From: Lentimicrobium saccharophilum
GTDB taxonomy: Bacteria; Bacteroidota; Bacteroidia; Bacteroidales; Lentimicrobiaceae
Direction of reading: 5' to 3'
Assembly: GCF_001192835.1 (NCBI RefSeq)
Contig: NZ_DF968182.1
Location: forward strand, 2,172,345 to 2,236,344
DNA: 64,000 nucleotides
Part shown: one piece after another, positions 1 to 64,000 of the stretch
How the letters are laid out: the number at the start of each line of letters is the position of its first letter
Numbering within the stretch: the stretch's first letter is position 1
Program-made: the position numbers and the translations under genes
Notes under the pieces: model-generated
What the model saw: the letters and a program-made list of their open reading frames with translations, nothing else
What the model was told of the DNA's origin: nothing
The model's database searches: none

Positions 1-858
1 GATCCGATCAGCAAAAAGTTCATTCATCACTGGCGCGCACTGGTCGAATCAACCGGAGGATATGTCAGCCTGGCCGACTGGTATCAGAAAATAGGACTGG
101 AGAATAAACAAGGCATCATCAATACGGATGATTGCAACGAGATCATCAAGACGCTGAGCTATAAATCCTATGAGTCGGAGTATAAAGTAATGATCGTCTG
201 GATGATCGAGAAACTTTATCACGCGGCTGCCCCGAAAATACTCAAAATCCTCGAAGAACCGCCTGACAAGACCCTGTTTCTGCTGATTTCAGAGCATAAC
301 GACCTGATACTGCCTACAATTCTTTCAAGAACTCAATTGGTCAAATTCAGGGCCTTAAACGACGATGAGCTGATTTCCGCACTGACCTTGAACGAATCGG
401 CAGATTCTTCAGCAGCCGGAAGGATCAGGTATGTAGCCAACGGCAATCTGAACCTTGCAAGAAAAATTTTACAGACAGGTGAATCGGATCAGTCAAACTT
501 CGAACTTTTCAGAAACTGGATGCGCATTTGCTATAAAAAGGATGTCGCTGAAATTCACAAGCTGACTTCAGAATTTCATAGTCTTGGCAGGGAAAAGCAA
601 AAGAAGTTCTTCAGTTACGCACTTAAAGCAACCAGATACTGCCTGATGAACAGCATCGGAAATGAAAACGCCATCAGGGCAGAAGGAGAAGAACTCAAAT
701 TTATCAGGGATTTCACACCGTTTATCAATCAGGCCAACATCAACCTACTCAATGAGGCCTTTAATACAGCCTCTTATCATATCGAACGCAACGGATCCGC
801 AAATATCATCTTTATGGATCTTTCGCTGAAAATGACAGGCTGGCTGAGGCTGAAGTAA
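1..858 (+). CDS. holB: DNA polymerase III delta-prime subunit (HolB-like), 5' end missing
   Basis: The reading frame is open from base 1, so the gene begins outside the window; an internal ATG at 190 is not the start. The 285 visible residues match the clamp-loader delta-prime family: the segment around residues 78-110 (KILKILEEPP, then TLFLLISEHND, then ILPTILSRTQ) is the AAA+ sensor-1 and SRT region shared by HolB and DnaX. The rest resembles the helical lid and collar domain. The subunit is a fixed, normally non-ATP-hydrolysing part of the clamp loader that places the beta sliding clamp on DNA in the cytoplasm. The upstream P-loop-like region is not visible, so its ATP-binding state cannot be judged. 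It ends 100 bases before a convergent division gene. Confidence 0.85.
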   Translation, partial: DPISKKFIHHWRALVESTGGYVSLADWYQKIGLENKQGIINTDDCNEIIKTLSYKSYESEYKVMIVWMIEKLYHAAAPKILKILEEPPDKTLFLLISEHNDLILPTILSRTQLVKFRALNDDELISALTLNESADSSAAGRIRYVANGNLNLARKILQTGESDQSNFELFRNWMRICYKKDVAEIHKLTSEFHSLGREKQKKFFSYALKATRYCLMNSIGNENAIRAEGEELKFIRDFTPFINQANINLLNEAFNTASYHIERNGSANIIFMDLSLKMTGWLRLK

Positions 859-961
859 GCACCGTCAGAGCAATATCCGCCTTGATAGTAAGAATTACAC
901 TGAAAGCCAATGGAAGAAGGTTCGTAAAAGATCCTTATAAGCAATCCCCGGGCAGAGAGTT

Positions 962-1270
962 TTAGTTCTCCTTATTGTCTTTATCCTTAACAATCAGATA
1001 GACATCTTCATTATTTTTTTTCATCAGGTATTTTTCCCGGGCAAATTTCTCCAGCGACAATGAATCTGTCATCAACTCATTCAGTGCAGTGCTGTCTTTC
1101 AGAATTTCACTTTTGTAAAATTCCATCTGCTGCCGCTGTTTGTTCAGGATACGTCCGTAACGGACCTGAGAAATAAAATTATTCCGGTCGAAAAAGGTCA
1201 ACCATACTATAAACATTAAAATCACAAGCAGGTACTTGTTTTTAAGAAAGGCCGGAATTTTATTCCACAT
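962..1270 (-). CDS. Septum formation initiator family protein (DivIC/FtsB-like)
   Basis: A 102-residue protein with a short basic N-terminus, one membrane helix at about residues 12-28 and a coiled coil at about 35-65, followed by a conserved-looking segment (LEKFAREKYLMKK) typical of the DivIC/FtsB family. These bitopic proteins pair with FtsL and FtsQ in the divisome and help activate septal peptidoglycan synthesis. The start is the ATG at 1270; a Bacteroidota -7 box (TATTTTTG on the minus strand, 1289-1296) lies 18 bases ahead of it. mazG lies 78 bases upstream on the same strand. Family assignment is firm from topology and motif; whether it is DivIC or FtsB cannot be told from sequence this short. 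Confidence 0.85.
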   Translation of the reverse strand: MWNKIPAFLKNKYLLVILMFIVWLTFFDRNNFISQVRYGRILNKQRQQMEFYKSEILKDSTALNELMTDSLSLEKFAREKYLMKKNNEDVYLIVKDKDNKEN

Positions 1271-1288
1271 GTCAGCAGGTTTGCTTCA

Positions 1289-1296
1289 CAAAAATA
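1289..1296 (-). promoter_or_regulatory. -7 box of the DivIC/FtsB-like gene
   Basis: Minus-strand TATTTTTG fits the Bacteroidota sigma-ABfr -7 consensus TAnnTTTG and ends 18 bases before the ATG at 1270. No clear -33 TTTG element was seen. Confidence 0.5.
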
Positions 1297-1348
1297 ATGA
1301 GAATTCAAAATGGAAAACATGATCTGTCGGAAAAGACCGGCCATTTGC

Positions 1349-2131
1349 CTATTTTTTCCGGACTTCCGCAGCTTTGGCTTCATTCCAGAAAACATCCAGC
1401 TCAGCAAGACTCATATCGTGCATTGACTTCCCGGTTTCATTCACTTTTTGCTCGATGTAATTAAACCGCCTGATAAACTTCTTGTTGGTACGTTCCAGGG
1501 CATCCTCCGGATTTACATCGATAAACCGGGCGTAATTGATCAGGGCAAACAACAGGTCGCCAAATTCATCCTCAATTTTTTCGGGGGAACCATTTAGCTT
1601 TTCATATTGCAGTTCAGCAAGTTCCTCCTGCACCTTTTCCCATACCTGACCCACATGATCCCAGTCGAAACCAACGCCACGGGCCTTTTCCTGAATACGG
1701 TAAGCTTTGACCATGGCCGGAAGCGAAGCCGGAACACCACCAAGCACAGTCTTACGTTCACCTTCCTTCAGCTTGATCTTTTCCCAGTTGTTCTTAACTG
1801 CTTCCGCATCTTTTGCCATGACATCGCCGTAAATATGCGGATGACGGTGAATCAGCTTTTCACAAATTCCATTGAGCACATCCGTGATGGTAAACGCATT
1901 TTGTTCGGAAGCAATTTTAGAATAGAACACAAGGTGGAGCATCAGGTCACCCAGCTCCTTTTTTATTTCATCCATGTCTTTTTCAAGAATGGCATCACTC
2001 AATTCGTAGGTTTCCTCTATGGTGAGATAGCGCAGGCTTTCCAGGGTTTGTTTGCGGTCCCAGGGGCAACCGGCCCTCAGTTCATCCATTATGGTGAGTA
2101 AACGTTCAAATGCAACAAGACGGGGATCCAT
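1349..2131 (-). CDS. mazG: Nucleoside triphosphate pyrophosphohydrolase MazG
   Basis: 260 residues, the usual length of the two-domain MazG. The first domain shows CPWD (22-25), EETYE (39-43) and KELGDL (58-63); the second shows EELAE (169-173) and DEFGDLLF (188-195). These acidic clusters bind Mg2+ in the all-alpha NTP pyrophosphatase fold. The HRHPHIYGD segment near residue 96 is also typical. MazG hydrolyses (d)NTPs to NMPs and pyrophosphate, clearing non-canonical nucleotides and, in E. coli, lowering ppGpp during starvation. The enzyme is cytosolic. The start is the ATG at 2131. Upstream lies an AT-rich stretch with two direct copies of ATTCAAAG, but no perfect -7 box. Confidence 0.95.
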   Translation of the reverse strand: MDPRLVAFERLLTIMDELRAGCPWDRKQTLESLRYLTIEETYELSDAILEKDMDEIKKELGDLMLHLVFYSKIASEQNAFTITDVLNGICEKLIHRHPHIYGDVMAKDAEAVKNNWEKIKLKEGERKTVLGGVPASLPAMVKAYRIQEKARGVGFDWDHVGQVWEKVQEELAELQYEKLNGSPEKIEDEFGDLLFALINYARFIDVNPEDALERTNKKFIRRFNYIEQKVNETGKSMHDMSLAELDVFWNEAKAAEVRKK

Positions 2132-2222
2132 AAGATTTAAAAATTCAAAGATTCAAAGATTAATTAATTGTTCGCAGCAGGAATAAAATATTTAACATCT
2201 GCTGGAAACTGCAAAGCGAAGT

Positions 2223-2238
2223 TCAGGATATATCCTGA
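2223..2238. promoter_or_regulatory. Perfect 16-bp palindrome (possible operator)
   Basis: TCAGGATATATCCTGA is a perfect inverted repeat of two 8-base arms with no spacer, in the divergent gap between mazG (92 bases away) and the PagL-like gene (about 160 bases before its -7 box). Perfect dyads of this size in an intergenic region suggest a binding site for a dimeric regulator. It has no T-tract and is not a terminator. No regulator gene is adjacent. Confidence 0.35.
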
Positions 2239-2396
2239 CATATTTTAATGTATTTCTGCCAGGATTTTTCTCCGCAAACCGTTCATCTACAGTCCCGCAG
2301 AAGCAGTAAACAGTAATGCTTTGAGCAAAAACAGGATTTCCATTGGCGGATTTTTACCTTGTGCAAAAGTAATCATTTTAGCGGGGCCGGATTTTG

Positions 2397-2404
2397 TATT
2401 TTTG
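2397..2404 (+). promoter_or_regulatory. -7 box of the PagL-like gene
   Basis: TATTTTTG fits TAnnTTTG. It overlaps the first codons of the longest possible reading frame (TTG at 2394), which argues that translation begins further downstream. Confidence 0.4.
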
Positions 2405-2420
2405 TTGCACTGTCCGCCAT

Positions 2421-3605
2421 TTGAAATCCGCTGTTTTGATCATCCGCCACTGCCATATTAATTATTCCGGGTACCTCGGGCCATTCCTTATCCTGTGCAT
2501 GGCTTCAGCTGCATTTTCAGGCGCTTCAGCACAGCATCGTTTTCAGATGCCCAACCTGCTTTTCGAACCCAGGGTTAATTATGGATTTCTCACTGCCCAT
2601 CACGTTGAAATGGAGATTTATAACAGTCATTTCCCCTCGATTGAATTTTCTATCTCTCAGGAAACTTATGGTAAACGGCAGTGGGAATCATTCTATAACT
2701 ATCCGGTTACGGGGCTGACCTACTGGAATGCCTGGCTCGGTAATTCGAAAGACCTTGGGCAAGCACATGCGCTCTATCCTTACATAAGTTTCCCGCTTAT
2801 AAAAAACGATAAAAGTGAGGTGAATTTCAGGCTGGGAGCCGGCCTTGCCTATCTCACAAAAAAATTTGACCGCCTCAGCAATTACAAATTCAATGCCATC
2901 GGATCACACCTGAATGCCGCAGTTAACCTGATGGCAGAATACAGGTGGAAACCGCTTAAACAGCTGCAACTTTCTGCCGGCATACAGTTGATGCACTTTT
3001 CAAACGGTTCGACAAAAACACCCAACTTCGGCCTGAATATTCCCGCGGTCAGCGCCGGAGCAGCTTTCAGGCTGAATAAACTGAACAATCCCATTCGCCA
3101 GCGCATGCGTCCAAGCCTTACAATGTACGAGTTTGATGGCAGGGAGTTTATAGAGGTGAAACTGGGAACAATCTTTGCTTATAAAGAATCCGGCGATACT
3201 GACGGCAAAAAATACCAGGTCTATTCCGGTTTTCTCTCCACCATGAAAAATCTCGATTACAAAAACAAACTCGGCATCTGTTTCGACCTGTCGTGGGACG
3301 GCTCCGACGCCCTGCTGGTTGCCCGGACCAACCAGGAGCCTTATCCGGCCCGGCAACTGACCAAACCAGGACTGAGCGCCGCCTATGAGCTGGTGCTTGA
3401 CAGAACATCCTTTGCATTCAACCTGGGCTTTTATCTTGGAGGCAAAGACAAGAGCGAAGGCATGTCCTATTACAAACTGGGAATTCACTACCTGATCACG
3501 AAAAACCTTTTTGCCAATCTTACTTTGAAGACCCATTACGCACGGGCCGATTTTGTCGGAATTGGCCTGGGCTACAGGTTTAAATGGGGATATTACCTGA
3601 AATAG
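2421..3605 (+). CDS. Acyloxyacyl hydrolase / PagL-like lipid A deacylase family outer-membrane protein
   Basis: A predicted outer-membrane beta-barrel of about 394 residues with a Sec signal peptide ending near GASAQ. Residues 192-196 read HFSNG and are followed by PNFGLN, the signature of the PagL/acyloxyacyl-hydrolase family, where His and Ser form the active site that removes the 3-O-acyl chain from lipid A at the outer leaflet. In PagL a Glu completes the triad about 14 residues after the His; here that position appears to be Asn206 (from memory of the family), so activity is uncertain. The C-terminal half holds further amphipathic strands and is longer than PagL itself. The start is unclear: the frame opens at TTG 2394, inside the promoter box; TTG 2421 keeps a signal peptide; ATG 2499 would cut the hydrophobic core short. 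Confidence 0.75.
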   Translation: MKSAVLIIRHCHINYSGYLGPFLILCMASAAFSGASAQHRFQMPNLLFEPRVNYGFLTAHHVEMEIYNSHFPSIEFSISQETYGKRQWESFYNYPVTGLTYWNAWLGNSKDLGQAHALYPYISFPLIKNDKSEVNFRLGAGLAYLTKKFDRLSNYKFNAIGSHLNAAVNLMAEYRWKPLKQLQLSAGIQLMHFSNGSTKTPNFGLNIPAVSAGAAFRLNKLNNPIRQRMRPSLTMYEFDGREFIEVKLGTIFAYKESGDTDGKKYQVYSGFLSTMKNLDYKNKLGICFDLSWDGSDALLVARTNQEPYPARQLTKPGLSAAYELVLDRTSFAFNLGFYLGGKDKSEGMSYYKLGIHYLITKNLFANLTLKTHYARADFVGIGLGYRFKWGYYLK

Positions 3606-3718
3606 GAGAAATGCCGGTTTCGTTAACTTCATTTAAATGATTCTAAACCAGATACAGAGAATTGAAAAAGAATCTGAATATAAATACAGTTTACAGTTCC
3701 GCGCCAAAGGGATGTAAA

Positions 3719-4459
3719 ATGTTATTGTATGCTCAACCGGCAATCCTGGTCATACTGTTATTAATGACAGCATGCAACCGCGAACAGCTGGACGACTGTT
3801 ACACCCGGACCGGCCCCATGGTTACGGAAGAAAGACCGTCAGGTTATTTCGAAAGGATAGAACTATATGACAATGTGAACCTCGTGCTGATCGAAGGCAA
3901 TCAACCAACGCTTAAAATAGAAGCAGGACAAAAACTGCTGGATGCTATCAAAACCGAAATCACTGACAGCACCTTGCTTATACGCAATACATTGAAGTGC
4001 AACTGGGTTCGGAGTTACGAAAGAGAAATTACAGTGTATGTTACAGCTCCCGCCCTGCGCGAAATCAGGTACGAAGGGTCGGGAGATGTGCGTACAGAAG
4101 GCCCGTTCACAACCGACTCACTTCAGGTGAGCATCTGGGGCGGTGCCGGAACGTTCGATCTTGAGCTGCAGGCATACCAGCTGAACCTCGCCCTTCACTA
4201 CGGTACCGTTGATTTACATGTTAAAGGCAAGGCGGTACTTACCACCATTTTTGCCAACAGCTACGGGCCATTCTATTGTAATGACCTGATATCTAACATT
4301 GTATATATACGGAACAGCGGCACAAACAATTGTCATGTTCATGCAGAACATATACTTGAAGCGGAAATCACTTCGGTCGGTAATATTTATTATACCGGAA
4401 ATCCTTATGAATTGAAGACCAATATCTCAGGCAGCGGAAAACTGGTTAAAGTGGATTAG
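3719..4459 (+). CDS. DUF2807 (head GIN domain) lipoprotein
   Basis: 246 residues from the ATG at 3719. That start gives a lipoprotein signal peptide with the lipobox LMTAC and acylated Cys19; the frame is open to a TTG at 3662, but this would place 19 extra polar residues ahead of the signal. The mature part matches the GIN/DUF2807 family: a run of short parallel-helix-like beta strands with repeated IEG, GSGD, GAGT and SGSG turns, opening with the family's F-x-x-I-x-L-x-x-N-V-x-L motif (FERIELYDNVNLVL). Such proteins are common in Bacteroidota envelopes; their molecular job is not known. The gene follows the PagL-like gene by 113 bases on the same strand. Confidence 0.8.
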   Translation: MLLYAQPAILVILLLMTACNREQLDDCYTRTGPMVTEERPSGYFERIELYDNVNLVLIEGNQPTLKIEAGQKLLDAIKTEITDSTLLIRNTLKCNWVRSYEREITVYVTAPALREIRYEGSGDVRTEGPFTTDSLQVSIWGGAGTFDLELQAYQLNLALHYGTVDLHVKGKAVLTTIFANSYGPFYCNDLISNIVYIRNSGTNNCHVHAEHILEAEITSVGNIYYTGNPYELKTNISGSGKLVKVD

Positions 4460-4527
4460 GGCCACCCTGCATCCTTAGATTTCTATCGTCAATCTTCTTT
4501 GTCAGGCATAACTTCATAAAAAATTAA

Positions 4528-4552
4528 AAGGGGGCCAGTTAAGATCCCCCTT
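4528..4552 (-). terminator. Rho-independent terminator of proS
   Basis: Minus strand: stem AAGGGGG/CCCCCTT with an 11-base loop, followed by a T-rich run (TTAATTTTTT). It lies 33 bases past the proS stop codon. Confidence 0.75.
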
Positions 4553-4584
4553 CAATACTGATATAATTACTTACCGTTCCTGCA

Positions 4585-6060
4585 TCAGTAGGCCCGGGCA
4601 AAAACCACCCTGCGGGCCGAAGGATTGCCGGTTAGGATGCACCTGCCTTCTTCAGGTCTGGCATCGAGCGGGATTAATCTGATGGTAGCCTTGGTTTTCT
4701 CCTTGATCTCCTGTTCAGTTTCCGGAGTCCCATCCCAGTGGGCCAGGATAAATCCGCCCTTGTTGTCAAGCAAATCAACGAATTCCTCCCAGGTATCGGC
4801 CTTGGTGGTCATATTCTCCCTGAAATCAACGGCCTTCTGGAACAGGTTATCCTGAATACTCTGCAGCAAATGTTCAATCTTGGTTTCAATATCAGCAATC
4901 TGGAAAGATGATTTCTCAAGAGTATCGCGCCTTGAGACTTCCACGGTGCCGTTTTCAAGATCGCGGGGTCCGATTGCCAGGCGAACGGGTACGCCCTTGA
5001 ACTCATACTCATTGAACTTCCATCCGGGCTTGTAAGTATCACGGTCGTCATATTTTACCGTAATCCCCCTGGCTTTCAGATTCTTAACAATTTCATCGAC
5101 TTTTTCGGTGATTGCGGCCAGTTGCTCATTGGTTTTATAAATCGGGATGATTACCACCTGGGTGGGAGCCAGTTTTGGAGGCAGCACCAGGCCATGGTCG
5201 TCGGAATGCGCCATAATAAGCGCGCCCATCAGGCGGGTCGAAACGCCCCAGGAAGTAGCCCAGACATGTTCAAGTTTATTTTCCTTGCTGAGAAACTGAA
5301 CATCAAACGCTTTGGCAAAATTCTGCCCCAGGAAGTGCGAAGTTCCGGCCTGCAGCGCTTTCCCATCCTGCATAAGCGCTTCGATGCAATAGGTTTCCAC
5401 CGCTCCGGCAAAACGTTCGTTGGGCGATTTCACCCCTTTCAGGACAGGCACAGCCATAAAATTCTCGGCAAAATCCGCGTAAACGTTCAACATCTGTTCG
5501 GTTTCGGCAATCGCCTCTTCGGCAGTAGCATGAGCGGTGTGCCCTTCCTGCCATAAAAATTCGGCAGTGCGGAGAAAAAGGCGGGTACGCATTTCCCATC
5601 TTACCACATTTGCCCACTGATTTATCAGCAGGGGCAGATCGCGGTAGGACTGTATCCAGTTGCGGTAGGTGTCCCAGATGATGGTCTCGGAGGTAGGGCG
5701 GACAATCAGTTCTTCCTCCAGTTTTGCATTCTCATCAACCACAACGCCCTTGCCATCGGGGTCATTCTTCAGACGGTAGTGGGTCACCACGGCACACTCC
5801 TTGGCAAAACCCTCGACATGGCTGGCTTCCTTGCTGAAAAATGATTTGGGAATAAAAATAGGGAAGTAAGCATTTACATGCCCGGTTTCCTTGAACATTT
5901 TGTCCAGGGCTGCCTGCATCTTCTCCCAGATTGCATATCCGTAGGGTTTAATCACCATACAGCCCCTTACAGCTGAATTTTCAGCCATATCGGCCTTAAT
6001 AACCAGGTCGTTGTACCATTGAGCGTAATTTTCAGCCCTTGTAGGAAAATCTTTAGCCAT
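4585..6060 (-). CDS. proS: Prolyl-tRNA synthetase, archaeal/eukaryal-type (ProS type 3)
   Basis: 491 residues from the ATG at 6060 ([17 protein letters not shown]). The frame runs open to 6285, but the extra sequence is unlike the family and would cross the promoter. Class II motifs are visible: motif 1 around GYAIWEKMQ, motif 2 around RPTSETIIW and [24 protein letters not shown], and motif 3 near the end of the catalytic core ([14 protein letters not shown]), then an anticodon-binding domain with the [16 protein letters not shown] segment. It lacks the large editing insertion of the E. coli type, ends in a Tyr (ARAY), and so belongs to the short, archaeal-like class that is normal in Bacteroidota. 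It charges tRNA-Pro in the cytoplasm. It has its own promoter and terminator and reads away from the Tyr-rich lipoprotein gene. Confidence 0.96.
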
Positions 6061-6123
6061 TTCTGATTTTATGGTATAGTATTTGTTAATTTTCAGATGT
6101 GAAACACACCCGCGAAAGCGGCA

Positions 6124-6131
6124 CAAAATTA
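6124..6131 (-). promoter_or_regulatory. -7 box of proS
   Basis: Minus-strand TAATTTTG fits TAnnTTTG and ends 63 bases before the proS ATG at 6060. Confidence 0.45.
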
Positions 6132-6205
6132 ATAAAATTACCGCAGTCCGTACATCAGGACAAAACCAGTACGATGAACACTGCAAACAAAGGGAGGACC
6201 CAAAA

Positions 6206-8014
6206 ATGAGAACTTTAATCACATTGGTTGCTGCAACTGCTTTGCTCCTTACGGGATGCACAACGCAATACCAGGCCCGTGCCACTTACGACGACCTGTA
6301 TTACTCGCCCAAGGATGCAGTGGCCGAAAAAGTCCCTGAAACCACAGCAAAGCCAACTGAATACACTGAGCCTGAACAATATACTCCCAAGGAACAATAT
6401 CAGGAGCAGCAGCAAGCGCAGGCAGAGGAAAACTATGCCTACGACGAAAACTATTACCAGGAGGAAGGTTACGACTATCAGACCAGCGAACAGTATACTG
6501 ACCCTCAAACAGGGAATACATACATTACCAACAACTACTACAACTCCGACGATTATTACGATTACGCCTATGCAGCCAGATTACGCAGGTTCCATTCCGA
6601 TGTTTATTATAACAGCTACTACTCACCATACTATACCAACATGTACTGGTATGACTACAATCCCTGGAGCTGGGGAACCAGCATCTACATGGGTTACAAC
6701 TGGTGGTATCCCAGCTTCTACATGCGTTGGGGCTGGGGGTATCCTTACGGATACGGATATGGAAATTACTGGGGTTATTCATACTGGGATTATCCCTATT
6801 ACGGATGGGGATACCCATATTACGGTTACGGAAGCTACTGGAGCGGATACCGCCACGGTTACTGGGACGGTTTTTATGCCGGTTCAAATTACTATAACAG
6901 CTACGATTACAATTCATACTATTATGGTCCGCGCGGTTCAGGTCTGAGCGGAGGTTCAGGCAGCGGACGTTCAGCCTCATTCGGCGAGCGTTATGAAGCC
7001 GCTGTCAGCAGCGGTCGTCTTGAAGGTCAGCGTACATCACCCATCGGAGTTTCCGGTCCGGGCCGTACAACCGATCCCGGAAGGGCTGGCGGAACGGTCA
7101 CCCCCGGACGTACTGAGGAACCCGGAAGAACTTCAGGCACTGTAACACCAGGCCGCACCGAACAACCCGGAAGAACCAGCGGAACGGTCACCCCCGGACG
7201 TACTGAAGCTCCCGGAAAAACAACGGGAACTGTAACTCCGGGGCGTACTGAGCAGCCGGGAACCGGCACTGTAAATCCGGGAAGAACTGCTCAGCCCGGA
7301 ACCGGCCAGGGTACTGTTACCCCGGGCCGTACTGAGCAACCTGCAGGGGGTGCAGAAACCATCAATCCCGGCAGGGTGATTCAGCCGGTACGTACTGACC
7401 AGATAACTCCTTCAGGGACCGGTACAAGACAAAGCAGCGATCCCTCACGCTATAGCGCACCTTCGGGACAAAATACCAGAACAGCAGCCCCGCAGGGTGA
7501 AGGCCAGGGAAGCGAAAGGCGCTACACTCAGCCGCAGCAGCGGCCTGCATACCAGCGACCTGCCACAAACCAGGAACCCAGGATGCAGGAAAGCAGAACA
7601 CCTCAGTCATACAGTTCACCGGGATACAATAAGCCAAAATCAAGCAACGAATACACCAGCCCAAGGTACCGCAATATCCGCGAAACCGGTGTAACGCCCA
7701 GGTACTCCAGGCCTCAGCAATCAGAACCCCAGCGGCAGCAGGCACCCCGTGAAGTAATCCCACAGCGGCAGTCAAATCCTTCATATACGCCATCCCGTTC
7801 ATACGAAAGCAGAGGAACTTATTCTGCCCCTTCGCGTTCTTCCTCATCCGAAAGGAGCTATTCTTCACCCTCCTCCGGAAGCAGTTATTCAGCACCATCC
7901 CGTTCATCCTCATCCGGATCTTCGGGCGGTAGTTACTCAGCTCCTTCGCGCTCATCATCCTCTTCTTCATCATCGGGAAGCGGCAGATCTTCCTCCGGAA
8001 GCGGACGCAGGTAA
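6206..8014 (+). CDS. Tyr/Trp-rich, repeat-bearing lipoprotein of unknown function
   Basis: 602 residues from the ATG at 6206, which has a strong Shine-Dalgarno (GGGAGG, 6192-6197). The signal peptide ends in lipobox LLTGC (Cys18). Four zones follow: an acidic Gln/Glu/Tyr-rich stretch (about 40-105); a zone of about 140 residues (105-245) made almost wholly of Tyr, Trp, Gly, Asn and Ser, with many YYNSYY, YPYYG and WGWGYPYG runs; seven near-copies of a 15-residue unit [15 protein letters not shown] (about 285-395); and a Ser/Arg/Pro/Gln-rich tail with [12 protein letters not shown] repeats (540-602). There is no catalytic domain. It is probably tethered to the outer membrane and disordered or fibrous. 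The FadL-like gene follows after 41 bases and may be co-transcribed. I do not recognise a function. Confidence 0.85.
7061..7390 (+). repeat. In-frame 45-bp coding repeats
   Basis: About seven imperfect tandem 45-base units encode [15 protein letters not shown]-like peptides inside the Tyr-rich lipoprotein. Differences fall mostly at third positions or between similar residues, and unit lengths stay multiples of three (some are 13 or 15 codons), so the array is kept by selection on protein and can change length by slippage or recombination. Confidence 0.85.
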
Positions 8015-8055
8015 ACTAATGGATTTACTGACTTAATCACAAAAACATTGCTACC

Positions 8056-9495
8056 ATGAAAAAACTCATTGTCCTTGGCATACTGTCCATTTTTACCACT
8101 TACGGACTTAAAGCACAAAATGAGATTGATGCATTGAGATATTCACGGCTGAATTACTCTGGATCAGCCAGATTTGTCGCCATGGGTGGAGCATTCGGTG
8201 CCCTTGGCGCCGATTTCACCAGCCTGAGCCACAATCCGGCCGGTATCGGACTCTACCGAAGTTCCGAGATCAGCATTACCCCTTCCATAAGCATCACAAA
8301 TACCGAAGCTACACTCAACGGGACATTCCGTGATGACTCCCGCTATAATTTCAACCTGGGCAGCGTAGGAATTGTAATGAACAACAACCTTGAATCACGC
8401 AATCCGCAATCTCTCTGGAAAAACATACAGTTTGGCTTCGGGCTGAACCGTATGGCCAATTTCAACAACAGGGTCAGCATTGAATCGGAAAACCTCGTAT
8501 CATCTTACCTGACTTCCTACTGGGAAAACGCGCAGGGAATCCACCCAGATGACCTTGGCACTTTTGACACCCGGCTGGCCTATGATACAGAGTTGCTGTT
8601 TATCACCGACTCGGCAGGCTGGGGATATGGTATCGACAAACCCTATGGCGGTGTGAACCAGCGTAAAAACATCGAAAGCAAGGGCTCCATTAATGAGATG
8701 GTATTTACTTTAGGTGCGAATTACAATAACAGGTTATACCTGGGCGCAACCATTGGCGTACCTTATATCAGGTATTACGAAACCGCAACCTTTACCGAAA
8801 CCGCGCTGGCTGACGATAACACCGTTTTCAACAGCATGTCCCGCACCGACTGGCTTGAAACCACAGGTACGGGGCTGAATTTCAAATTCGGACTTATTTT
8901 CAGGGCTACCGACTGGTTACGTCTGGGCGGCGCCATTCATACACCTACCTTTTATAATTCCATGGCCGACGATTACTCATCAACCATGCGCTCGAAGTTT
9001 GATAATGGTTATTCAGCTACTGCCGATGCCAACGGCTTTTATGAATACGAACTCAATACCCCGATGCGTGCTATCGGAAGTATCGGATTTATTATCGGCA
9101 AAGCCGGTGTAATCAGTGCCGATTACGAATTCGTGGATTACAGTAATGCCAGACTCAGGGCTCCGGATTACGACTTTTACGATGAGAACAATGCCATCCG
9201 TTCCATTTATCAGAAAGCCAATAATCTGCGTTTCGGAACTGAGTGGCGTTACGGTGCGCTGAATTTCAGAGGAGGCTACGGGATCTCGGCAAATCCTTAC
9301 GTCTATGGAACCAATTCGGCACTCTCTTCTTACTCGCTCGGAATCGGCATCCGTGAAAGGTCATTCTACTTTGATATGGCATGGGTTTATTCGAGCTATG
9401 ATGATGAATATTACCTCTATAACGGGAATGTAAATGCAGCCAATACCACTACCATGAACAACACTTTTATGGTAACGCTGGGAATAAAATACTAA
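8056..9495 (+). CDS. Outer-membrane protein, OMPP1/FadL-like family
   Basis: 479 residues with a Sec signal peptide ending at LKAQ (21) and a C-terminal beta strand (NNTFMVTLGIKY) that ends in an aromatic residue, as outer-membrane barrels do. The N-terminus shows the hatch-like motif GSARFVAMGGAFGALG, then FTSLSHNPAGIGLY, the signature of the FadL/TodX group often labelled hemin receptor in this phylum. FadL proteins pass hydrophobic molecules through the outer membrane; the Bacteroidota members' substrates are mostly unknown. It lies 41 bases after the Tyr-rich lipoprotein gene and ends at a strong terminator, which suggests a two-gene unit. Confidence 0.85.
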   Translation: MKKLIVLGILSIFTTYGLKAQNEIDALRYSRLNYSGSARFVAMGGAFGALGADFTSLSHNPAGIGLYRSSEISITPSISITNTEATLNGTFRDDSRYNFNLGSVGIVMNNNLESRNPQSLWKNIQFGFGLNRMANFNNRVSIESENLVSSYLTSYWENAQGIHPDDLGTFDTRLAYDTELLFITDSAGWGYGIDKPYGGVNQRKNIESKGSINEMVFTLGANYNNRLYLGATIGVPYIRYYETATFTETALADDNTVFNSMSRTDWLETTGTGLNFKFGLIFRATDWLRLGGAIHTPTFYNSMADDYSSTMRSKFDNGYSATADANGFYEYELNTPMRAIGSIGFIIGKAGVISADYEFVDYSNARLRAPDYDFYDENNAIRSIYQKANNLRFGTEWRYGALNFRGGYGISANPYVYGTNSALSSYSLGIGIRERSFYFDMAWVYSSYDDEYYLYNGNVNAANTTTMNNTFMVTLGIKY

Positions 9496-9535
9496 CACTT
9501 CTCAACCCTACTTATTACATCTCTATATACTCCCT

Positions 9536-9569
9536 GAAGCGGCTTTTGAAAAGCCGCTTCATTTTTTTT
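9536..9569 (+). terminator. Strong Rho-independent terminator
   Basis: A perfect 12-base-pair stem (GAAGCGGCTTTT / AAAAGCCGCTTC, 9536-9560) is followed by ATTTTTTTT. It ends the lipoprotein/FadL-like unit. Its downstream arm covers the stop codon of the convergent TPR gene (9559-9561). Confidence 0.9.
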
Positions 9570-11049
9570 CAAGCCTGTTCAACCCGGCCCTGGCTTTCTG
9601 ACTGATGCTGGATTTGTATTCAGCGTACTTTAATGCAAGGCATTTCCTGTAATAGTATTCAGCCTGCCTGAAATCTCCTTTCTGTTCATAGATCAATCCC
9701 AGATTCAGGGCTGAATTTGCCGCAAAATACCATGGCCCGGTCCCGCCGGCATCAATCACCTTAAGATATGTTGAAATGGCCATTGGTTCCTGTCCCTTAA
9801 GGTGATAAACCCTTGCCTTTCTGTAAATATATTCCAGCTTTTCTTTTGGATAGTTAAAATCGTCGGGTGTCAGCACGGAGAGCAGATCTCCGGCCTGTTT
9901 ATAATACCCTCCGTCGAACAGCAATCTCGCCCTGAGCAGCCTGACATCCGGCGGCCGGCCGCTTTCCGCTTCGGCCAGGGCCTGCTTATCCCCGTCGATA
10001 AGTGTGCGTCCGGCATGCTTTACCCTGAACATGTAATCATAATATCCTTTCGTATCGCCCCTGAGTAAAGCGATCCAGCCGAGCCGCTGGTAAGCTGATT
10101 TTATAAAACTTCCGCCCTTGTATGCGTTGACATATCGCAGAAACCAGATGCCTGCGTCTTCATCAAGGCGGTTGAGTTTTGCCAGCCCTGTTAGATAATC
10201 AAGATAATGAAACGGATAATATGAAGCTCCCACCGGACGTTTCTCCAGATAATCAAGTGCAGTTTCGTTCTCCCCGTAGTGCATATGAAAAACAGCAGCA
10301 GCATAGACCAGCAGCGGGCTGCGCTGAATCATCTCATGGTTCATGTCGATCAGCCTGCCGGTTATTGCCCTGTCAGCTTCTGCGCCTGAAAGGTTAAATG
10401 TAATGAAAGTCAGCATAAACAGGGTTTCTGCCTTTAGAAAAGGGTAATTTGTATCGGTTGAAACCGCTTCCGTTATCAGTTTCAGATCATTGATTCCTTC
10501 GCTGACACTGCCATGCAATGCGAGCAAACGGGTAATCCATTGATAATTATCCGGTACAGAGCCGATAAGTACCTTCATCAGACCAAGAGCAGCGCGGTTA
10601 GGGGCAAATCCGGGGTACAGGTCATTGTTGCGCATTAACAAATGGTAAGCACGATTCATTTCAACAGCGGCAGTGGTATACTCTCCGAACTTCAGTCTCG
10701 CGAAGGCCCACTGCATGTTAAACATTGCCTGACTGTAAAGATGCCAGGGAGAACCGGCATTTCCCGCTTCCAATTGCCGGAGAATCGTTTCCTTCCCGGC
10801 AGAACAGGACTTAAAAACCTTCTCGTCTTCAGAAATAAGAATACTCAGAAACTGAATGTAATGCTCAAGATAAGGTACGATATGATCCTCCTTTGCTTTT
10901 CCCTCCTGCTTAAGCAGTTTCCGGGCATCAACAAAGCGGAGCCGGAGCACCAGATCATAAGCTTCTACCTGACCCGGCGTAAGTTCATTCCCGGCCCGGG
11001 AAACCTGAAACATAAACAGAAACAGTAATGCGAGGATGGTCTTATTCAT
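9559..11049 (-). CDS. Tetratricopeptide-repeat protein, exported
   Basis: 496 residues from the ATG at 11049; an ATG two codons upstream (11055) is also possible. The N-terminus is a signal peptide (ILALLFLFMFQVSRAG). The rest is alpha-helical with TPR-like units; the clearest are near the end (FAANSALNLGLIYEQKGDFRQAEYYYRKCLAL, split here only for description: helix A holds ALNLGLIYEQ and helix B QAEYYYRKCL) and around 320-360. It is probably periplasmic and may scaffold an envelope complex, but no partner is evident. A minus-strand -7 box at 11057-11064 lies so near the start that the transcript would have almost no leader. The gene is convergent with the FadL-like gene. Confidence 0.75.
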   Translation of the reverse strand: MNKTILALLFLFMFQVSRAGNELTPGQVEAYDLVLRLRFVDARKLLKQEGKAKEDHIVPYLEHYIQFLSILISEDEKVFKSCSAGKETILRQLEAGNAGSPWHLYSQAMFNMQWAFARLKFGEYTTAAVEMNRAYHLLMRNNDLYPGFAPNRAALGLMKVLIGSVPDNYQWITRLLALHGSVSEGINDLKLITEAVSTDTNYPFLKAETLFMLTFITFNLSGAEADRAITGRLIDMNHEMIQRSPLLVYAAAVFHMHYGENETALDYLEKRPVGASYYPFHYLDYLTGLAKLNRLDEDAGIWFLRYVNAYKGGSFIKSAYQRLGWIALLRGDTKGYYDYMFRVKHAGRTLIDGDKQALAEAESGRPPDVRLLRARLLFDGGYYKQAGDLLSVLTPDDFNYPKEKLEYIYRKARVYHLKGQEPMAISTYLKVIDAGGTGPWYFAANSALNLGLIYEQKGDFRQAEYYYRKCLALKYAEYKSSISQKARAGLNRLEKK

Positions 11050-11056
11050 GATCATC

Positions 11057-11064
11057 CAAAATTA
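11057..11064 (-). promoter_or_regulatory. Possible -7 box of the TPR gene
   Basis: Minus-strand TAATTTTG fits TAnnTTTG, but it sits in the T-rich tail of the preceding terminator and only 7 bases before the ATG at 11049, so it may be chance. Confidence 0.25.
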
Positions 11065-11095
11065 AAATAAAAAAGGGGAAAGCGAACCCTCCCCT
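11060..11095 (-). terminator. Terminator of the Nif3/zinc-ribbon operon
   Basis: Minus strand: stem AGGGGA/TCCCCT (11090-11095 with 11074-11079) closing a 10-base loop, followed by TTTTTATTTTAATTTT. Confidence 0.65.
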
Positions 11096-11119
11096 GTTTC
11101 ATTAAATCCTGATAAAATC

Positions 11120-11983
11120 CTAGTGATTAACGCTGGAAGCAAGGCCATGATCTACCAGAATACGGCCGCAATATTCACAGACGATAATCTTTTTGTGCAT
11201 CCTGATATCCAGCTGGCGCTGGGGAGGAATTGCACTGAAGCATCCGCCGCAGGCATCACGCTCCACGCTAACCACGGCCAGACCATTGCGGGCATTCTTG
11301 CGAATCCGTTTGTAAGCAGTCAGAAGGCGTTCCTCAATGTAGCGCTGGTATTCTTCCGATTTACTCTGGAGGGAATTCTCCTCCTTTTCAGTTTCACTGA
11401 CAATGTCGGCCAGTTCACTCTTCTTTATTTCCAGGTCGTTCTTACGCTCATCAAGTACTTTTTGGGCAGCATCAATTTCCTCATTTTTCAGCGACAACAG
11501 ATGCGTAAACTCCTTGATGCGTTTTTCAGCCAGCGCGATCTCAAGATTCTGAAATTCGATTTCCTTGGAAAGTGAATCATATTCCCGGTTGTTACGCACA
11601 TTCATCTGCTGTTCTTCGTATCGTTTGATCTGCAAATGGCTGTCCTTGATCTGCGCCTCTTTTTCCTTCACTGAAACCTTGAGGGCCTCAATTTCCTGGA
11701 TATAATTATCGATTCTTGTTTCCAGGCCAATAATTTCATCCTCAAGATCCTCTACCTCAAGCGGGAGTTCACCCCGGATGATCTTGATCTTATCAATCTG
11801 TGAATCAATCTGTTGAAGGCTGTAAAGGGCAATGAGTTTCTTTTCAATGGATATTTCGGTTTCCTCAACGTCAGACTGTGAGAGCGAAACGTGTGCAGAA
11901 ATGTGGCTTTGAACTTCCGTTTCCTGAGGATTTACGGATTCATTTTCAGTGGCTGCTTTGGCTTTTGACGTTGATTTTGCCAT
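11120..11983 (-). CDS. C4-type zinc-ribbon, coiled-coil protein (DUF164 family)
   Basis: 287 residues. A low-complexity Ser/Glu-rich N-terminus (1-40) leads into a long antiparallel coiled coil (about 48-225) and a C-terminal zinc ribbon with cysteine pairs CGGC (245-248) and CEYC (269-272). This is the bacterial DUF164 architecture, which is widespread; proposed roles include RNA or DNA binding and nucleotide or flagellar regulation in different lineages, and none is settled. It begins 24 bases after the Nif3-like gene on the same strand, an association common in Bacteroidota that suggests a shared job. ATG at 11983; no separate promoter box is seen, so it is probably read from the promoter at 13125. 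Confidence 0.85.
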   Translation of the reverse strand: MAKSTSKAKAATENESVNPQETEVQSHISAHVSLSQSDVEETEISIEKKLIALYSLQQIDSQIDKIKIIRGELPLEVEDLEDEIIGLETRIDNYIQEIEALKVSVKEKEAQIKDSHLQIKRYEEQQMNVRNNREYDSLSKEIEFQNLEIALAEKRIKEFTHLLSLKNEEIDAAQKVLDERKNDLEIKKSELADIVSETEKEENSLQSKSEEYQRYIEERLLTAYKRIRKNARNGLAVVSVERDACGGCFSAIPPQRQLDIRMHKKIIVCEYCGRILVDHGLASSVNH

Positions 11984-12007
11984 AGTATTTCCGTTTATAT
12001 TGTTGAT

Positions 12008-13102
12008 TTACAGATAATTGACAGGATTAGTCTGAATGCTGGAAATTCGGGTTGCAAAGGTAGTAAATTTTTCTTTAACAATCTGAACCAATAATTCTTT
12101 GGTAAATTGTTCTGTTTCATAATGGCCTGCTTCGGCAAGCAGAATGCTGTTTTCTGCCAGGAAATAATCGTGGTATTTCAGTTCTCCGGTAATAAAGGCA
12201 TCAGCCTTTTGTGCCATCGCTGTGTGCACCAGGAAGTTGCCCGAACCTCCGCAGAGGGCGACCCGATGCACTTTACGCCCTGTAAGTGGTGAATATTTCA
12301 GGCATCCAGGTCCGAACACCCGTTTCACCATCCTGAGAAAATCCATTTCGTCCATCGCTTCCTCAAATTCACCCATCATACCTGAACCGACTCCCTGATG
12401 CATATTTACCAGCGGATAAGCATCCCAGGCCACCTCTTCATAAGGATGGGCATCAATCATAGCCTTTACAATACGATGGAGGGCATGGGATTCACAAATG
12501 GTTTCAATCCTGACTTCCGGTTCATTGTGGAGCAATCCCTTCGCGCCCACATACGGATCGGCGTCATTCAGTGGCCGGAAGGTTCCCTGCCCTTCTGCAT
12601 TAAAACTGCATGAATCGTAATTCCCGATATGTCCGGCACCTGCAGCAAACATGGCCTGACGGACAGTTTCTGCATGATCCTCCGGAACAAAAACTATCAG
12701 TTTCCTCAGCAAGTCCGCAGCCGGCTGGAGGATGCGGCAATTTACCAGACCCAGTTTAGCGCAAATCATCGCATTTACGCCGCGGCGGGCATTGTCGAGA
12801 TTGGTATGCGCAGCATAAACAGCAATATCATTTTTTATTGCCTTGATGATGCAACGCCCGGTTAGGCTGTCATCCAGAATCCTTTTCAATGGTTTGAAAA
12901 TAAGCGGGTGATGGGCGATTATCAGATTGTACCCGGCTTCGATCGCCTCATCCACAACTTCCTCCGTTACATCAAGGGTAAACAGGGCACCTTTGGCTTC
13001 ATCCTGCGGTGAACCACAATACAGCCCTGAATTATCGTATGTTTCCTGGTAGGCTATTGGTGCTGTTTCCTCAATTACACGGATGATATCTCCAATCTTC
13101 AT
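12008..13102 (-). CDS. Nif3-like dinuclear metal-centre protein
   Basis: 364 residues from the ATG at 13102 (MKIGDIIRVIEETAP); a TTG at 13118 in frame would fall close to the promoter box. Family motifs: AHHPLIFKP and AHTNLDN supply metal ligands, and HYETEQF near the C-terminus supplies the rest of the two-metal site. A middle insertion (about 130-235), with the HPYEEVAWD segment, is the PII/CutA-like domain of the long YqfO-type members. Often labelled GTP cyclohydrolase 1 type 2, but the true substrate is not established. It is cytosolic and probably forms a toroidal hexamer. First gene of a two-gene unit with the zinc-ribbon protein. Confidence 0.9.
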   Translation of the reverse strand: MKIGDIIRVIEETAPIAYQETYDNSGLYCGSPQDEAKGALFTLDVTEEVVDEAIEAGYNLIIAHHPLIFKPLKRILDDSLTGRCIIKAIKNDIAVYAAHTNLDNARRGVNAMICAKLGLVNCRILQPAADLLRKLIVFVPEDHAETVRQAMFAAGAGHIGNYDSCSFNAEGQGTFRPLNDADPYVGAKGLLHNEPEVRIETICESHALHRIVKAMIDAHPYEEVAWDAYPLVNMHQGVGSGMMGEFEEAMDEMDFLRMVKRVFGPGCLKYSPLTGRKVHRVALCGGSGNFLVHTAMAQKADAFITGELKYHDYFLAENSILLAEAGHYETEQFTKELLVQIVKEKFTTFATRISSIQTNPVNYL

Positions 13103-13124
13103 AGCTCTAATGATTAACAATGGC

Positions 13125-13132
13125 CAAATCTA
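13125..13132 (-). promoter_or_regulatory. -7 box of the Nif3/zinc-ribbon operon
   Basis: Minus-strand TAGATTTG fits TAnnTTTG and ends 22 bases before the ATG at 13102. The rest of the gap up to lpxK (13133-13372) is AT-rich with no other gene; a near-match box (TACTTTTA) precedes lpxK. Confidence 0.5.
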
Positions 13133-13372
13133 ACAAAAAACAGTAGAAAAGGCTTGAGATATGTCAGAATTAATTGAAGGAATCGCATTTAAATACCAGT
13201 GAAAGCCCCTTTCAGGTTAAATCCGGTTCTTACTTATTGAAGAAAAGCCTGATATCTGGATTTATAGATTGACCCGGATTACTTTTAGCTTATCAATTGA
13301 CAGATTTCGGGAATAACATAATTATAATGTAAAAATACTTGCATCGAAGATTAATTTTTATACTTTTAAGCC

Positions 13373-14440
13373 ATGGAATTTCTCAGGCTTCTGTTGCTCC
13401 CGTTCTCGGTTGTTTACGGTTTGATTACCGGTGTGAGAAATCTTTTATTTGATCTGGGATTGTTACCTTCCAGGCGTTTTGATATCCCGGTAATCTCGGT
13501 GGGGAACCTTTCGACCGGTGGCACAGGGAAAACACCGCATGTAGAATACCTGATACGGCTGTTGTCGCCATTAAATAAAGTAAGTACCCTCAGCCGGGGA
13601 TACGGCCGGCGGACCCGGGGGTATCTGATGGCGAAAGCGGGATCAACTGCCGCAAACATCGGAGACGAGCCTATGCAGTATTTCCATAAGTTTCCTGAGG
13701 CAGATGTACATGTTGACGAAAAGCGGCAAAGGGGGATTGAAACCATCCTGAAAACTGATCCTGAAACGGATGTAATCCTGCTCGACGATGCGTTCCAGCA
13801 TCGTTATGTAAATCCCGGATTATCCATTTTACTTACCGATTATCACAAACTATACTATAAAGATTATATTCTGCCGGTGGGATCTCTGCGGGAAGCCAGG
13901 CGGGGGGCACGCAGGGCTGACATCATCGTGGTAACCAAAACCCCCGGAATCCTCAGCCCTATACTGAAACGGCAGATTATTGCGGAAATCAAGCCTGCAC
14001 CGCACCAGAAAGTTTACTTCTCCTACATCCGCTACAACGACATAGTACCGCTCTGGAATACCGGCTGCAGCACCTTCCCGGAGAAAAAATTCAGTCATAT
14101 TCTGGTGTTTGCGGGTATTGCCAATACATACCCCCTGCAGGATCATCTTTCGAAAATGTGCCAGGACCTTACCATTCTTCAGTATCCGGACCATCATCAA
14201 TATACCCTGGAAGACCTTGACAGAATCAAGCGAAAATTTGACGATCTTTACAGCCGGAATAAATTACTTGTTACAACGGAAAAAGACGCAATGCGGTTGC
14301 TGAGCCCCGGACTCGATGAAAAAGCGAGACAACTGCCGGTTCACTACCTGCCGATTATCGTTGAATTTCACGGGAATGACAAGCAGGCGTTTGACGAACA
14401 AATCCTTAATTATGTTAGAACAAATCAGAGAAAGCATTAA
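13373..14440 (+). CDS. lpxK: Tetraacyldisaccharide 4'-kinase LpxK
   Basis: 355 residues, normal length. The N-terminus has a membrane-associated helix (LLLLPFSVVYGLITG) followed by the P-loop GNLSTGGTGKTP (45-55), and the DDAFQHRYV segment that holds conserved acidic/His residues of the family. LpxK phosphorylates the 4' position of lipid A disaccharide with ATP at the inner face of the cytoplasmic membrane, the sixth step of the Raetz pathway. The 3' end overlaps the next gene by 29 bases. lpxH, the fourth step, lies 2 kb downstream, so two lipid A genes share this stretch. Confidence 0.96.
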   Translation: MEFLRLLLLPFSVVYGLITGVRNLLFDLGLLPSRRFDIPVISVGNLSTGGTGKTPHVEYLIRLLSPLNKVSTLSRGYGRRTRGYLMAKAGSTAANIGDEPMQYFHKFPEADVHVDEKRQRGIETILKTDPETDVILLDDAFQHRYVNPGLSILLTDYHKLYYKDYILPVGSLREARRGARRADIIVVTKTPGILSPILKRQIIAEIKPAPHQKVYFSYIRYNDIVPLWNTGCSTFPEKKFSHILVFAGIANTYPLQDHLSKMCQDLTILQYPDHHQYTLEDLDRIKRKFDDLYSRNKLLVTTEKDAMRLLSPGLDEKARQLPVHYLPIIVEFHGNDKQAFDEQILNYVRTNQRKH

Positions 14441-15230
14441 TTTTATAAAGAGTCATACCGGCATCGTCCCCGAGGCCGGAATTGTACTTGGCACAGGGCT
14501 GGGCGGACTGGTGCGTGAAATCGTTACCGATTGCGAAATTCCTTACAGCAGCATCCCTCATTTTCCGGTATCCACCGTTGAAGGGCACAAGGGACAACTG
14601 ATTTTCGGAACGTTGGGAGGCAAACCCATTGTGGCCATGCAGGGCCGGTTTCATTACTACGAAGGTTACTCCATGCAGGAACTTACATTTCCCATCAGGG
14701 TAATGAAGTTGCTGGGCATTAAAATGCTGATTGTTTCAAATGCCAGCGGCGGGCTGAACCCTGGTTTTGAAGTGGGCGATATCATGTTTATCACAGACCA
14801 TATCAACCTGATGGGTGACAATCCGCTGATCGGCAGGAACCATACCGGCCTGGGGCCGCGCTTTCCGGATATGAGCGAAGCGTACGACAGACGGATCCTC
14901 GATCTGGCTGCTGATATTGCCAGCCGTGCAGGCGTACCTTTCCGCACCGGTGTTTACGCTGCAGTAACAGGACCTACTTTTGAAACACCTGCAGAATATC
15001 GTTACATTCACATTTTAGGGGCCGATGCAGTCGGAATGTCTACCGTACCGGAAGTCATCGTAGCCAGGCATATGGACCTTCCCGTCTTTGCCGTTTCAGT
15101 GATCTCCGACCTCGGTGTCCCCGGCAAAATCGTTGAGGTGTCGCACCAGATAGTAATCGATGCAGCCAGCAAAGCCGAGCCCAGGATGACCCGCATCATC
15201 AGCGATCTGCTGAAAGAAATCAGCTTCTGA
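14412..15230 (+). CDS. Purine nucleoside phosphorylase (trimeric, class I)
   Basis: 272 residues from the ATG at 14412, which lies inside the last codons of lpxK. An earlier in-frame start at 14316 would add 32 residues unlike the family. Motifs of the low-molecular-mass, trimeric PNP family: GTGLGGLV (phosphate loop), HFPVSTVEGHKG, GRFHYYEGYS, SNASGGLN, GPTFETPAE and GADAVGMSTVPE. A phosphorolytic enzyme that splits inosine and guanosine to base plus ribose-1-phosphate for purine salvage, in the cytosol. Translational coupling with lpxK is likely from the overlap, though the pathways are unrelated. Confidence 0.95.
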   Translation: MLEQIRESINFIKSHTGIVPEAGIVLGTGLGGLVREIVTDCEIPYSSIPHFPVSTVEGHKGQLIFGTLGGKPIVAMQGRFHYYEGYSMQELTFPIRVMKLLGIKMLIVSNASGGLNPGFEVGDIMFITDHINLMGDNPLIGRNHTGLGPRFPDMSEAYDRRILDLAADIASRAGVPFRTGVYAAVTGPTFETPAEYRYIHILGADAVGMSTVPEVIVARHMDLPVFAVSVISDLGVPGKIVEVSHQIVIDAASKAEPRMTRIISDLLKEISF

Positions 15231-15288
15231 GCTGCCCCGGTTATAAAAAGAAAAATAATCAGCACTTCAGATCCTATCAGCAAAAGTC

Positions 15289-16467
15289 ATGAAAGCCCTG
15301 CTTAAATTTCTACTTTGCTGCATGGCCCTGGCCTTGCTGATATTTTGCTGTAAACACAAAAGCGACCCCGGCACCATCCTGTTGTCAGGGCAGATTACCT
15401 TTACCGCAGATGACAGGGTCAGCCTTTACTTTATCGACACCACAGGCATCGCGCCCGTTGACTCTGTCAGACTGAAAAAAAACGGCGGGTTTACTTTCCG
15501 TCTTATCCCTGAAGAAGCCGGATTCTACTATCTGAGGGTTGGAAAAAGACAATCCGGCCTCCTGATATTGCATCCGGGTGATTCTGTTACTGTAACCATA
15601 ACGGATAAAGGAACAAGCCATATCACAGGTGGGCGGGAAGCCGGACAGTATGATATTTTTTCGGCAAAAGTACAGTCCGCGCTCGGAAGTATGGACTCAC
15701 TGGCATTGGTCATTCAGCAAAGCCGCCACAACAGGGATTTTCTGCAGGTGAAAAAGCGGGCAGATTCCGTTTATACTGGGATTTTCAATAATCTGCGATC
15801 CGAAGCCGTCAGATTTCTTAAGGATCATCCGGATTTTCTGTCGCAACTGCTGGTTATCAACGGCAAACTCAGACAGACAGCCCTTTTCGAAACATATTCC
15901 GATGCCGAATGGTTTCTTTATACCGATTCAACCCTTCAGGGCCATTTTCCGGCAAACCGGCATGTAATCAATTACCGCAAAAGGGTAGCGGAATTAAAAG
16001 CTGTTCTTTCCGGGGAAGAAAAAGCGCGTATGATACTTAAAGCCGGGCAAAAAGCACCGCCAATCAGCCTGCCCAACACGGGCGGGAAAATGGTCACGCC
16101 GGCCGATGGAGGGAATGCTTTTACCCTGCTGTATTTCTGGGATCCGTCGGATGCCCTGAACCGCAAATCCAATCCTGAACTGAAGAACCTTTATGAAAAG
16201 TATCGCAGCAGGGGACTGACGGTTTATGCCATAAGCCTTGACCCGTCAACCGAAAGGTGGAAAACAGCGGTAACCATGGAAAAACTCTGGTGGACCAATG
16301 TCAATGACACCCTCGGGCTCAGATCGGCTGTTGCAGTGGATTACATGATCAACAGGGTGCCTGTTTTTGTTTTGCTCGATCGTGAACAAAGAGTTCTTGA
16401 CCGGTTTATCTCACTGCATGCCTTGGAAAATTACCTCACAAAAGTACTTCCGGATAAACCAGGGTAA
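15289..16467 (+). CDS. TlpA-like thioredoxin-fold envelope protein lacking the CXXC motif
   Basis: 392 residues. An N-terminal hydrophobic segment (LLCCMALALLIFC) serves as signal peptide or anchor; its FCC end is a poor lipobox. Residues 30-125 resemble the DUF4369 domain that often precedes TlpA in this phylum; a helical middle follows; the C-terminal part (about 252-392) is an AhpC/TlpA-like thioredoxin fold (AGQKAPPISLPN, LLYFWDPSDA, TVYAISLDPS, VPVFVLLD with cis-Pro). The usual WCxxC at the end of strand one is replaced by WDPSDALNR, so it cannot do thiol-disulfide exchange. It may bind a partner or ligand instead. Between purine nucleoside phosphorylase and lpxH. Confidence 0.8.
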   Translation: MKALLKFLLCCMALALLIFCCKHKSDPGTILLSGQITFTADDRVSLYFIDTTGIAPVDSVRLKKNGGFTFRLIPEEAGFYYLRVGKRQSGLLILHPGDSVTVTITDKGTSHITGGREAGQYDIFSAKVQSALGSMDSLALVIQQSRHNRDFLQVKKRADSVYTGIFNNLRSEAVRFLKDHPDFLSQLLVINGKLRQTALFETYSDAEWFLYTDSTLQGHFPANRHVINYRKRVAELKAVLSGEEKARMILKAGQKAPPISLPNTGGKMVTPADGGNAFTLLYFWDPSDALNRKSNPELKNLYEKYRSRGLTVYAISLDPSTERWKTAVTMEKLWWTNVNDTLGLRSAVAVDYMINRVPVFVLLDREQRVLDRFISLHALENYLTKVLPDKPG

Positions 16468-16498
16468 ATTTATCAACCGGATTCCGGATGTTTTTTTG

Positions 16499-16506
16499 TA
16501 GGTTTG
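16499..16506 (+). promoter_or_regulatory. -7 box of lpxH
   Basis: TAGGTTTG fits TAnnTTTG and ends 22 bases before the TTG start at 16529, the same spacing as several ATG-started genes here. Confidence 0.5.
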
Positions 16507-16528
16507 AAAATCAAAAAATACAACCATA

Positions 16529-17320
16529 TTGAAGATCTATTTTGCTTCAGATTTCCACCTCGGGATTCCCGATCACGATTCAAGCCTGATACGCGAAAAG
16601 CTGCTGGTGCAGTGGCTGGAACTGATCAGGAAGGATGCCTCCGAAATTTTTCTGATGGGGGATATTTTTGATTTCTGGTTCGAGTATCACACGGTTATTC
16701 CTAAGGGATTTGCCCGCCTGTTTGGCAAACTTGCTGAAATTACCGACCAGGGAATTCCCGTATACCTCTTCAGGGGAAATCATGATATCTGGGCTTTCGA
16801 TTATTTTGAAAAAGAACTGGGGATCAGTCTGCAGCGCGAAGCGGTTATAAGGGAATGGAACGGGAAACGTTTCTTCCTCTCGCATGGCGACGGCCTGGGC
16901 CCGGGAGACTCCGGCTATAAATTCCTGAAAAAAGTCTTTGAATTCAGGCCCAATCAATGGCTGTTCAACTGGCTGCATCCCGATATCGGCACCAGGATGG
17001 CGCTCTATTTCTCACGAAAAAGCAGGTATGCCAATGAATTGCGTGATCAGAAAGAGATCAGGGAATCCGGGAAAATAGATGTTTCCAAAGAGCGTCTTTA
17101 TGCTTTTGCCAGTGATTATCTGAAATCAGATCCGGACATTGATTACTTTATTTTCGGGCACCGTCACATTGCCGTCGACCTGCCCCTGGGCGGGAAAAGC
17201 AGGTTTATCAACCTTGGCGACTGGGTCAACAATTTTACCTATGCCGTTTTCGACGGGCGGGAGCTCAGTTTAATGACTTTCAGGGATGGCGTGCCTGCAG
17301 CATTGACGCCTGCTGATTAA
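16529..17320 (+). CDS. lpxH: UDP-2,3-diacylglucosamine diphosphatase (LpxH-like), TTG start
   Basis: 263 residues. Calcineurin-like phosphoesterase with the metal ligands in order: DFH (Asp8, His10), GDIFD (Asp45), GNHD (Asn84, His85), SHGD (His119) and GHRH (His211, His213). It cleaves UDP-2,3-diacylglucosamine to lipid X and UMP at the inner membrane surface. The start is TTG at 16529: the protein then begins MKIYFASDFHLG, the expected N-terminus, there is no in-frame ATG near, and a -7 box lies 22 bases ahead. Twelve bases separate it from the Ppx/GppA gene, so the two are likely one unit. Bacteroidota often carry two LpxH-type paralogues; the function here is family-based. Confidence 0.9.
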   Translation: MKIYFASDFHLGIPDHDSSLIREKLLVQWLELIRKDASEIFLMGDIFDFWFEYHTVIPKGFARLFGKLAEITDQGIPVYLFRGNHDIWAFDYFEKELGISLQREAVIREWNGKRFFLSHGDGLGPGDSGYKFLKKVFEFRPNQWLFNWLHPDIGTRMALYFSRKSRYANELRDQKEIRESGKIDVSKERLYAFASDYLKSDPDIDYFIFGHRHIAVDLPLGGKSRFINLGDWVNNFTYAVFDGRELSLMTFRDGVPAALTPAD

Positions 17321-17331
17321 AAGAACAGAAT

Positions 17332-18222
17332 ATGCTATTTTCAAGCATCGACATAGGGTCAAATGCAGTGAGGCTATTGTTTGCCAATGTTTTCGAGAGC
17401 AAAGCCGGACCTGTTACCGAGAAAGCCTCCCTGATCAGGATCCCGTTGCGCCTTGGATTTGATGTTTTTAACGGGGGCAGCATCTCCCGGCAGCGGGCCG
17501 ATGATCTGGTAAAAACAATGCTGGCATTCAAACTGCTGATCGATGTATATCAGCCGGTGGGATACCGCGTCGCCGCCACTTCAGCAATGCGCGAAGCAGC
17601 CAATAATACTGAAGTCCTTGACAGGGTTAAGCGCGAAACCGGACTTGAAATAGGCATGATAGACGGAATTGAAGAAGCCAACATCATCAGTTCCCTGAGC
17701 AATATTTTTGTCAATAAAAACTTCAGCAAAACGCTTTATATCGACGTTGGGGGAGGATCCACGGAATTGTCGGTGCTTGAAGGAAAGCGATTTATCACCT
17801 CAAACTCGTTCAAAATAGGCACCATCCGTCTGCTGGCCGATAAGGTAGAGGAAGCCGAATGGGAAAATCTGCGCAGGTGGTTGCAGCAATTCAGGGCTGA
17901 TTTCGGTCAGATGAACTGCATTGGTTCCGGCGGGAACATCAACAAAATCACCAAACTATACGGCCACGCGCTCAACAACATCATCACCTTCGATCAGCTT
18001 GTTTTTGCCTACAAGCAACTCAACAACATGACCCTGGCAGCGCGTATTGAAAAAATGGGGCTGAGGCCCGACCGCGCTGATGTAATTGTACCGGCCGCCA
18101 GGATTTTTGTCCGTATCCTGAAATGGACCGGCATCGGCACCGTGATTGCCCCGAAAATAGGGCTGGCCGACGGGCTGGTGCTGCTTCAGTACAAAGAGAT
18201 GAAAGAGAAGGGACTGATCTGA
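17332..18222 (+). CDS. Ppx/GppA family phosphatase (exopolyphosphatase-like)
   Basis: 296 residues, one actin-like ASKHA domain without the C-terminal HD domain of E. coli Ppx. Motifs: SSIDIGSNAVRLL (phosphate 1), SAMREAANN, a YIDVGGGSTELSV phosphate-2 loop at about 141-153, and GSGGNINK. Members hydrolyse polyphosphate ends or pppGpp; the short form cannot be assigned to one or the other by sequence. It follows lpxH by 12 bases. ppk1, which makes polyphosphate, is in the same window at 55386. Confidence 0.9.
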   Translation: MLFSSIDIGSNAVRLLFANVFESKAGPVTEKASLIRIPLRLGFDVFNGGSISRQRADDLVKTMLAFKLLIDVYQPVGYRVAATSAMREAANNTEVLDRVKRETGLEIGMIDGIEEANIISSLSNIFVNKNFSKTLYIDVGGGSTELSVLEGKRFITSNSFKIGTIRLLADKVEEAEWENLRRWLQQFRADFGQMNCIGSGGNINKITKLYGHALNNIITFDQLVFAYKQLNNMTLAARIEKMGLRPDRADVIVPAARIFVRILKWTGIGTVIAPKIGLADGLVLLQYKEMKEKGLI

Positions 18223-18357
18223 CTTCTCTGTTTCCCGCGCGACAAGGATATTCTCCCTTTAGTTCATCGTTGAACATTATTCAACTAATTCATTTTCATC
18301 GGCCGGCCAAAACCAAAGAATGCAATTGGAAGAGGCTTTCATATCGCAGGGGTTATT

Positions 18358-18365
18358 TATCTTTG
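18358..18365 (+). promoter_or_regulatory. -7 box of the molybdenum-cofactor operon
   Basis: TATCTTTG fits TAnnTTTG and ends 23 bases before the moeA ATG at 18389. A 6-base inverted repeat (GTTGAA-N5-TTCAAC, 18269-18285) lies upstream and could be a weak terminator of the previous unit or an operator. Confidence 0.5.
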
Positions 18366-18388
18366 CGGCAAATCTCAACGATCCATTC

Positions 18389-19564
18389 ATGATCATTTTT
18401 GAAGAAGCGCTCTCGATTATCAACAATACAAGGGTTTCATGCACAACCGAACACGTCAGTCTTGAAATATCCGCCGGAAGGATATTGGCGGAGGACGTTT
18501 ACTCGGATGTTGAAATGCCTCCTTTCGACAAGGCCGCTGTCGACGGTTTCGCCTGTCGCCGGGCCGACCTGCACGGACTTCTCGAGGTGATAGAGGTTAT
18601 CCCTGCAGGTAAACAGCCCGAAAAAGCGGTAACTGCCGGGAAATGCTCCAGAATCATGACAGGGGCCATGGTGCCGGAAGGCGCTGACACCGTAATTATG
18701 GTGGAGCATACTGAGGAAACAGAAGATGGAAGCGTACGCTTCCTGAAAGAAAAGACTTCTGCCAACATAGCTTACAGGGCGGAAGATGTAAAACAGGGAC
18801 AGCAGGTGCTGAACAAGGGCACCCTCTTGAAGCCGCAACACATTGCCATACTTGCAGCCGTCGGCATTCCGGAGCCGCTTGTTTTCCGGCAGCCGGTCAT
18901 CGGGATCATTTCAACCGGAGATGAACTGACGGAACCAGACAATAAACCCGGCACCGGCCAGATCAGAAACAGCAATGCCTGGCAATTGATGGCACAGGCA
19001 AACCAGTTGGGGCTTAAAACGGTGTATACCGGCATTGCTGCTGATACCCCTGAAAGCGTGAAAAAACATATCAGCGAGGCATTTGACAAGAGTGATATCG
19101 TGCTGTTAACAGGTGGCGTGTCCATGGGAGATTTCGACCATGTGCCGGAAGTAATGCAGAAACTCGGAGTGGAAATCCAATTTAAAAGCATCGCTGTGCA
19201 ACCGGGAAGGCCAACCGTTTTTGGCATCAGGGATGAAAAATTCATTTTCGGGCTCCCGGGCAATCCGGTTTCTTCATTTGTCCAGTTTGAACTCCTTGTC
19301 AAACAACTGGTTTACCGCATTATGGGTCATCATTTCAGACCTGCCGTGCTCAGGCTGCCAATGGCCGCTGAATATTCCCGGAAAAAAGCGGAACGCAAAT
19401 CATTCATACCTGTAAGGATCAATGCTGAGGGGCTGATTGAACCACTCGAATATCACGGATCGGCGCATATTCATGCTTATGAGGAGGCCAATGGCCTGAT
19501 GGCTGTTGAAATAGGGGAAGCACAAATTGCAAAAGGAGAAATGAGGAATGTTCGACAACTATAA
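18389..19564 (+). CDS. moeA: Molybdopterin molybdenumtransferase MoeA
   Basis: 391 residues from the ATG at 18389 (MIIFEEALSIINN); the frame is open from 18320, but a promoter box at 18358 falls inside that extension. Typical MoeA motifs: PPFDKAAVDGFA, GKCSRIMTGAMVPEGAD, EHTE, GDELTEP, GQIRNSNAWQL, LLTGGVSMGDFD and FGLPGNPVSSF. MoeA inserts molybdate (or tungstate) into adenylylated molybdopterin, releasing AMP, in the cytosol. Its last 17 bases overlap moaA, so the two are translationally coupled. First gene of the six-gene cofactor cluster. Confidence 0.96.
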   Translation: MIIFEEALSIINNTRVSCTTEHVSLEISAGRILAEDVYSDVEMPPFDKAAVDGFACRRADLHGLLEVIEVIPAGKQPEKAVTAGKCSRIMTGAMVPEGADTVIMVEHTEETEDGSVRFLKEKTSANIAYRAEDVKQGQQVLNKGTLLKPQHIAILAAVGIPEPLVFRQPVIGIISTGDELTEPDNKPGTGQIRNSNAWQLMAQANQLGLKTVYTGIAADTPESVKKHISEAFDKSDIVLLTGGVSMGDFDHVPEVMQKLGVEIQFKSIAVQPGRPTVFGIRDEKFIFGLPGNPVSSFVQFELLVKQLVYRIMGHHFRPAVLRLPMAAEYSRKKAERKSFIPVRINAEGLIEPLEYHGSAHIHAYEEANGLMAVEIGEAQIAKGEMRNVRQL

Positions 19565-20348
19565 CAGACAGATCAATTATCTGCGCATATCAGTTACCGA
19601 CCGCTGTAACCTCCGCTGTGTTTACTGTATGCCCGAAGAGGGTGTGAAACTGCTGCAGCACAATGAGATAGTAACTTTTGAAGAAATTACCAATGTTGCC
19701 TTCACAGCTGTCAGGCTGGGCATTGACAAAATCAGGATTACCGGCGGGGAGCCTTTGGTACGAAAAGGAATCGTGTCGCTCGTGGAAATGCTGGCCGATA
19801 TTCCCGGCATCAGGGATTTGTCGATGACCACCAACGGTGCCTTGCTGAAACAATTTGCCCAACCACTGAAGAGTGCCGGGCTGATGCGCGTGAATGTCAG
19901 CCTCGATACCCTTGACCCTGCCAGGTACCGCAGTTTAACCCGTGGCGGGGACCTGCACCAGGTACTGGAGGGCATAAGGGCTGCCCAGAGGGTCGGGCTT
20001 ACTCCGGTCAAAATCAATTGCGTGGTCAAAAATTCATCAACTGAAAAAGACGCGCAGATGGTTGAAGAATTTGGCAAACTGAACGGACTTGAAACCAGGT
20101 TTATTCATCAGATGAACCTTTCGGACGGGCATTTTTCGATTGTTGAAGGAGGTACGGGAGGAGATTGCAGCCATTGTAACCGTATCCGCCTTACAGCCAG
20201 CGGCAAACTGCTCCCCTGTTTGTTCAGCGGAATTGAATATGACATCAGAAAAATGGGCGCTGAACAAGCCATTCGTGCCGCCATTGCAAATAAACCGGCC
20301 TGCGGCAGCATAAACCTGAAAGGGGAGTTTTATAATATCGGCGGCTAA
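19548..20348 (+). CDS. moaA: Compact GTP 3',8-cyclase MoaA (radical SAM)
   Basis: 266 residues against about 330 in E. coli. The N-terminal radical-SAM cluster motif CNLRCVYC (Cys20, 24, 27), ITGGEP (SAM-binding), the TNG, NVSLDTLDP and TRFI segments are all present. The second iron-sulfur motif C-x2-C-x13-C (Cys207, 210, 224; CSHCNRIRLTASGKLLPCLF) and the C-terminal Gly-Gly are intact. What is missing is the stretch of about 55-60 residues that normally lies between the RFIE-like motif and the second cluster; here 18-20 residues bridge them. Both ends and the frame are sound, so this is a natural short form rather than a broken gene. It makes 3',8-cyclo-GTP, the first step to molybdopterin. 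Confidence 0.9.
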   Translation: MFDNYNRQINYLRISVTDRCNLRCVYCMPEEGVKLLQHNEIVTFEEITNVAFTAVRLGIDKIRITGGEPLVRKGIVSLVEMLADIPGIRDLSMTTNGALLKQFAQPLKSAGLMRVNVSLDTLDPARYRSLTRGGDLHQVLEGIRAAQRVGLTPVKINCVVKNSSTEKDAQMVEEFGKLNGLETRFIHQMNLSDGHFSIVEGGTGGDCSHCNRIRLTASGKLLPCLFSGIEYDIRKMGAEQAIRAAIANKPACGSINLKGEFYNIGG

Positions 20349-20424
20349 GCAGGGAAAACACACTTTCCGGGAGAAAAAAACGGAATTCAAACGTAAATAA
20401 GAACCTTAAAAGAACCAACGGCCG

Positions 20425-20877
20425 ATGAGTAGTTTCTCACATACAGATGACAAAGGCAAAGCCAATATGGTGGATGTGGGGCACAAGCCCCTTCAACGCC
20501 GGAGTGCAACCGCCGAAGGGTTTATCAGACTTTCGGAGCATACCCTGAACCTGATCCGTGAAAACGAGATGAAAAAGGGAGATGTGCTTACCGTTGCCGA
20601 AGTTGCAGGCATACAGGCCGCCAAAGAAACCAGCAGGCTGATCCCGCTTTGCCACCCTTTGCAACTTACCAAAGTTGATGTAAAAACCCGTGTCACCGAA
20701 ACCGGTGTCAGGGTAACTGCAATGGCGAGGTGTACCGGGCAGACAGGCGTTGAAATGGAAGCGCTTACCGCTGTGAGTGTGGCCCTGCTGACCATTTATG
20801 ACATGTGTAAGGCTGTTGACAAAGAAATGGTTATCGGGGAAATCAGCCTTATTGAAAAAATAAAAACCGATCTGTAA
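20425..20877 (+). CDS. moaC: Cyclic pyranopterin monophosphate synthase MoaC
   Basis: 150 residues, normal length. Motifs: SFSHTDDKGKANMVDVGHKP at the N-terminus, AGIQAAKETSRLIPLCHPLQLT in the middle (key residues Lys, Thr, Ser, Pro-Leu-Cys-His-Pro), and GQTGVEMEALTAVSVALLTI and DMCKAVDK (catalytic Lys and Asp) near the end. MoaC rearranges 3',8-cyclo-GTP, the MoaA product, to cyclic pyranopterin monophosphate. It is cytosolic and acts with MoaA, 76 bases upstream. The ATG at 20425 has no strong ribosome site. Confidence 0.96.
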   Translation: MSSFSHTDDKGKANMVDVGHKPLQRRSATAEGFIRLSEHTLNLIRENEMKKGDVLTVAEVAGIQAAKETSRLIPLCHPLQLTKVDVKTRVTETGVRVTAMARCTGQTGVEMEALTAVSVALLTIYDMCKAVDKEMVIGEISLIEKIKTDL

Positions 20878-20884
20878 GAATACG

Positions 20885-21373
20885 ATGGAAAACAGAAGTC
20901 AATTCCTTAAACCTGCAGTCCCCAGGCGTGTACTCTTTTTTGCCGCTGCCGGGGTGTGGGCTTACGCGGCTGTCAGGGTTTTCGGGCTGGCTTATGACTT
21001 CGCTCCGGAAGGCCCAATGCCCCTGTGGATGGTGGTTGTGGTAGGATTGGCTGGCATTGCCGTATTTTTCAATTTTGTATTTCTGAAAATCAGCCGGAAG
21101 TACATAGCCCGGATTGCCGGTATGGAGCAGAAAAATCCATGCATTTTCGCTTTCTTCGCGTGGAAAAGCTACCTGATGATCGCGATTATGGCAACCATGG
21201 GCATACTATTTGTCCGCTTCGAGGTTATTCCCCTGTATCTTCAGGGAATCTTCTATATCGCGCTCAGCGGATCACTGCTTTTGTCGGCATTGATGTTTAT
21301 CAATGCTGGTTTTCTTTATAATGATCCGGACAGCAAACATTCCGGCAATGCAGTTGAAGATAATGCCGGATAA
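20885..21373 (+). CDS. Unknown four-helix membrane protein in the molybdenum-cofactor operon
   Basis: 162 residues with four predicted membrane helices at about 17-36, 47-67, 93-112 and 117-137, a short acidic C-terminal tail, and a positively charged loop after helix two (KISRKYIARIAG) that suggests that loop faces the cytoplasm. No domain is recognised. It starts 7 bases after moaC and ends 20 bases before the MOSC-MogA gene, so it is almost certainly co-transcribed. It has no Cys/His pattern of a metal transporter. It could anchor cofactor assembly at the membrane, serve a membrane molybdoenzyme, or be a passenger gene. Confidence 0.7.
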   Translation: MENRSQFLKPAVPRRVLFFAAAGVWAYAAVRVFGLAYDFAPEGPMPLWMVVVVGLAGIAVFFNFVFLKISRKYIARIAGMEQKNPCIFAFFAWKSYLMIAIMATMGILFVRFEVIPLYLQGIFYIALSGSLLLSALMFINAGFLYNDPDSKHSGNAVEDNAG

Positions 21374-21393
21374 AAAACTGATAATTATTACCC

Positions 21394-22317
21394 ATGAAAA
21401 TAGATATAAAATCCGTCAACATCTCTGAGAAAAAAGGAACCATTAAGGTGCCTGTGAAGCACATCGCGCTTACCCTTAACGGTGTTGATGGAGATGCCCA
21501 TGCCGGGAAATGGCACCGTCAGGTAAGCCTGTTGGGAACAGAAAGTTTCAGAAAATTCGAGAAAGTCGCCGGCAGGCCGCTGAAATATGGTGAGTTTGCC
21601 GAAAACATCACCACCGAAGGTATTATTCTTTACGAAACCCATCCACTCGACCGGTTTACGATCGGCGATGCCGTGCTCGAAGTAACCCAGATAGGAAAAA
21701 AATGCCACGGCGACAGCTGCGCAATATACCGGGAGGTTGGCAATTGTGTGATGCCTAAAGAGGGAATATTCTGCAGGGTATTGAAACCGGGCATAGTAAA
21801 AGCCGGAGATGTAATGACCTATCATCCGAAGGTATTCGGGGTAAAAGTCATCACGCTGAGCGACCGGGCAGCTTCCGGCGAATATGAAGACCGCAGCGGG
21901 CCCCGTGCCGTTCAGATACTTGAAGAATACTTTGCCGGTCTGGGATGGAAAGCTGAGATCGTGAGGAGTGTGATTCCCGATGAAGCAGAACTGCTCAGGC
22001 AGGAAATCAGCGGGGCGGCCGGTGCAGATATAATTTTTACTACAGGCGGGACAGGCATCGGGCCACGCGATATTACCGTGGATGTTGTAAAACCGATGCT
22101 TGACAAGGAAATCCCCGGAATTATGGAAATGATCCGGCTGAAATACGGTTCCGAAAAACCCAATGCCTTGCTTAGCCGGGGTGTTGCCGGGGTAAAAGGA
22201 ATGTCGCTTATATATACCCTTCCGGGGAGCGTGAAGGCGGTTGAGGAATACCTGTCTGTTATTACTTCAACGGTCAGGCATTCCGTTTATATGCTGAATG
22301 GACTGGATCTGCATTAA
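21394..22317 (+). CDS. MOSC domain fused to MogA/MoaB-type molybdopterin adenylyltransferase
   Basis: 307 residues in two parts. Residues 1-145 form a MOSC domain (KHIALTLNGVDGDAHAG, GEFAENITTEGI, and GKKCHGDSCAIY with Cys104 at the conserved cysteine site). Residues 147-307 form a MogA/MoaB domain (KVITLSDRAASGEYEDRSGP, FTTGGTGIGPRDIT at 215-228, then LPGSVKAVEE). MOSC proteins carry or handle Moco sulfur, often as stand-alone YiiM-like proteins; MogA adenylylates molybdopterin ahead of MoeA. The fusion joins the late cofactor step with a possible sulfur-carrier step. It sits in the same operon as moeA, moaA and moaC. Confidence 0.9.
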   Translation: MKIDIKSVNISEKKGTIKVPVKHIALTLNGVDGDAHAGKWHRQVSLLGTESFRKFEKVAGRPLKYGEFAENITTEGIILYETHPLDRFTIGDAVLEVTQIGKKCHGDSCAIYREVGNCVMPKEGIFCRVLKPGIVKAGDVMTYHPKVFGVKVITLSDRAASGEYEDRSGPRAVQILEEYFAGLGWKAEIVRSVIPDEAELLRQEISGAAGADIIFTTGGTGIGPRDITVDVVKPMLDKEIPGIMEMIRLKYGSEKPNALLSRGVAGVKGMSLIYTLPGSVKAVEEYLSVITSTVRHSVYMLNGLDLH

Positions 22318-22389
22318 GTAAATGATTATTTCCCGGTAAACCGGGCAGTAAATATAAAAGAAAGTACTAAAATCCGGGAGGAAGAAGCC

Positions 22390-22950
22390 ATGTTGTTATC
22401 ACGCAATGAAGCACTTGATTTGCTGAGGAGATATATAAAGAATGAACGCATGATCGCCCATTCGCTGGCGTCGGAAGCCGTGATGCGGGCACTCGCCCTT
22501 CGTTTGGGCCGCGATCCGGAAAAATGGGCACAGGCAGGACTGCTTCATGATCTTGATGTGGAAATCACAAATGCGGACCCAGCCATCCATGCCCTGGAAA
22601 CTGCACGTATCCTCACCGGACTCGGGATAGATGGAGATGTGGTTGATGCCATCCGTATGCACAACGAGATGGCTACCGGTCTGGAACGGGAGACTGAATT
22701 CCAGCACGCCCTTGCCGCCGGAGAAACCATTACCGGGCTCATCACCGCGACAGCCATGGTTTACCCCGATAAAAAGGTAGCATCCGTAAAACCTAAATCG
22801 GTTGTGAAGCGGATGAAAGAAAAAGCATTTGCAGCTTCAGTAAGACGGGAAGCTATTCTGGAATGTGAGAAAATAGGGCTGACGCTTGATGAATTCGCCG
22901 CCCTGAGCATAAATGCAATGGCAGAAATAGCCGATGAAATCGGTTTGTGA
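22390..22950 (+). CDS. HD-domain hydrolase
   Basis: 186 residues with HD-family ligands: His24, His53-Asp54 (LLHDLD) and His67 or His91, the set that holds one or two divalent metals. It is of the HDIG group of small phosphohydrolases. The ATG at 22390 has a good Shine-Dalgarno (GGGAGG). Substrate unknown. It follows the MOSC-MogA gene by 72 bases and may belong to the operon. Its stop lies 10 bases from the convergent alkB gene. Confidence 0.85.
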   Translation: MLLSRNEALDLLRRYIKNERMIAHSLASEAVMRALALRLGRDPEKWAQAGLLHDLDVEITNADPAIHALETARILTGLGIDGDVVDAIRMHNEMATGLERETEFQHALAAGETITGLITATAMVYPDKKVASVKPKSVVKRMKEKAFAASVRREAILECEKIGLTLDEFAALSINAMAEIADEIGL

Positions 22951-22959
22951 CTCTTTGGA

Positions 22960-23583
22960 TTAAACAGGCCTGATCAGCCTGAAGGTAAGGTTGATCCGTT
23001 CTGACAAATGCCTGGCCGACCTATGCAGCGCATGTTGCCAGAAATGCTGTATTTCTCCCCCCATGACCAAAAGGCTGCCGTTGGCCAGTTTTACATTGAA
23101 AGTATCCCGGTGATTGTCCTTGCGCCGGAACCTGAAATCCCTTTCCTGCCCCAGACTCAGGCTTGCGATTACAGGATTGACGCCCAGCTCCTTTTCATCA
23201 TCGGCATGCCAGCCCATGCTGTCATTCCCATCGCGGTACCAGTTAAGCAACACGGAATTGAACCTGCTTCCGGTTACTGCAATAATCATGTCCCTGAGTT
23301 GCACCAGCGCCGGCGACCAGGGCTCAGGACTCAGTTTCAATCCTGAATAGCTGTAAACGGCCCCGGCATCTCCGTACCAGGCCGTGAGGCGCGGAGTCAG
23401 ATACGATTTACCGAAAATGCGGATGCTTTCCTGCTTCCAGCTGATTTCGTCTTTCAGTTTACCGATATAATGCGCACAATCCGAAGGATGAAGAAAAGCG
23501 GGATAATAGGTCAGGATTCCATTATCCATCGGTAATGAAACGGGTTGGGCCGATTCAGAAAAAAGATCCGGGGTATCCTTCAT
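22960..23583 (-). CDS. AlkB-like Fe(II)/2-oxoglutarate dioxygenase
   Basis: 207 residues. The double-stranded beta-helix core carries the iron triad: HAD (His126, Asp128) and His184 (in FWQHALHR), and the Arg-rich end (RHLSERINLTFR; Arg196, Arg202) binds 2-oxoglutarate, as in AlkB, ALKBH2 and ALKBH3. The NWYRDGNDSMGWHADDE segment is typical of the ALKBH2/3-like bacterial group. It repairs alkylated bases (1-methyladenine, 3-methylcytosine) by oxidative demethylation. Its ATG directly follows the zupT stop codon (TAA ATG), so both genes are co-transcribed. Confidence 0.9.
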   Translation of the reverse strand: MKDTPDLFSESAQPVSLPMDNGILTYYPAFLHPSDCAHYIGKLKDEISWKQESIRIFGKSYLTPRLTAWYGDAGAVYSYSGLKLSPEPWSPALVQLRDMIIAVTGSRFNSVLLNWYRDGNDSMGWHADDEKELGVNPVIASLSLGQERDFRFRRKDNHRDTFNVKLANGSLLVMGGEIQHFWQHALHRSARHLSERINLTFRLIRPV

Positions 23584-24411
23584 TTATACGAAAAGCAGCA
23601 GGCTCACCGCCATCACCGCCATACCGGCAATCAGGCCGTAAATGGTCAGATGGTGCTCACCGTATTGCTCGGCGGTGGGCAAAAGTTCGTCGAGCGAGAT
23701 AAAGACCATGATACCGGCCACAATGCCAAAGGTAATGCCAAAGGTCAGCCCGTTGAAGAAAGGCAGCAGAAAGAAAAAGCCGAACAGCGCACCGACCGGT
23801 TCGGCAAGCCCTGACATAAAAGAGAGAAAAAAGGCCTTTTTCCGGTTTTCCGTTGAGTAAAATACCGGAATGGAGACTGCAATCCCTTCGGGGATGTTAT
23901 GGATGGCCACCGCGATGGCCACACTGATACCGAGTGCGGGGTCTTCTACAGCCGAGAAAAAGGTGGCCAACCCCTCAGGAAAATTGTGAATGGCAATGGC
24001 CATTGCCGAAAAGATACCCATGCGGTAAAGCGCTTTCTTTTTCCTGACCGCATGCTGCACGTCGCTGATCTCGCTGAGTGAAACCTGTTCGTGGGGGTTC
24101 TGTCCCGACGGAACCAGTTTGTCAATAATGGCTGAAAGAAAAATACCGCCGAAAAAAGCCAGCACGGCAGCCGTATATCCCTGCGCCTCCCCCAGTTCAC
24201 TGATCAGGCTTTCCTTCGACTTCTGGAAGATCTCGATCATCGATACATAAATCATCACGCCGGCGGAGAAGCCGAGCGCCGTAGAAAGCAGGCGGGTGTT
24301 GGTTTTTTTTGCAAAGAATGCCACCGCTGCGCCAATCCCCGTTGAAAGACCGGCAAACATGGTTAAACCGAAAGCAAAAAGAATTACTGAACCCGGAATA
24401 TCACTGCTCAT
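23584..24411 (-). CDS. zupT: ZIP family zinc transporter ZupT
   Basis: 275 residues with eight predicted membrane helices. The two ligand motifs of the ZIP core are present, HNFPEGLATF in helix four and HNIPEGIAVS in helix five, with the cytoplasmic loop between helices three and four. ZupT brings Zn2+ (also Fe2+ or Mn2+) into the cytoplasm. The start is the ATG at 24411; no perfect -7 box is seen, only TACACCTTTG about 30 bases upstream. First gene of a two-gene unit with alkB, whose iron need could be one reason for the pairing. Confidence 0.93.
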   Translation of the reverse strand: MSSDIPGSVILFAFGLTMFAGLSTGIGAAVAFFAKKTNTRLLSTALGFSAGVMIYVSMIEIFQKSKESLISELGEAQGYTAAVLAFFGGIFLSAIIDKLVPSGQNPHEQVSLSEISDVQHAVRKKKALYRMGIFSAMAIAIHNFPEGLATFFSAVEDPALGISVAIAVAIHNIPEGIAVSIPVFYSTENRKKAFFLSFMSGLAEPVGALFGFFFLLPFFNGLTFGITFGIVAGIMVFISLDELLPTAEQYGEHHLTIYGLIAGMAVMAVSLLLFV

Positions 24412-24542
24412 CTTTCAGGAAAGATTGTTTGGCACAAAGGTGTAAAAAAAAATGACATCTGCATAAGCCTGGTGAATCTATTATGATAATCCCGGAGTAC
24501 AGCCAGATAAAGCATTCTCATGCCGGCAGGAGGGATTGGGCA

Positions 24543-26042
24543 CTATTCAACGTCAGGAATATCGTTGAAATTGAAAAGTATCCGCCTTCCTTCAATAAAA
24601 TCAAATAGTGTCAGTTTTCGTAATTCATAGAAACTGCGCCAGTAAGAAGAGAGGGATGCAATATAGCCCTGCTGGGCATTGTCTTTCTCTGTCTGGGCCA
24701 GATTCAGGTCAATAATACCGATCTTGCCGATCAGATAACGCTGCTTGGTTACTTCGTATCGCTTCACGGCAACGGTATCGCTTTTGGCGGCAATTTCAAG
24801 CTGTCCCCGCTGCATATTAAACTGCATCACTTTCAGAAAAATCTCCTGGTCGAAATCTATCATTTCCTGCTGAACGGCGGTACGTTCCAGTTCGCGGTCC
24901 GACTCGGCAAGTTTGATTTTCCCCCGGGTCAATCCCCAGTCGAGAATGGGCACCTGAATTCCAAGCACCAGCCTTTGCTGGTCCTGAGGATTTTTGTAGA
25001 CCGTACTTAAGTCAGAGGAGCTTTGGGTCAGTCCGTATACTGCATACAGGTTGGCATTGAATCGGTTTTCAGCCTTTGCTTTATTCACCCCGCTTTCGGC
25101 AACAATCATCCTGCGTTCGAAGGCCAGGGCATCCGAGCGGTTTTCGCGTCCTTCATTCACGGCCAGTTGTGCATCGATCACGGGAGCTGCAGGAGCCGAT
25201 GGAGCAATCAGTTGCAAGGATACATCTTCGGGAATACGAAGAAATGATTTCAGACTGAACATTTTCATTTCCACATCCAGGCTGGCACTTTCAACGGCTG
25301 CACGGGCATTGAGGAGGCTCAGTTCAATCTGCAGCAGTTCATTTTCGGCAATGGTACCGATATTAAATCTTCCCCTGGCAATCTGATAAAGGGTATCGTT
25401 ATTGGCCAGGTTGATCTGCTGAATTTTCTGGCGGATCTGCGCATCCAGCAGGCTAAAAAACAGATTGACGGCCGAAATGCTGACCTGCTCTACATCCTCG
25501 ATGTATCTGCGTTCAGCTTCGTTGTAGCGCATGGGCTCCACCCTGCGTGCCCACCGGAAAGGGTTATAGTTGAACAAAGGCTGCCTTATCCCGATGTTCA
25601 GGGGAGAAGAGAGGTAGGAAGTAACGGTGCTGTCGCTGAAAAGGTCGATGCGCTGGAGATCAGAGTTAAGAAATATCTGTCCGCCGGTCAACCCGATATT
25701 TTTTGACAGTGACAAGGCTGCAGTATAATTGGCCAGGTTGCGTTCGTAGAAGAAATCCCCCTCGGGCGTTGTGATCTTCTCGATGCTCCGGCTCAGGCTG
25801 GGCAGGGTTCCGTCAAGGGTAAGCATGGGCATCAGACCCGCCTTATAATTCCGGTACTGCCAGTAACTGCTCCTGAACCGGTGCTGTGCAGCCAGGGCGT
25901 CGGGCGACTGTCTTTTGGCTATTTCGATTACCTCGGGCAATGTAAGTACCTTAACCTGGGTCTGGGCGCCTGCAAACCCACAAGCTGAGATAATCAGAAC
26001 AAAAAGTAAAGAAATCCTTAAACTACGCATTTTAAATATCAT
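24543..26042 (-). CDS. TolC family outer-membrane efflux protein
   Basis: 499 residues with a signal peptide ending in FAGAQ, then long alpha-helical hairpins and two short beta segments, the TolC/outer-membrane-factor pattern in duplicate. Landmarks: VLTLPEVIEIAKRQSPD at the N-terminus, RQPLFNYNPFRWARR, LAQTEKDNAQQGYIASLSSYW in the C-terminal repeat. It would form the trimeric outer-membrane duct for the permease and HlyD protein encoded just upstream. The start is ATG 26042 or ATG 26030, both with little ribosome-site sequence. Confidence 0.9.
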   Translation of the reverse strand: MIFKMRSLRISLLFVLIISACGFAGAQTQVKVLTLPEVIEIAKRQSPDALAAQHRFRSSYWQYRNYKAGLMPMLTLDGTLPSLSRSIEKITTPEGDFFYERNLANYTAALSLSKNIGLTGGQIFLNSDLQRIDLFSDSTVTSYLSSPLNIGIRQPLFNYNPFRWARRVEPMRYNEAERRYIEDVEQVSISAVNLFFSLLDAQIRQKIQQINLANNDTLYQIARGRFNIGTIAENELLQIELSLLNARAAVESASLDVEMKMFSLKSFLRIPEDVSLQLIAPSAPAAPVIDAQLAVNEGRENRSDALAFERRMIVAESGVNKAKAENRFNANLYAVYGLTQSSSDLSTVYKNPQDQQRLVLGIQVPILDWGLTRGKIKLAESDRELERTAVQQEMIDFDQEIFLKVMQFNMQRGQLEIAAKSDTVAVKRYEVTKQRYLIGKIGIIDLNLAQTEKDNAQQGYIASLSSYWRSFYELRKLTLFDFIEGRRILFNFNDIPDVE

Positions 26043-26091
26043 TAAGACCTAAGATTGCTGAATTTGCTGACAAGTATATGTATCCATTGTT

Positions 26092-27471
26092 TTACTCATA
26101 CCGGAGAGAAGTCACTGGATCCTGCATTGCGGCTTTCTTGGCAGGCATATACCCGAAGGCGATTCCCACTGTGGCTGAAACACCGAATGAAATTACAATT
26201 GAGGCCAATGAAACGATGGTAAGAATGCCCGCAACTTCCATGATGATTTTCGCCAGGGCCATGCCCAGGAAAATTCCGACAATTCCTCCCGAAAGGCTGA
26301 TCAGGGTTGCTTCTGCCAGAAACTGAAAAATAACATCCTTCCGGGTGGCGCCGGTGGCCATACGGATACCGATTTCCTTGGTGCGCTCCATCACTGAGGC
26401 CAGCATGATATTCATAATTCCTATACCGCCGACAATGAGTGAAATGCTGGCAATGGCCCCCAGCACAATGTTGAAAATATCTTTTGTGCGTTGTTCCTGC
26501 TTCAGCAGGAGTTCCGGCACCTTGATCTCGAAATCATCCACCCCGGCATGCCGGCGTTTGAGCATCCGCTGAATGATCTCCGATGTCTGGCTGATCAGGT
26601 CGGTCTCTTTTACCTGCACCACAATCTTGTCGATCTGGTTGGCTACGCCTTCATCGCTGCCCCCTGAAGAGGAGAAAGACATGAATCCCCCGTCAATAAC
26701 CACACTTCCGCTGCTACCTCCCCTGATCATAGCCGTTGTGACCACAGAACGGTCGCGGTATCGTAAAAGCATCGTTTGAATAGGCGCATAAACCTGGTTA
26801 TTGTAATCACTGATACCCAGATTTTCCGAAATCTCCGCATTCACGGCACGGCTCTGCAATACGCCGGTAACCTTGAGCCAGACGTTGCCACATTTGACAT
26901 ACCTTCCGACCGGATCGGAATGGGGAAACAGCTTTGCTTTGATGGTAGCCCCGAGAATGCAGACCGCCTTTCCTTCGCGCAACTGCTCCTCGTTAAACAT
27001 CTCACCACGTTCGAGGGGGAGGCTGAAAACATCAAAAAAGTCCGGGGTGACACCGCTTACTTTTCCATAGGTACTCACCCCTTCTGAAATAATCACAGAT
27101 TCATACACCACTTCCGGGCTGACTTTCTCAACAGAAGGAATGATGGCCGCAATACTGGCGGCATCGGCAAGCGTTAATCCCGGAGAGAATTTTTCAGTAG
27201 CCTGCTTTCCCTGTCCGTTTTCCTTGGCAGCTTCTTCCATTTTTGACTCCACCTTTGGCATGATGATGATGTTGTTCACCCCCACCAGCTTCATCTGTTC
27301 AAGAATCTCCTGTTTTGCCCCGTTGCCAATGGCAAGCATGGCAATTACCGCAGCTACACCAAAGATTATTCCCAACGCCGTGAGCATGGAACGGAATCTG
27401 TTGGCAAAAACGGCTTCCAGTGCAATGGTGAGTATGTAGAGTTTCCGGCCGGTGAAAAATATTTTTTTCAT
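26092..27471 (-). CDS. ABC transporter permease, MacB/FtsX type
   Basis: 459 residues. One membrane helix at about 32-50 (FRSMLTALGIIFGVAAVIAMLA), a large periplasmic core (about 55-330) and three C-terminal helices with the FtsX signature (SISLIVGGIGIMNIMLASVMERTKEIGIRMA and so on). There is a Ser/Gly-rich stretch at about 230-255 (GGSSG, SFSSSGGSDEG) that looks like an insertion in the periplasmic core. Such permeases transmit cytosolic ATP hydrolysis to the periplasm for extrusion of peptides, lipoproteins or antibiotics. No Walker motifs occur, so a separate ATPase is needed; none is encoded in this operon. Confidence 0.9.
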   Translation of the reverse strand: MKKIFFTGRKLYILTIALEAVFANRFRSMLTALGIIFGVAAVIAMLAIGNGAKQEILEQMKLVGVNNIIIMPKVESKMEEAAKENGQGKQATEKFSPGLTLADAASIAAIIPSVEKVSPEVVYESVIISEGVSTYGKVSGVTPDFFDVFSLPLERGEMFNEEQLREGKAVCILGATIKAKLFPHSDPVGRYVKCGNVWLKVTGVLQSRAVNAEISENLGISDYNNQVYAPIQTMLLRYRDRSVVTTAMIRGGSSGSVVIDGGFMSFSSSGGSDEGVANQIDKIVVQVKETDLISQTSEIIQRMLKRRHAGVDDFEIKVPELLLKQEQRTKDIFNIVLGAIASISLIVGGIGIMNIMLASVMERTKEIGIRMATGATRKDVIFQFLAEATLISLSGGIVGIFLGMALAKIIMEVAGILTIVSLASIVISFGVSATVGIAFGYMPAKKAAMQDPVTSLRYE

Positions 27472-27498
27472 GAATCAATACCTGTTAACACTGAACGC

Positions 27499-28749
27499 TT
27501 ACAAACCAACCAGTTTCCATTCAATCGCATTCTCAGGCGGAGACAGATAAACCTCCTCCCCTTCCTTCAGCCCTTCGGTAATAATGATCTGGTTTTCATT
27601 GGTGACACCGGTTTTCACCTGCTGGCGGACCTGTCCTGAAGTTTTATAAACAAAGGAGATACTATCGCTGGTATGTACACATTCTATCGGAAGATAAAGC
27701 ACATCCGGGATAACAGAGGTGATGATGGTATTTTTTGTTGTCATGGCAGGACGAAGAATGGAATCGAATTCATTGACCCTGATCCTGACTTCAAAAACCT
27801 TTGCATTAGAGTTCCGCATCTGCTCACCGATATTGGCCACCTCGGTTACTTCACCGGTATACTTTCTGTCGGGAAAGGCATCCACGCCAATCTGCACTTT
27901 CTGTCCGGTTTTAACCTTACTGATGTCTATTTCATTTACATAGGTTTTCGAAATCATTTCATTCAGGTTCGGAAGGGTTGCCACCACATTGTCCCAGGAA
28001 CTCATGGTTGATCCGATCCCCATCTTTGATCCGTCCCAGTTACGTTTATAGATCAGCATTCCCGGTTTTGGCGCGGTAACGGTAAATCCGCTCAGCACTT
28101 CACGGATCTGCTCCAACCTGCGTTGCGCCTGGGTATAGGAAGCGGCTACCTCCTGCATGTTGGCGTTATTCTTATCCGAGCGGAGCTTGTAATTCTTTTC
28201 GGCCTGCTGGTAAGCGCGTTGTGCCTTTTCCAGTTCAATCCGGGCCTGACGCTGGGTGGCAGGCGGCTCATAAATGGATTGCTCGACAGTAATCTGCCTT
28301 TCTTCCAGCGCATACTTAAGGTTGATGAGCTCCTCACGGGCGGCCCTCATATCAATGGAGGTATCCAGCTTTGTTTTCACAAACTGCGATTCCAGCTTCT
28401 CCAGTTCACTCTCCAGGTCTTTCATGCGGTTGGTGATCTCCGTACGGTCGAGGGTTGCCACATATTGTCCGGAATCAACCAGGGTTCCTTCAGGGATGAT
28501 ATCACTGATCTGAACCTGCCATATCCGCACTTCGCGCAAACCCGAAGGGCCCAGGATATTCTCGGAATTCTTCGCCTCAAGCTCCCCGCTGGTAGTCACA
28601 TTGATGCTGAAGTCACCATAAAGTACTTTTGTTGAAACCGCGGGACCGGATTTCCCGGAATTTGAAAAATAATACCAACTGGCAAGCAGGGCCAGGATAA
28701 CAACCGGAAATATATACCAGAATTTCCGGCCAGGCTTTGGTAATGACAT
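27499..28749 (-). CDS. HlyD/MacA-type periplasmic adaptor
   Basis: 416 residues from the ATG at 28749 (MSLPKPGRKFWYIF). An ATG at 28818 opens the frame further, but the -7 box (28806-28813) overlaps it and would then be in the coding region. One membrane anchor helix (about 13-30) is followed by barrel-sandwich, a long coiled-coil hairpin (about 95-205) and beta-barrel domains; the late VTEVANIGEQM and GEVYLSPP segments are of the membrane-fusion-protein type. It bridges the inner-membrane permease and the TolC-like duct. First gene of the efflux operon. Confidence 0.88.
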   Translation of the reverse strand: MSLPKPGRKFWYIFPVVILALLASWYYFSNSGKSGPAVSTKVLYGDFSINVTTSGELEAKNSENILGPSGLREVRIWQVQISDIIPEGTLVDSGQYVATLDRTEITNRMKDLESELEKLESQFVKTKLDTSIDMRAAREELINLKYALEERQITVEQSIYEPPATQRQARIELEKAQRAYQQAEKNYKLRSDKNNANMQEVAASYTQAQRRLEQIREVLSGFTVTAPKPGMLIYKRNWDGSKMGIGSTMSSWDNVVATLPNLNEMISKTYVNEIDISKVKTGQKVQIGVDAFPDRKYTGEVTEVANIGEQMRNSNAKVFEVRIRVNEFDSILRPAMTTKNTIITSVIPDVLYLPIECVHTSDSISFVYKTSGQVRQQVKTGVTNENQIIITEGLKEGEEVYLSPPENAIEWKLVGL

Positions 28750-28805
28750 AAGAGAACGATTAATACTTACAATAATATTAAAAATATCCTTATTTAAGGT
28801 AACGG

Positions 28806-28813
28806 CAAATTTA
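28806..28813 (-). promoter_or_regulatory. -7 box of the efflux operon
   Basis: Minus-strand TAAATTTG fits TAnnTTTG; it ends 56 bases before the ATG at 28749. It decides the start by lying on the alternative upstream ATG at 28818. Confidence 0.5.
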
Positions 28814-28849
28814 GCCATTTATTGAGCTTGCATAAAAGAATGCTGAAAT

Positions 28850-28863
28850 AAACATGCATGTTT
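28850..28863. promoter_or_regulatory. 14-bp palindrome AAACATGCATGTTT (candidate operator)
   Basis: A perfect dyad 37-50 bases ahead of the efflux -7 box, at the place where an activator or repressor would bind. No stem-T tract, so it is not a terminator. Confidence 0.35.
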
Positions 28864-29010
28864 GATGAGGGCCTGCATGAACTGAAACTCACGCTGAAAA
28901 TCCGGAATCAGTTTTGGTGATGCGCTTATTCGCTCACTGCTTTACAAACGGTGAAATACACGCTGTAATGGGATAAACCGACATTAACGCTCCGGGAAAT
29001 GTCCCTGATC

Positions 29011-29022
29011 TTTATGCATAAA
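29011..29022. promoter_or_regulatory. 12-bp palindrome TTTATGCATAAA (second ATGCAT dyad)
   Basis: A perfect dyad 147 bases further from the efflux promoter than the first one, close behind the stop codon of the MoxR gene. It shares the central ATGCAT. Confidence 0.3.
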
Positions 29023-29058
29023 CCGAACAACTATACTCAGGTTTTGATCAGCGCCCGG

Positions 29059-30027
29059 TTATTTCAGCAATTCCTCCACAATCTGTTTCACCCCGATACC
29101 TTCCGCCTCGGCTTTGTAATTCCGCACAATACGATGCCGGAGAATACTGGTGGCTACCGCCTGAACATCTTCTATATCCGGCGAATACTTGCCACGGATG
29201 GCGGCATGGCATTTGGCCCCGAGAATCAGGTACTGCGATGCGCGGGGACCTGCTCCCCAGGTAAGATAGAGGTTGGTCCACGGGTGGGCCATCTCCGTGC
29301 CCGGCCGGGTGCGTGATGCCAGCCGTACGGCATACTCATAAACGTTGTCGGCAACGGGAATGCGGCGGATCAGGTTCTGGAAATACATGATCTCTTCGCC
29401 GGTCAGCACCACGGATGGCGCTGATGTCTTTTCAGTTGTGGTATTCTTAACGACATCTATTTCCTGTCCGAAAGTAGGATAATCCAACCAGATATTGAAC
29501 ATAAAACGGTCGAGCTGAGCCTCGGGCAGTGGGTATGTTCCTTCCTGTTCAATCGGGTTCTGGGTAGCCAGCACAAAAAAAGGTTCGGCCAGCCGGTGAC
29601 TTTCTCCGGCAACGGTTACCGCTTTCTCCTGCATGGCCTCAAGCAGCGCCGATTGTGTTTTGGGCGGGGTTCTGTTGATTTCGTCAGCCAGGATGATATT
29701 GGCAAAAACAGGCCCCTTCAGGAATTTAAACCTGCGGTTTTCGTCCAGGATTTCGGTTCCAAGAATATCCGACGGCATCAGGTCAGGGGTAAACTGTATA
29801 CGGCTGTAGGTAAGCCCCAGGGAGCGCGCGATGGTATTCACCAGCAGGGTCTTCGCAAGTCCCGGCACCCCGACCAGCAGGGCATGGCCTTTACTGAAAA
29901 TACAGATCAGCACATCTTTTACCACATCATTCTGACCTACAATCACTTTGCCTATTTCGGCAGTCAGCATCCTGTACTTCTCAACAAAGGCGTCTACCGC
30001 CTCTACATCGCTTTTATAAGGAGTCAT
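29059..30027 (-). CDS. MoxR family AAA+ ATPase
   Basis: 322 residues. Walker A is GVPGLAKT (53-60), Walker B is ILADEINR, and the TQNP sensor-1 and the LPEAQLDRF arginine-finger segment follow, all diagnostic of MoxR. MoxR proteins work as chaperone-like remodellers and are usually encoded just ahead of a DUF58/BatA-type VWA protein with its metal site. Here the MoxR gene is the last of the peptidylprolyl isomerase run, with 309 bases of non-coding DNA after it, so no partner is next to it. It follows the SurA-like gene by 28 bases. The start is the ATG at 30027. Confidence 0.92.
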   Translation of the reverse strand: MTPYKSDVEAVDAFVEKYRMLTAEIGKVIVGQNDVVKDVLICIFSKGHALLVGVPGLAKTLLVNTIARSLGLTYSRIQFTPDLMPSDILGTEILDENRRFKFLKGPVFANIILADEINRTPPKTQSALLEAMQEKAVTVAGESHRLAEPFFVLATQNPIEQEGTYPLPEAQLDRFMFNIWLDYPTFGQEIDVVKNTTTEKTSAPSVVLTGEEIMYFQNLIRRIPVADNVYEYAVRLASRTRPGTEMAHPWTNLYLTWGAGPRASQYLILGAKCHAAIRGKYSPDIEDVQAVATSILRHRIVRNYKAEAEGIGVKQIVEELLK

Positions 30028-30055
30028 AATTACGCTTCTTTATAAACAGATTCAT

Positions 30056-31408
30056 TTACTGAATGCTCCAGTTGTGTTCAAAATTGCAATCCTGGTAGCT
30101 TTCATTGATCCTGAAATAGGTTTTCCCGATCTTATCACCGATCCATTTATTGATTACATCATCCTGTTTTTTATTGAGCGCCCACTGCTGAATGGTGCTG
30201 TAGTCGTCTTTCAGGTTGGCACGATGCGGTTCCGTTCTGGTTTTCAGGTAATAGAGGTTCAGCGTTTGTTTGGCCTCTTCATTGGTCATGATCATCGGGC
30301 GCGACACATCCCCAACGTTCATTTTATCAATGGCAAAGAAGATTTTCGGATCCAGGTGCTTTGCCGAAAACCGCGTATTTCCGGTCATTTCATTAACCAT
30401 CAGGCCACCGGAGATTTTTCCCGGGTCATCTGAAAATTTCAACGCTGCTTCTTCAAATGTCATTTTCTTTTCGCGGATCAGCCCGGCCACGCTGTCGAGC
30501 AGGCGGGAAGCCCTTGCCAGGTCATCATCGGAAATTTTGGGCATCAACAGGATATGGCGGGTATTGATCATCTCGCCCCTGCGCTCAATCAGCTGAATTA
30601 CATGATATCCGGCTTTAGATTTGATGATATCGGAAATTTCGCCTTTTTTCAAACCAAATGCTGCGGCCTCATACTCGGGATACAACTGCCCACGGCTCAC
30701 AAAACCAACCTCACCGCCTTTTTTTGCCGAGCCGGGATCTTCGGAATACAGCGCCGCCAGCGCCGCAAAGTTCTCTCCTTTGATCAGCCGATCACGCAGT
30801 GCCCGCAACCGTTCGCGCGTTGCATCCATCTCTTCCTTGCTGATCGATGGTTCCTTTACAATCCTTCCTACCTCGTATTCCATCTCGATCAACGGAATGC
30901 TGTCATTCGGGATTCTGTTGAAAAAGCTGCGTACTTCGGAAGGCGTTACCTTAATGTCCTTGACCAGATTTTGCTGCACCTGATCAACCATCAGTTGCTC
31001 TTTCACCAGACTGCGGAACTCTTCCCTGATCTGGATCAGGGGTTTTTTATAAAATTGTTCCAGCTTTTCCTGTGAACCAAACTGCTGTATATAATACCGG
31101 AACCTTGCATCCATGGTCTGCTCGATTTCATCATCGGAAACTTCAATACTGTCGAGCTCCGCCTGGTTCAGCAACAATTTCTGAAACAATAAATCCTCCA
31201 GTATGCGGCAACGTGTGGCACGGGCGTCGCTGATAATGCCCTGCATGCGAAACTGGATGTACTGTGTTTCAATGTCAGATTGCAGGATATAATTGGCACC
31301 GACTACAGCGACCACCTCATCAATCACCTGCTCCTGCGCATAACCTTTATCCGCGGCAACCAATATCATCATCAGTATCAGCAGTGCAACAATTCTTTCT
31401 ATCTTCAT
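30056..31408 (-). CDS. SurA-like periplasmic chaperone / peptidylprolyl isomerase
   Basis: 450 residues with a signal peptide ending in GYAQ. Domain order: SurA N-terminal helical domain (about 28-165, starting VIDEVVAVVGANYILQSDI), parvulin domain 1 (about 175-280, with EDPGSAKKGGEVGFVSRGQLYPE and IIKSKAGYHVIQL) and parvulin domain 2 (about 283-388, with TRHILL and KFSDDPGKISGGLM). It holds unfolded outer-membrane proteins in the periplasm for delivery to the BAM complex. Middle of an operon-like run between a lipoprotein gene and MoxR. Its ATG at 31408 lies 26 bases after the previous gene. Confidence 0.93.
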   Translation of the reverse strand: MKIERIVALLILMMILVAADKGYAQEQVIDEVVAVVGANYILQSDIETQYIQFRMQGIISDARATRCRILEDLLFQKLLLNQAELDSIEVSDDEIEQTMDARFRYYIQQFGSQEKLEQFYKKPLIQIREEFRSLVKEQLMVDQVQQNLVKDIKVTPSEVRSFFNRIPNDSIPLIEMEYEVGRIVKEPSISKEEMDATRERLRALRDRLIKGENFAALAALYSEDPGSAKKGGEVGFVSRGQLYPEYEAAAFGLKKGEISDIIKSKAGYHVIQLIERRGEMINTRHILLMPKISDDDLARASRLLDSVAGLIREKKMTFEEAALKFSDDPGKISGGLMVNEMTGNTRFSAKHLDPKIFFAIDKMNVGDVSRPMIMTNEEAKQTLNLYYLKTRTEPHRANLKDDYSTIQQWALNKKQDDVINKWIGDKIGKTYFRINESYQDCNFEHNWSIQ

Positions 31409-31434
31409 TTAGTAAGAAATTAAATCCGGGTTAA

Positions 31435-32292
31435 TTAAAATATTTCAAACTCTTTGTTTTTCAATGCCTCCTGAAACACCTCCTCCTGCATCCGGTTGAT
31501 CAGCTTCTGCTTCCGCATGTTCAGGATCATGTTCCGGATACGATCAACTTCAAGGCTGAGGGGAGAAGTACTTTCCGTGATCTTATAATCATTGAACCGT
31601 ATAAGGTATACAAACAGGGAATCCCCGGTTTCGTGAAATGTCCGGTTCTTCAGGAAGTTTTCCTGATCATATATTTCAAGAGGCAATTCGCGCATCAGGT
31701 CATTGAAAACGATCCAGTTCTCGTCATCGGGCCTGCACGAAATCGTTGATTTATCGCACAGCTCAATTAATTTCTCCATATCACCCGATTTGGATGACAT
31801 CAGATATTGTTTCGCTTTTTTTGCCTGTGGGGAGTTTTCATAGCCCCGCGGAATTTTAACGTAGCTGACCCGGACTATATTTTCGCGCAACTGAAAATTG
31901 CTTTCATTTTCTGTATAAAACGCACTGATCTCTTCCTCACTGACGACTGTATCCAGTTTCTGCCTGATCAACTCACTCTCATACTCATAGATAATAAGCG
32001 AATTGCGATAATTTTCAAGTTGTTTCTCAAAATCCATTTTATCCTTGGGCAGGTTCCCCTGCGCATGGTGCAACAATACCTGCTGCCTGACCCAGTTATC
32101 GATATACTGCCGGGTAATTTCCAGACTGTCGGCTGCAGAAACCCCATCCGGGACCACCCCGGCGAGCTCTGAACGGTATAGATACTTATCATACGCAAGG
32201 GCAATCACTTCTTCTTCAGGCTGATTGCCTATAAAACGGCAGGCTGAAAGAAAAACAGCAGGAATTAAGAGAAACCGGGTAAGTCGCAACAT
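31435..32292 (-). CDS. SurA-N-like lipoprotein without a PPIase domain
   Basis: 285 residues from the ATG at 32292 (a TTG two codons upstream is possible). The signal peptide ends in a lipobox-like FLSAC (Cys near 18). The rest is mostly alpha-helical: an acidic N-terminal domain with VIALAYDKYLYRSEL, as in SurA-type N-domains, and long charged helices to the C-terminus (MQEEVFQEALKNKEFEIF). No parvulin HI-L, GGxxG or GYH motifs are found. It is probably a lipid-anchored periplasmic chaperone that works with the two PPIases on each side. It has 10 bases to the upstream PPIase gene. Confidence 0.75.
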   Translation of the reverse strand: MLRLTRFLLIPAVFLSACRFIGNQPEEEVIALAYDKYLYRSELAGVVPDGVSAADSLEITRQYIDNWVRQQVLLHHAQGNLPKDKMDFEKQLENYRNSLIIYEYESELIRQKLDTVVSEEEISAFYTENESNFQLRENIVRVSYVKIPRGYENSPQAKKAKQYLMSSKSGDMEKLIELCDKSTISCRPDDENWIVFNDLMRELPLEIYDQENFLKNRTFHETGDSLFVYLIRFNDYKITESTSPLSLEVDRIRNMILNMRKQKLINRMQEEVFQEALKNKEFEIF

Positions 32293-32302
32293 TGGCAATC
32301 CT

Positions 32303-34291
32303 TTATTTTATGGAGGAAAGCACTTCTTCATTTACCTTAAACGGATACCTGGCCCTTAACTCCCTGATCCATTCCTGCTCGAGGTAATTCTGGTAATCGG
32401 CAGTGATCAGCCCCCGGGCTTCATTCAGTTTCTTAGGTTCCGGACTGAGCAACGCATGGACATTCACCAGGTAAACCTTACCTTCATCAATGGATTCAGG
32501 CGCCAGCCCGGGTTTCCATTCAAGGCTGTCGATCAGTTCATTGTCACCCTTCTGGTATTTGCGGTGGTCGATCGTCAGCAATGAAGTTGTGTCGGTGTTA
32601 AACTGGGCCAGCAGTTCAGTATCGGTAAGACCTCCGCTGATCGCTTTCCTTAAACCGGCGATCAGTTTATCATCCGTTGATTCAAGGGTATAAACCGTAG
32701 CATCAAGGCGCTGGTCCCACATGTAGTTGCCTTTGTTCTGATTATAAAACGCTTCAAGCCCAGTAGTATCCTTCACAGCCTTCGACCATATCTTCTGATC
32801 GGTTAATTCAAACAGCAGGATTCCGTCCCGGTATTCCTTTACCAGCATTTTGAAGTCAGGGTACTTCGATTCGAGGCGCGAATCTTCATACGCCAGCAGG
32901 GTTTCGTTTACAAAGGTGGTAAACATACCGTTCACAAATGTTCTGATATCCTCTTTTGCACGTTTGCGCTGGTTTTTTGCAAGCCAATCAGCAAAATCCT
33001 GTTGCGTAAAACTTCGCCGACCAATGGTCATGATGGTTTTCTTTAAGCCGGCAGCCTGTTGCGCCGACCATTTCGCACTGAAAATGGTATCGGTGACGAC
33101 TTTGTAAAAATCATCCCTTGCTTTCAGGTTTTCGGTGTACTTATACTCGCGCCTGATCCGGTTAAGCAGTGCTTCCTCGCTTTTTTTTGCGCGGTCGCTG
33201 CGGGTCAGGCTCTGTTTTAACTCGTTAACAACATCTTCGTAGGCTCCTATATCTTTCCGGTCGAGCAACTTAACAATATGCCAGCCAAAGGAAGTAAGAA
33301 ATGGTTTGGAGACATCATTCAGGTTTTTCAGTTTTGTGATTTCGCTGATAAACTCGGGAATCATTTTATTGGCTCCGAACCAGGGCAACACACCGCCTTT
33401 GGCAGCAGTGGATTTATCGTCGGAGTTCTGTTCAGCCATCCGGGCGAAATCTTCGCCGTTAAGAATGCGCGTGTATACTTCCATTGCCTTTGCGGCTATC
33501 CTGGCGCTATCTTCAGCAGTAGCATTGGCAGGCAAGCGCATCATGATATGTGCAACCTGCACCCGTCCGAGTGCCGGCTTCCGGTCGGTTACCTTAATAA
33601 GGTGATAGCCGAAGTCGCTGCGCACCGGCATGGATACTTCTCCTACCGGGGTGTTATATGCACCGGTTTCGAATGGATAGACCATATCAAACACGGTAAA
33701 ATAACCGAGATCCCCGAGGTTTCCTTTAATCGTCCGGCCTTCCATCTGCCGGTCGCGTGCCGATAAATCATCGGATGCTTCCATGGCCACTTTCCCGAAG
33801 TCCTCACCCTTAAGTATCCGCTTACGCAGGTTCATCACTTTTTTGTAGGCCATCAGCGTATCGGCAGGTGCCGCGTTGCGGTCAACCCTGATCAGTATAT
33901 GGCTGGCGCGGATGTCCGTTTTCTTACGGTCGTAGGCTTCCTGCAACAGCGATTTATTCATTTCCTCATCGATCAGGTATGGCTGTGCCAGCTGCTTGCG
34001 GTACCCGGCCAGCTCTTCCCTGAACGAGCGCACCGTATCGAGGCCCAGCGTTTCCGCTTCCTTTACCTTCAGCCTGAAATTGATGTACAACTCCATGTAT
34101 TCTTCCAGCGATTTGCGGTCAAGCACCTCGCTGTTCACATTGTTTTTCATGTAAACATTCAGGAACTCCGAGCGCGTAATCTCCTCTCCTGCCACATTCA
34201 GGATCACAGGATCACTATCCTGCGCAAAAACCGGAATTGTAGTAATCGTAAGGAAAATCAATACAATTAAACCTAATACTGACTTTTTCAT
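32303..34291 (-). CDS. Peptidylprolyl isomerase with two parvulin domains (PpiC/SurA-like)
   Basis: 662 residues with a signal peptide ending in PVFAQ. After an N-terminal helical domain come two parvulin domains (about 129-235: RASHILIRV, GDLGYFTVFDMVYPFE, RSDFGYHLIKV; and about 243-350: VQVAHIMMRL, AKGGVLPWFGANKMIPEF, FGWHIVKL). A long helical C-terminal part of about 300 residues without a recognised domain follows. It probably helps to fold outer-membrane and secreted proteins. First gene of the folding-factor run after guaB, with 94 bases between them. Confidence 0.9.
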   Translation of the reverse strand: MKKSVLGLIVLIFLTITTIPVFAQDSDPVILNVAGEEITRSEFLNVYMKNNVNSEVLDRKSLEEYMELYINFRLKVKEAETLGLDTVRSFREELAGYRKQLAQPYLIDEEMNKSLLQEAYDRKKTDIRASHILIRVDRNAAPADTLMAYKKVMNLRKRILKGEDFGKVAMEASDDLSARDRQMEGRTIKGNLGDLGYFTVFDMVYPFETGAYNTPVGEVSMPVRSDFGYHLIKVTDRKPALGRVQVAHIMMRLPANATAEDSARIAAKAMEVYTRILNGEDFARMAEQNSDDKSTAAKGGVLPWFGANKMIPEFISEITKLKNLNDVSKPFLTSFGWHIVKLLDRKDIGAYEDVVNELKQSLTRSDRAKKSEEALLNRIRREYKYTENLKARDDFYKVVTDTIFSAKWSAQQAAGLKKTIMTIGRRSFTQQDFADWLAKNQRKRAKEDIRTFVNGMFTTFVNETLLAYEDSRLESKYPDFKMLVKEYRDGILLFELTDQKIWSKAVKDTTGLEAFYNQNKGNYMWDQRLDATVYTLESTDDKLIAGLRKAISGGLTDTELLAQFNTDTTSLLTIDHRKYQKGDNELIDSLEWKPGLAPESIDEGKVYLVNVHALLSPEPKKLNEARGLITADYQNYLEQEWIRELRARYPFKVNEEVLSSIK

Positions 34292-34385
34292 TTTGTTATT
34301 GTTTTAATGCTTATCAATTGTTACTGCTTTTAGCTCACCGGGTTTCCTGCATAATTGCTTCCAGGAGAGCCTGAATCATTTATTG

Positions 34386-35855
34386 TTACCTGCTGTAGTT
34401 CGGCGCTTCACTGGTAATGGTGATGTCATGGGGATGACTTTCGGCCACACCGGCAGCGGTAATTTTAATAAATCTGGCCTGCTGAAGCCGGGCAATATTT
34501 TCAGATCCTGTATAACCCATGCCGGAACGCAATCCGCCCACCAGCTGATGGACTACTTCCGAGAGGGCGCCTTTGAACGGCACACGGCCTACAATACCTT
34601 CGGGAACCAGCTTATTAATATCGTCTTCCGTATCCTGAAAGTAGCGATCCTTTGATCCTTTCTGCATCGCTTCCATCGAACCCATTCCCCTGTATGACTT
34701 ATACTTGCGTCCTTCGAAAATAATGGTTTCCCCGGGAGATTCCTCCACTCCCGCGAACAAGCCGCCCGCCATAATACAGTCGGCCCCGGCTGCAATGGCT
34801 TTGGGGATGTCGCCGGTGTAACGGATCCCGCCATCGGCAATTACCGGAATCCCTGATCCTTTCAGTTCCGAAGCTACCTGATAAATGGCAGAAAGCTGCG
34901 GAATGCCAATGCCCGCTATGATCCGCGTTGTGCATATGGAACCGGGACCTATGCCGACCTTGATCCCGTCGATGTTCAGTTTTTTGAAATCACGGGCCGC
35001 TTCGGCAGTACCCACATTGCCGACAATCAGGTCAACTCCGGAAAAATGTTTCCTGAATAATTTCGCAGCATCCATCACCCCCTTTGAATGGCCATGTGCC
35101 GTATCAATCACCACCGCATCAACCCCGTTGTTTACCAGCGCCTGGACCCTGTCAATCATATCGGTGGTGACGCCGACAGCCGCAGCTACCCTCAGCCGGC
35201 CCCGCTCATCCTTGCAGGCATTCGGCCGGGCCTTGATCTTGATGATATCTTTGTATGTGATCAGTCCTACCAGTTTGAAATCCTTGTCAACTACGGGAAG
35301 TTTCTCTATCTTGTACTGCTGAAGAATATCCGCCGCCTTTTCGAAATCGGTGAATTCAGTGGTTGTGATCAGGTTGCTGCTGGTCATCACCTCTGAAACA
35401 GGCCTCCGCGGATTGCGTTCAAAACGAAGGTCGCGGTTGGTCACTATCCCTGTCAGTTTTCCGGACGCATCCACCACCGGTATTCCACCGATTCCGTAAT
35501 CCCGCATAATTGTCAGTGCATCCGCCACCAGGGCGCCTTCGGTCAGTGTGATCGGATCCAGGATCATCCCGTTTTCGGCACGTTTCACCTTGCGTACTTC
35601 GTTTGCCTGATCCTCAATCGTCATGTTCTTATGCAACACGCCTATTCCGCCTTCCTGGGCAATGGCAATGGCCATCACGGCATCGGTAACGGTATCCATG
35701 GCAGCCGTAACAATCGGGATATTCAGTCTGATATTCCGCGAAAAACGGGTGGAGATGTCAACATCGCGGGGCAGAACCTCTGAATAGGCCGGCATGAGCA
35801 AAACATCATCAAACGTTAAGCCTTCGCCCGTAAACTTTTCACTGATTGCTGACAT
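34386..35855 (-). CDS. guaB: Inosine-5'-monophosphate dehydrogenase GuaB
   Basis: 489 residues from the ATG at 35855; a TTG at 35879 is in frame but lies in the promoter box. Catalytic loop GPGSICTTR (Cys in the middle), the two CBS domains (about 92-205) inserted in the barrel, and the flap with [10 protein letters not shown]. Oxidises IMP to XMP with NAD+, the first committed step to GMP; CBS domains allow adenine/guanine nucleotide control. Upstream -7 box at 35877-35884. Confidence 0.97.
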
Positions 35856-36223
35856 GTTTTTCCGGATTGGGAAGCGCAAAGTTATGAAAAATAGATTTTC
35901 AACGGGTTACTGATATCCCGGTTGACCGGCGGATAAAAAACAAGCCCTGAGCTATGCAGGTAAACCTTCGAAAGCAGAGCCGCAACCTGCACTGGATTTC
36001 TTCGACACAGGTTGCCTTAAGAAGAACTTTATTTCATTGATTATCTGTTATTTATCTAATTCAAATTGTCAGCATGTCCATTAATAAAAACATTGAAGGC
36101 ATAACCAGAAACATTCAAAAACCTTTAAAAAGCCTTGTATAGCGGTATTGTTAAAAAATCCTAAATTTACAGGCCAAATCACCCGGGCTGAAAATCCCGT
36201 TTTCCGCTTTTAAATGATAGATT
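35856..36223. other. Divergent promoter region of guaB and the S9 peptidase gene
   Basis: 368 bases, AT-rich, with the guaB -7 box at its left end. The peptidase side has only a one-mismatch box (TAAATTTA at 36162-36169). No ORF with support. Confidence 0.6.
35877..35884 (-). promoter_or_regulatory. -7 box of guaB
   Basis: Minus-strand TAACTTTG fits TAnnTTTG; it ends 21 bases before the ATG at 35855. A TTG at about the -33 position (35898-35903 region) is possible. Confidence 0.5.
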
Positions 36224-38638
36224 ATGAAACAGCTTCTGCTTTTACTTACTGTTATGTACGGATTCTTACAGGCTCAAAACCCGCAGCCATACCAGCTGCC
36301 CCCGAAAGAGATTCTTGATCTAGTGGATATCAATCCCAGGCCACTGATACGCATCGACTCCCGGAATCAGACGATGGTTATGCTTGAGCGCCGCGCCTTC
36401 AAAACCATTGAAGAGATGGCTGCCGGGGAGGTAAGGCTCGGGGGCCTACGCATCAATCCACTGACCAACGGGCCTTCCAGGGCAAATTACGCCTATGGCA
36501 TATCCATTCTGAGTATAGCGTCAGGAGAAACATCGGTTGTAAAAGGTTTACCTGAACAACTGAAAATCTCGGATTTCAGCTTTTCACCGGATGAAACGAA
36601 AATCGCATTCACCAATACCCTGCCCGCAGGCATTGAACTATGGACGGTAGATCTTGCCTCTGGCCAGGCAAACCGGGTTACGGATGCCAACCTCAATGCA
36701 AGCATTGGGATGCCGTATCTGTGGACCCCTGATTCAGAGTCTTTGCTTGTTTTTATGATCCCCTCATCCAGGGAAACGCTGACTACCGGACTGCAACTGC
36801 CGGAAGGCCCTGCAATTCAGGAGAGCACCGGACGCAAGGCCCCGGTCAGGACTTATCAGGACCTGCTGCGCTCACCGGCTGATGAAAAAGCTTTTAACCA
36901 TTACGCAGAATCCGAAATCGTCAGGGTCAGCCTGAAAGAACCGGCTGCACCATTTCTCCCGAAGGCCATCTACCGCTCGCTCAGTTTTTCGCCGGATGGA
37001 AACTATCTGATGGTTCAGACCATACAACAACCCTATTCCTACATTGTGCCCTATTACAGATTTCCGGTAACTTATGCCATTCATAAGGCCGATGGAAGCC
37101 TGTACCGCATTTTCCACCAACGTCCGCTGGTTGAAGAATTGCCAACCGGCTTCGATGCGGTGGAAACAGGTAAAAGAAATATTCAGTGGCGGAGCGATCT
37201 TCCGGCTACCCTTTGCTGGGTTGAAGCCATGGACAAGGGCGATCCGGAAGTCAATGTCCCGGTCAGAGACCAGGTGTACACCCTCGATGCCCCGTTCACG
37301 GGAGAACCCTATATCCTGGCAGCCACCCCAAACCGTTTCCGCTACGTAACATGGGGAAATTCAGAGACAGCGCTTATAACTGACGGCTGGTGGAAAACCC
37401 GCAGATCAACCACCTTTCTGGTCAATCCCGGGTCCGGAAAAAGTTCCATGAAAGTAATCTTTGACCGCTCCACAGAAGATTATTACGGAGATCCCGGCGA
37501 TTTCCTGCAAAAACGCAACCACCTGAATGCCTATTCACTCTGGTTTTCACCGGACAATAAAAAACTGTACCTACAAGGCGAGGGATACTCCCCGGAAGGC
37601 AACAAACCATTTCTGGACGAATTCGACCTGAAAACACTGAAAACCAAACGCCTGTGGCAGGCTGAAGGCATTTCAACCTATGAATCGGTCGTAAGGGTTG
37701 TCAACCCCGGCAAAAAGATGCTGATCACCAGCATAGAAAGCAAGACCGAAAATCCAAACTTTTACCTGCGTTCAGGTAAATCGCTCAGGAAACTTACCGC
37801 ATTCCCGAATCCATACGCTTCATTTATGAACGTCAGCAAGGAAAGTGTACGCTACAAGCGTGCCGACGGAGTTGACCTTTCGGCCACCCTTTACCTGCCG
37901 GCAGGCTATGACAAAGCGCGCGACGGACGGCTGCCCATGCTGATGTGGGCCTATCCGCGGGAATACAAGGATGCCGGGCAGGCCGGACAGGTGAAAGAGT
38001 CGCCGCATACCTTCGTGCAGCTATACTATGGTTCCCCGGTTTACTGGGCTGCCCGCGGGTATGCCATTCTCGACGATGCCGATTTCCCGGTTATAGGCGA
38101 AGGAGAAACCGAGCCCAACGATTCATTTACTGATCAGCTGGTGGCCAATGCCGCCGCCGCGATAGATTTTGCGGTTGAACGCGGGGTAGCCGACAGAAAC
38201 CGCGTGGCCATCGGTGGCCACTCGTACGGGGCGTTTATGACCGCCAACCTGATGGCCCACAGCGACCTGTTTGCAGCCGGTATCGCCCGCAGCGGCGCTT
38301 ACAACCGCACCCTGACGCCGTTCGGTTTCCAGGCCGAAGAGCGTACCTTCTGGGAGGCACAGGATGTTTACCTGAAAATGTCGCCTTTTGTGCATGCCGA
38401 TAAAATCAACGAACCCCTGCTGCTGATCCACGGTGATGCCGACAATAACCCGGGCACCTTCACCCTGCAGAGCGAAAGGCTGTTCGGCGCGATCAAAGGA
38501 TTGGGGGGAACGGCCAGACTGGTGCTGCTTCCTTATGAAAGTCACGGATACAGCGCCAGGGAAAATGTGCTGCACATGCTCTGGGAAACAGATGCCTGGC
38601 TGGAAAAATATGTGAAAAACAGAGGGGTAAAGGAGTAA
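36224..38638 (+). CDS. S9 family (prolyl oligopeptidase / glutamyl-type) peptidase
   Basis: 804 residues with a signal peptide ending in LQAQ (about 18). The N-terminal two thirds (about 60-520) form a beta-propeller with DPP-IV/WD-like repeats (FSPDETKIAFT, FSPDGNYLMV, FSPDNKKLYL). The C-terminal alpha/beta-hydrolase holds the triad: Ser667 in GGHSYGAF, Asp near 735 in IHGDADNNPG, and His near 772 in ESHGYS. These match the S9D glutamyl endopeptidase-like branch. The enzyme would cut peptides in the periplasm or outside the cell. It converges on the Fn3-repeat gene with 5 bases between stops. Confidence 0.92.
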   Translation: MKQLLLLLTVMYGFLQAQNPQPYQLPPKEILDLVDINPRPLIRIDSRNQTMVMLERRAFKTIEEMAAGEVRLGGLRINPLTNGPSRANYAYGISILSIASGETSVVKGLPEQLKISDFSFSPDETKIAFTNTLPAGIELWTVDLASGQANRVTDANLNASIGMPYLWTPDSESLLVFMIPSSRETLTTGLQLPEGPAIQESTGRKAPVRTYQDLLRSPADEKAFNHYAESEIVRVSLKEPAAPFLPKAIYRSLSFSPDGNYLMVQTIQQPYSYIVPYYRFPVTYAIHKADGSLYRIFHQRPLVEELPTGFDAVETGKRNIQWRSDLPATLCWVEAMDKGDPEVNVPVRDQVYTLDAPFTGEPYILAATPNRFRYVTWGNSETALITDGWWKTRRSTTFLVNPGSGKSSMKVIFDRSTEDYYGDPGDFLQKRNHLNAYSLWFSPDNKKLYLQGEGYSPEGNKPFLDEFDLKTLKTKRLWQAEGISTYESVVRVVNPGKKMLITSIESKTENPNFYLRSGKSLRKLTAFPNPYASFMNVSKESVRYKRADGVDLSATLYLPAGYDKARDGRLPMLMWAYPREYKDAGQAGQVKESPHTFVQLYYGSPVYWAARGYAILDDADFPVIGEGETEPNDSFTDQLVANAAAAIDFAVERGVADRNRVAIGGHSYGAFMTANLMAHSDLFAAGIARSGAYNRTLTPFGFQAEERTFWEAQDVYLKMSPFVHADKINEPLLLIHGDADNNPGTFTLQSERLFGAIKGLGGTARLVLLPYESHGYSARENVLHMLWETDAWLEKYVKNRGVKE

Positions 38639-38643
38639 ATTTT

Positions 38644-40662
38644 TCAGCGGAAAAGCATAACAAAACCTTTCCGGACGTAATCCGTTCCGTTGAAATCCCT
38701 GTACCTGACGATTACAGCATAAATCCCTGCGGCAGCTTCCTGTCCGTTGAAAGAGCCGTCCCAGCCTGCGGTGTAATCACTGGTTTCGAAGACCAGTTGA
38801 CCCCATCGGTTGTAGATCAGCATGCTGTAAAAACCCGGCTCAATATTTCTTACCAAGGGTTTAAACTCCGGCGAAAGACCTCCGGCCCTGAACGCGTTGG
38901 GCATGCGAATATCGGCTTCTCCGGGAAGCAGCACCTCGTTGGAACGGCTGACGGCGTCATCCGACCTGACAGCCTCAACATAGTAGGTCACGCGGCCGGC
39001 TTCCGCACCTGAAGCGTAATCATTAAAAAAGAGCACTGAAGGCGATACCTGCTGCGGAAATCCCGCTGCCGGCTGCCCGTTGTCGAAGCGATAAACCTTG
39101 TAGGCCACTGGTCCGTCAGGCCATCCCTCAATGGCGTTCCAGTTCAGCCGGATGTTGCCGCTCCCCATATCGGTAAGCTCAAGAAAAATGCTTCTCATTA
39201 CCGCCGAGGATGCAAGCTCAAAACCACAGGGATCCAGGGCAACTACCCGGTAATAATAGCTCGATCCGGTAACTTCAGCGGCAGGCTCGGGCAGAATCAG
39301 CGAACTCCCGGCGCCCCAGCCCGTCCTCACCAGGGGTTGCAGCGAGGCAGGCCCTTCGGATGAGCGCAATACTTCAATTTCAGCAATCAGGGAAGCCGGT
39401 GATCCCGAAAGGTACAGGTCAATCCTTTCATTATTCAGCACCGTGAGGTTATCCAGGGCGAAAGCAGCGAGCTGTTCCGGATCGGGAAACAACTCAAGCC
39501 TGCAGCTTTCGGAACTCAGGGTGTTATCCGCATTAACGCCCCTGACATAATAGGTGTAACTGCCTCCCGGTTCCAGCAATTCATCGTCGATGAAGGTATA
39601 GGTTGTAGCAGTACCCGAAGGAACGGAGCCAACTTCCACGGGCAGGCCTCCGTTAAAGGAGCGCATGATAATATACGTGCTTACAGGCGGCATCATGTTT
39701 TTATAAGAATTCCAGCTGAGTGATGCTTTCCGGTCGCAGAGGGTTTCCGTATCTCCGCTGATCAGGATGGTATTGTGCGGCCTGAGGTAGTTTACCGCGC
39801 CCGAACTTGAGTTGCCGCACTGGTCGATGGCGCGCATCACATAGGTAACCACTTCATTGCATGGGTCGTGGTAGGTTGGCAGGGCGGTAAGATCATCCGT
39901 AAAAAAATCAGTATATCCCGTGGTGGCGTGATCATTGAAATTAGGCCCCTCCTTCACCCCGATCACGTATCCGCTGACATCGGGCGTAGGACTGTGCGCC
40001 CAGTGCACTTCCGCTTTTCCGTCGACAATGGTGACATACGAAAGTACCGGGTCCTCCGGAAGGTTATCGTCTTCAAATATGCCACTTGAAATACTGGAAG
40101 CGGCATAATAGATACCTGTTTCATAAACCACCCGGTAATACATGGTTACCGGATCACACAAGGCATTGACGGTATCATAATAGAACAACTGCGTAGTCTC
40201 TCCCACTCTGGTAAAATCTATCCCGTTTTCTGACCTGTAAACAACATAGAATTCCCCTCCGCCCAGCTTCATGCTGTTCCAGTCGAGCCGGGCAATTCCG
40301 GTTCCCGTTCCGCCGTTTGAAACCAGCAGCATGATCGTCCGCAGCCGGTTCGAATCGCCCGAGACTCCGGATGAATTAAAGGTAATCAGAAATGCTTCGT
40401 AGCCGGTGGTCATCCCGTCGGAAACCGGCAGATACCCTTCTTCCTCGGTGGCGGGAAAATCAACAGAATTATAGGCGCCCATGCTCCCGGTAGGGCGGTA
40501 AAAGAGCCTGAACCCGTCAAATGACCCTGACGGCATATTCCAGGTAGCATAAACTGAGCCGTCCAGCTCGACCGACAGGCTGACAAACTGGGGCGTCGGC
40601 TGGGCAGAGGCCCACCCGCTGAGCACAATCAGTATTAAGCCGGTTAACAGTTTTCTGAACAC
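38644..40662 (-). CDS. T9SS type B cargo with fibronectin type III repeats
   Basis: 672 residues from a GTG at 40662, which starts a good signal peptide ending in WASAQ. It is built of Fn3-like modules of about 95 residues each with Tyr/Trp-rich strand pairs (for example the SYTYYVRGVNADN and SYYYRVVALDPCG strands). The last 85 residues are the type B T9SS sorting domain (CHU_C): NAFRAGGLSP, then YNRWGQLVFET, then GWDG and AAAGIYAVIVRYRD. It would be exported by type IX secretion and placed at the cell surface. The type B CTD class is often processed by PorU-like sortase but may be released. Confidence 0.9.
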   Translation of the reverse strand: MFRKLLTGLILIVLSGWASAQPTPQFVSLSVELDGSVYATWNMPSGSFDGFRLFYRPTGSMGAYNSVDFPATEEEGYLPVSDGMTTGYEAFLITFNSSGVSGDSNRLRTIMLLVSNGGTGTGIARLDWNSMKLGGGEFYVVYRSENGIDFTRVGETTQLFYYDTVNALCDPVTMYYRVVYETGIYYAASSISSGIFEDDNLPEDPVLSYVTIVDGKAEVHWAHSPTPDVSGYVIGVKEGPNFNDHATTGYTDFFTDDLTALPTYHDPCNEVVTYVMRAIDQCGNSSSGAVNYLRPHNTILISGDTETLCDRKASLSWNSYKNMMPPVSTYIIMRSFNGGLPVEVGSVPSGTATTYTFIDDELLEPGGSYTYYVRGVNADNTLSSESCRLELFPDPEQLAAFALDNLTVLNNERIDLYLSGSPASLIAEIEVLRSSEGPASLQPLVRTGWGAGSSLILPEPAAEVTGSSYYYRVVALDPCGFELASSAVMRSIFLELTDMGSGNIRLNWNAIEGWPDGPVAYKVYRFDNGQPAAGFPQQVSPSVLFFNDYASGAEAGRVTYYVEAVRSDDAVSRSNEVLLPGEADIRMPNAFRAGGLSPEFKPLVRNIEPGFYSMLIYNRWGQLVFETSDYTAGWDGSFNGQEAAAGIYAVIVRYRDFNGTDYVRKGFVMLFR

Positions 40663-41043
40663 AGCAATTTCACATTTATCCTTAACTTACTCCAAAGTTA
40701 CAAAACAGCCGGAGACGATTCCATAATAACTGAATGAATTACGAAATATTATTCCCCGGCTGAACGGCATTCGTTGCGATATCAGGTTTGAATTTGTATA
40801 AAAACGGGTAATTACAAATTATCGTGTCTTACAAGCGGCATTGCATATACCATGCAACTTTAAAATATTTTAAAAGTACCCGCCGGAAACCTTCCCCGCC
40901 GGAAAATTGTTTACTCCGGTGGAAGCATAAGTCAGCGGTCATGATGAATTGTATAGCCAAAAGCAATAATTTTGTCCGGCTGAAATCAATCACTTTTACA
41001 TCACTACCAAACCCTATTCTTCACACACACAACGTCCATTGCT
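40663..41043. other. Divergent intergenic region between two T9SS cargo genes
   Basis: 381 bases with the -7 box of the minus-strand cargo at 40693-40700. No clear TAnnTTTG box was seen for the plus-strand cargo at 41044. An open frame at 40824-41207 runs into that gene in another frame and is not coding. Confidence 0.6.
40693..40700 (-). promoter_or_regulatory. -7 box of the Fn3-repeat T9SS cargo
   Basis: Minus-strand TAACTTTG fits TAnnTTTG; it ends 30 bases before the GTG at 40662. Confidence 0.5.
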
Positions 41044-44000
41044 ATGAAAATAACCTATACCCTGCTATTGTCACTTTTATTTGCTGCCGCATCTGTATTT
41101 GCGCAGGACAGCATTGTAAAGCCTGCCGTGGTCGGTCACGGAACCCTGATTGGCGTCACCCCGCCGCTTCGCGACCTGCCTCCGCTTACCCAGTCGGAGT
41201 GGGATGAAATGGAAGCCAAAGCACATGAAAAGCTGCTGAATCCCAAACTGCGCACCAGAACATATCCCTATGCCGAAACTGCATTGCCCAAAGGGCCTGA
41301 CGGCGTGTGGCAGAAAACCATGGGAACAAACAAGGCCATGCAAAGCGATCCCATCGTGAATTTTCAGGGGCAGACTTCTCCTTATTTTCCCCCTGACGAG
41401 AATGGTACGGCCGGGCCTAACCATTACATGCAAACGGTGAACACCACTTATGCCATCTATTCCAAGACAGGCACTCTGCTGGCAGGTCCGACCAATATGA
41501 ACCTGCTGTTCGGCAGTGTTCCCGGGTCCAACTGCAACGATGGCGACCCCATTATTTTGTACGATGAAATGGCCGACCGCTGGATGGCCGCCGAATTTTC
41601 GCTCTGCGGCTCGCCCGACAGGATGCTGGTTGCAGTGTCCGCCACCAACGACCCCACAGGCAGCTGGTATCAATACTCCTTTAACATGGGCGGCATGCCC
41701 GACTACGAAAAATTCGGCATCTGGCCCGATGGGTATTACATGGGGACAAACACCTCGAACAATACCGATATTTATGTTTTTGAGCGTGAAGTGATGCTGA
41801 ACGGCGGCACCAATCCAAAAATGGTGTCTTTCGACAATCCCTGGAGACCGGGATCGGTTGACGGTTTTATGATGGTCCCCCCGGTTGACAACGACGGACC
41901 GGCTGCTCCGGCAGGATCTCCCGGAATCTTCATCGCCCATCAGGACGACGCTTTCGGCGGAAGCGCTGACCAGCTCTGGATCTATGAACTGGATGTGGAC
42001 TGGACAACCACGTCGAACTCGACGTTTACGAGGGTTCAGCAGATCAACGTGGAACCTTTCGACAGCAACTTTGGCAACAACTGGAACAACATCAAACAGC
42101 CGGGAACCAGTCAGGAGCTCGACGCCATTCCCCAGGTAATAATGAATGTGCCCCAGTACCGCAATTTCGGTTCTTACCAGACCATTATATGCTGCCATAC
42201 CGTTGATGTTGACGCAACCGATCACGCCGGTATCCGCTGGTATGAGTTGCGCAGGACTTCGGGCGACTGGACCATCCGCCAGCAGGGCACTTATGCCCCG
42301 GATGAACATTCACGCTGGATGGGCAGTATTATGCTGAACGGATCCAATGAACTTGCGCTGGGATATTCCGTTTCAAGCAGCAGCGTCTATCCAGGCATCC
42401 GTTATACCGGACAAACGGCTGAAGAATATGCACAGGCCAGCGGCATCATGGATGTTCCCGAAGGGATTATCTGGGAAGGTACGGCCTCGCAAACAGGCGC
42501 CAACCGCTGGGGCGACTACTCCCTGCTGAGCGTTGATCCCGCCGATGATGAAACTTTCTGGTACACCAATCAGTATGTAAGCGGCGGACAGAGGACACGT
42601 ATTGCATCCTTCAACATCGGCCCGCTGGGACCGAATGCATCGTTTATCGCCAACAATACCCTGCCATGCATCGATGAAACCGTAAACTTTACCGATATCA
42701 GCACCGGCGGCCCCGTTTCATGGAGTTGGTCATTCCTTCCCAACACGGTGACTTTTGTGGAAGGCACCAGCAGCAATTCGCAGAACCCCCGGGTGCAGTT
42801 CAACGCACTCGGAAGCTATTCGGTTACGTTATCGGCCACCAATGCCGGCGGGAGCAACGCGGTTACCCAGACCAACTACATTACGGTGAACGAAGCCAAT
42901 GCGGCATTTTCAGCCACGCCCCAGAACATCGTGGTGAACAATCCGGTGCAGTTCATTGACGAATCCACCTGTGATGTAACCTCCTGGGATTGGAATTTCG
43001 GGGAAGGCGCCGAACCGGCCACAGCCACCGGGCCGGGACCTCATCAGGTGATTTATGTTACCACAGGGACCAAAACCATTGCGCTCACCGTGAACGGCAA
43101 CAATACCATGACGCGTACCGACTACATCAATGTGATTCCGGACTCCTTCAACATGAGCAACATCACCATCAATACATGCAGCGGAACATTTTACGATGCA
43201 GGAGGTCCCTCTCAGAATTATGGCAACAACCTGAACCAGACCATGGTATTCAGATCGGCCATACCCGGCAACCAGCTGAGGGTTGAGTTTACCGGGTTTG
43301 AGCTTGAGAGCAGCGCCAACTGCGCCAATGATTACCTGTCGGTACACAACGGGCTGACGCCCTTTGCGCCACAGCTCGGTAAATGGTGCGGCAGCGACAC
43401 CCCCGGCGTCATCACTTCCGACAACGGCAGCGGTGCGCTTACATTCGTTTTCAGAAGCAATGCCAGCGGAAACTACCCCGGATGGATGGCAACCATCTCC
43501 TGCTTCAGTCCGGTAACCGCCCCGCAAACCTTTACAGCCACAGCCCTGAGCGATTCGGAAATCGGTCTTGAATGGCAGAAGAATGCCGAAAACAACGATG
43601 TACTGATCGCCTGGTCGGAAGCCGGGATCGGACAACCCGTCAACGGAACCACCTATACCACGGGCGAAGCGCTGCCCGGCGGCGGAACCGTATTGTACAC
43701 GGGTTCACTAAATGAATTTACACACAGCGGTTTGAATGCGCTGACCACTTATAACTACAAGGCATTTTCAATGACCCCGGCAATGGACTATTCACCGGGT
43801 CTGGAAGCCTCGGCCACCACCCTGAATGCCCCGCCTACCCTGGCCGTTTCTCCTGTCAACATCGAAGTGGATGAAAATCAGGGAAATGCTTCCTTTACCG
43901 TGACCAGTAACTCGTTATGGAGTGCCGTGTCCGATGCTGAATGGTGCACCGTTACCCCATCAGGTAACGGAAACGGCGCCATTGAAGCCGTTTATGAAGC

Positions 44001-45147
44001 CAATGAAATGGCTGCACCGAGGGTGGCCGCCATCACCGTCACCGTTGCCGGGCTTGATCCCCAGACTGTAACCCTTACCCAGACCGGGGCAGCACCCACA
44101 CTCAATGCCAGTCCGCTCACCTTCCAGGTCGGCGCCGAAGCAGGAAGCGTCCAAAGCAGTGTAACTTCAAACACCACCTGGACAGCCGTCAGCAACCAGC
44201 CTGAATGGTGTACGGTAACCCCTGCCGGATCGGGCAACGGAACTGTTGACATTCAATATACGGAAAACAGCTGGGCTGCGGTACGCACGGCCACCATCAC
44301 CCTGACGGCCGAAGGCACCAGCCCCGTGGAGCTGATACTGATGCAGGACGGAGCCGAGGCTTTCCTTACCGTGGAACCACTGGCACTTCAGGTGAGCGCG
44401 GATGCCGGTGTTGCTGAGGTTAGTATTCAGGCCAATTTCGAGTGGATTGCCGGATCGGACGCCGGCTGGTGCACCGCTGAACCACAGACAGGCAACGGAA
44501 CCGGAACCCTGACCCTGAACTACCAGGAGAATGCTGTTATTGAAGCGCGCACCGCCATTATCACCATCACGGGCAACAGCCTGGAGCAAACGGTCACCCT
44601 TACGCAGGAAGCCGCTGCGCCGAGCCTGGACGTGACACCACTGATTGCCGAAGTATCATACGAAGCCGGATCTTTCGACTTTATCATCACGGCCAATGTT
44701 GACTGGTCGGCAGCCGCCGACTCGGCCTGGCTGAATGTTACCGGCACCGGCAGCGGCAACGGGGTATTGTCGGCTGTATACCAGGCTAACCCCAATTCCG
44801 GATCAAGAACCAGCATCATTACGGTGAATGCAGCCGGACTTGATCCGCAGCAGGTATCGGTAATCCAGGACGGTACCGGATTGGGCATAGTTGAAAACGG
44901 CAGCGAATCCATCAGAATTTATCCCAACCCCGCAAAGGACGAGTTTATAGTGGAGGTTAATCCTGCCGATTTCCCCGAATTTAAGGTACAACTGCTGAAC
45001 CTTACGGGTACCGAAATACTCTCGAAACAATGCAGCGGCAAGGAAAAATATGTGATTGACATCAGCACGGTGAAATCAGGATCCTATATGATCCGCATCA
45101 ATTCCGGCGAAAAAATGATCAATCATGTTATGGTGATTATGAAATAA
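41044..45147 (+). CDS. Large T9SS type A cargo: propeller-like, PKD, CUB, Fn3 and four BACON domains
   Basis: 1367 residues with a signal peptide ending in VFAQ (21). N-terminal region (about 90-510) has regular beta strands around DRWMAAEFSL, DYEKFGIWPDGYYMG and GANRWGDYSLLS, probably a beta-propeller that may hold an enzyme or ligand site. PKD domains at about 528-615 and 617-697, a CUB-like domain at 707-822 (YDAGGPSQNYGNNL, GFELESSANCANDYLSVHNG), an Fn3 domain at 825-930, four BACON domains at 931-1280 (WSAVSDAEWCTVTP-type), and a type A T9SS tail at 1283-1367 (IRIYPNPAKDEFIVEV, GSYMIRI). BACON domains are carbohydrate- or mucin-binding; this is probably a surface adhesin or hydrolase. 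Confidence 0.88.
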   Translation: MKITYTLLLSLLFAAASVFAQDSIVKPAVVGHGTLIGVTPPLRDLPPLTQSEWDEMEAKAHEKLLNPKLRTRTYPYAETALPKGPDGVWQKTMGTNKAMQSDPIVNFQGQTSPYFPPDENGTAGPNHYMQTVNTTYAIYSKTGTLLAGPTNMNLLFGSVPGSNCNDGDPIILYDEMADRWMAAEFSLCGSPDRMLVAVSATNDPTGSWYQYSFNMGGMPDYEKFGIWPDGYYMGTNTSNNTDIYVFEREVMLNGGTNPKMVSFDNPWRPGSVDGFMMVPPVDNDGPAAPAGSPGIFIAHQDDAFGGSADQLWIYELDVDWTTTSNSTFTRVQQINVEPFDSNFGNNWNNIKQPGTSQELDAIPQVIMNVPQYRNFGSYQTIICCHTVDVDATDHAGIRWYELRRTSGDWTIRQQGTYAPDEHSRWMGSIMLNGSNELALGYSVSSSSVYPGIRYTGQTAEEYAQASGIMDVPEGIIWEGTASQTGANRWGDYSLLSVDPADDETFWYTNQYVSGGQRTRIASFNIGPLGPNASFIANNTLPCIDETVNFTDISTGGPVSWSWSFLPNTVTFVEGTSSNSQNPRVQFNALGSYSVTLSATNAGGSNAVTQTNYITVNEANAAFSATPQNIVVNNPVQFIDESTCDVTSWDWNFGEGAEPATATGPGPHQVIYVTTGTKTIALTVNGNNTMTRTDYINVIPDSFNMSNITINTCSGTFYDAGGPSQNYGNNLNQTMVFRSAIPGNQLRVEFTGFELESSANCANDYLSVHNGLTPFAPQLGKWCGSDTPGVITSDNGSGALTFVFRSNASGNYPGWMATISCFSPVTAPQTFTATALSDSEIGLEWQKNAENNDVLIAWSEAGIGQPVNGTTYTTGEALPGGGTVLYTGSLNEFTHSGLNALTTYNYKAFSMTPAMDYSPGLEASATTLNAPPTLAVSPVNIEVDENQGNASFTVTSNSLWSAVSDAEWCTVTPSGNGNGAIEAVYEANEMAAPRVAAITVTVAGLDPQTVTLTQTGAAPTLNASPLTFQVGAEAGSVQSSVTSNTTWTAVSNQPEWCTVTPAGSGNGTVDIQYTENSWAAVRTATITLTAEGTSPVELILMQDGAEAFLTVEPLALQVSADAGVAEVSIQANFEWIAGSDAGWCTAEPQTGNGTGTLTLNYQENAVIEARTAIITITGNSLEQTVTLTQEAAAPSLDVTPLIAEVSYEAGSFDFIITANVDWSAAADSAWLNVTGTGSGNGVLSAVYQANPNSGSRTSIITVNAAGLDPQQVSVIQDGTGLGIVENGSESIRIYPNPAKDEFIVEVNPADFPEFKVQLLNLTGTEILSKQCSGKEKYVIDISTVKSGSYMIRINSGEKMINHVMVIMK

Positions 45148-45183
45148 CTGAACACGGGAATTCTCTGCAGAACATCAACATTC

Positions 45184-45216
45184 GGGCGCTTCAGGCAGAA
45201 GCGTCCGTTTATTTTT
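45184..45216 (+). terminator. Terminator of the large T9SS cargo gene
   Basis: Stem GGGCGCTTC / GAAGCGTCC (one G-T pair) with a 5-base loop, followed by GTTTATTTTTG. Confidence 0.75.
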
Positions 45217-45389
45217 GTCCGGGCTTCCGCAGATAAACCTGCCGGAATATCCGGGCAGGAAATATCGGTGCAGTTGCTCCGCAGGCGGTCCGGGCAGCAT
45301 CTGACAGACGCTCCGACTTTTTTGAAACTCAGGCGTTTTGGCTTAGTATTTAAAATTAGGCTTCGCCATTGGCGGTGAATTACTTTTTA

Positions 45390-45397
45390 TACCTTTG
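45390..45397 (+). promoter_or_regulatory. -7 box of glyA
   Basis: TACCTTTG fits TAnnTTTG and ends 69 bases before the ATG at 45467; TTGG at 45369-45372 is near the -33 place (17-base spacer). Confidence 0.55.
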
Positions 45398-45466
45398 CAC
45401 TGTCAAAACACGGCATTTACAAAGGTCATATTGCACAAAATCAAACATATAAACTACAATTTCATC

Positions 45467-46747
45467 ATGAAAAAAGACAAGCAGGTTTTTGACCTCATCA
45501 AGCAGGAGAAAGAGCGTCAGATGCATGGCATTGAGTTGATTGCTTCTGAAAATTTTGTCAGCCAGCAGGTGCTCGATGCCATGGGTTCGGTACTTACCAA
45601 CAAATACGCCGAAGGATATCCCGGAAAACGTTATTATGGTGGTTGTCAGATTGTTGACCAAACAGAGCAACTGGCCATTGACCGCGCCAAGGCGTTGTTT
45701 GGTGCTGAATGGGCCAATGTGCAGCCCCACTCGGGCGCCCAGGCCAATATGGCTGTGCTGATGACCGTGCTGAAACCCGGCGATACCTTTATGGGGCTGA
45801 ACCTGGCGCATGGCGGACACCTTTCGCATGGATCGCCCGTGAACTCATCGGGTATCCTTTACAAACCGGTTGCTTACGGTGTGGAAGAGGAAACCGGCAC
45901 CATCAACTATGACAAGATGGAAGCCGTGGCCCTGGAGACCAGGCCCAAACTTATCATTGCCGGCGCTTCAGCCTACTCACGCGACTGGGATTATAAGCGC
46001 ATGCGGGCAATTGCCGACAAGATCGGCGCCCTGTTGCTTGCCGATGTGGCCCACCCCGCCGGAATGATTGCGCGCGGCCTGCTCAATGATCCTATTCCTT
46101 ACTGTCACTTTGTAACCACCACCACCCACAAAACACTTCGCGGCCCCCGCGGCGGTATGATCCTGATGGGCAAAGACTTCGAAAATCCATGGGGATTGAA
46201 AACACCCAAGGGCGAAATTAAAATGATGTCGGCCCTGCTCGATTCCGCCGTATTCCCGGGCGTTCAGGGCGGTCCGCTGGAGCATGTGATCGCTTCCAAG
46301 GCCGTTGCTTTCGGCGAGGCCCTTAGCGACGAGTTTATGGAGTATATTATCCAGGTGAAGAAAAACGCCCAGGTAATGGCCAAAGCTTTTGTTGACAAAG
46401 GCTACCACGTCATTTCCGGTGGCACCGACAACCACCTGATGCTGATCGACCTCCGTTCCAAATTCCCCGATCTTACCGGAAAGGTGGCTGAGAACACCCT
46501 GGTGAAAGCCGATATTACCATCAATAAAAACATGGTTCCCTTCGACAGCCGTTCACCGTTTACCACCTCGGGCATCCGCGTAGGAACCCCCGCCATTACC
46601 ACCCGCGGCCTGAAAGAAGAACACATGGGAATTATAGTAAACCTGATTGACGAGGTACTTTCAAATCCGGAAGACGAAACGGTGGTTGATGCCGTGCGTT
46701 TAAAAGTAAATGAACTGATGAGCAGTTTTCCTCTTTTTGCATGGTAA
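45467..46747 (+). CDS. glyA: Serine hydroxymethyltransferase GlyA
   Basis: 426 residues from the ATG at 45467 ([18 protein letters not shown]); earlier in-frame codons overlap the promoter box. Motifs: [38 protein letters not shown] and the PLP-lysine region [13 protein letters not shown], all standard. It turns serine and tetrahydrofolate to glycine and 5,10-methylene-THF in the cytosol. It lies alone with its own promoter and terminator. Confidence 0.97.
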
Positions 46748-46771
46748 TCAGCAATCTGTAATAGTTTTTAT

Positions 46772-46796
46772 AAGCCATCCCACGGGGTGGCTTTTT
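46772..46796 (+). terminator. Terminator of glyA
   Basis: Stem AAGCCATCCC / GGGGTGGCTT (one T-G pair), a 2-base apex that opens to a small loop, and TTTTT behind it. Confidence 0.8.
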
Positions 46797-46860
46797 CGTT
46801 CAGGGTAATAACTACCGGTAAAGCCCGGTAAACAGGTTTCGCTTATTTGAAGTGAAATCC

Positions 46861-46868
46861 TATTTTTG
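46861..46868 (+). promoter_or_regulatory. -7 box of the L,D-transpeptidase gene
   Basis: TATTTTTG fits TAnnTTTG; it ends 13 bases before the ATG at 46882. Confidence 0.55.
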
Positions 46869-46881
46869 TAAAAAAACTACC

Positions 46882-48609
46882 ATGAGGTACTTCATTCTAT
46901 TGATTTCTACGCTGGGAATCATTGCCTGCTCAAGAACACCGGATCAGCCTGCCGGACCGGTTAACCGCAAAGCCCTGACCCGTGACAGCCTGAGGCGAAT
47001 TGCGGAAGCCAGGTTTCAGGATACCCGCACGGCTTCTGCCGGCGCTATCAGAGAGATCATAGAAACAAGAGAGCCCGACGACCGGTATAAAGCCCGGGGC
47101 GTTTCACTATATTCTTCGGTACTGCTGCCAAAACTTTACATAGAGAACAATTTCAATCTATTATGGATCAACCATTTTGATTCAATCCATAAAGTGGAAG
47201 AGATGTCGGCTTTTCTCGAAGACATTATTTTCCACGGATTGATTCCTGAACACTATCATGCTGCTGAAATCAGACAATCGCTGACAGAACTGGCGAAAGA
47301 CAGTGCGCTGATCTATAATTCAACTTTCCTGGCGAACCTCGATCTTCTGCTCAGCGACGCCTGGTTTATGGCGGCTTCGCACCTCTATTTCGGCAAAATA
47401 GATCCTGAAAGCCTGGAGGCGCAGTGGGGCATCAGGAGGGATAAGCCCGACATCCCCTTTGACCGCTATCTGAAAACTATGCTCAGCCAGGAAACCGTGG
47501 AAGAAGGTTTCAGGCACTTTTATCCGCCCCATCCGGGCTATGAAGCCATGGTTGCAGAAGCAAAAAGGCTCACAACGTTAAAGGACGGGGATTTCAGCAT
47601 CAAAGCCGACCTGAAAAACAGCTCTCTTAAACCCGGAGACTCTTCGGCATATATTGCAGAAATTAAAAGAAAACTTGCATTTCTGGGTTTATATACGCCC
47701 GATACCCTGACAAATCCTGATAAATATGACGACAGGCTGTTGGAATCGGTTAAGAAACTTCAGGAACATTTTGGCTACAATACCGACGGCGCCATCGGGA
47801 AAAACGCGTTCAAAGCCCTTAATATGACTGTGGAGCAACGGATCGGACAGCTATATGTCAATATGGAGCGCCTCCGGTGGATGCCTGACTCGCTGGAACA
47901 CACTTATATTCAAGTAAATATTGCCGATTTCACCCTGGATGTCTTCAGGGAAGGCGACACCCTGCTGCGCATGCGAACCATTGTGGGGAAAGAATACCGG
48001 GAAACCCCCGTCTTCAATGCACGCATCACCTACCTGGTATTCAGCCCTTCGTGGACGGTTCCGCCGACCATACAGCGCAAGGATGTGATTCCTGAAGTAC
48101 GCAGAAATACCGGATATCTTGCAAGGAAAAACATGAAAGTCTATGATTCAAAGGGCAGGCTGGTGGATCCGGCTTCCGTCAACTGGAGCCGCGACGGTAT
48201 GCGCTATACCATCAGGCAATCACCGGGAGCACAAAATGCACTCGGAAAGGTGAAATTCATGTTCCCGAACAAACACAACATTTACCTTCACGACACCCCT
48301 TCGCGCAATCTGTTCGCCCGCGACGAACGGACCTTCAGTTCAGGCTGCATCCGCATCGAAAAGCCCTATGATCTTGCCCTGATATTGATGTCGGATATGG
48401 AAGGATGGACGCCGGAACGTATCCGGCAGGCCATGGACGCCGGCATCGAAAAGACTGTCGTCCTGAAAAATCCGGCCGGGGTGTATCTCACTTACCTCAC
48501 GGCCTGGGGGACAAAAGCAGGAGTCATTCATTACCGAACAGATATTTACAACCGTGATGCTGAAATGCTGAAAGCACTCAGAGAAAAGCATACCAAATGG
48601 AAAACCTGA
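46882..48609 (+). CDS. L,D-transpeptidase of the LdtD/YcbB type, lipoprotein
   Basis: 575 residues from the ATG at 46882. Lipoprotein signal with GIIAC near residue 16. A helical N-terminal scaffold (about 85-240), a peptidoglycan-binding domain (about 250-315: YIAEIKRKLAFLGLYTP, VKKLQEHFGYNTDGAIGKNAFKALN) and a YkuD domain (about 345-500) with the catalytic HDTPSR and SSGCIRIE (Cys489). These enzymes make 3-3 cross-links between meso-DAP residues in peptidoglycan or attach proteins to it. The size and order match E. coli LdtD. The downstream gene codes for a different transpeptidase. Confidence 0.92.
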   Translation: MRYFILLISTLGIIACSRTPDQPAGPVNRKALTRDSLRRIAEARFQDTRTASAGAIREIIETREPDDRYKARGVSLYSSVLLPKLYIENNFNLLWINHFDSIHKVEEMSAFLEDIIFHGLIPEHYHAAEIRQSLTELAKDSALIYNSTFLANLDLLLSDAWFMAASHLYFGKIDPESLEAQWGIRRDKPDIPFDRYLKTMLSQETVEEGFRHFYPPHPGYEAMVAEAKRLTTLKDGDFSIKADLKNSSLKPGDSSAYIAEIKRKLAFLGLYTPDTLTNPDKYDDRLLESVKKLQEHFGYNTDGAIGKNAFKALNMTVEQRIGQLYVNMERLRWMPDSLEHTYIQVNIADFTLDVFREGDTLLRMRTIVGKEYRETPVFNARITYLVFSPSWTVPPTIQRKDVIPEVRRNTGYLARKNMKVYDSKGRLVDPASVNWSRDGMRYTIRQSPGAQNALGKVKFMFPNKHNIYLHDTPSRNLFARDERTFSSGCIRIEKPYDLALILMSDMEGWTPERIRQAMDAGIEKTVVLKNPAGVYLTYLTAWGTKAGVIHYRTDIYNRDAEMLKALREKHTKWKT

Positions 48610-48738
48610 GCATGAAAATAATTTCAGTACCCTGATCCGGTCCGGGCTTTCACTTTTTTTTATCCTTACGGTAAAAGCAATTGAAGAAATGCAGATTTTT
48701 GCGGCACGACATCGAAGTTAAAATTAATCAATTCTAAA

Positions 48739-49410
48739 GTGCCTGTTATCAAATATTTGCGCATACTGCTACTGACAGCGGTCTGCTTGTTATATGTACC
48801 ATTCCCTTCGTTCAATGCGCAGGCCGGTGAACCGCTGACCACCGGAAAAACGACCGAAGCGTTCAACCTTTCTGCCTTTGCTGATAAACTCAATCCCTCG
48901 CTGATCCGGAGTTTGTTTGAGCGTTTGCCAGGCTTCCTGCCCCTGGCCAGTAACAAAATCATTACCATTATTGACTTTTCAATGCCCAGCACCGCCCGCC
49001 GTTTATGGACCATCAACCTGGAAACCGGCGAAGTCCTCTATAATACCCTGGTAGCTCACGGCAGAAATACGGGGCAAAACATCGCTGAGAAATTCTCGAA
49101 CATTCCGCAATCCTATCAGAGCAGCCTGGGGTTTTATCTGACCGGCCAGGTTTATACAGGAAAACACGGACATTCACTAAGGTTAAAGGGGCTTGAGAAA
49201 AACATCAACGACAAGGCATGGGAGCGGGCCATTGTGATCCACGGGGCCGATTATGTGAGCGAATCATTTATCAAAGCGCACGGCCGGCTGGGACGCAGCC
49301 ACGGATGCCCGGCAATCCCGCCCGAAATCACCGAAGATTTCATCAGTACCATCAAAGAGGGATCCCTGCTTTTTATCTACCATCCAGGATATGATCAACG
49401 GGCCGGCTGA
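48739..49410 (+). CDS. Murein L,D-transpeptidase catalytic domain protein (YkuD_2 family)
   Basis: 223 residues from a GTG at 48739, which gives a signal peptide (LRILLLTAVCLLYVPFPSFNAQAG). The C-terminal catalytic domain has AHGRNTGQN, IHGADYV (His168) and HGRLGRSHGCPAIPPE (His188, Cys190), the signature of the YkuD_2 group, which is not alignable with the YkuD domain of the gene upstream. Probably a periplasmic peptidoglycan-modifying enzyme. It begins 129 bases after the LdtD-type gene; the two could work on the same envelope. Confidence 0.85.
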   Translation: MPVIKYLRILLLTAVCLLYVPFPSFNAQAGEPLTTGKTTEAFNLSAFADKLNPSLIRSLFERLPGFLPLASNKIITIIDFSMPSTARRLWTINLETGEVLYNTLVAHGRNTGQNIAEKFSNIPQSYQSSLGFYLTGQVYTGKHGHSLRLKGLEKNINDKAWERAIVIHGADYVSESFIKAHGRLGRSHGCPAIPPEITEDFISTIKEGSLLFIYHPGYDQRAG

Positions 49411-49458
49411 AGCAGCGGACATTGTTTTATAATATCATCGTCCGGCAGGTGTATCCAC

Positions 49459-50457
49459 CTAAAAATGGTAATTGAAGCCGAATAAAAGATCTATACCGGA
49501 TCCATCCGGAGTCCTCAACTGATTGTCCATTGGCGCATACCCACCTCCGGATTCAAATTTATACGCAGCATTGTAATACTTCAACCCATAGATGACCGAC
49601 CATTTTTCGGAGGGGTTCATTTCAAATATGCCCGTTACATGAAATCCGGCCGTACCTCCATAACTCCAGTTATCATCAAAACCGCCATCAACTTTACTTC
49701 CCTTGATTTTCAGTTCAGGAGACAGGAAAAGATCCGGACCCGCGCCCAGTTTGATCCGCATGGCATCACCTCCGTCAATCGGAATAATGACCGAAGGGGT
49801 GACAGAGACAATGAAGCGGTTGAAATTGGTATTGGCGTTTTTCAGGTAAGGCCTCAGGCCGCTGCTCTGGTAAATTGCTTCAACAGCCAGGTCGAAATGC
49901 CTGCTGAACTCATAGCCATATCGGATCCCAGCGCCCAAACCACCTCCGAAACTGACCTTTGAATCGTCCCCGTCAACGGTGGTAAACATCGGGAAATTTT
50001 CAAACCCGAATCCGACGCCAAGGCTGATGCCGATCCGGTGATCAGGCCGGTCGACAGGTATATTGCGGCCATCCAGTTCGCGCAACTCCCCGCTCCGGAT
50101 AACCGGAAGCGCTGAAACGCTGTCAACAAGGATTAACTCGGGCACCGACGACCAGAAAGTCATCTTCAGCCCCATCCGGATATAGTATATGCGGTCCTCT
50201 TCCACTTTCAGGGTCAGATCCGGTTGCACGGATTTATTGATCCGGAAGGTATAATCGCCAGGTGTCGCATCGAATGAATAAAAGGATGCATTCTTCAGCC
50301 GGATCAGCAATGTGTCGTTAACGTTAATTTTATAGGTTACCACTGATCCCTGGTAGATGTTCTCCCGGTAAAGCACGATGCTGCTTTTGTTCTGTCCGCT
50401 TACAAACAAAGAAAGCAGCATGAATGCCGCCATTCCGGTAAAAAAGATCCGATTCAT
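49459..50457 (-). CDS. Outer-membrane beta-barrel family protein
   Basis: 332 residues with a signal peptide (FFTGMAAFMLLSLFVSG). The N-terminal part (about 22-115) is a small beta domain with a DUF2846-like look (IVLYRENIYQGSVVTYKINVNDT), followed by a barrel (about 135-332) with alternating strands and a C-terminal aromatic (LFGFNYHF). No specific function is recognised. It is convergent with the YkuD_2 gene. Confidence 0.8.
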   Translation of the reverse strand: MNRIFFTGMAAFMLLSLFVSGQNKSSIVLYRENIYQGSVVTYKINVNDTLLIRLKNASFYSFDATPGDYTFRINKSVQPDLTLKVEEDRIYYIRMGLKMTFWSSVPELILVDSVSALPVIRSGELRELDGRNIPVDRPDHRIGISLGVGFGFENFPMFTTVDGDDSKVSFGGGLGAGIRYGYEFSRHFDLAVEAIYQSSGLRPYLKNANTNFNRFIVSVTPSVIIPIDGGDAMRIKLGAGPDLFLSPELKIKGSKVDGGFDDNWSYGGTAGFHVTGIFEMNPSEKWSVIYGLKYYNAAYKFESGGGYAPMDNQLRTPDGSGIDLLFGFNYHF

Positions 50458-50656
50458 CTTTACTGTTATTAATGATTGAAATAGAATTATTACCGGCTAT
50501 CCGGGGTCATCCGGGAGTTCAGGCGGAAAGTTTTTATAATATCAAACCGCCATTGACTTCACGGGCAGAAATATAAAGTAAATATAACGAATATTTCAAT
50601 AACAACAGCACACCAGGTTGAAAAGAATGTCCGGTCATTCAACACTCGGGAGAGAA

Positions 50657-52810
50657 TCAGCTTTTTCTGCCCAGCAGCAACACAGAGGCTTTACCGTCAA
50701 TCCAGGCGGCTCCGGCATCCCGTTGATCACGGTAGCAATCGGGGGTGGAAATAATCAGGTCGTAAGCTGAGAAATCATCTGTAATATCAGAAAGGAAAAC
50801 CTCCCTTAAAGCCTTGATTTCACGGCCCTTTACCGGAACGGCAGGAGGAAGTATACAGGCTGAATCAATCGTGCTCTGCGGATTAAACCTTGCCACCAGT
50901 TCATAGAGCCAGGCTTCGCTGCCTGACTCGGTGATGATAAGCACCTTTTCAGGTTTCACAAAACCCTTGTCGATGAACAGGCCTACGTTACAGCGCGCGT
51001 TATCAAAGAAATAGCGTGCTTTTCCGCCGGTTTCATCATGGCTCAGCAAGGGTCTTGAGCTTCCAACGATAAGGAGATCGAACTTTCCCCGCCTTGCCGT
51101 TTTAACAATCTCCTGGGAAACATTTTCCGCAGTCCGGTAAATGGTTTTGACATCAATGCCGTTTTCGGCGGCAACTTCATGCACCTTCCTGAAAGCTTCC
51201 TCTTCAAAGAGTTTCGCATTTTTCATGGAAATCTCCGTATTCGGGGTCAGGTGCAGTGCGGTAATTTTCAGGTTATTGCGTGATCTGTTGAACAGATTGC
51301 CCGCCAGTGAACTCAACCGGCCTCCCGCTTCGGGCGGGCCAAAGGCAATCAATACCCTGAACACCGGCTTCCCGGTGTAGTCAGTATCGGTTGATGGATA
51401 AAAATAATAAATCAGCGCCATGGCCGGGCCTGTCATAAAGGTTGTAACAAGGGCCATCAGAACCAGAATTGTAAAGATCTCGGGTGATAACACGCCGATA
51501 TCATAACCTATATTCAGTGCTACCAGTTCGATCAATCCGCGGGTATTCATCAGTGCGCCGAGCAACAAGCTGTCTTTCCATGATTGACCGGTCATCCGGG
51601 AAGCCAACGCGGTGCCGGCAAACTTTCCGGCAACGCCCACGGCAACCACCAGCAATGCCGTCAGCCAAAGACCGGGTTCATTCAGCAGTCCGATTTCCGT
51701 GCGCAAACCGGTATAGACAAAGAACAGGGGCAGCAAGAGCACAAGGCTCACATCTTCCAGCTTTTCCGCCATTATCTGCTTGAACCGCACATTATCAGGG
51801 ATGATTACCCCGGCCATAAACGCACCGAAAAGGGCATGGATCCCTATCACTTCTGTGATATATGATGAAACAAGCATGATACTGAGTACAATGGCGACCA
51901 CCATTTTGCTGATGGTTTCACGTACCGTGTATTTCCGGGCCACTTTGCCAAGCAGGGGCCTGACAATCAGAAGCATGACCAGGACATACACAAGAGAAAG
52001 AAAAATTGTCAACAGGGCTCCGCTGATGGCGCTTGCATTGGCGATAGCTACCACAAGGGCCAGTATTCCCCAGGCCGTAATATCATTGACCGCAGCACAG
52101 GTAATGGCGGTGATCCCGAGGGGAGTCCGCGTCATTCCCCTTTCCTGAACAATGCGGGCAAGCACCGGGAAAGCGGTAATACTCATCGCTATACCCATAA
52201 ACAGGGCAAATGGCACATAGCGGCCACCCGGCAGTGAGAACTTCTCAAAAAGGAAATATGACAAACCCACACCCAGCACAAAAGGCACCACGATACTGGC
52301 ATTGCTGATAAATACCGCCGCTCCGGCCCGCTGTTTCAGCACACCGATATCGAGTTCCATACCGATGATAAACATGAAAAGGATCAACCCGATCTGACTC
52401 AGAAACTGGAGGTTACCGATGGAGGTTTCGGGAAACAGAAAAATGGTTGCTTCAGGGAAATACAATCCGAGCAGGGACGGTCCTAGCATAATTCCGGCAA
52501 GGATCTCCCCGATTACCGTGGGCTGTCTGATCAAAGACATGATCCAGCCGAGCATTCTGGATGCAAGGATAATAACCAATATCTGAAGAATCAGTATAGA
52601 GAGCGGATGGTGTAAACTGATCACATCGGCCAGGTTGAATACTCCGCTGTGCCCGTTTGCAGCATTTCCTTGCGGGGCAGAGCCGGGGATGGCTGTCTCC
52701 AGCATCTTTCCTGCATCCAGGATAAACCATAGCACTACAGCCACCACTGAAATCATGGCAAGATTAAAAAATGCGCTGAACTTACCGGAACTTCCGCCAA
52801 TTCCTTTCAT
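50657..52810 (-). CDS. Cation:proton antiporter (Kef/CPA2 type) with C-terminal universal-stress-protein domain
   Basis: 717 residues. An N-terminal helix (about 12-30), then a Na+/H+-exchanger-type core (about 65-485) with a dozen or so helices; GITAITCAAVNDITAWGIL and ALFGAFMAGVIIPD carry the family's conserved acidic and Asn/Asp residues. Residues 500-717 resemble one or two USP folds (FDLLIVGSSRPLLS is the nucleotide-loop-like motif). Such fusions are known; the USP part may sense ATP and regulate K+ or Na+ exchange. It lies alone on the minus strand, with 68 bases to xseB. Confidence 0.9.
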   Translation of the reverse strand: MKGIGGSSGKFSAFFNLAMISVVAVVLWFILDAGKMLETAIPGSAPQGNAANGHSGVFNLADVISLHHPLSILILQILVIILASRMLGWIMSLIRQPTVIGEILAGIMLGPSLLGLYFPEATIFLFPETSIGNLQFLSQIGLILFMFIIGMELDIGVLKQRAGAAVFISNASIVVPFVLGVGLSYFLFEKFSLPGGRYVPFALFMGIAMSITAFPVLARIVQERGMTRTPLGITAITCAAVNDITAWGILALVVAIANASAISGALLTIFLSLVYVLVMLLIVRPLLGKVARKYTVRETISKMVVAIVLSIMLVSSYITEVIGIHALFGAFMAGVIIPDNVRFKQIMAEKLEDVSLVLLLPLFFVYTGLRTEIGLLNEPGLWLTALLVVAVGVAGKFAGTALASRMTGQSWKDSLLLGALMNTRGLIELVALNIGYDIGVLSPEIFTILVLMALVTTFMTGPAMALIYYFYPSTDTDYTGKPVFRVLIAFGPPEAGGRLSSLAGNLFNRSRNNLKITALHLTPNTEISMKNAKLFEEEAFRKVHEVAAENGIDVKTIYRTAENVSQEIVKTARRGKFDLLIVGSSRPLLSHDETGGKARYFFDNARCNVGLFIDKGFVKPEKVLIITESGSEAWLYELVARFNPQSTIDSACILPPAVPVKGREIKALREVFLSDITDDFSAYDLIISTPDCYRDQRDAGAAWIDGKASVLLLGRKS

Positions 52811-52878
52811 TGTGTCAACAGAAAATATTTAGAAAAAACTCTCTTTAATAAAAGGCCCGGTAATCAATACCCCTGCTG

Positions 52879-53088
52879 CTACTCAGCACTTTCATCCTCA
52901 ATGCTTTTCAGAATTGAATTCACCTCCTTCTCGGTGGAGGTCAGTTTATTGCGGCAAAACCGGATCAATTCCGCCGCCCGTTTTACCTTTTCCGATAATT
53001 CATCTACCCCTATGGAAGCGTTCTCAATTTCCGAAACGATGGTCTCCAGCTCTGCAATGGCCTGCGCGTATGTGATTGACTTGCTCAT
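52879..53088 (-). CDS. xseB: Exodeoxyribonuclease VII small subunit
   Basis: 69 residues: SITYAQAIAELETIVSEIENASIGVDELSEKVKRAAELIRFC is the standard XseB coiled-coil sequence (written in parts: AELETIVSEIE and LSEKVKRAAEL). Several small subunits bind the XseA large subunit and let it digest single-stranded DNA. ATG at 53088 overlaps the xseA stop by 4 bases (ATGA), so translation is coupled. Confidence 0.95.
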   Translation of the reverse strand: MSKSITYAQAIAELETIVSEIENASIGVDELSEKVKRAAELIRFCRNKLTSTEKEVNSILKSIEDESAE

Positions 53089-54494
53089 ATTGATTTTGTT
53101 TCGCTTACAACACTGATAAATTTTCCCGTGGCGGATTCCGTTTCCAGTAAATCTCCGGGTTCAGGCATATTTCCCGGTGCAATGCCCCTGCCTTTTAGCC
53201 GGGTGATGGTAAATCCCCTTTTCAGCACACCGACCGGATCAAGCAACTGCACCCTGGTATCTGCCGTCCCGATTTCTTTCAACTGATTACTGACAAAATA
53301 ACGGATGGTAAGTCCCAGCATTTTCTGCTGTTCAAGCAATGTCGCCCTGTGAGTGCCCAGGATCTGCGCAGGCCGCATTGTGAGGCCCGACTCATACCTG
53401 CTAAGCGCGATACGGTGGTTAAAAACTGCGACATTGGTAGCTTCCCTGATCACAAGCGCCTGCTGTTCAATAAAATCATTTTCTTCGCGAAGAGTTTCCT
53501 TTACCATATTGAACAAAGAATCCGACAATGCAGTAAAACAGGTCGCATTAGTTTCCAGTACCAGCTTAACAGCCGGCTGCAATATTTGTTCTGCCGTTTT
53601 TATCCTGTCGCTGAATGAGCGGAAACAGCCGGTAAGAAAGTGCGCCACATCGGTAGGGGTTATTTTATTGATTCCGGCCACCATTTCCACCACGGTTTCA
53701 TTGGTCGAATGCCCGATCCCCGTGATGACCGGGAGCGGGAAGCAGGCGACATCACGGGCCAGCAGGTAATTGTCATAACAGGCCATCCCTATTTCATCTC
53801 CGCCACCCCTGATGATGAGCACGGCATCAAACTGCTCCTGGTTTTCGCGTATAATTCCCAGTTGTTTCCGGATCGAATCCACGGCGCCGTCGCCCTGAAG
53901 CAAGGCATGAAACAGACGGGTATTGAACCGGTACCCCCAGGGATTATTCTCCAGGGTGATCATCAGATCGCTGTATCCTTTGCTGGTTTGCGCAGAGATG
54001 ACCGCCAGCCGCTTTGGCAGCAACGGGAGTTCCAGCAGACGGTTACTGTTAAAGATACCTTCCTTCTTCAGTCTTGAAATGGTTTCCATCTTTTCGCGGG
54101 CCAGCTCACCCAGCGTATACAGTGGCTCAATATCAATGATCTGAAGGGAAAGTCCATATTCTGACGTGAATTTTACATAGGCCAGAAACATAATGCTGAT
54201 TCCTTCCCTGAAAGGCTCGCGGGTAACTTCCTCAAATTTCCGGGTAATTTCAAACAACTCGTCGCGCCAGATCACCCCCCTCAGCTGGGCCTTAATTTTC
54301 CCTTCCTGGCGTTCTACCAGATCAGGATAGCAATGACCACTCTGGGGATAGTGATTCAGTTTTGACAACTCGGCCCTGATCCAGTAAGGGGAGGCATAAT
54401 ATTTACTGAACATCCGTTCGATGCTCGCGGTAATCTCCGAAAGGGAAAATACCCGTTTCCCCTCTTGACCGATGCTGGCAGGATCTGATACCAA
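53085..54494 (-). CDS. xseA: Exodeoxyribonuclease VII large subunit, probable TTG start
   Basis: 469 residues if started at TTG 54494. N-terminal OB-fold (FSLSEITASIERMF, YWIRAELSKLNHY), a catalytic domain with GDGAVDSIRKQLG and IIRGGGDEIGMACYDNYLLARDVACFPLPVITGIGHSTNETVVEMVA (key GG, Asp, Asn and GIGH), a long coiled coil, and the C-terminal VLKRGFTITR. A TTG at 54521 is 2 bases from a -7 box (54523-54530), so transcription would start after it; the next in-frame candidate is TTG 54494 and the first ATG (54413) would cut into the OB-fold. Splits single-stranded DNA in both directions. Confidence 0.92.
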   Translation of the reverse strand: MVSDPASIGQEGKRVFSLSEITASIERMFSKYYASPYWIRAELSKLNHYPQSGHCYPDLVERQEGKIKAQLRGVIWRDELFEITRKFEEVTREPFREGISIMFLAYVKFTSEYGLSLQIIDIEPLYTLGELAREKMETISRLKKEGIFNSNRLLELPLLPKRLAVISAQTSKGYSDLMITLENNPWGYRFNTRLFHALLQGDGAVDSIRKQLGIIRENQEQFDAVLIIRGGGDEIGMACYDNYLLARDVACFPLPVITGIGHSTNETVVEMVAGINKITPTDVAHFLTGCFRSFSDRIKTAEQILQPAVKLVLETNATCFTALSDSLFNMVKETLREENDFIEQQALVIREATNVAVFNHRIALSRYESGLTMRPAQILGTHRATLLEQQKMLGLTIRYFVSNQLKEIGTADTRVQLLDPVGVLKRGFTITRLKGRGIAPGNMPEPGDLLETESATGKFISVVSETKSI

Positions 54495-54522
54495 GTCGTG
54501 TTTCCGGTTGAATAAAGACAAA

Positions 54523-54530
54523 CAAATTTA
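54523..54530 (-). promoter_or_regulatory. -7 box of xseA
   Basis: Minus-strand TAAATTTG fits TAnnTTTG. It decides the start by lying 1 base from the first in-frame TTG. Confidence 0.45.
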
Positions 54531-54771
54531 AGAAATAATCCCATGCATGAACCTTCGGTTGCCAACGGGAAGCGAGGCAACCTGTCAGGTTTATTTCCGT
54601 TGGTCAGGAAATACGGGCATGCCACGCTGCCGCAACCGCATTATGCATCGCTTGCTGACCTGCGTAAGGATCAGCACAACAAAATGCTTAAAAAAACATC
54701 CTGGCCCGAGACTTTCATATTATTAAATTGTTAAATGATTTCAGGAGTTGAAATGACTTTGTTCAAGTACG

Positions 54772-54779
54772 TAATTTTG
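54772..54779 (+). promoter_or_regulatory. -7 box of sixA
   Basis: TAATTTTG fits TAnnTTTG; TTG at 54748-54750 is a possible -33 element. Box ends 40 bases before the ATG. Confidence 0.5.
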
Positions 54780-54819
54780 ATATGATCAAGCATTTTCAAA
54801 TCTTTAAATAATATTCATT

Positions 54820-55323
54820 ATGAAAACGCTGACCCTGATGCGGCATGCCAAATCATCATGGAAAGATGCCGTTCAAAGTGATCTGGAAAGGCCCTTACTT
54901 GAAAAAGGGTTGAAACGCACCCGTCTGGTCATAGATTTTCTGCAGGGAATAGATTTCAATCCTGAGATGATACTTACCAGTCATGCGGTGAGGGCAATGG
55001 AAACAGCCAGAATAATGGCACACGCGTTTAATGTTCCAGATGAAAATCTCAGGATAGAAAAAAACATATATACTGCATCGGCGGAAGAGTACTTCGACCA
55101 GTTTTTTGATATCCCCCGTCAGGTATCCCATGTCCTGCTGGTAGGCCATAATCCGGCAATCACCAATTTTGTCAACCGTTTTCTGCAGCAGAAGCTCGAT
55201 TACCTGCCAACTTCAGGCATAGTAAGCATATCCTTTGAAACCGGCCAATGGGAGGAATTGGCGCTTGCCAGACACCGGCTGATGTTGATTACTTACCCGA
55301 AAATGCTAAAATCTCAGGATTAA
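54820..55323 (+). CDS. SixA-like phosphohistidine phosphatase
   Basis: 167 residues of the histidine phosphatase superfamily: LMRHAKSSW (Arg8, His9), then TSHAVRAMETARIM and VGHNPAITNFV with the second His. E. coli SixA removes phosphate from phosphohistidine in ArcB and PtsN-type phosphotransfer proteins. This protein is longer than the E. coli one at its start (KSSWKD-type). It lies 62 bases upstream of ppk1, whose reaction runs through a phosphohistidine. Cytosolic. Confidence 0.88.
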   Translation: MKTLTLMRHAKSSWKDAVQSDLERPLLEKGLKRTRLVIDFLQGIDFNPEMILTSHAVRAMETARIMAHAFNVPDENLRIEKNIYTASAEEYFDQFFDIPRQVSHVLLVGHNPAITNFVNRFLQQKLDYLPTSGIVSISFETGQWEELALARHRLMLITYPKMLKSQD

Positions 55324-55328
55324 CTGTG

Positions 55329-55336
55329 TAACTTTG
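55329..55336 (+). promoter_or_regulatory. -7 box of ppk1
   Basis: TAACTTTG fits TAnnTTTG and lies just behind the sixA stop, 49 bases before the ATG at 55386. Confidence 0.5.
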
Positions 55337-55385
55337 CGGTAATGCAGCACAACTTCCGGAATCTAAACAATCAAATTACACGCAA

Positions 55386-57437
55386 ATGGCCAAACAATCC
55401 GTTTCACTGGTAAACCGCGAAACCAGCTGGCTGGAATTCAACGGGCGTGTACTTCAGGAAGCTGCCGACGAAACCACTCCCCTGATAGAACGCATTAAAT
55501 TTCTCGGGATATTTTCGAATAACCTGGATGAATTTTACCGGGTGAGGGTGGCCACCCTGAACCGCATGCTGGATTACAACAAACGCAGCGGAGAAAGCCT
55601 TAGTTTCAGCCCGCGTAAGGTGCTGAAAGAAATCAACAGGATTGACCGGGAACAACAGAAAGAGTTTTCCGGAATTTTCCGGAATATTGTGCGGAAACTT
55701 GCCGAAGAGGGGATCCTGATTGTTACCGAACGGGAAATTACCAGGCCACAGGGGGAATTTGTGAGAAAATACTTCAATCAGTATGTCCGTTCGCAGCTTT
55801 TCCCCATTATGCTCAACAACCTGAAATCATCTTCGCTGGTTGATAAATCCATATACCTGGCCATAAGGCTCTCCTCATCAGCCCGGCCCGGCAAATTCCA
55901 GCATGCCATCATACGGGTTCCTTCAAAGCCGCTGCCGCGCTTTGTATTATTGCCATCCCCGGATGAGCGCAAATTTATCATCCTGCTCGATGATGTGATC
56001 CGGTACTGTCTGGATGAGATTTTTTCAATCTTCGGTTATGACACTTTCAAAGCCTATACGTTCAAGTTTACCCGGGATGCGGAACTGGACATCGACAACG
56101 ATGTGTCGAAAAGTTTCCTCGAAATAATGAGCGAAAGTCTGAAACAACGAAGGCTGGGCGCCCCCGTGCGGTTTATCCATGACAAAACCATGCCGGCCGA
56201 CCTGCTGGATATCCTGAAGCACAAACTGGAAATCAGTGAAACGGACACCTTATCGAAAAGCGGACGATACCATAATTTTAAAGATTTTATGTCATTCCCC
56301 GATATTGGCCGTTCCGACCTGTTGTATGCCCCCGTTCCTCCGCTTGAACACAGGAGGCTTCCCAGGCAGGAAAGCATCCTGAACGTCATCCGCGATCAGG
56401 ATATCCTGCTTCATTATCCGTATCAGTCTTTTCATTATATCATCGACCTTTTGCGCGAAGCTTCCATCGATCCGGGGGTGAAAGCCATCAAGATGACCCT
56501 TTACCGTGTGGCAAAGGATTCAAGTGTAGTGAATGCGCTGATCAATGCAGCGCGTAACGGAAAATCAGTCACTGTTTTCATGGAGTTGCAGGCACGCTTC
56601 GATGAGGAGGCAAACATATACTGGGCCGGTAAAATGCAGGAAGAAGGCGTAAAACTGATACAGGGTATCCCGGGTTTTAAGGTACATAGCAAATTACTGC
56701 TGATCAGGCGGAAAGAGGGCGAAAAGAATGTTTACTATGCCAATGTCGGCACAGGCAACTTCAATGAAGAAACAGCCAGGGTATATGCCGACGACAGCCT
56801 GCTGACCGCCGATCCACAGGTGACTGCCGATGTGAACGCTGTATTTCACCTGTTCGAGAGCAAATACAACCCACCTAAATTTAAAAGCCTGATTGTCGCC
56901 CCGTTTCATATGCGCAATTTCTTTACCCGCATGATCAACAGTGAAATCAGAAATGCAAAAAACGGGATGGAAGCCTGGTGCATCATCAAATTAAACAACC
57001 TGGTGGACGACAAAATGGTGAAAAAGCTTTACCAGGCGGGCAAAGCCGGGGTTAAAGTCAGGATCATCTGCCGGGGGACCTGCACCCTTGTTCCGGGAAT
57101 AAAAGGACTCAGCGAAAACATAGAGGTCATCAGCATCGTCGACCGCTTTCTGGAGCACAGCAGGGTGTTTGTCTTCCACAACGGCGGTGATGAAAAATAC
57201 TATATTTCTTCCGCCGACTGGATGGTCCGCAATCTTGACAACCGCATCGAAGTAGCCTGCCCCGTAAACGATGCAGGACTCAGGCAGGAACTTAAAACCA
57301 TGCTGCTGATTCAGCTGAAAGACAACACCAAAGCCAGGATCGTGAACCATCCTGATATCAATCCCTATAAGGATGCAGGTAAAACGCCCAGGATCAGGTC
57401 GCAGCAGGAAATATACAATTACCTGAAAGGGATTTAG
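55386..57437 (+). CDS. ppk1: Polyphosphate kinase 1
   Basis: 683 residues. N-terminal domain begins RETSWLEFNGRVLQEA, the head domain follows, and two catalytic PLD-like domains carry His434 (KVHSKLLL, autophosphorylated) and His591 (EHSRVFVFHNGG), at almost the same positions as in E. coli (435 and 592). It makes long-chain polyphosphate from ATP and can act backwards. Membrane-associated tetramer in other bacteria. Its own -7 box and the neighbouring sixA are the context. Ends 63 bases before the convergent gap gene. Confidence 0.96.
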   Translation: MAKQSVSLVNRETSWLEFNGRVLQEAADETTPLIERIKFLGIFSNNLDEFYRVRVATLNRMLDYNKRSGESLSFSPRKVLKEINRIDREQQKEFSGIFRNIVRKLAEEGILIVTEREITRPQGEFVRKYFNQYVRSQLFPIMLNNLKSSSLVDKSIYLAIRLSSSARPGKFQHAIIRVPSKPLPRFVLLPSPDERKFIILLDDVIRYCLDEIFSIFGYDTFKAYTFKFTRDAELDIDNDVSKSFLEIMSESLKQRRLGAPVRFIHDKTMPADLLDILKHKLEISETDTLSKSGRYHNFKDFMSFPDIGRSDLLYAPVPPLEHRRLPRQESILNVIRDQDILLHYPYQSFHYIIDLLREASIDPGVKAIKMTLYRVAKDSSVVNALINAARNGKSVTVFMELQARFDEEANIYWAGKMQEEGVKLIQGIPGFKVHSKLLLIRRKEGEKNVYYANVGTGNFNEETARVYADDSLLTADPQVTADVNAVFHLFESKYNPPKFKSLIVAPFHMRNFFTRMINSEIRNAKNGMEAWCIIKLNNLVDDKMVKKLYQAGKAGVKVRIICRGTCTLVPGIKGLSENIEVISIVDRFLEHSRVFVFHNGGDEKYYISSADWMVRNLDNRIEVACPVNDAGLRQELKTMLLIQLKDNTKARIVNHPDINPYKDAGKTPRIRSQQEIYNYLKGI

Positions 57438-57499
57438 CTTATGCAAGGACAGCGTTGCGCAGCTGCCCGGATCCTTCCTTCTCCTGACCGCCTGACCTT

Positions 57500-58510
57500 T
57501 TAAACGAACTTTTCAACCAGATCGGCAAGGCGGTGGGCATAACCGCTTTCATTGTCGTACCAGGCTACGATTTTCACCAGTTTGTTTTTATCGCCCAGCA
57601 CGGCGGTAAGCCCGGCGTCGAAAATGGCCGAGTGTGGGTTTCCGAGAATATCCACCGAAACAATGGGATCCTCGGTATATTGCAGGATTCCTTTCAGGTA
57701 ACCGTTGGCTGCATCCCTGAAAGCGGCGTTGATCTCTTCGATACTGGTAGAATGGCGCAGGGTGCAGGTAAGGTCGGTCAGCGAGCCGTCAGGCACCGGA
57801 ACGCGTATACCGGCGCCGCCCAGGTTCTTCTTCAGATGGGGGAAGATTCTGGTGGCGGCTTTGGCAGCACCTGTAGTGGTAGGGATAATGCTGTAAGCCG
57901 CTGCCCTGGCCCGCCTGAGATCGGCATGGGGTGCATCGATCAGGTTCTGGTCGCGCGTATAGGAATGCACGGTGGTGATAAATCCCTTTTCCACTCCCCA
58001 GAGGTCGTCAAGCACCTTGATCATGGGCGCCACGCAATTGGTGGTGCACGACGCGTTGGAGATGATCACATCACTTTTCTCAATAATATGGTCGTTGATG
58101 CCCAGCACCACATACTTAACATCTTCATGGTCAGCTTTGGCCGGGGCCGAAATGATCACCTTGCGTGACCCGGCTTCCACATGCTTGATGGCAGCAGCCC
58201 TGTCGGTGAACTTCCCGGTTGATTCAATCACCACATCTATTCCCAGCTTGCCCCAGTTTACTCCTCCTGGTTCCGGTTCCGAAAAAACCAGTACCTTCCG
58301 GCGGTTGATCAAAAGGTAATCCGGACCGGCAACCACCGTGCCCGGGAAATTGCCATGCACCGAATCATACCTGAGCAGATGGGCAAGGGTAGAAGGATCG
58401 GTCAGGTCATTGATGGCAACAACCTGAATATTCTTTTTACTGAGTAAAGCGCGGAAAGTGATGCGTCCGATGCGGCCAAATCCGTTGATGGCCAACCTGA
58501 TTTTAGTCAT
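57500..58510 (-). CDS. gap: Glyceraldehyde-3-phosphate dehydrogenase, type I
   Basis: 336 residues. NAD-binding GFGRIG (10-15), NDL after strand two (Asp35, which favours NAD), catalytic SNASCTTNC (Cys155) and the phosphate/Arg region around GILQYTEDPIVSVDI. Catalyses oxidative phosphorylation of glyceraldehyde-3-phosphate in glycolysis. A -7 box at 58534-58541 precedes it. Cytosolic. Confidence 0.96.
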   Translation of the reverse strand: MTKIRLAINGFGRIGRITFRALLSKKNIQVVAINDLTDPSTLAHLLRYDSVHGNFPGTVVAGPDYLLINRRKVLVFSEPEPGGVNWGKLGIDVVIESTGKFTDRAAAIKHVEAGSRKVIISAPAKADHEDVKYVVLGINDHIIEKSDVIISNASCTTNCVAPMIKVLDDLWGVEKGFITTVHSYTRDQNLIDAPHADLRRARAAAYSIIPTTTGAAKAATRIFPHLKKNLGGAGIRVPVPDGSLTDLTCTLRHSTSIEEINAAFRDAANGYLKGILQYTEDPIVSVDILGNPHSAIFDAGLTAVLGDKNKLVKIVAWYDNESGYAHRLADLVEKFV

Positions 58511-58533
58511 AACAAGTGCTGGTTAATTCGCGC

Positions 58534-58541
58534 CAAAGGTA
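58534..58541 (-). promoter_or_regulatory. -7 box of gap
   Basis: Minus-strand TACCTTTG fits TAnnTTTG; it ends 23 bases before the ATG at 58510. Confidence 0.55.
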
Positions 58542-58597
58542 GAAAAAACCGGCTATTGTAACCAGATTAAAAGGAAGGAATAAGGCAAGCCTGAACC

Positions 58598-61500
58598 TTA
58601 GCGGACGATCACAATACTGCCGGTATATTCACTTACCTCATCATTTTCATCCTTGAAGAAAATACGGTAAACATAAAGCCCTTTGGCGGCTTCGTTTCCT
58701 TCAGCAGTGCCATCCCAGCTGTCACTGATGTTATCTGAAGTGAAAACCAATGCTCCCCAGCGATTGTAAATATTGATCCTGAATTCTTTAACACCGTTTC
58801 CCGTGACCCGGAACTCATCGTTGCGTCCGTCGCCGTTAGGAGTAAATGCTGTAGGAATCTTCAGGGCATACCTTGGACTGATGTAGATCGTTTTCTCAAA
58901 CACATCGGTACATCCGTAAAGGTTTTCCACGGTCAGCACCGTCTGGTAATAGCCCGAATCGGAATAAATATGGGTAAACACAGAATCCGTAACAAATGTT
59001 CCGTCGCCGAGGTCCCAGAGATAATTCAGGTCACTGCCGGATGAAGTGCTGCTGAAACTGATGATCGGATTCTTCATACTTGCGAAGGGCGGCGAATTTT
59101 CGAATCCTGCTTCCGGCAAAGGCCATACTTCAACAAGGCCGGAAGAAACGGCCTGGTCAATACAACCGCCGGGATTGGTCACGGTAAGGGTTACATCATA
59201 AATCCCGCTCTGCTCAAAAGAACGGCTCACTGAAACTCCGGCATCAGTGCCGGCACTTCCGAAGTCCCATGTAAAAGTGGTTCCACCTGTTGTTCCCGTT
59301 GAAGTCGAAGTAAACTCCGCTTCCAGCGGCTGGCATCCCGAGGTGATTCCGTATGAGAATGCAGCAACCGGCATGGCATTCACTTCAATGGTCTGCGACA
59401 CCATTTCACTCACACACGCCTCCTGGGTCACCGTTAATGAGACTGTTTTTGTTCCCGGGCCCGTCCAGCTTATACCAAGCGGACCCTGGCCCATGCCGGA
59501 TACAGAACCTCCATCAAAATTCCAGTCATAGGCAGCATAATCCAGGGCGTTTCCCGTATAAGTAATCACCACCTCATCACCCTCACAAACAGCTGGTTGC
59601 GATATGATAAAATCAGCAAACATTCTTTCCTTCACCTGAACGATAACCTCTGCCGTGTTGGTGCATCCATTGGCATCGGTACCCGTTACGGTATATGTTG
59701 TGGTCTCCAGCGGGAGCGCGAAGGGGTTGGCAGACAAAGGATCGCTCAGGCTGAGGTCTCCGGGCGATGCTGTCCATTCATAGCTGACCGCACCTGCGGC
59801 TGTAAGGTTCACCAATTCATCAGGGCAGATAGCCGGTACCGAAGCGAGGGCTGTTACCAGAGGCAGGGGATTTACATTTACCGTTACCTCGTCGGTTGCT
59901 TCACAGCCATCATCCACTGTCAGTGTATAGGTGGTCGTGGTTAAAGGAGAAACCTGAACTACCTGACCGGTATAGGTATTGGTGCCGTCGGTCCAGCGGA
60001 AGATTCCGCTGCCGGTTGATGAAGATCCTGAAAGTTCGGCGAAATCCCCGGCGCAGATCACCGGATCGGTACCGGCATCGGCGGTAAGCTGAAATACATC
60101 AATAAAGGTACAATCGCTCACTGTATTACCGCAGTTATCGGTAACATCCACACAATACTGTCGTGATGTGGCAGGAGAAACTGTGATAATCCTCCCGTTG
60201 TAAGTCTGTCCGCTCTCCATATCAGTCCAAACCCATGTGCCGTTGGGGGTATCGTTGGCAGTGAGTTCCACCGACTGTCCGACACAGATGCCTTCATATT
60301 CACCGGCCTCGGCAAAGGGCTGACCCACTGTTACCAGAATCTCCGTATAATCGGTATTTCCGCAATCATCTGAAGCAGTCACAGAATAAACCGTATTTAC
60401 GGTGGGCGCAACATTAATGGTCGGAGTGGTTTCGCCCGTACTCCACAACCAGCTGGTACCACCTTCAACCGTCAGATCAATGTCATCATAAAGGCAGATA
60501 TTAATTTCATCGCCCTGACTGATGACGGCGACCGGTCCCCGCACTTCCACGGGAATTACCGCTTCAACGGAATTTCCGCATACATCGGTTACCTCTACTA
60601 TATAATCCGTACTAACAAGTGGGAATACCTCTATAATATCTGTCGTATCGGCAGGATTTCCGCTGTTCCACAAGTAATCCCAGGGCTCTATGCCACCGTT
60701 GGCTCCGGCCCTTATAAAGACCGACTGCCCGCATTCTATGGATTGCGGGTTGCTGGGCAGCAGCTCAAACTGCGGATAATCCTTGATCCAGATCAGTGCC
60801 GTATCGGGAATGTATTCACAAAATGAAGTGTTGTAAATAATTTCAACCACTTTGGTGGGTTCCGGCAGATCGTCAACAATGGGTATAATATCCACAAACA
60901 CTTCCTGCTGTCCGGTCGGGATAATTACACTGTCAGGGATCTGCTCATAATCAACCCCATTCAGGGCCGTACCTCCCAAATCATAGTGAATGATGAACGG
61001 CTCCGACCTTACATTGTCAATCCTGAAACGCAGGGACGCTGTATTGCAATTCTCCACGGCCGTATCTACCACGGCATGCGTAAAGGTAAGCGAGGATTGC
61101 ACCCCTACACTGCTGAAACTGTTGGCTTCGAGAAATACCCCGGAATCATAACTGCGGTCACTGATGTCAGCCACCGACAATTTGATATGATAGGTCTGGC
61201 AGGGAATTACATTTGCCCTTGCCACCAGCACGGTGGTAAATCCGTCATACTGAATATACTTGTCAACCGCCGGATTATTGCCGATGCCGTTGTTTACATA
61301 ATACTGGCAGTATTCGCAGGGCCCGTTGTTGGATGTTCCGTTGTTGATGTTGTTGATGGACACATATACCGGAGGGCTGGTAAGTTCAGGAAGAATGGCA
61401 ATATTCTTGGCCCCGTCGGGAAATCCGGGAGGAGCCGGGTACGGGCCGGCGATACCGGGTCCGCTGATGAAAAAACCAAAAACATCGTTGTAACTTGAAT

Positions 61501-62002
61501 TCGCATATTCCGGGTACTCTTCGGAGGCAAAAACATATTTGAATTCGACCAGGCTTGACTGCGGAACAAAATCGAATTCCAGCACACAGGCATCCAATGT
61601 ATTGCTGCCGGAAAGCTGATTCAGCGCAACATCGCCGGGCGATCCGGAATCAAAGGATTTTGAACCAGAGTTATTGGGACCTTTGGAGTTCTGTGCACGG
61701 CCGGATGTCAGCAATACTCCTGCATCCACCCCGATGTTTGATTCACCGAAAAACCGCCCCCTGGATAAATCATTCCCGGTGTAGGTAATGTTGGATGTTT
61801 CAACACCTTCACCAATAAGATACTGCTGCACCAGGGTTACGGGATCAACGCCTTCAACAACAGTGTATTCCGGTAATATCTGCGCTTCGGAATTATTGAA
61901 CAAAAGAAAAGCAAAGAGAAAAAAAACAGGCAACCTGAACACCCGGCAGGAAAAACCACGACAAGTCAATGGCATCAAATAAAAATAATAATTTCTTTTC
62001 AT
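58598..62002 (-). CDS. SprB-like T9SS type B cargo with choice-of-anchor L, Calx-beta and Ig-like/PKD domains
   Basis: 1134 residues from the ATG at 62002 (a TTG upstream at 62047 is in frame). Signal peptide ends in NNSEAQ. Order: choice-of-anchor L domain (about 40-300, DACVLEFDFVP and YVFASEEYPEYANSSYNDVFGFF), a Calx-beta-like domain (about 320-400, GTALNGVDYEQIPDSVIIPTGQ), about five Ig-like SprB-type modules each with Cys pairs (for instance IECGQSV...VCGN, ICVGQSVEL...NCGN, ICAGDFAEL...GCEAT), two or three PKD domains (about 860-1045, DFGSAGTDAG, YLWDLGDGTF), and the type B tail (IPTAFTPNGDGRNDEFRV, YNRWGALVFTS). Probably an adhesin at the surface. Confidence 0.9.
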   Translation of the reverse strand: MKRNYYFYLMPLTCRGFSCRVFRLPVFFLFAFLLFNNSEAQILPEYTVVEGVDPVTLVQQYLIGEGVETSNITYTGNDLSRGRFFGESNIGVDAGVLLTSGRAQNSKGPNNSGSKSFDSGSPGDVALNQLSGSNTLDACVLEFDFVPQSSLVEFKYVFASEEYPEYANSSYNDVFGFFISGPGIAGPYPAPPGFPDGAKNIAILPELTSPPVYVSINNINNGTSNNGPCEYCQYYVNNGIGNNPAVDKYIQYDGFTTVLVARANVIPCQTYHIKLSVADISDRSYDSGVFLEANSFSSVGVQSSLTFTHAVVDTAVENCNTASLRFRIDNVRSEPFIIHYDLGGTALNGVDYEQIPDSVIIPTGQQEVFVDIIPIVDDLPEPTKVVEIIYNTSFCEYIPDTALIWIKDYPQFELLPSNPQSIECGQSVFIRAGANGGIEPWDYLWNSGNPADTTDIIEVFPLVSTDYIVEVTDVCGNSVEAVIPVEVRGPVAVISQGDEINICLYDDIDLTVEGGTSWLWSTGETTPTINVAPTVNTVYSVTASDDCGNTDYTEILVTVGQPFAEAGEYEGICVGQSVELTANDTPNGTWVWTDMESGQTYNGRIITVSPATSRQYCVDVTDNCGNTVSDCTFIDVFQLTADAGTDPVICAGDFAELSGSSSTGSGIFRWTDGTNTYTGQVVQVSPLTTTTYTLTVDDGCEATDEVTVNVNPLPLVTALASVPAICPDELVNLTAAGAVSYEWTASPGDLSLSDPLSANPFALPLETTTYTVTGTDANGCTNTAEVIVQVKERMFADFIISQPAVCEGDEVVITYTGNALDYAAYDWNFDGGSVSGMGQGPLGISWTGPGTKTVSLTVTQEACVSEMVSQTIEVNAMPVAAFSYGITSGCQPLEAEFTSTSTGTTGGTTFTWDFGSAGTDAGVSVSRSFEQSGIYDVTLTVTNPGGCIDQAVSSGLVEVWPLPEAGFENSPPFASMKNPIISFSSTSSGSDLNYLWDLGDGTFVTDSVFTHIYSDSGYYQTVLTVENLYGCTDVFEKTIYISPRYALKIPTAFTPNGDGRNDEFRVTGNGVKEFRINIYNRWGALVFTSDNISDSWDGTAEGNEAAKGLYVYRIFFKDENDEVSEYTGSIVIVR

Positions 62003-62312
62003 CTCACCTGGCTGGATTTTAAGAAACAGAAAGCGGGCAAACCACAACCTTCTCAGGCTGTATCACTTGAAGAAATAAAAGGCTGTTTTATCCCCGGCAG
62101 GTGACAAATATAAAAATTATTATAAAGTAAAATACAAATCCTGTCCGGGTTTCAGTCTTTACCCGGAACAAAATTTTCATATTGCTGATTTACAGTCAAA
62201 TAAAATCATTCTGATAAATTATTTATAAATCATTAACAAATTGAATCCGCCGGTTAAGGCTGTATTTCCTATCTTTATCCCATTGAAAATTAACCAATCA
62301 TCATTATAAATA
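62003..62312. other. Divergent intergenic region SprB-like/M20
   Basis: 310 AT-rich bases with the minus-strand box at 62105-62112 and, for the M20 gene, a one-mismatch box (TATCTTTA, 62270-62277). No ORF with support. Confidence 0.55.
62105..62112 (-). promoter_or_regulatory. -7 box of the SprB-like gene
   Basis: Minus-strand TATATTTG fits TAnnTTTG, about 100 bases before the ATG at 62002, so the leader would be longer than usual here. Confidence 0.35.
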
Positions 62313-63674
62313 ATGGAAAAATTAAACACTTACCTTGAATCCAACAAACAACGTTTTCTGGATGAATTGTTCGGACTGATCCGCATTCCTTCAATAAGTT
62401 CAATTTCCGACCACAAGCCCGATATGCTGAAGGCTGCTGAATACTGGAAAAACACCATTCTGAAGTCCGGCGCCGACAAGGCCGAGATCATTCCTACCGC
62501 CGGCAACCCGGTGGTTTATGGTGAAAAGATCATCGATCCATCAAAACCCACTGTGCTGGTTTACGGACATTACGATGTAATGCCGGTTGACCCGCTTGAC
62601 CTTTGGAAAAGCCCGCCTTTCGAGCCGGAAATCCGCGACGGTAAGATTTATGCCCGCGGGGCCGATGATGACAAAGGCCAGGCATTTATGCATGCCAAAG
62701 CATTCGAAAGCATGGTCAGCACCGGAACCTTGCCCTGCAATGTAAAATTCATGATCGAAGGCGAAGAGGAGATCGGCTCCCCGAACCTTGAGAAATTCTG
62801 CAGCGATCACAAGGAGATGCTTAAAGCCGACATCATCCTGGTATCTGATACCGGCATGATCGCGCAGGATATTCCTTCCATCACCGTTGGTCTGCGTGGA
62901 CTGGCCTACCTCGAAGTTGAGGTAACCGGGCCAAACCGCGACCTGCATTCCGGATTGTTCGGGGGCGCTGTAGCCAACCCGATCAACATTCTCTCAAAGA
63001 TGATCGCTTCGCTGACGGACGAAAACCACCACATCACCATCCCGGGATTCTACGACAAAGTGCTTGAACTTACGGCTGAAGAGCGCGCTGAAATGGCCAA
63101 AGCTCCGTTCAACCTTGAAGAATACAAGAAAGCCATCGACATCGCTGAAGTTTGCGGCGAAAAGGGCTACTCCACCATGGAGCGCACAGGCATCCGGCCA
63201 ACCCTTGATGTTTGCGGCATCTGGGGCGGATACACCGGAGAAGGCGCCAAGACCGTACTGCCGTCGAAAGCCACGGCCAAAATATCCATGCGTCTGGTTC
63301 CGCACCAGGATCATGAAGAAATCTCGAAACTTTTCGAAGAACACTTTTTAAAAATCGCCCCTCCTTACGTAAAAGTAAAAGTTACCAACCTGCACGGCGG
63401 ACAGGGTTATGTATCGCCCACCGATACAAAAGCCTATCAGGCTGCCAGCAAAGCCTATGAAACCACCTTCGGCAAAAAGCCGGTGCCTGTCCGCAGCGGC
63501 GGGAGCATCCCCATCATCTCTACGTTTGAACGTGTGCTGGGGATCAAATCCATCCTGATGGGCTTCGGGCTTGAATCGGATGCCATCCATTCACCGAACG
63601 AAAATTATCCGCTGTTCAATTTCTACAAGGGAATCGAGACCATCCCCTATTTCTATAAATATTACTGCGAGTAA
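62313..63674 (+). CDS. M20 family dipeptidase
   Basis: 453 residues. Metal-binding and catalytic motifs of the M20 (CNDP/ArgE/DapE) fold: YGHYDVMPVD (His, Asp), ARGADDDKGQ (Asp), MIEGEEEIGS (catalytic Glu pair), and a late His in DAIHSPNENY; the lid/dimerisation domain lies between about 190 and 370. No signal peptide, so probably cytosolic. It releases amino acids from dipeptides; exact substrate unknown. Has a terminator right behind it. Confidence 0.93.
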   Translation: MEKLNTYLESNKQRFLDELFGLIRIPSISSISDHKPDMLKAAEYWKNTILKSGADKAEIIPTAGNPVVYGEKIIDPSKPTVLVYGHYDVMPVDPLDLWKSPPFEPEIRDGKIYARGADDDKGQAFMHAKAFESMVSTGTLPCNVKFMIEGEEEIGSPNLEKFCSDHKEMLKADIILVSDTGMIAQDIPSITVGLRGLAYLEVEVTGPNRDLHSGLFGGAVANPINILSKMIASLTDENHHITIPGFYDKVLELTAEERAEMAKAPFNLEEYKKAIDIAEVCGEKGYSTMERTGIRPTLDVCGIWGGYTGEGAKTVLPSKATAKISMRLVPHQDHEEISKLFEEHFLKIAPPYVKVKVTNLHGGQGYVSPTDTKAYQAASKAYETTFGKKPVPVRSGGSIPIISTFERVLGIKSILMGFGLESDAIHSPNENYPLFNFYKGIETIPYFYKYYCE

Positions 63675-63693
63675 ACAGAAACTGCAATATGAC

Positions 63694-63730
63694 AAAAGCC
63701 TTCCCTGATCTCCGGGGGAGGCTTTTTGTT
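63694..63730 (+). terminator. Terminator of the M20 peptidase gene
   Basis: Stem AAAAGCCTTCCC / GGGGGAGGCTTTT (with one bulge or G-T pairs) followed by TTTGTTT. Confidence 0.75.
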
Positions 63731-63841
63731 TCAGGGAACTCTGCTAAATTGTGTAACGCTATCGCAATTATCAGAAAACAATTGGCATTCCGGATAAAAT
63801 GGTTCTGAGGCAGATCCGCTACTGCGATCACCCGGGTCAGG

Positions 63842-64000
63842 CTAAGGCAGCAGAAACTTTCCCGCAATACGGGAATCCTGTGAACCTGAAAGTCTGAAAA
63901 AATAGATACCGGCCGGGAGGTTCAAAAGACTGACAGCGGCCGGGCCCCGGCCCGTCAGCAGTTCACTTAAAACCAGCCTTCCATCGGTCTGATAAATATG
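63842..64000 (-). CDS. C-terminal end of a T9SS type A cargo, cut by the window edge
   Basis: Minus strand, frame open from base 64000 to the TAG at 63842-63844: 52 residues that read like the last strands of a Por_Secre_tail (type A sorting) domain. Landmarks are YQTDGRLVLSELL, then LNLPAGIYFFRLSG and a final GKFLLP. The domain directs proteins through the type IX secretion system and is then cleaved and replaced by anionic LPS at the surface. The body of the protein is outside the window. Confidence 0.8.
   Translation of the reverse strand, partial: HIYQTDGRLVLSELLTGRGPAAVSLLNLPAGIYFFRLSGSQDSRIAGKFLLP

Follow-up and report, generated by a model that had tools for sequence, protein, structure and literature searches.

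Why should a lipoprotein rich in tyrosine, serine and arginine be encoded next to a FadL-like outer-membrane barrel? The question is raised by a 64,000-nucleotide stretch of the Lentimicrobium saccharophilum genome, hereafter the window, in which the lipoprotein gene stands between proS and the gene for the barrel. A preliminary description of this DNA had suggested a joint job for the two products at the outer membrane, and had likened the lipoprotein to adhesive or cross-linking surface proteins. The first suggestion survived the comparisons reported below, as both the synteny and the Tyr-rich zone proved to be conserved; the second did not find support. We lean, with modest confidence, towards regarding the two genes as an outer-membrane module of two dedicated parts, old in Bacteroidota and composed of a FadL-type barrel and a probably disordered, usually lipid-anchored partner facing the periplasm.

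Architecture and constraint of the tyrosine-rich gene

The lipoprotein gene occupies positions 6206-8014 of the forward strand, on which all features described here lie unless stated otherwise, and encodes 602 amino acid residues between the ATG at 6206 and the stop codon ending at 8014. Its product begins with a signal peptide and a lipobox, LLTG-C (6206-6259), with Cys18 as the putative lipidated residue. The signal is followed by a DDLYY head motif at residues 29-33 (6290-6304), in which D29, D30 and Y32 are invariant in both an 18-sequence and a 17-sequence set. A Tyr/Trp/Gly core, delimited by composition, dN/dS and conservation, spans residues 99-245 (6500-6940, 147 residues) and encloses a conserved stretch of 28 residues (6512-6595). 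Tyr (31%), Gly (13%), Ser (10%), Asn (8%) and Trp (8%) together account for ~69% of the core; thus, the zone of about 140 residues noticed in the preliminary description is real, albeit 'almost only' these five amino acids was a slight overstatement. Downstream, a repeat scan detected six to seven units of 13-15 residues at 7076-7306, close to the seven or so 15-residue units reported earlier. At the DNA level, the repeats comprise 3.9 copies of 45 bp (7076-7251) and 2.2 copies of 39 bp (7222-7306), and the repeat unit varies between relatives. The protein closes with a basic Ser/Arg-rich tail (7406-8011) ending in Arg-Arg (GSGRR). Only 41 bp (8015-8055) separate the gene from that of the barrel. 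A hairpin scan of the forward strand found no terminator-like hairpin between the two genes, and one of 12 bp followed by eight T at 9535-9561, 3' of the barrel gene. The lipobox, the Ser/Arg tail, the 41-base gap and, as a terminator-like hairpin, the shared terminator of the preliminary description are thereby all borne out.

No family in Pfam or NCBIfam was matched over cut-off by the window protein, in agreement with the earlier failure to recognise any. Ten relatives likewise gave nothing over cut-off, with one sub-threshold match in Pfam and sub-threshold matches only in NCBIfam, and a sequence search of the PDB with the Tyr-rich protein found no known domain. Within its own genome, the single match to the protein is the protein itself. 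The AlphaFold2 (AF2) model of residues 1-272 reached a pLDDT of 35 with no confident fold, a low score that could be caused by disorder and/or by a shallow alignment. A literature search covering titles and the beginnings of abstracts, with preprints and most subscription journals outside its reach, found no description of the gene. 'Vitellogenin II', which we take to be an annotation given to such Tyr-rich genes, gave nothing as a lead in a literature lookup.

A protein of such composition might be the product of low-complexity drift beside a housekeeping gene, and some parts of it do evolve loosely. Against locus L023, the dN/dS values of residues 1-98, core, repeats and tail were 0.222, 0.039, 0.213 and 0.068, respectively; against L024, those of residues 1-98, repeats and tail were 0.267, 0.201 and 0.152, the core being not estimable. 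Repeats and N-terminal spacer, and in one of the comparisons also the tail, evolve faster than the core, as drift would have it. The core, in contrast, had the lowest value of the four segments wherever it could be estimated. Against two close relatives, its dN/dS values were 0.016 and 0.025, compared with 0.057 and 0.080 over its full gene and 0.053 and 0.043 for the barrel gene. The gene was found in 17 of 19 genomes of the same genus, including its own (13/13 of the good ones). Moreover, a profile built from the first 272 residues (A3) matched, at E<1e-3, 27/40 distant members of Bacteroidales versus 2/400 copies shuffled in 20-residue windows, and 37/39 members from other Bacteroidia versus 5/390 such copies. 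Among 400 other ORFs it matched one, which is another piece of a split partner gene in L140. To judge from these sequence comparisons, the homology of the Tyr-rich proteins goes beyond shared composition. The preliminary description had been ready to accept drift if relatives showed neither the synteny nor a conserved Tyr-rich zone. As the core is so constrained, the shuffled controls match far less, and the synteny of lipoprotein and barrel is deep (see below), we consider drift very improbable.

The barrel and the extent of the pair

The gene downstream (8056-9495) encodes a protein of 479 residues, for which the AF2 model (pLDDT 78.8, pTM 0.77), Foldseek and VIA matches predict a FadL-fold outer-membrane barrel. 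In Foldseek, BamG of Bacteroides thetaiotaomicron, Porphyromonas gingivalis and Flavobacterium johnsoniae ranked first and FadL next, whereas in VIA-align BamG (Z 30.1-30.8) came some two units below CymD (Z 32.8, rmsd 3.3 over 329 residues) and FadL (Z 32.6, rmsd 3.9 over 355 residues); TodX was also among the structural matches. The NPA motif of the N-terminal hatch (N60-P61-A62) is invariant in sets of 15 and of 37 barrel sequences, and Q21 and D25, ahead of the hatch, are conserved. The window barrel had no hit in Pfam and reached no curated family cut-off. Among seven orthologues compared with Toluene_X (PF03349, cut-off 29.7), those in L101 (33.8) and L109 (47.9) scored over the cut-off, that in L115 (23.5) fell under it, and four had no hit. 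As part of the module reading, we propose from the model and these matches that the barrel is a FadL-fold protein of a subfamily of its own. In its own genome, the barrel profile A1 gave one match and the broader profile A4 two.

The Foldseek ranking suggested that the barrel is BamG itself. We rejected this identity, as, at E values up to 1, the barrel did not hit NF053685 and profile A1 retrieved none of the BamG structures from the PDB. The true BamG of this genome is encoded at L073 (427 residues, near 87 kb of contig C1), which scored 389.7 bits against NF053685 (cut-off 250) and matched three BamG structures in the PDB with E values of 5e-57 to 3e-46. It is flanked by genes that we take to encode a type III pantothenate kinase and a TPR protein. 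Another FadL homologue of the genome, L071, was also rejected as BamG. An assignment of the window barrel to PorV/PorQ was rejected as well, with 27.6 bits against NF033709 (cut-off 90).

Even so, the barrel might be a second, BamG-like accessory factor of outer-membrane assembly, of which the disordered partner would act on the BAM complex or its clients in the manner of the Flavobacterium BamP linker. The top Foldseek ranks of BamG from three species and the conserved Q21 and D25 point in this direction. So do the statements that other Bacteroidota may hold unrecognised BamP-like proteins (PMC12611786, on F. johnsoniae) and that BamA itself carries a disordered Tyr-rich loop (PMC12578637). 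On the other side, VIA-align prefers FadL and CymD, the sequence profile of the barrel does not retrieve BamG from the PDB, and the passages considered of PMC12611786 and PMC12578637 name no Tyr-rich lipoprotein among the proteins co-purified with BAM. One of these two BAM papers counts four FadL paralogues in B. thetaiotaomicron, not all of which are named in the passages considered. On balance, we regard a role in assembly as unlikely.

The module reading depends on whether barrel and lipoprotein stay together. The barrel profile matched 286/295 Bacteroidales genomes (241/244 good ones), four of the hits being weaker than 1e-20, and 285/295 Bacteroidia genomes (246/253 good ones), with 26 such hits; in both surveys, five candidates were scored per genome and weak hits were counted by eye. 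In a sample of the phylum, 170 of 198 genomes were matched, and genomes outside the class often gave several matches each. When residues 1-250 of the lipoprotein served as the query, 149/295 Bacteroidales genomes were matched. From genomes with no (37) or a marginal (3) match in that search, we sampled 40 Bacteroidales loci, and all 40 carry a secreted ORF rich in Ser, Tyr, Gly, Asn and Arg directly upstream of the barrel, three of these being N-terminally cut. A Tyr/Ser/Arg-rich secreted protein also lies directly upstream of the barrel in 39 of 40 Bacteroidia families, represented by one locus each taken from the better barrel matches, a choice that favours clear barrels; in L140 it is split in two frames, and the one family without a partner upstream of its barrel is represented by L142. 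Outside the class, a comparable lipoprotein was seen near the barrel in eight of nine loci (L183-L191), directly upstream in six and with one gene between in L183 and L184; none was seen near the barrel in L186. The lipoboxes of these eight lipoproteins read GCYTQ in seven cases and GCYTK in L185. That the pair is old in Bacteroidota is proposed here as part of the module reading.

The third gene of the preliminary synteny, proS (read from its ORF as prolyl-tRNA synthetase; 4585-6060, reverse strand), behaves differently. It is the divergent neighbour in 37/40 loci of the Bacteroidia families, and in L187 outside the class, but in only 17/40 of the sampled Bacteroidales loci, four of which have at most 2.1 kb of upstream DNA, too little to judge. 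Because the lipoprotein-barrel pair persists without it, proS looks like a landmark and is probably not a functional part. Thus, the order of proS, Tyr-rich gene and FadL-like gene proposed earlier holds in almost all sampled loci of the class for the latter two and varies for the first, and the link to the FadL-like gene stands even where proS is not the neighbour.

The two genes also appear to be absent together. Full rescoring of 16 genomes gave no barrel match in six and weak partial ones only in ten. Profile A3 found the partner in 0/16 of these, which are not independent (four belong to one genus and four to another family), versus 15/16 known-positive genomes (Fisher 5.7e-8); as the positives were picked knowing that the partner is present, the comparison is a sensitivity check rather than an independent test. 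The neighbourhood of proS could be read in 11 of the 16, and the pair is missing in all of them, L181 among them keeping a Ser/Pro/Thr/Tyr lipoprotein of 272 residues near proS. In four genomes of one genus without barrel and partner (L172-L175), an ORF of 493-597 residues adjoins proS, and we read it as a membrane protein.

Shared features of the partners and the proposed module

The partner proteins of the different lineages have several features in common. Leaving aside four cut or split members (L077, L081, L082 and L140), a lipobox Cys was found in 106/130 and a signal peptide without lipobox in 24/130; among members that came from sequence searches, 55/55 have the lipobox. A loose pattern places the DD-x-Y head close behind the signal in all 130, and 121 of 131 (three cut at the end, L008, L010 and L058, being left out) finish with a basic residue (R, K or H), 91 of them with two, the ten others being misses; both patterns were defined post hoc, after inspection of the sequences. 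A strict motif, R[IL][RK][RKN][FY], occurs in 27/79 distant members, with a mean of 0.0 in ten rounds of shuffling, and a looser RIRRF-type motif in 41/79 versus 1.2 in shuffles; the RIRRF-type motif is therefore not universal among distant members. In 124 members, the length ranges from 337 to 666 residues, the last 60 residues contain a median of 13% Arg/Lys and 0% acidic residues, and the best 100-residue window consists of Tyr, Trp, Phe and His to 25-61% (median 44%).

The same features bear on where the protein resides. Surface lipoproteins of Bacteroidota are reported to be marked by at least two acidic residues within the six that follow the lipidated Cys (PMC12578637). By this measure (positions +2 to +7), 0/106 lipobox members have the export signal, 100 having no acidic residue there and six having one, although the measure is a rule of thumb and the absence of the signal is not proof of topology. 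The count weighs against a surface adhesive or an oxidatively cross-linked structural protein, in which an exposed Tyr-rich chain would form a coat, sticky or linked through dityrosine, with the barrel holding it in place. The composition, with its median of 44% Tyr/Trp/Phe/His, suits such a coat, and a FadL-like barrel, BamG, does hold the surface lipoprotein BamH (PMC12578637). On the other hand, besides the missing export signal, 24/130 members have no lipid anchor, and the spread across the class seems to fit a core function better than a niche coat. The adhesive idea of the preliminary description thus appears, from the sequences, to lose its main support, and we rate it as improbable.

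An equally improbable explanation, in our estimate, is that the partner is a structural tether, with a lipid anchor in the outer membrane, a long disordered chain across the periplasm, a basic tail on peptidoglycan and the barrel as its foot in the membrane. The length of the partner, the prevalence of a basic C-terminus, the basic last 60 residues, with a median of no acidic ones, and an AF2 model without a confident fold would all be expected of a tether. An anchor absent from 24/130 members would not, and neither in the window protein nor in the ten relatives was a family, peptidoglycan-binding or other, found over cut-off in Pfam or NCBIfam.

We return to the reading as a two-part module. 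The results behind it are that the two genes stay together, that their sequences are under constraint, that a FadL fold is predicted for the barrel, and that the partner shows neither an export signal nor a confident fold. From these we infer a physical contact, a topology, roles for the segments and a cargo. A lipid anchor in the inner leaflet of the outer membrane would usually hold the partner chain, which would face the periplasm. Its conserved DD-x-Y head, together with the RIRRF-type motif, might dock on the barrel, the aromatic core could make multivalent contacts, and the basic tail with its C-terminal Arg-Arg may touch an anionic partner (LPS, phospholipid or peptidoglycan). As the pair is so widespread and constrained, we would place it with the housekeeping of the envelope rather than with specialised adhesives, and the likeliest job of the module would be the handling or organising of hydrophobic molecules at the outer membrane.

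Translation signal and relation to known systems

A strong Shine-Dalgarno (SD) sequence, AAAGGGAGGACC, lies at 6192-6197, 8 nt before the ATG of the lipoprotein gene. Its duplex energy, -11.5 kcal/mol, is the strongest among the 42 ATG-bearing ORFs of the window. Two further ORFs of the window have strong SD-like leaders, 22317-22947 (-10.3 kcal/mol) and 19544-20345 (-8.9). Between proS and the Tyr-rich gene, the leader also contains a perfect hairpin, CCGC-GAAA-GCGG, at 6110-6121. It is kept in L021, L022, L030, L035 and L004, and has an ATAA loop in L003/L026; the same scan did not find it in L005, L007, L009, L011, L015, L017, L031 and L033.

With start codons guessed from the signal peptide, an SD of -8 kcal/mol or stronger precedes the partner gene in 38/54 distinct loci from sequence searches versus 0/54 mock windows, and in 22/37 other Bacteroidales loci versus 0/37. 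In other Bacteroidia, the counts were 7/39 versus 2/39 (P = 0.15, not significant). In these three sets, without deduplication, the barrel gene reached this energy in 0/48, 1/40 and 2/40 cases and proS in 0/67, 0/17 and 1/37. When genes were instead sorted by composition, those classed as Tyr-rich, a class that also took in some barrels, reached -8 in 1/2 (window), 7/18 (L002-L020), 21/41 (order) and 10/34 (class) cases. For other genes, with a generous choice of start, the counts were 2/40, 2/127, 11/133 (including at least two partner genes misfiled by composition) and 9/120. As the composition-based comparison in the class loci (P = 0.0017) and the mock windows (P = 0.15) disagree, we claim the strong SD for Bacteroidales only. 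There, the Tyr-rich gene has a conserved strong SD, which is often kept and is nearly absent from the barrel gene and proS. Since the strong SD stands on the partner alone, it is not simply a matter of producing partner and barrel in constant proportion, a point that counts against the module reading.

According to PMC9976891, Bacteroidia ribosomes keep the anti-SD hidden by means of bS21, bS18 and bS6, and several ribosomal genes, rpsU and rpsR among them, carry strong SDs. The SD energy of the window gene lies inside the interval of -7 to -14 that the same paper gives for rpsR; as our energies were computed by a different program and with a shorter anti-SD, the two scales are only roughly comparable. 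In contrast to rpsU and rpsR, which are ribosomal genes, the window gene is an envelope gene, and its SD is weaker than that of rpsU. By analogy, the Tyr-rich gene of Bacteroidales may be under an SD control like that of rpsU and rpsR. It is attractive, if quite tentative, to speculate that ribosomes lacking bS21 (or bS18), of which the anti-SD is free, would preferentially translate the Tyr-rich gene in Bacteroidales, and that the state of the ribosomes would thereby determine how much is made of a disordered, sticky partner, which would gate or cluster the FadL-type barrel under the outer membrane. The strong SD makes a broader question testable, namely whether control by specialised ribosomes extends beyond ribosomal genes.

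What may be new here is the pairing of the barrel with a conserved low-complexity partner, which we did not meet in the literature search; the fold of the barrel itself is known. Since the pair is conserved across a class to which major gut and environmental bacteria belong, and no curated family covers its lipoprotein, we see in it a strong candidate for a core function still missing from the picture of the envelope. It would also add a variant with a disordered partner to the recent theme of FadL-fold barrels as platforms in Bacteroidota, of which BamG and PorV are examples. A further candidate pair may be Fjoh_4940 and Fjoh_4941 of F. johnsoniae, a lipoprotein beside a FadL homologue, both of which rise on depletion of TamL (PMC12045153); they may or may not be the counterpart of the Tyr-rich gene and its barrel.

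Among known systems, PorV/PorQ of the type IX secretion system (T9SS) share with the barrel a weak profile match, and two chains of the T9SS translocon, presumably PorV, match it at Z 25; the genome nevertheless encodes what we read as a PorV-like protein (L075) elsewhere, apart from the window barrel. The BamG-BamH complex (9hiv, 9hjm and 9n2d) likewise combines a FadL-fold barrel, with conserved residues ahead of the hatch, and a lipoprotein. BamH, however, is described as folded and surface-exposed (PMC12578637), whereas the partner in the window has neither a confident fold nor an export signal. FadL, TodX, CymD and TbuX (Toluene_X) are alike in predicted fold and in the NPA motif, with VIA Z values of 30-33 over 320-364 residues. 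From these proteins the window barrel differs in an identity of 12-16%, in having no Pfam hit, and in its constant low-complexity neighbour.
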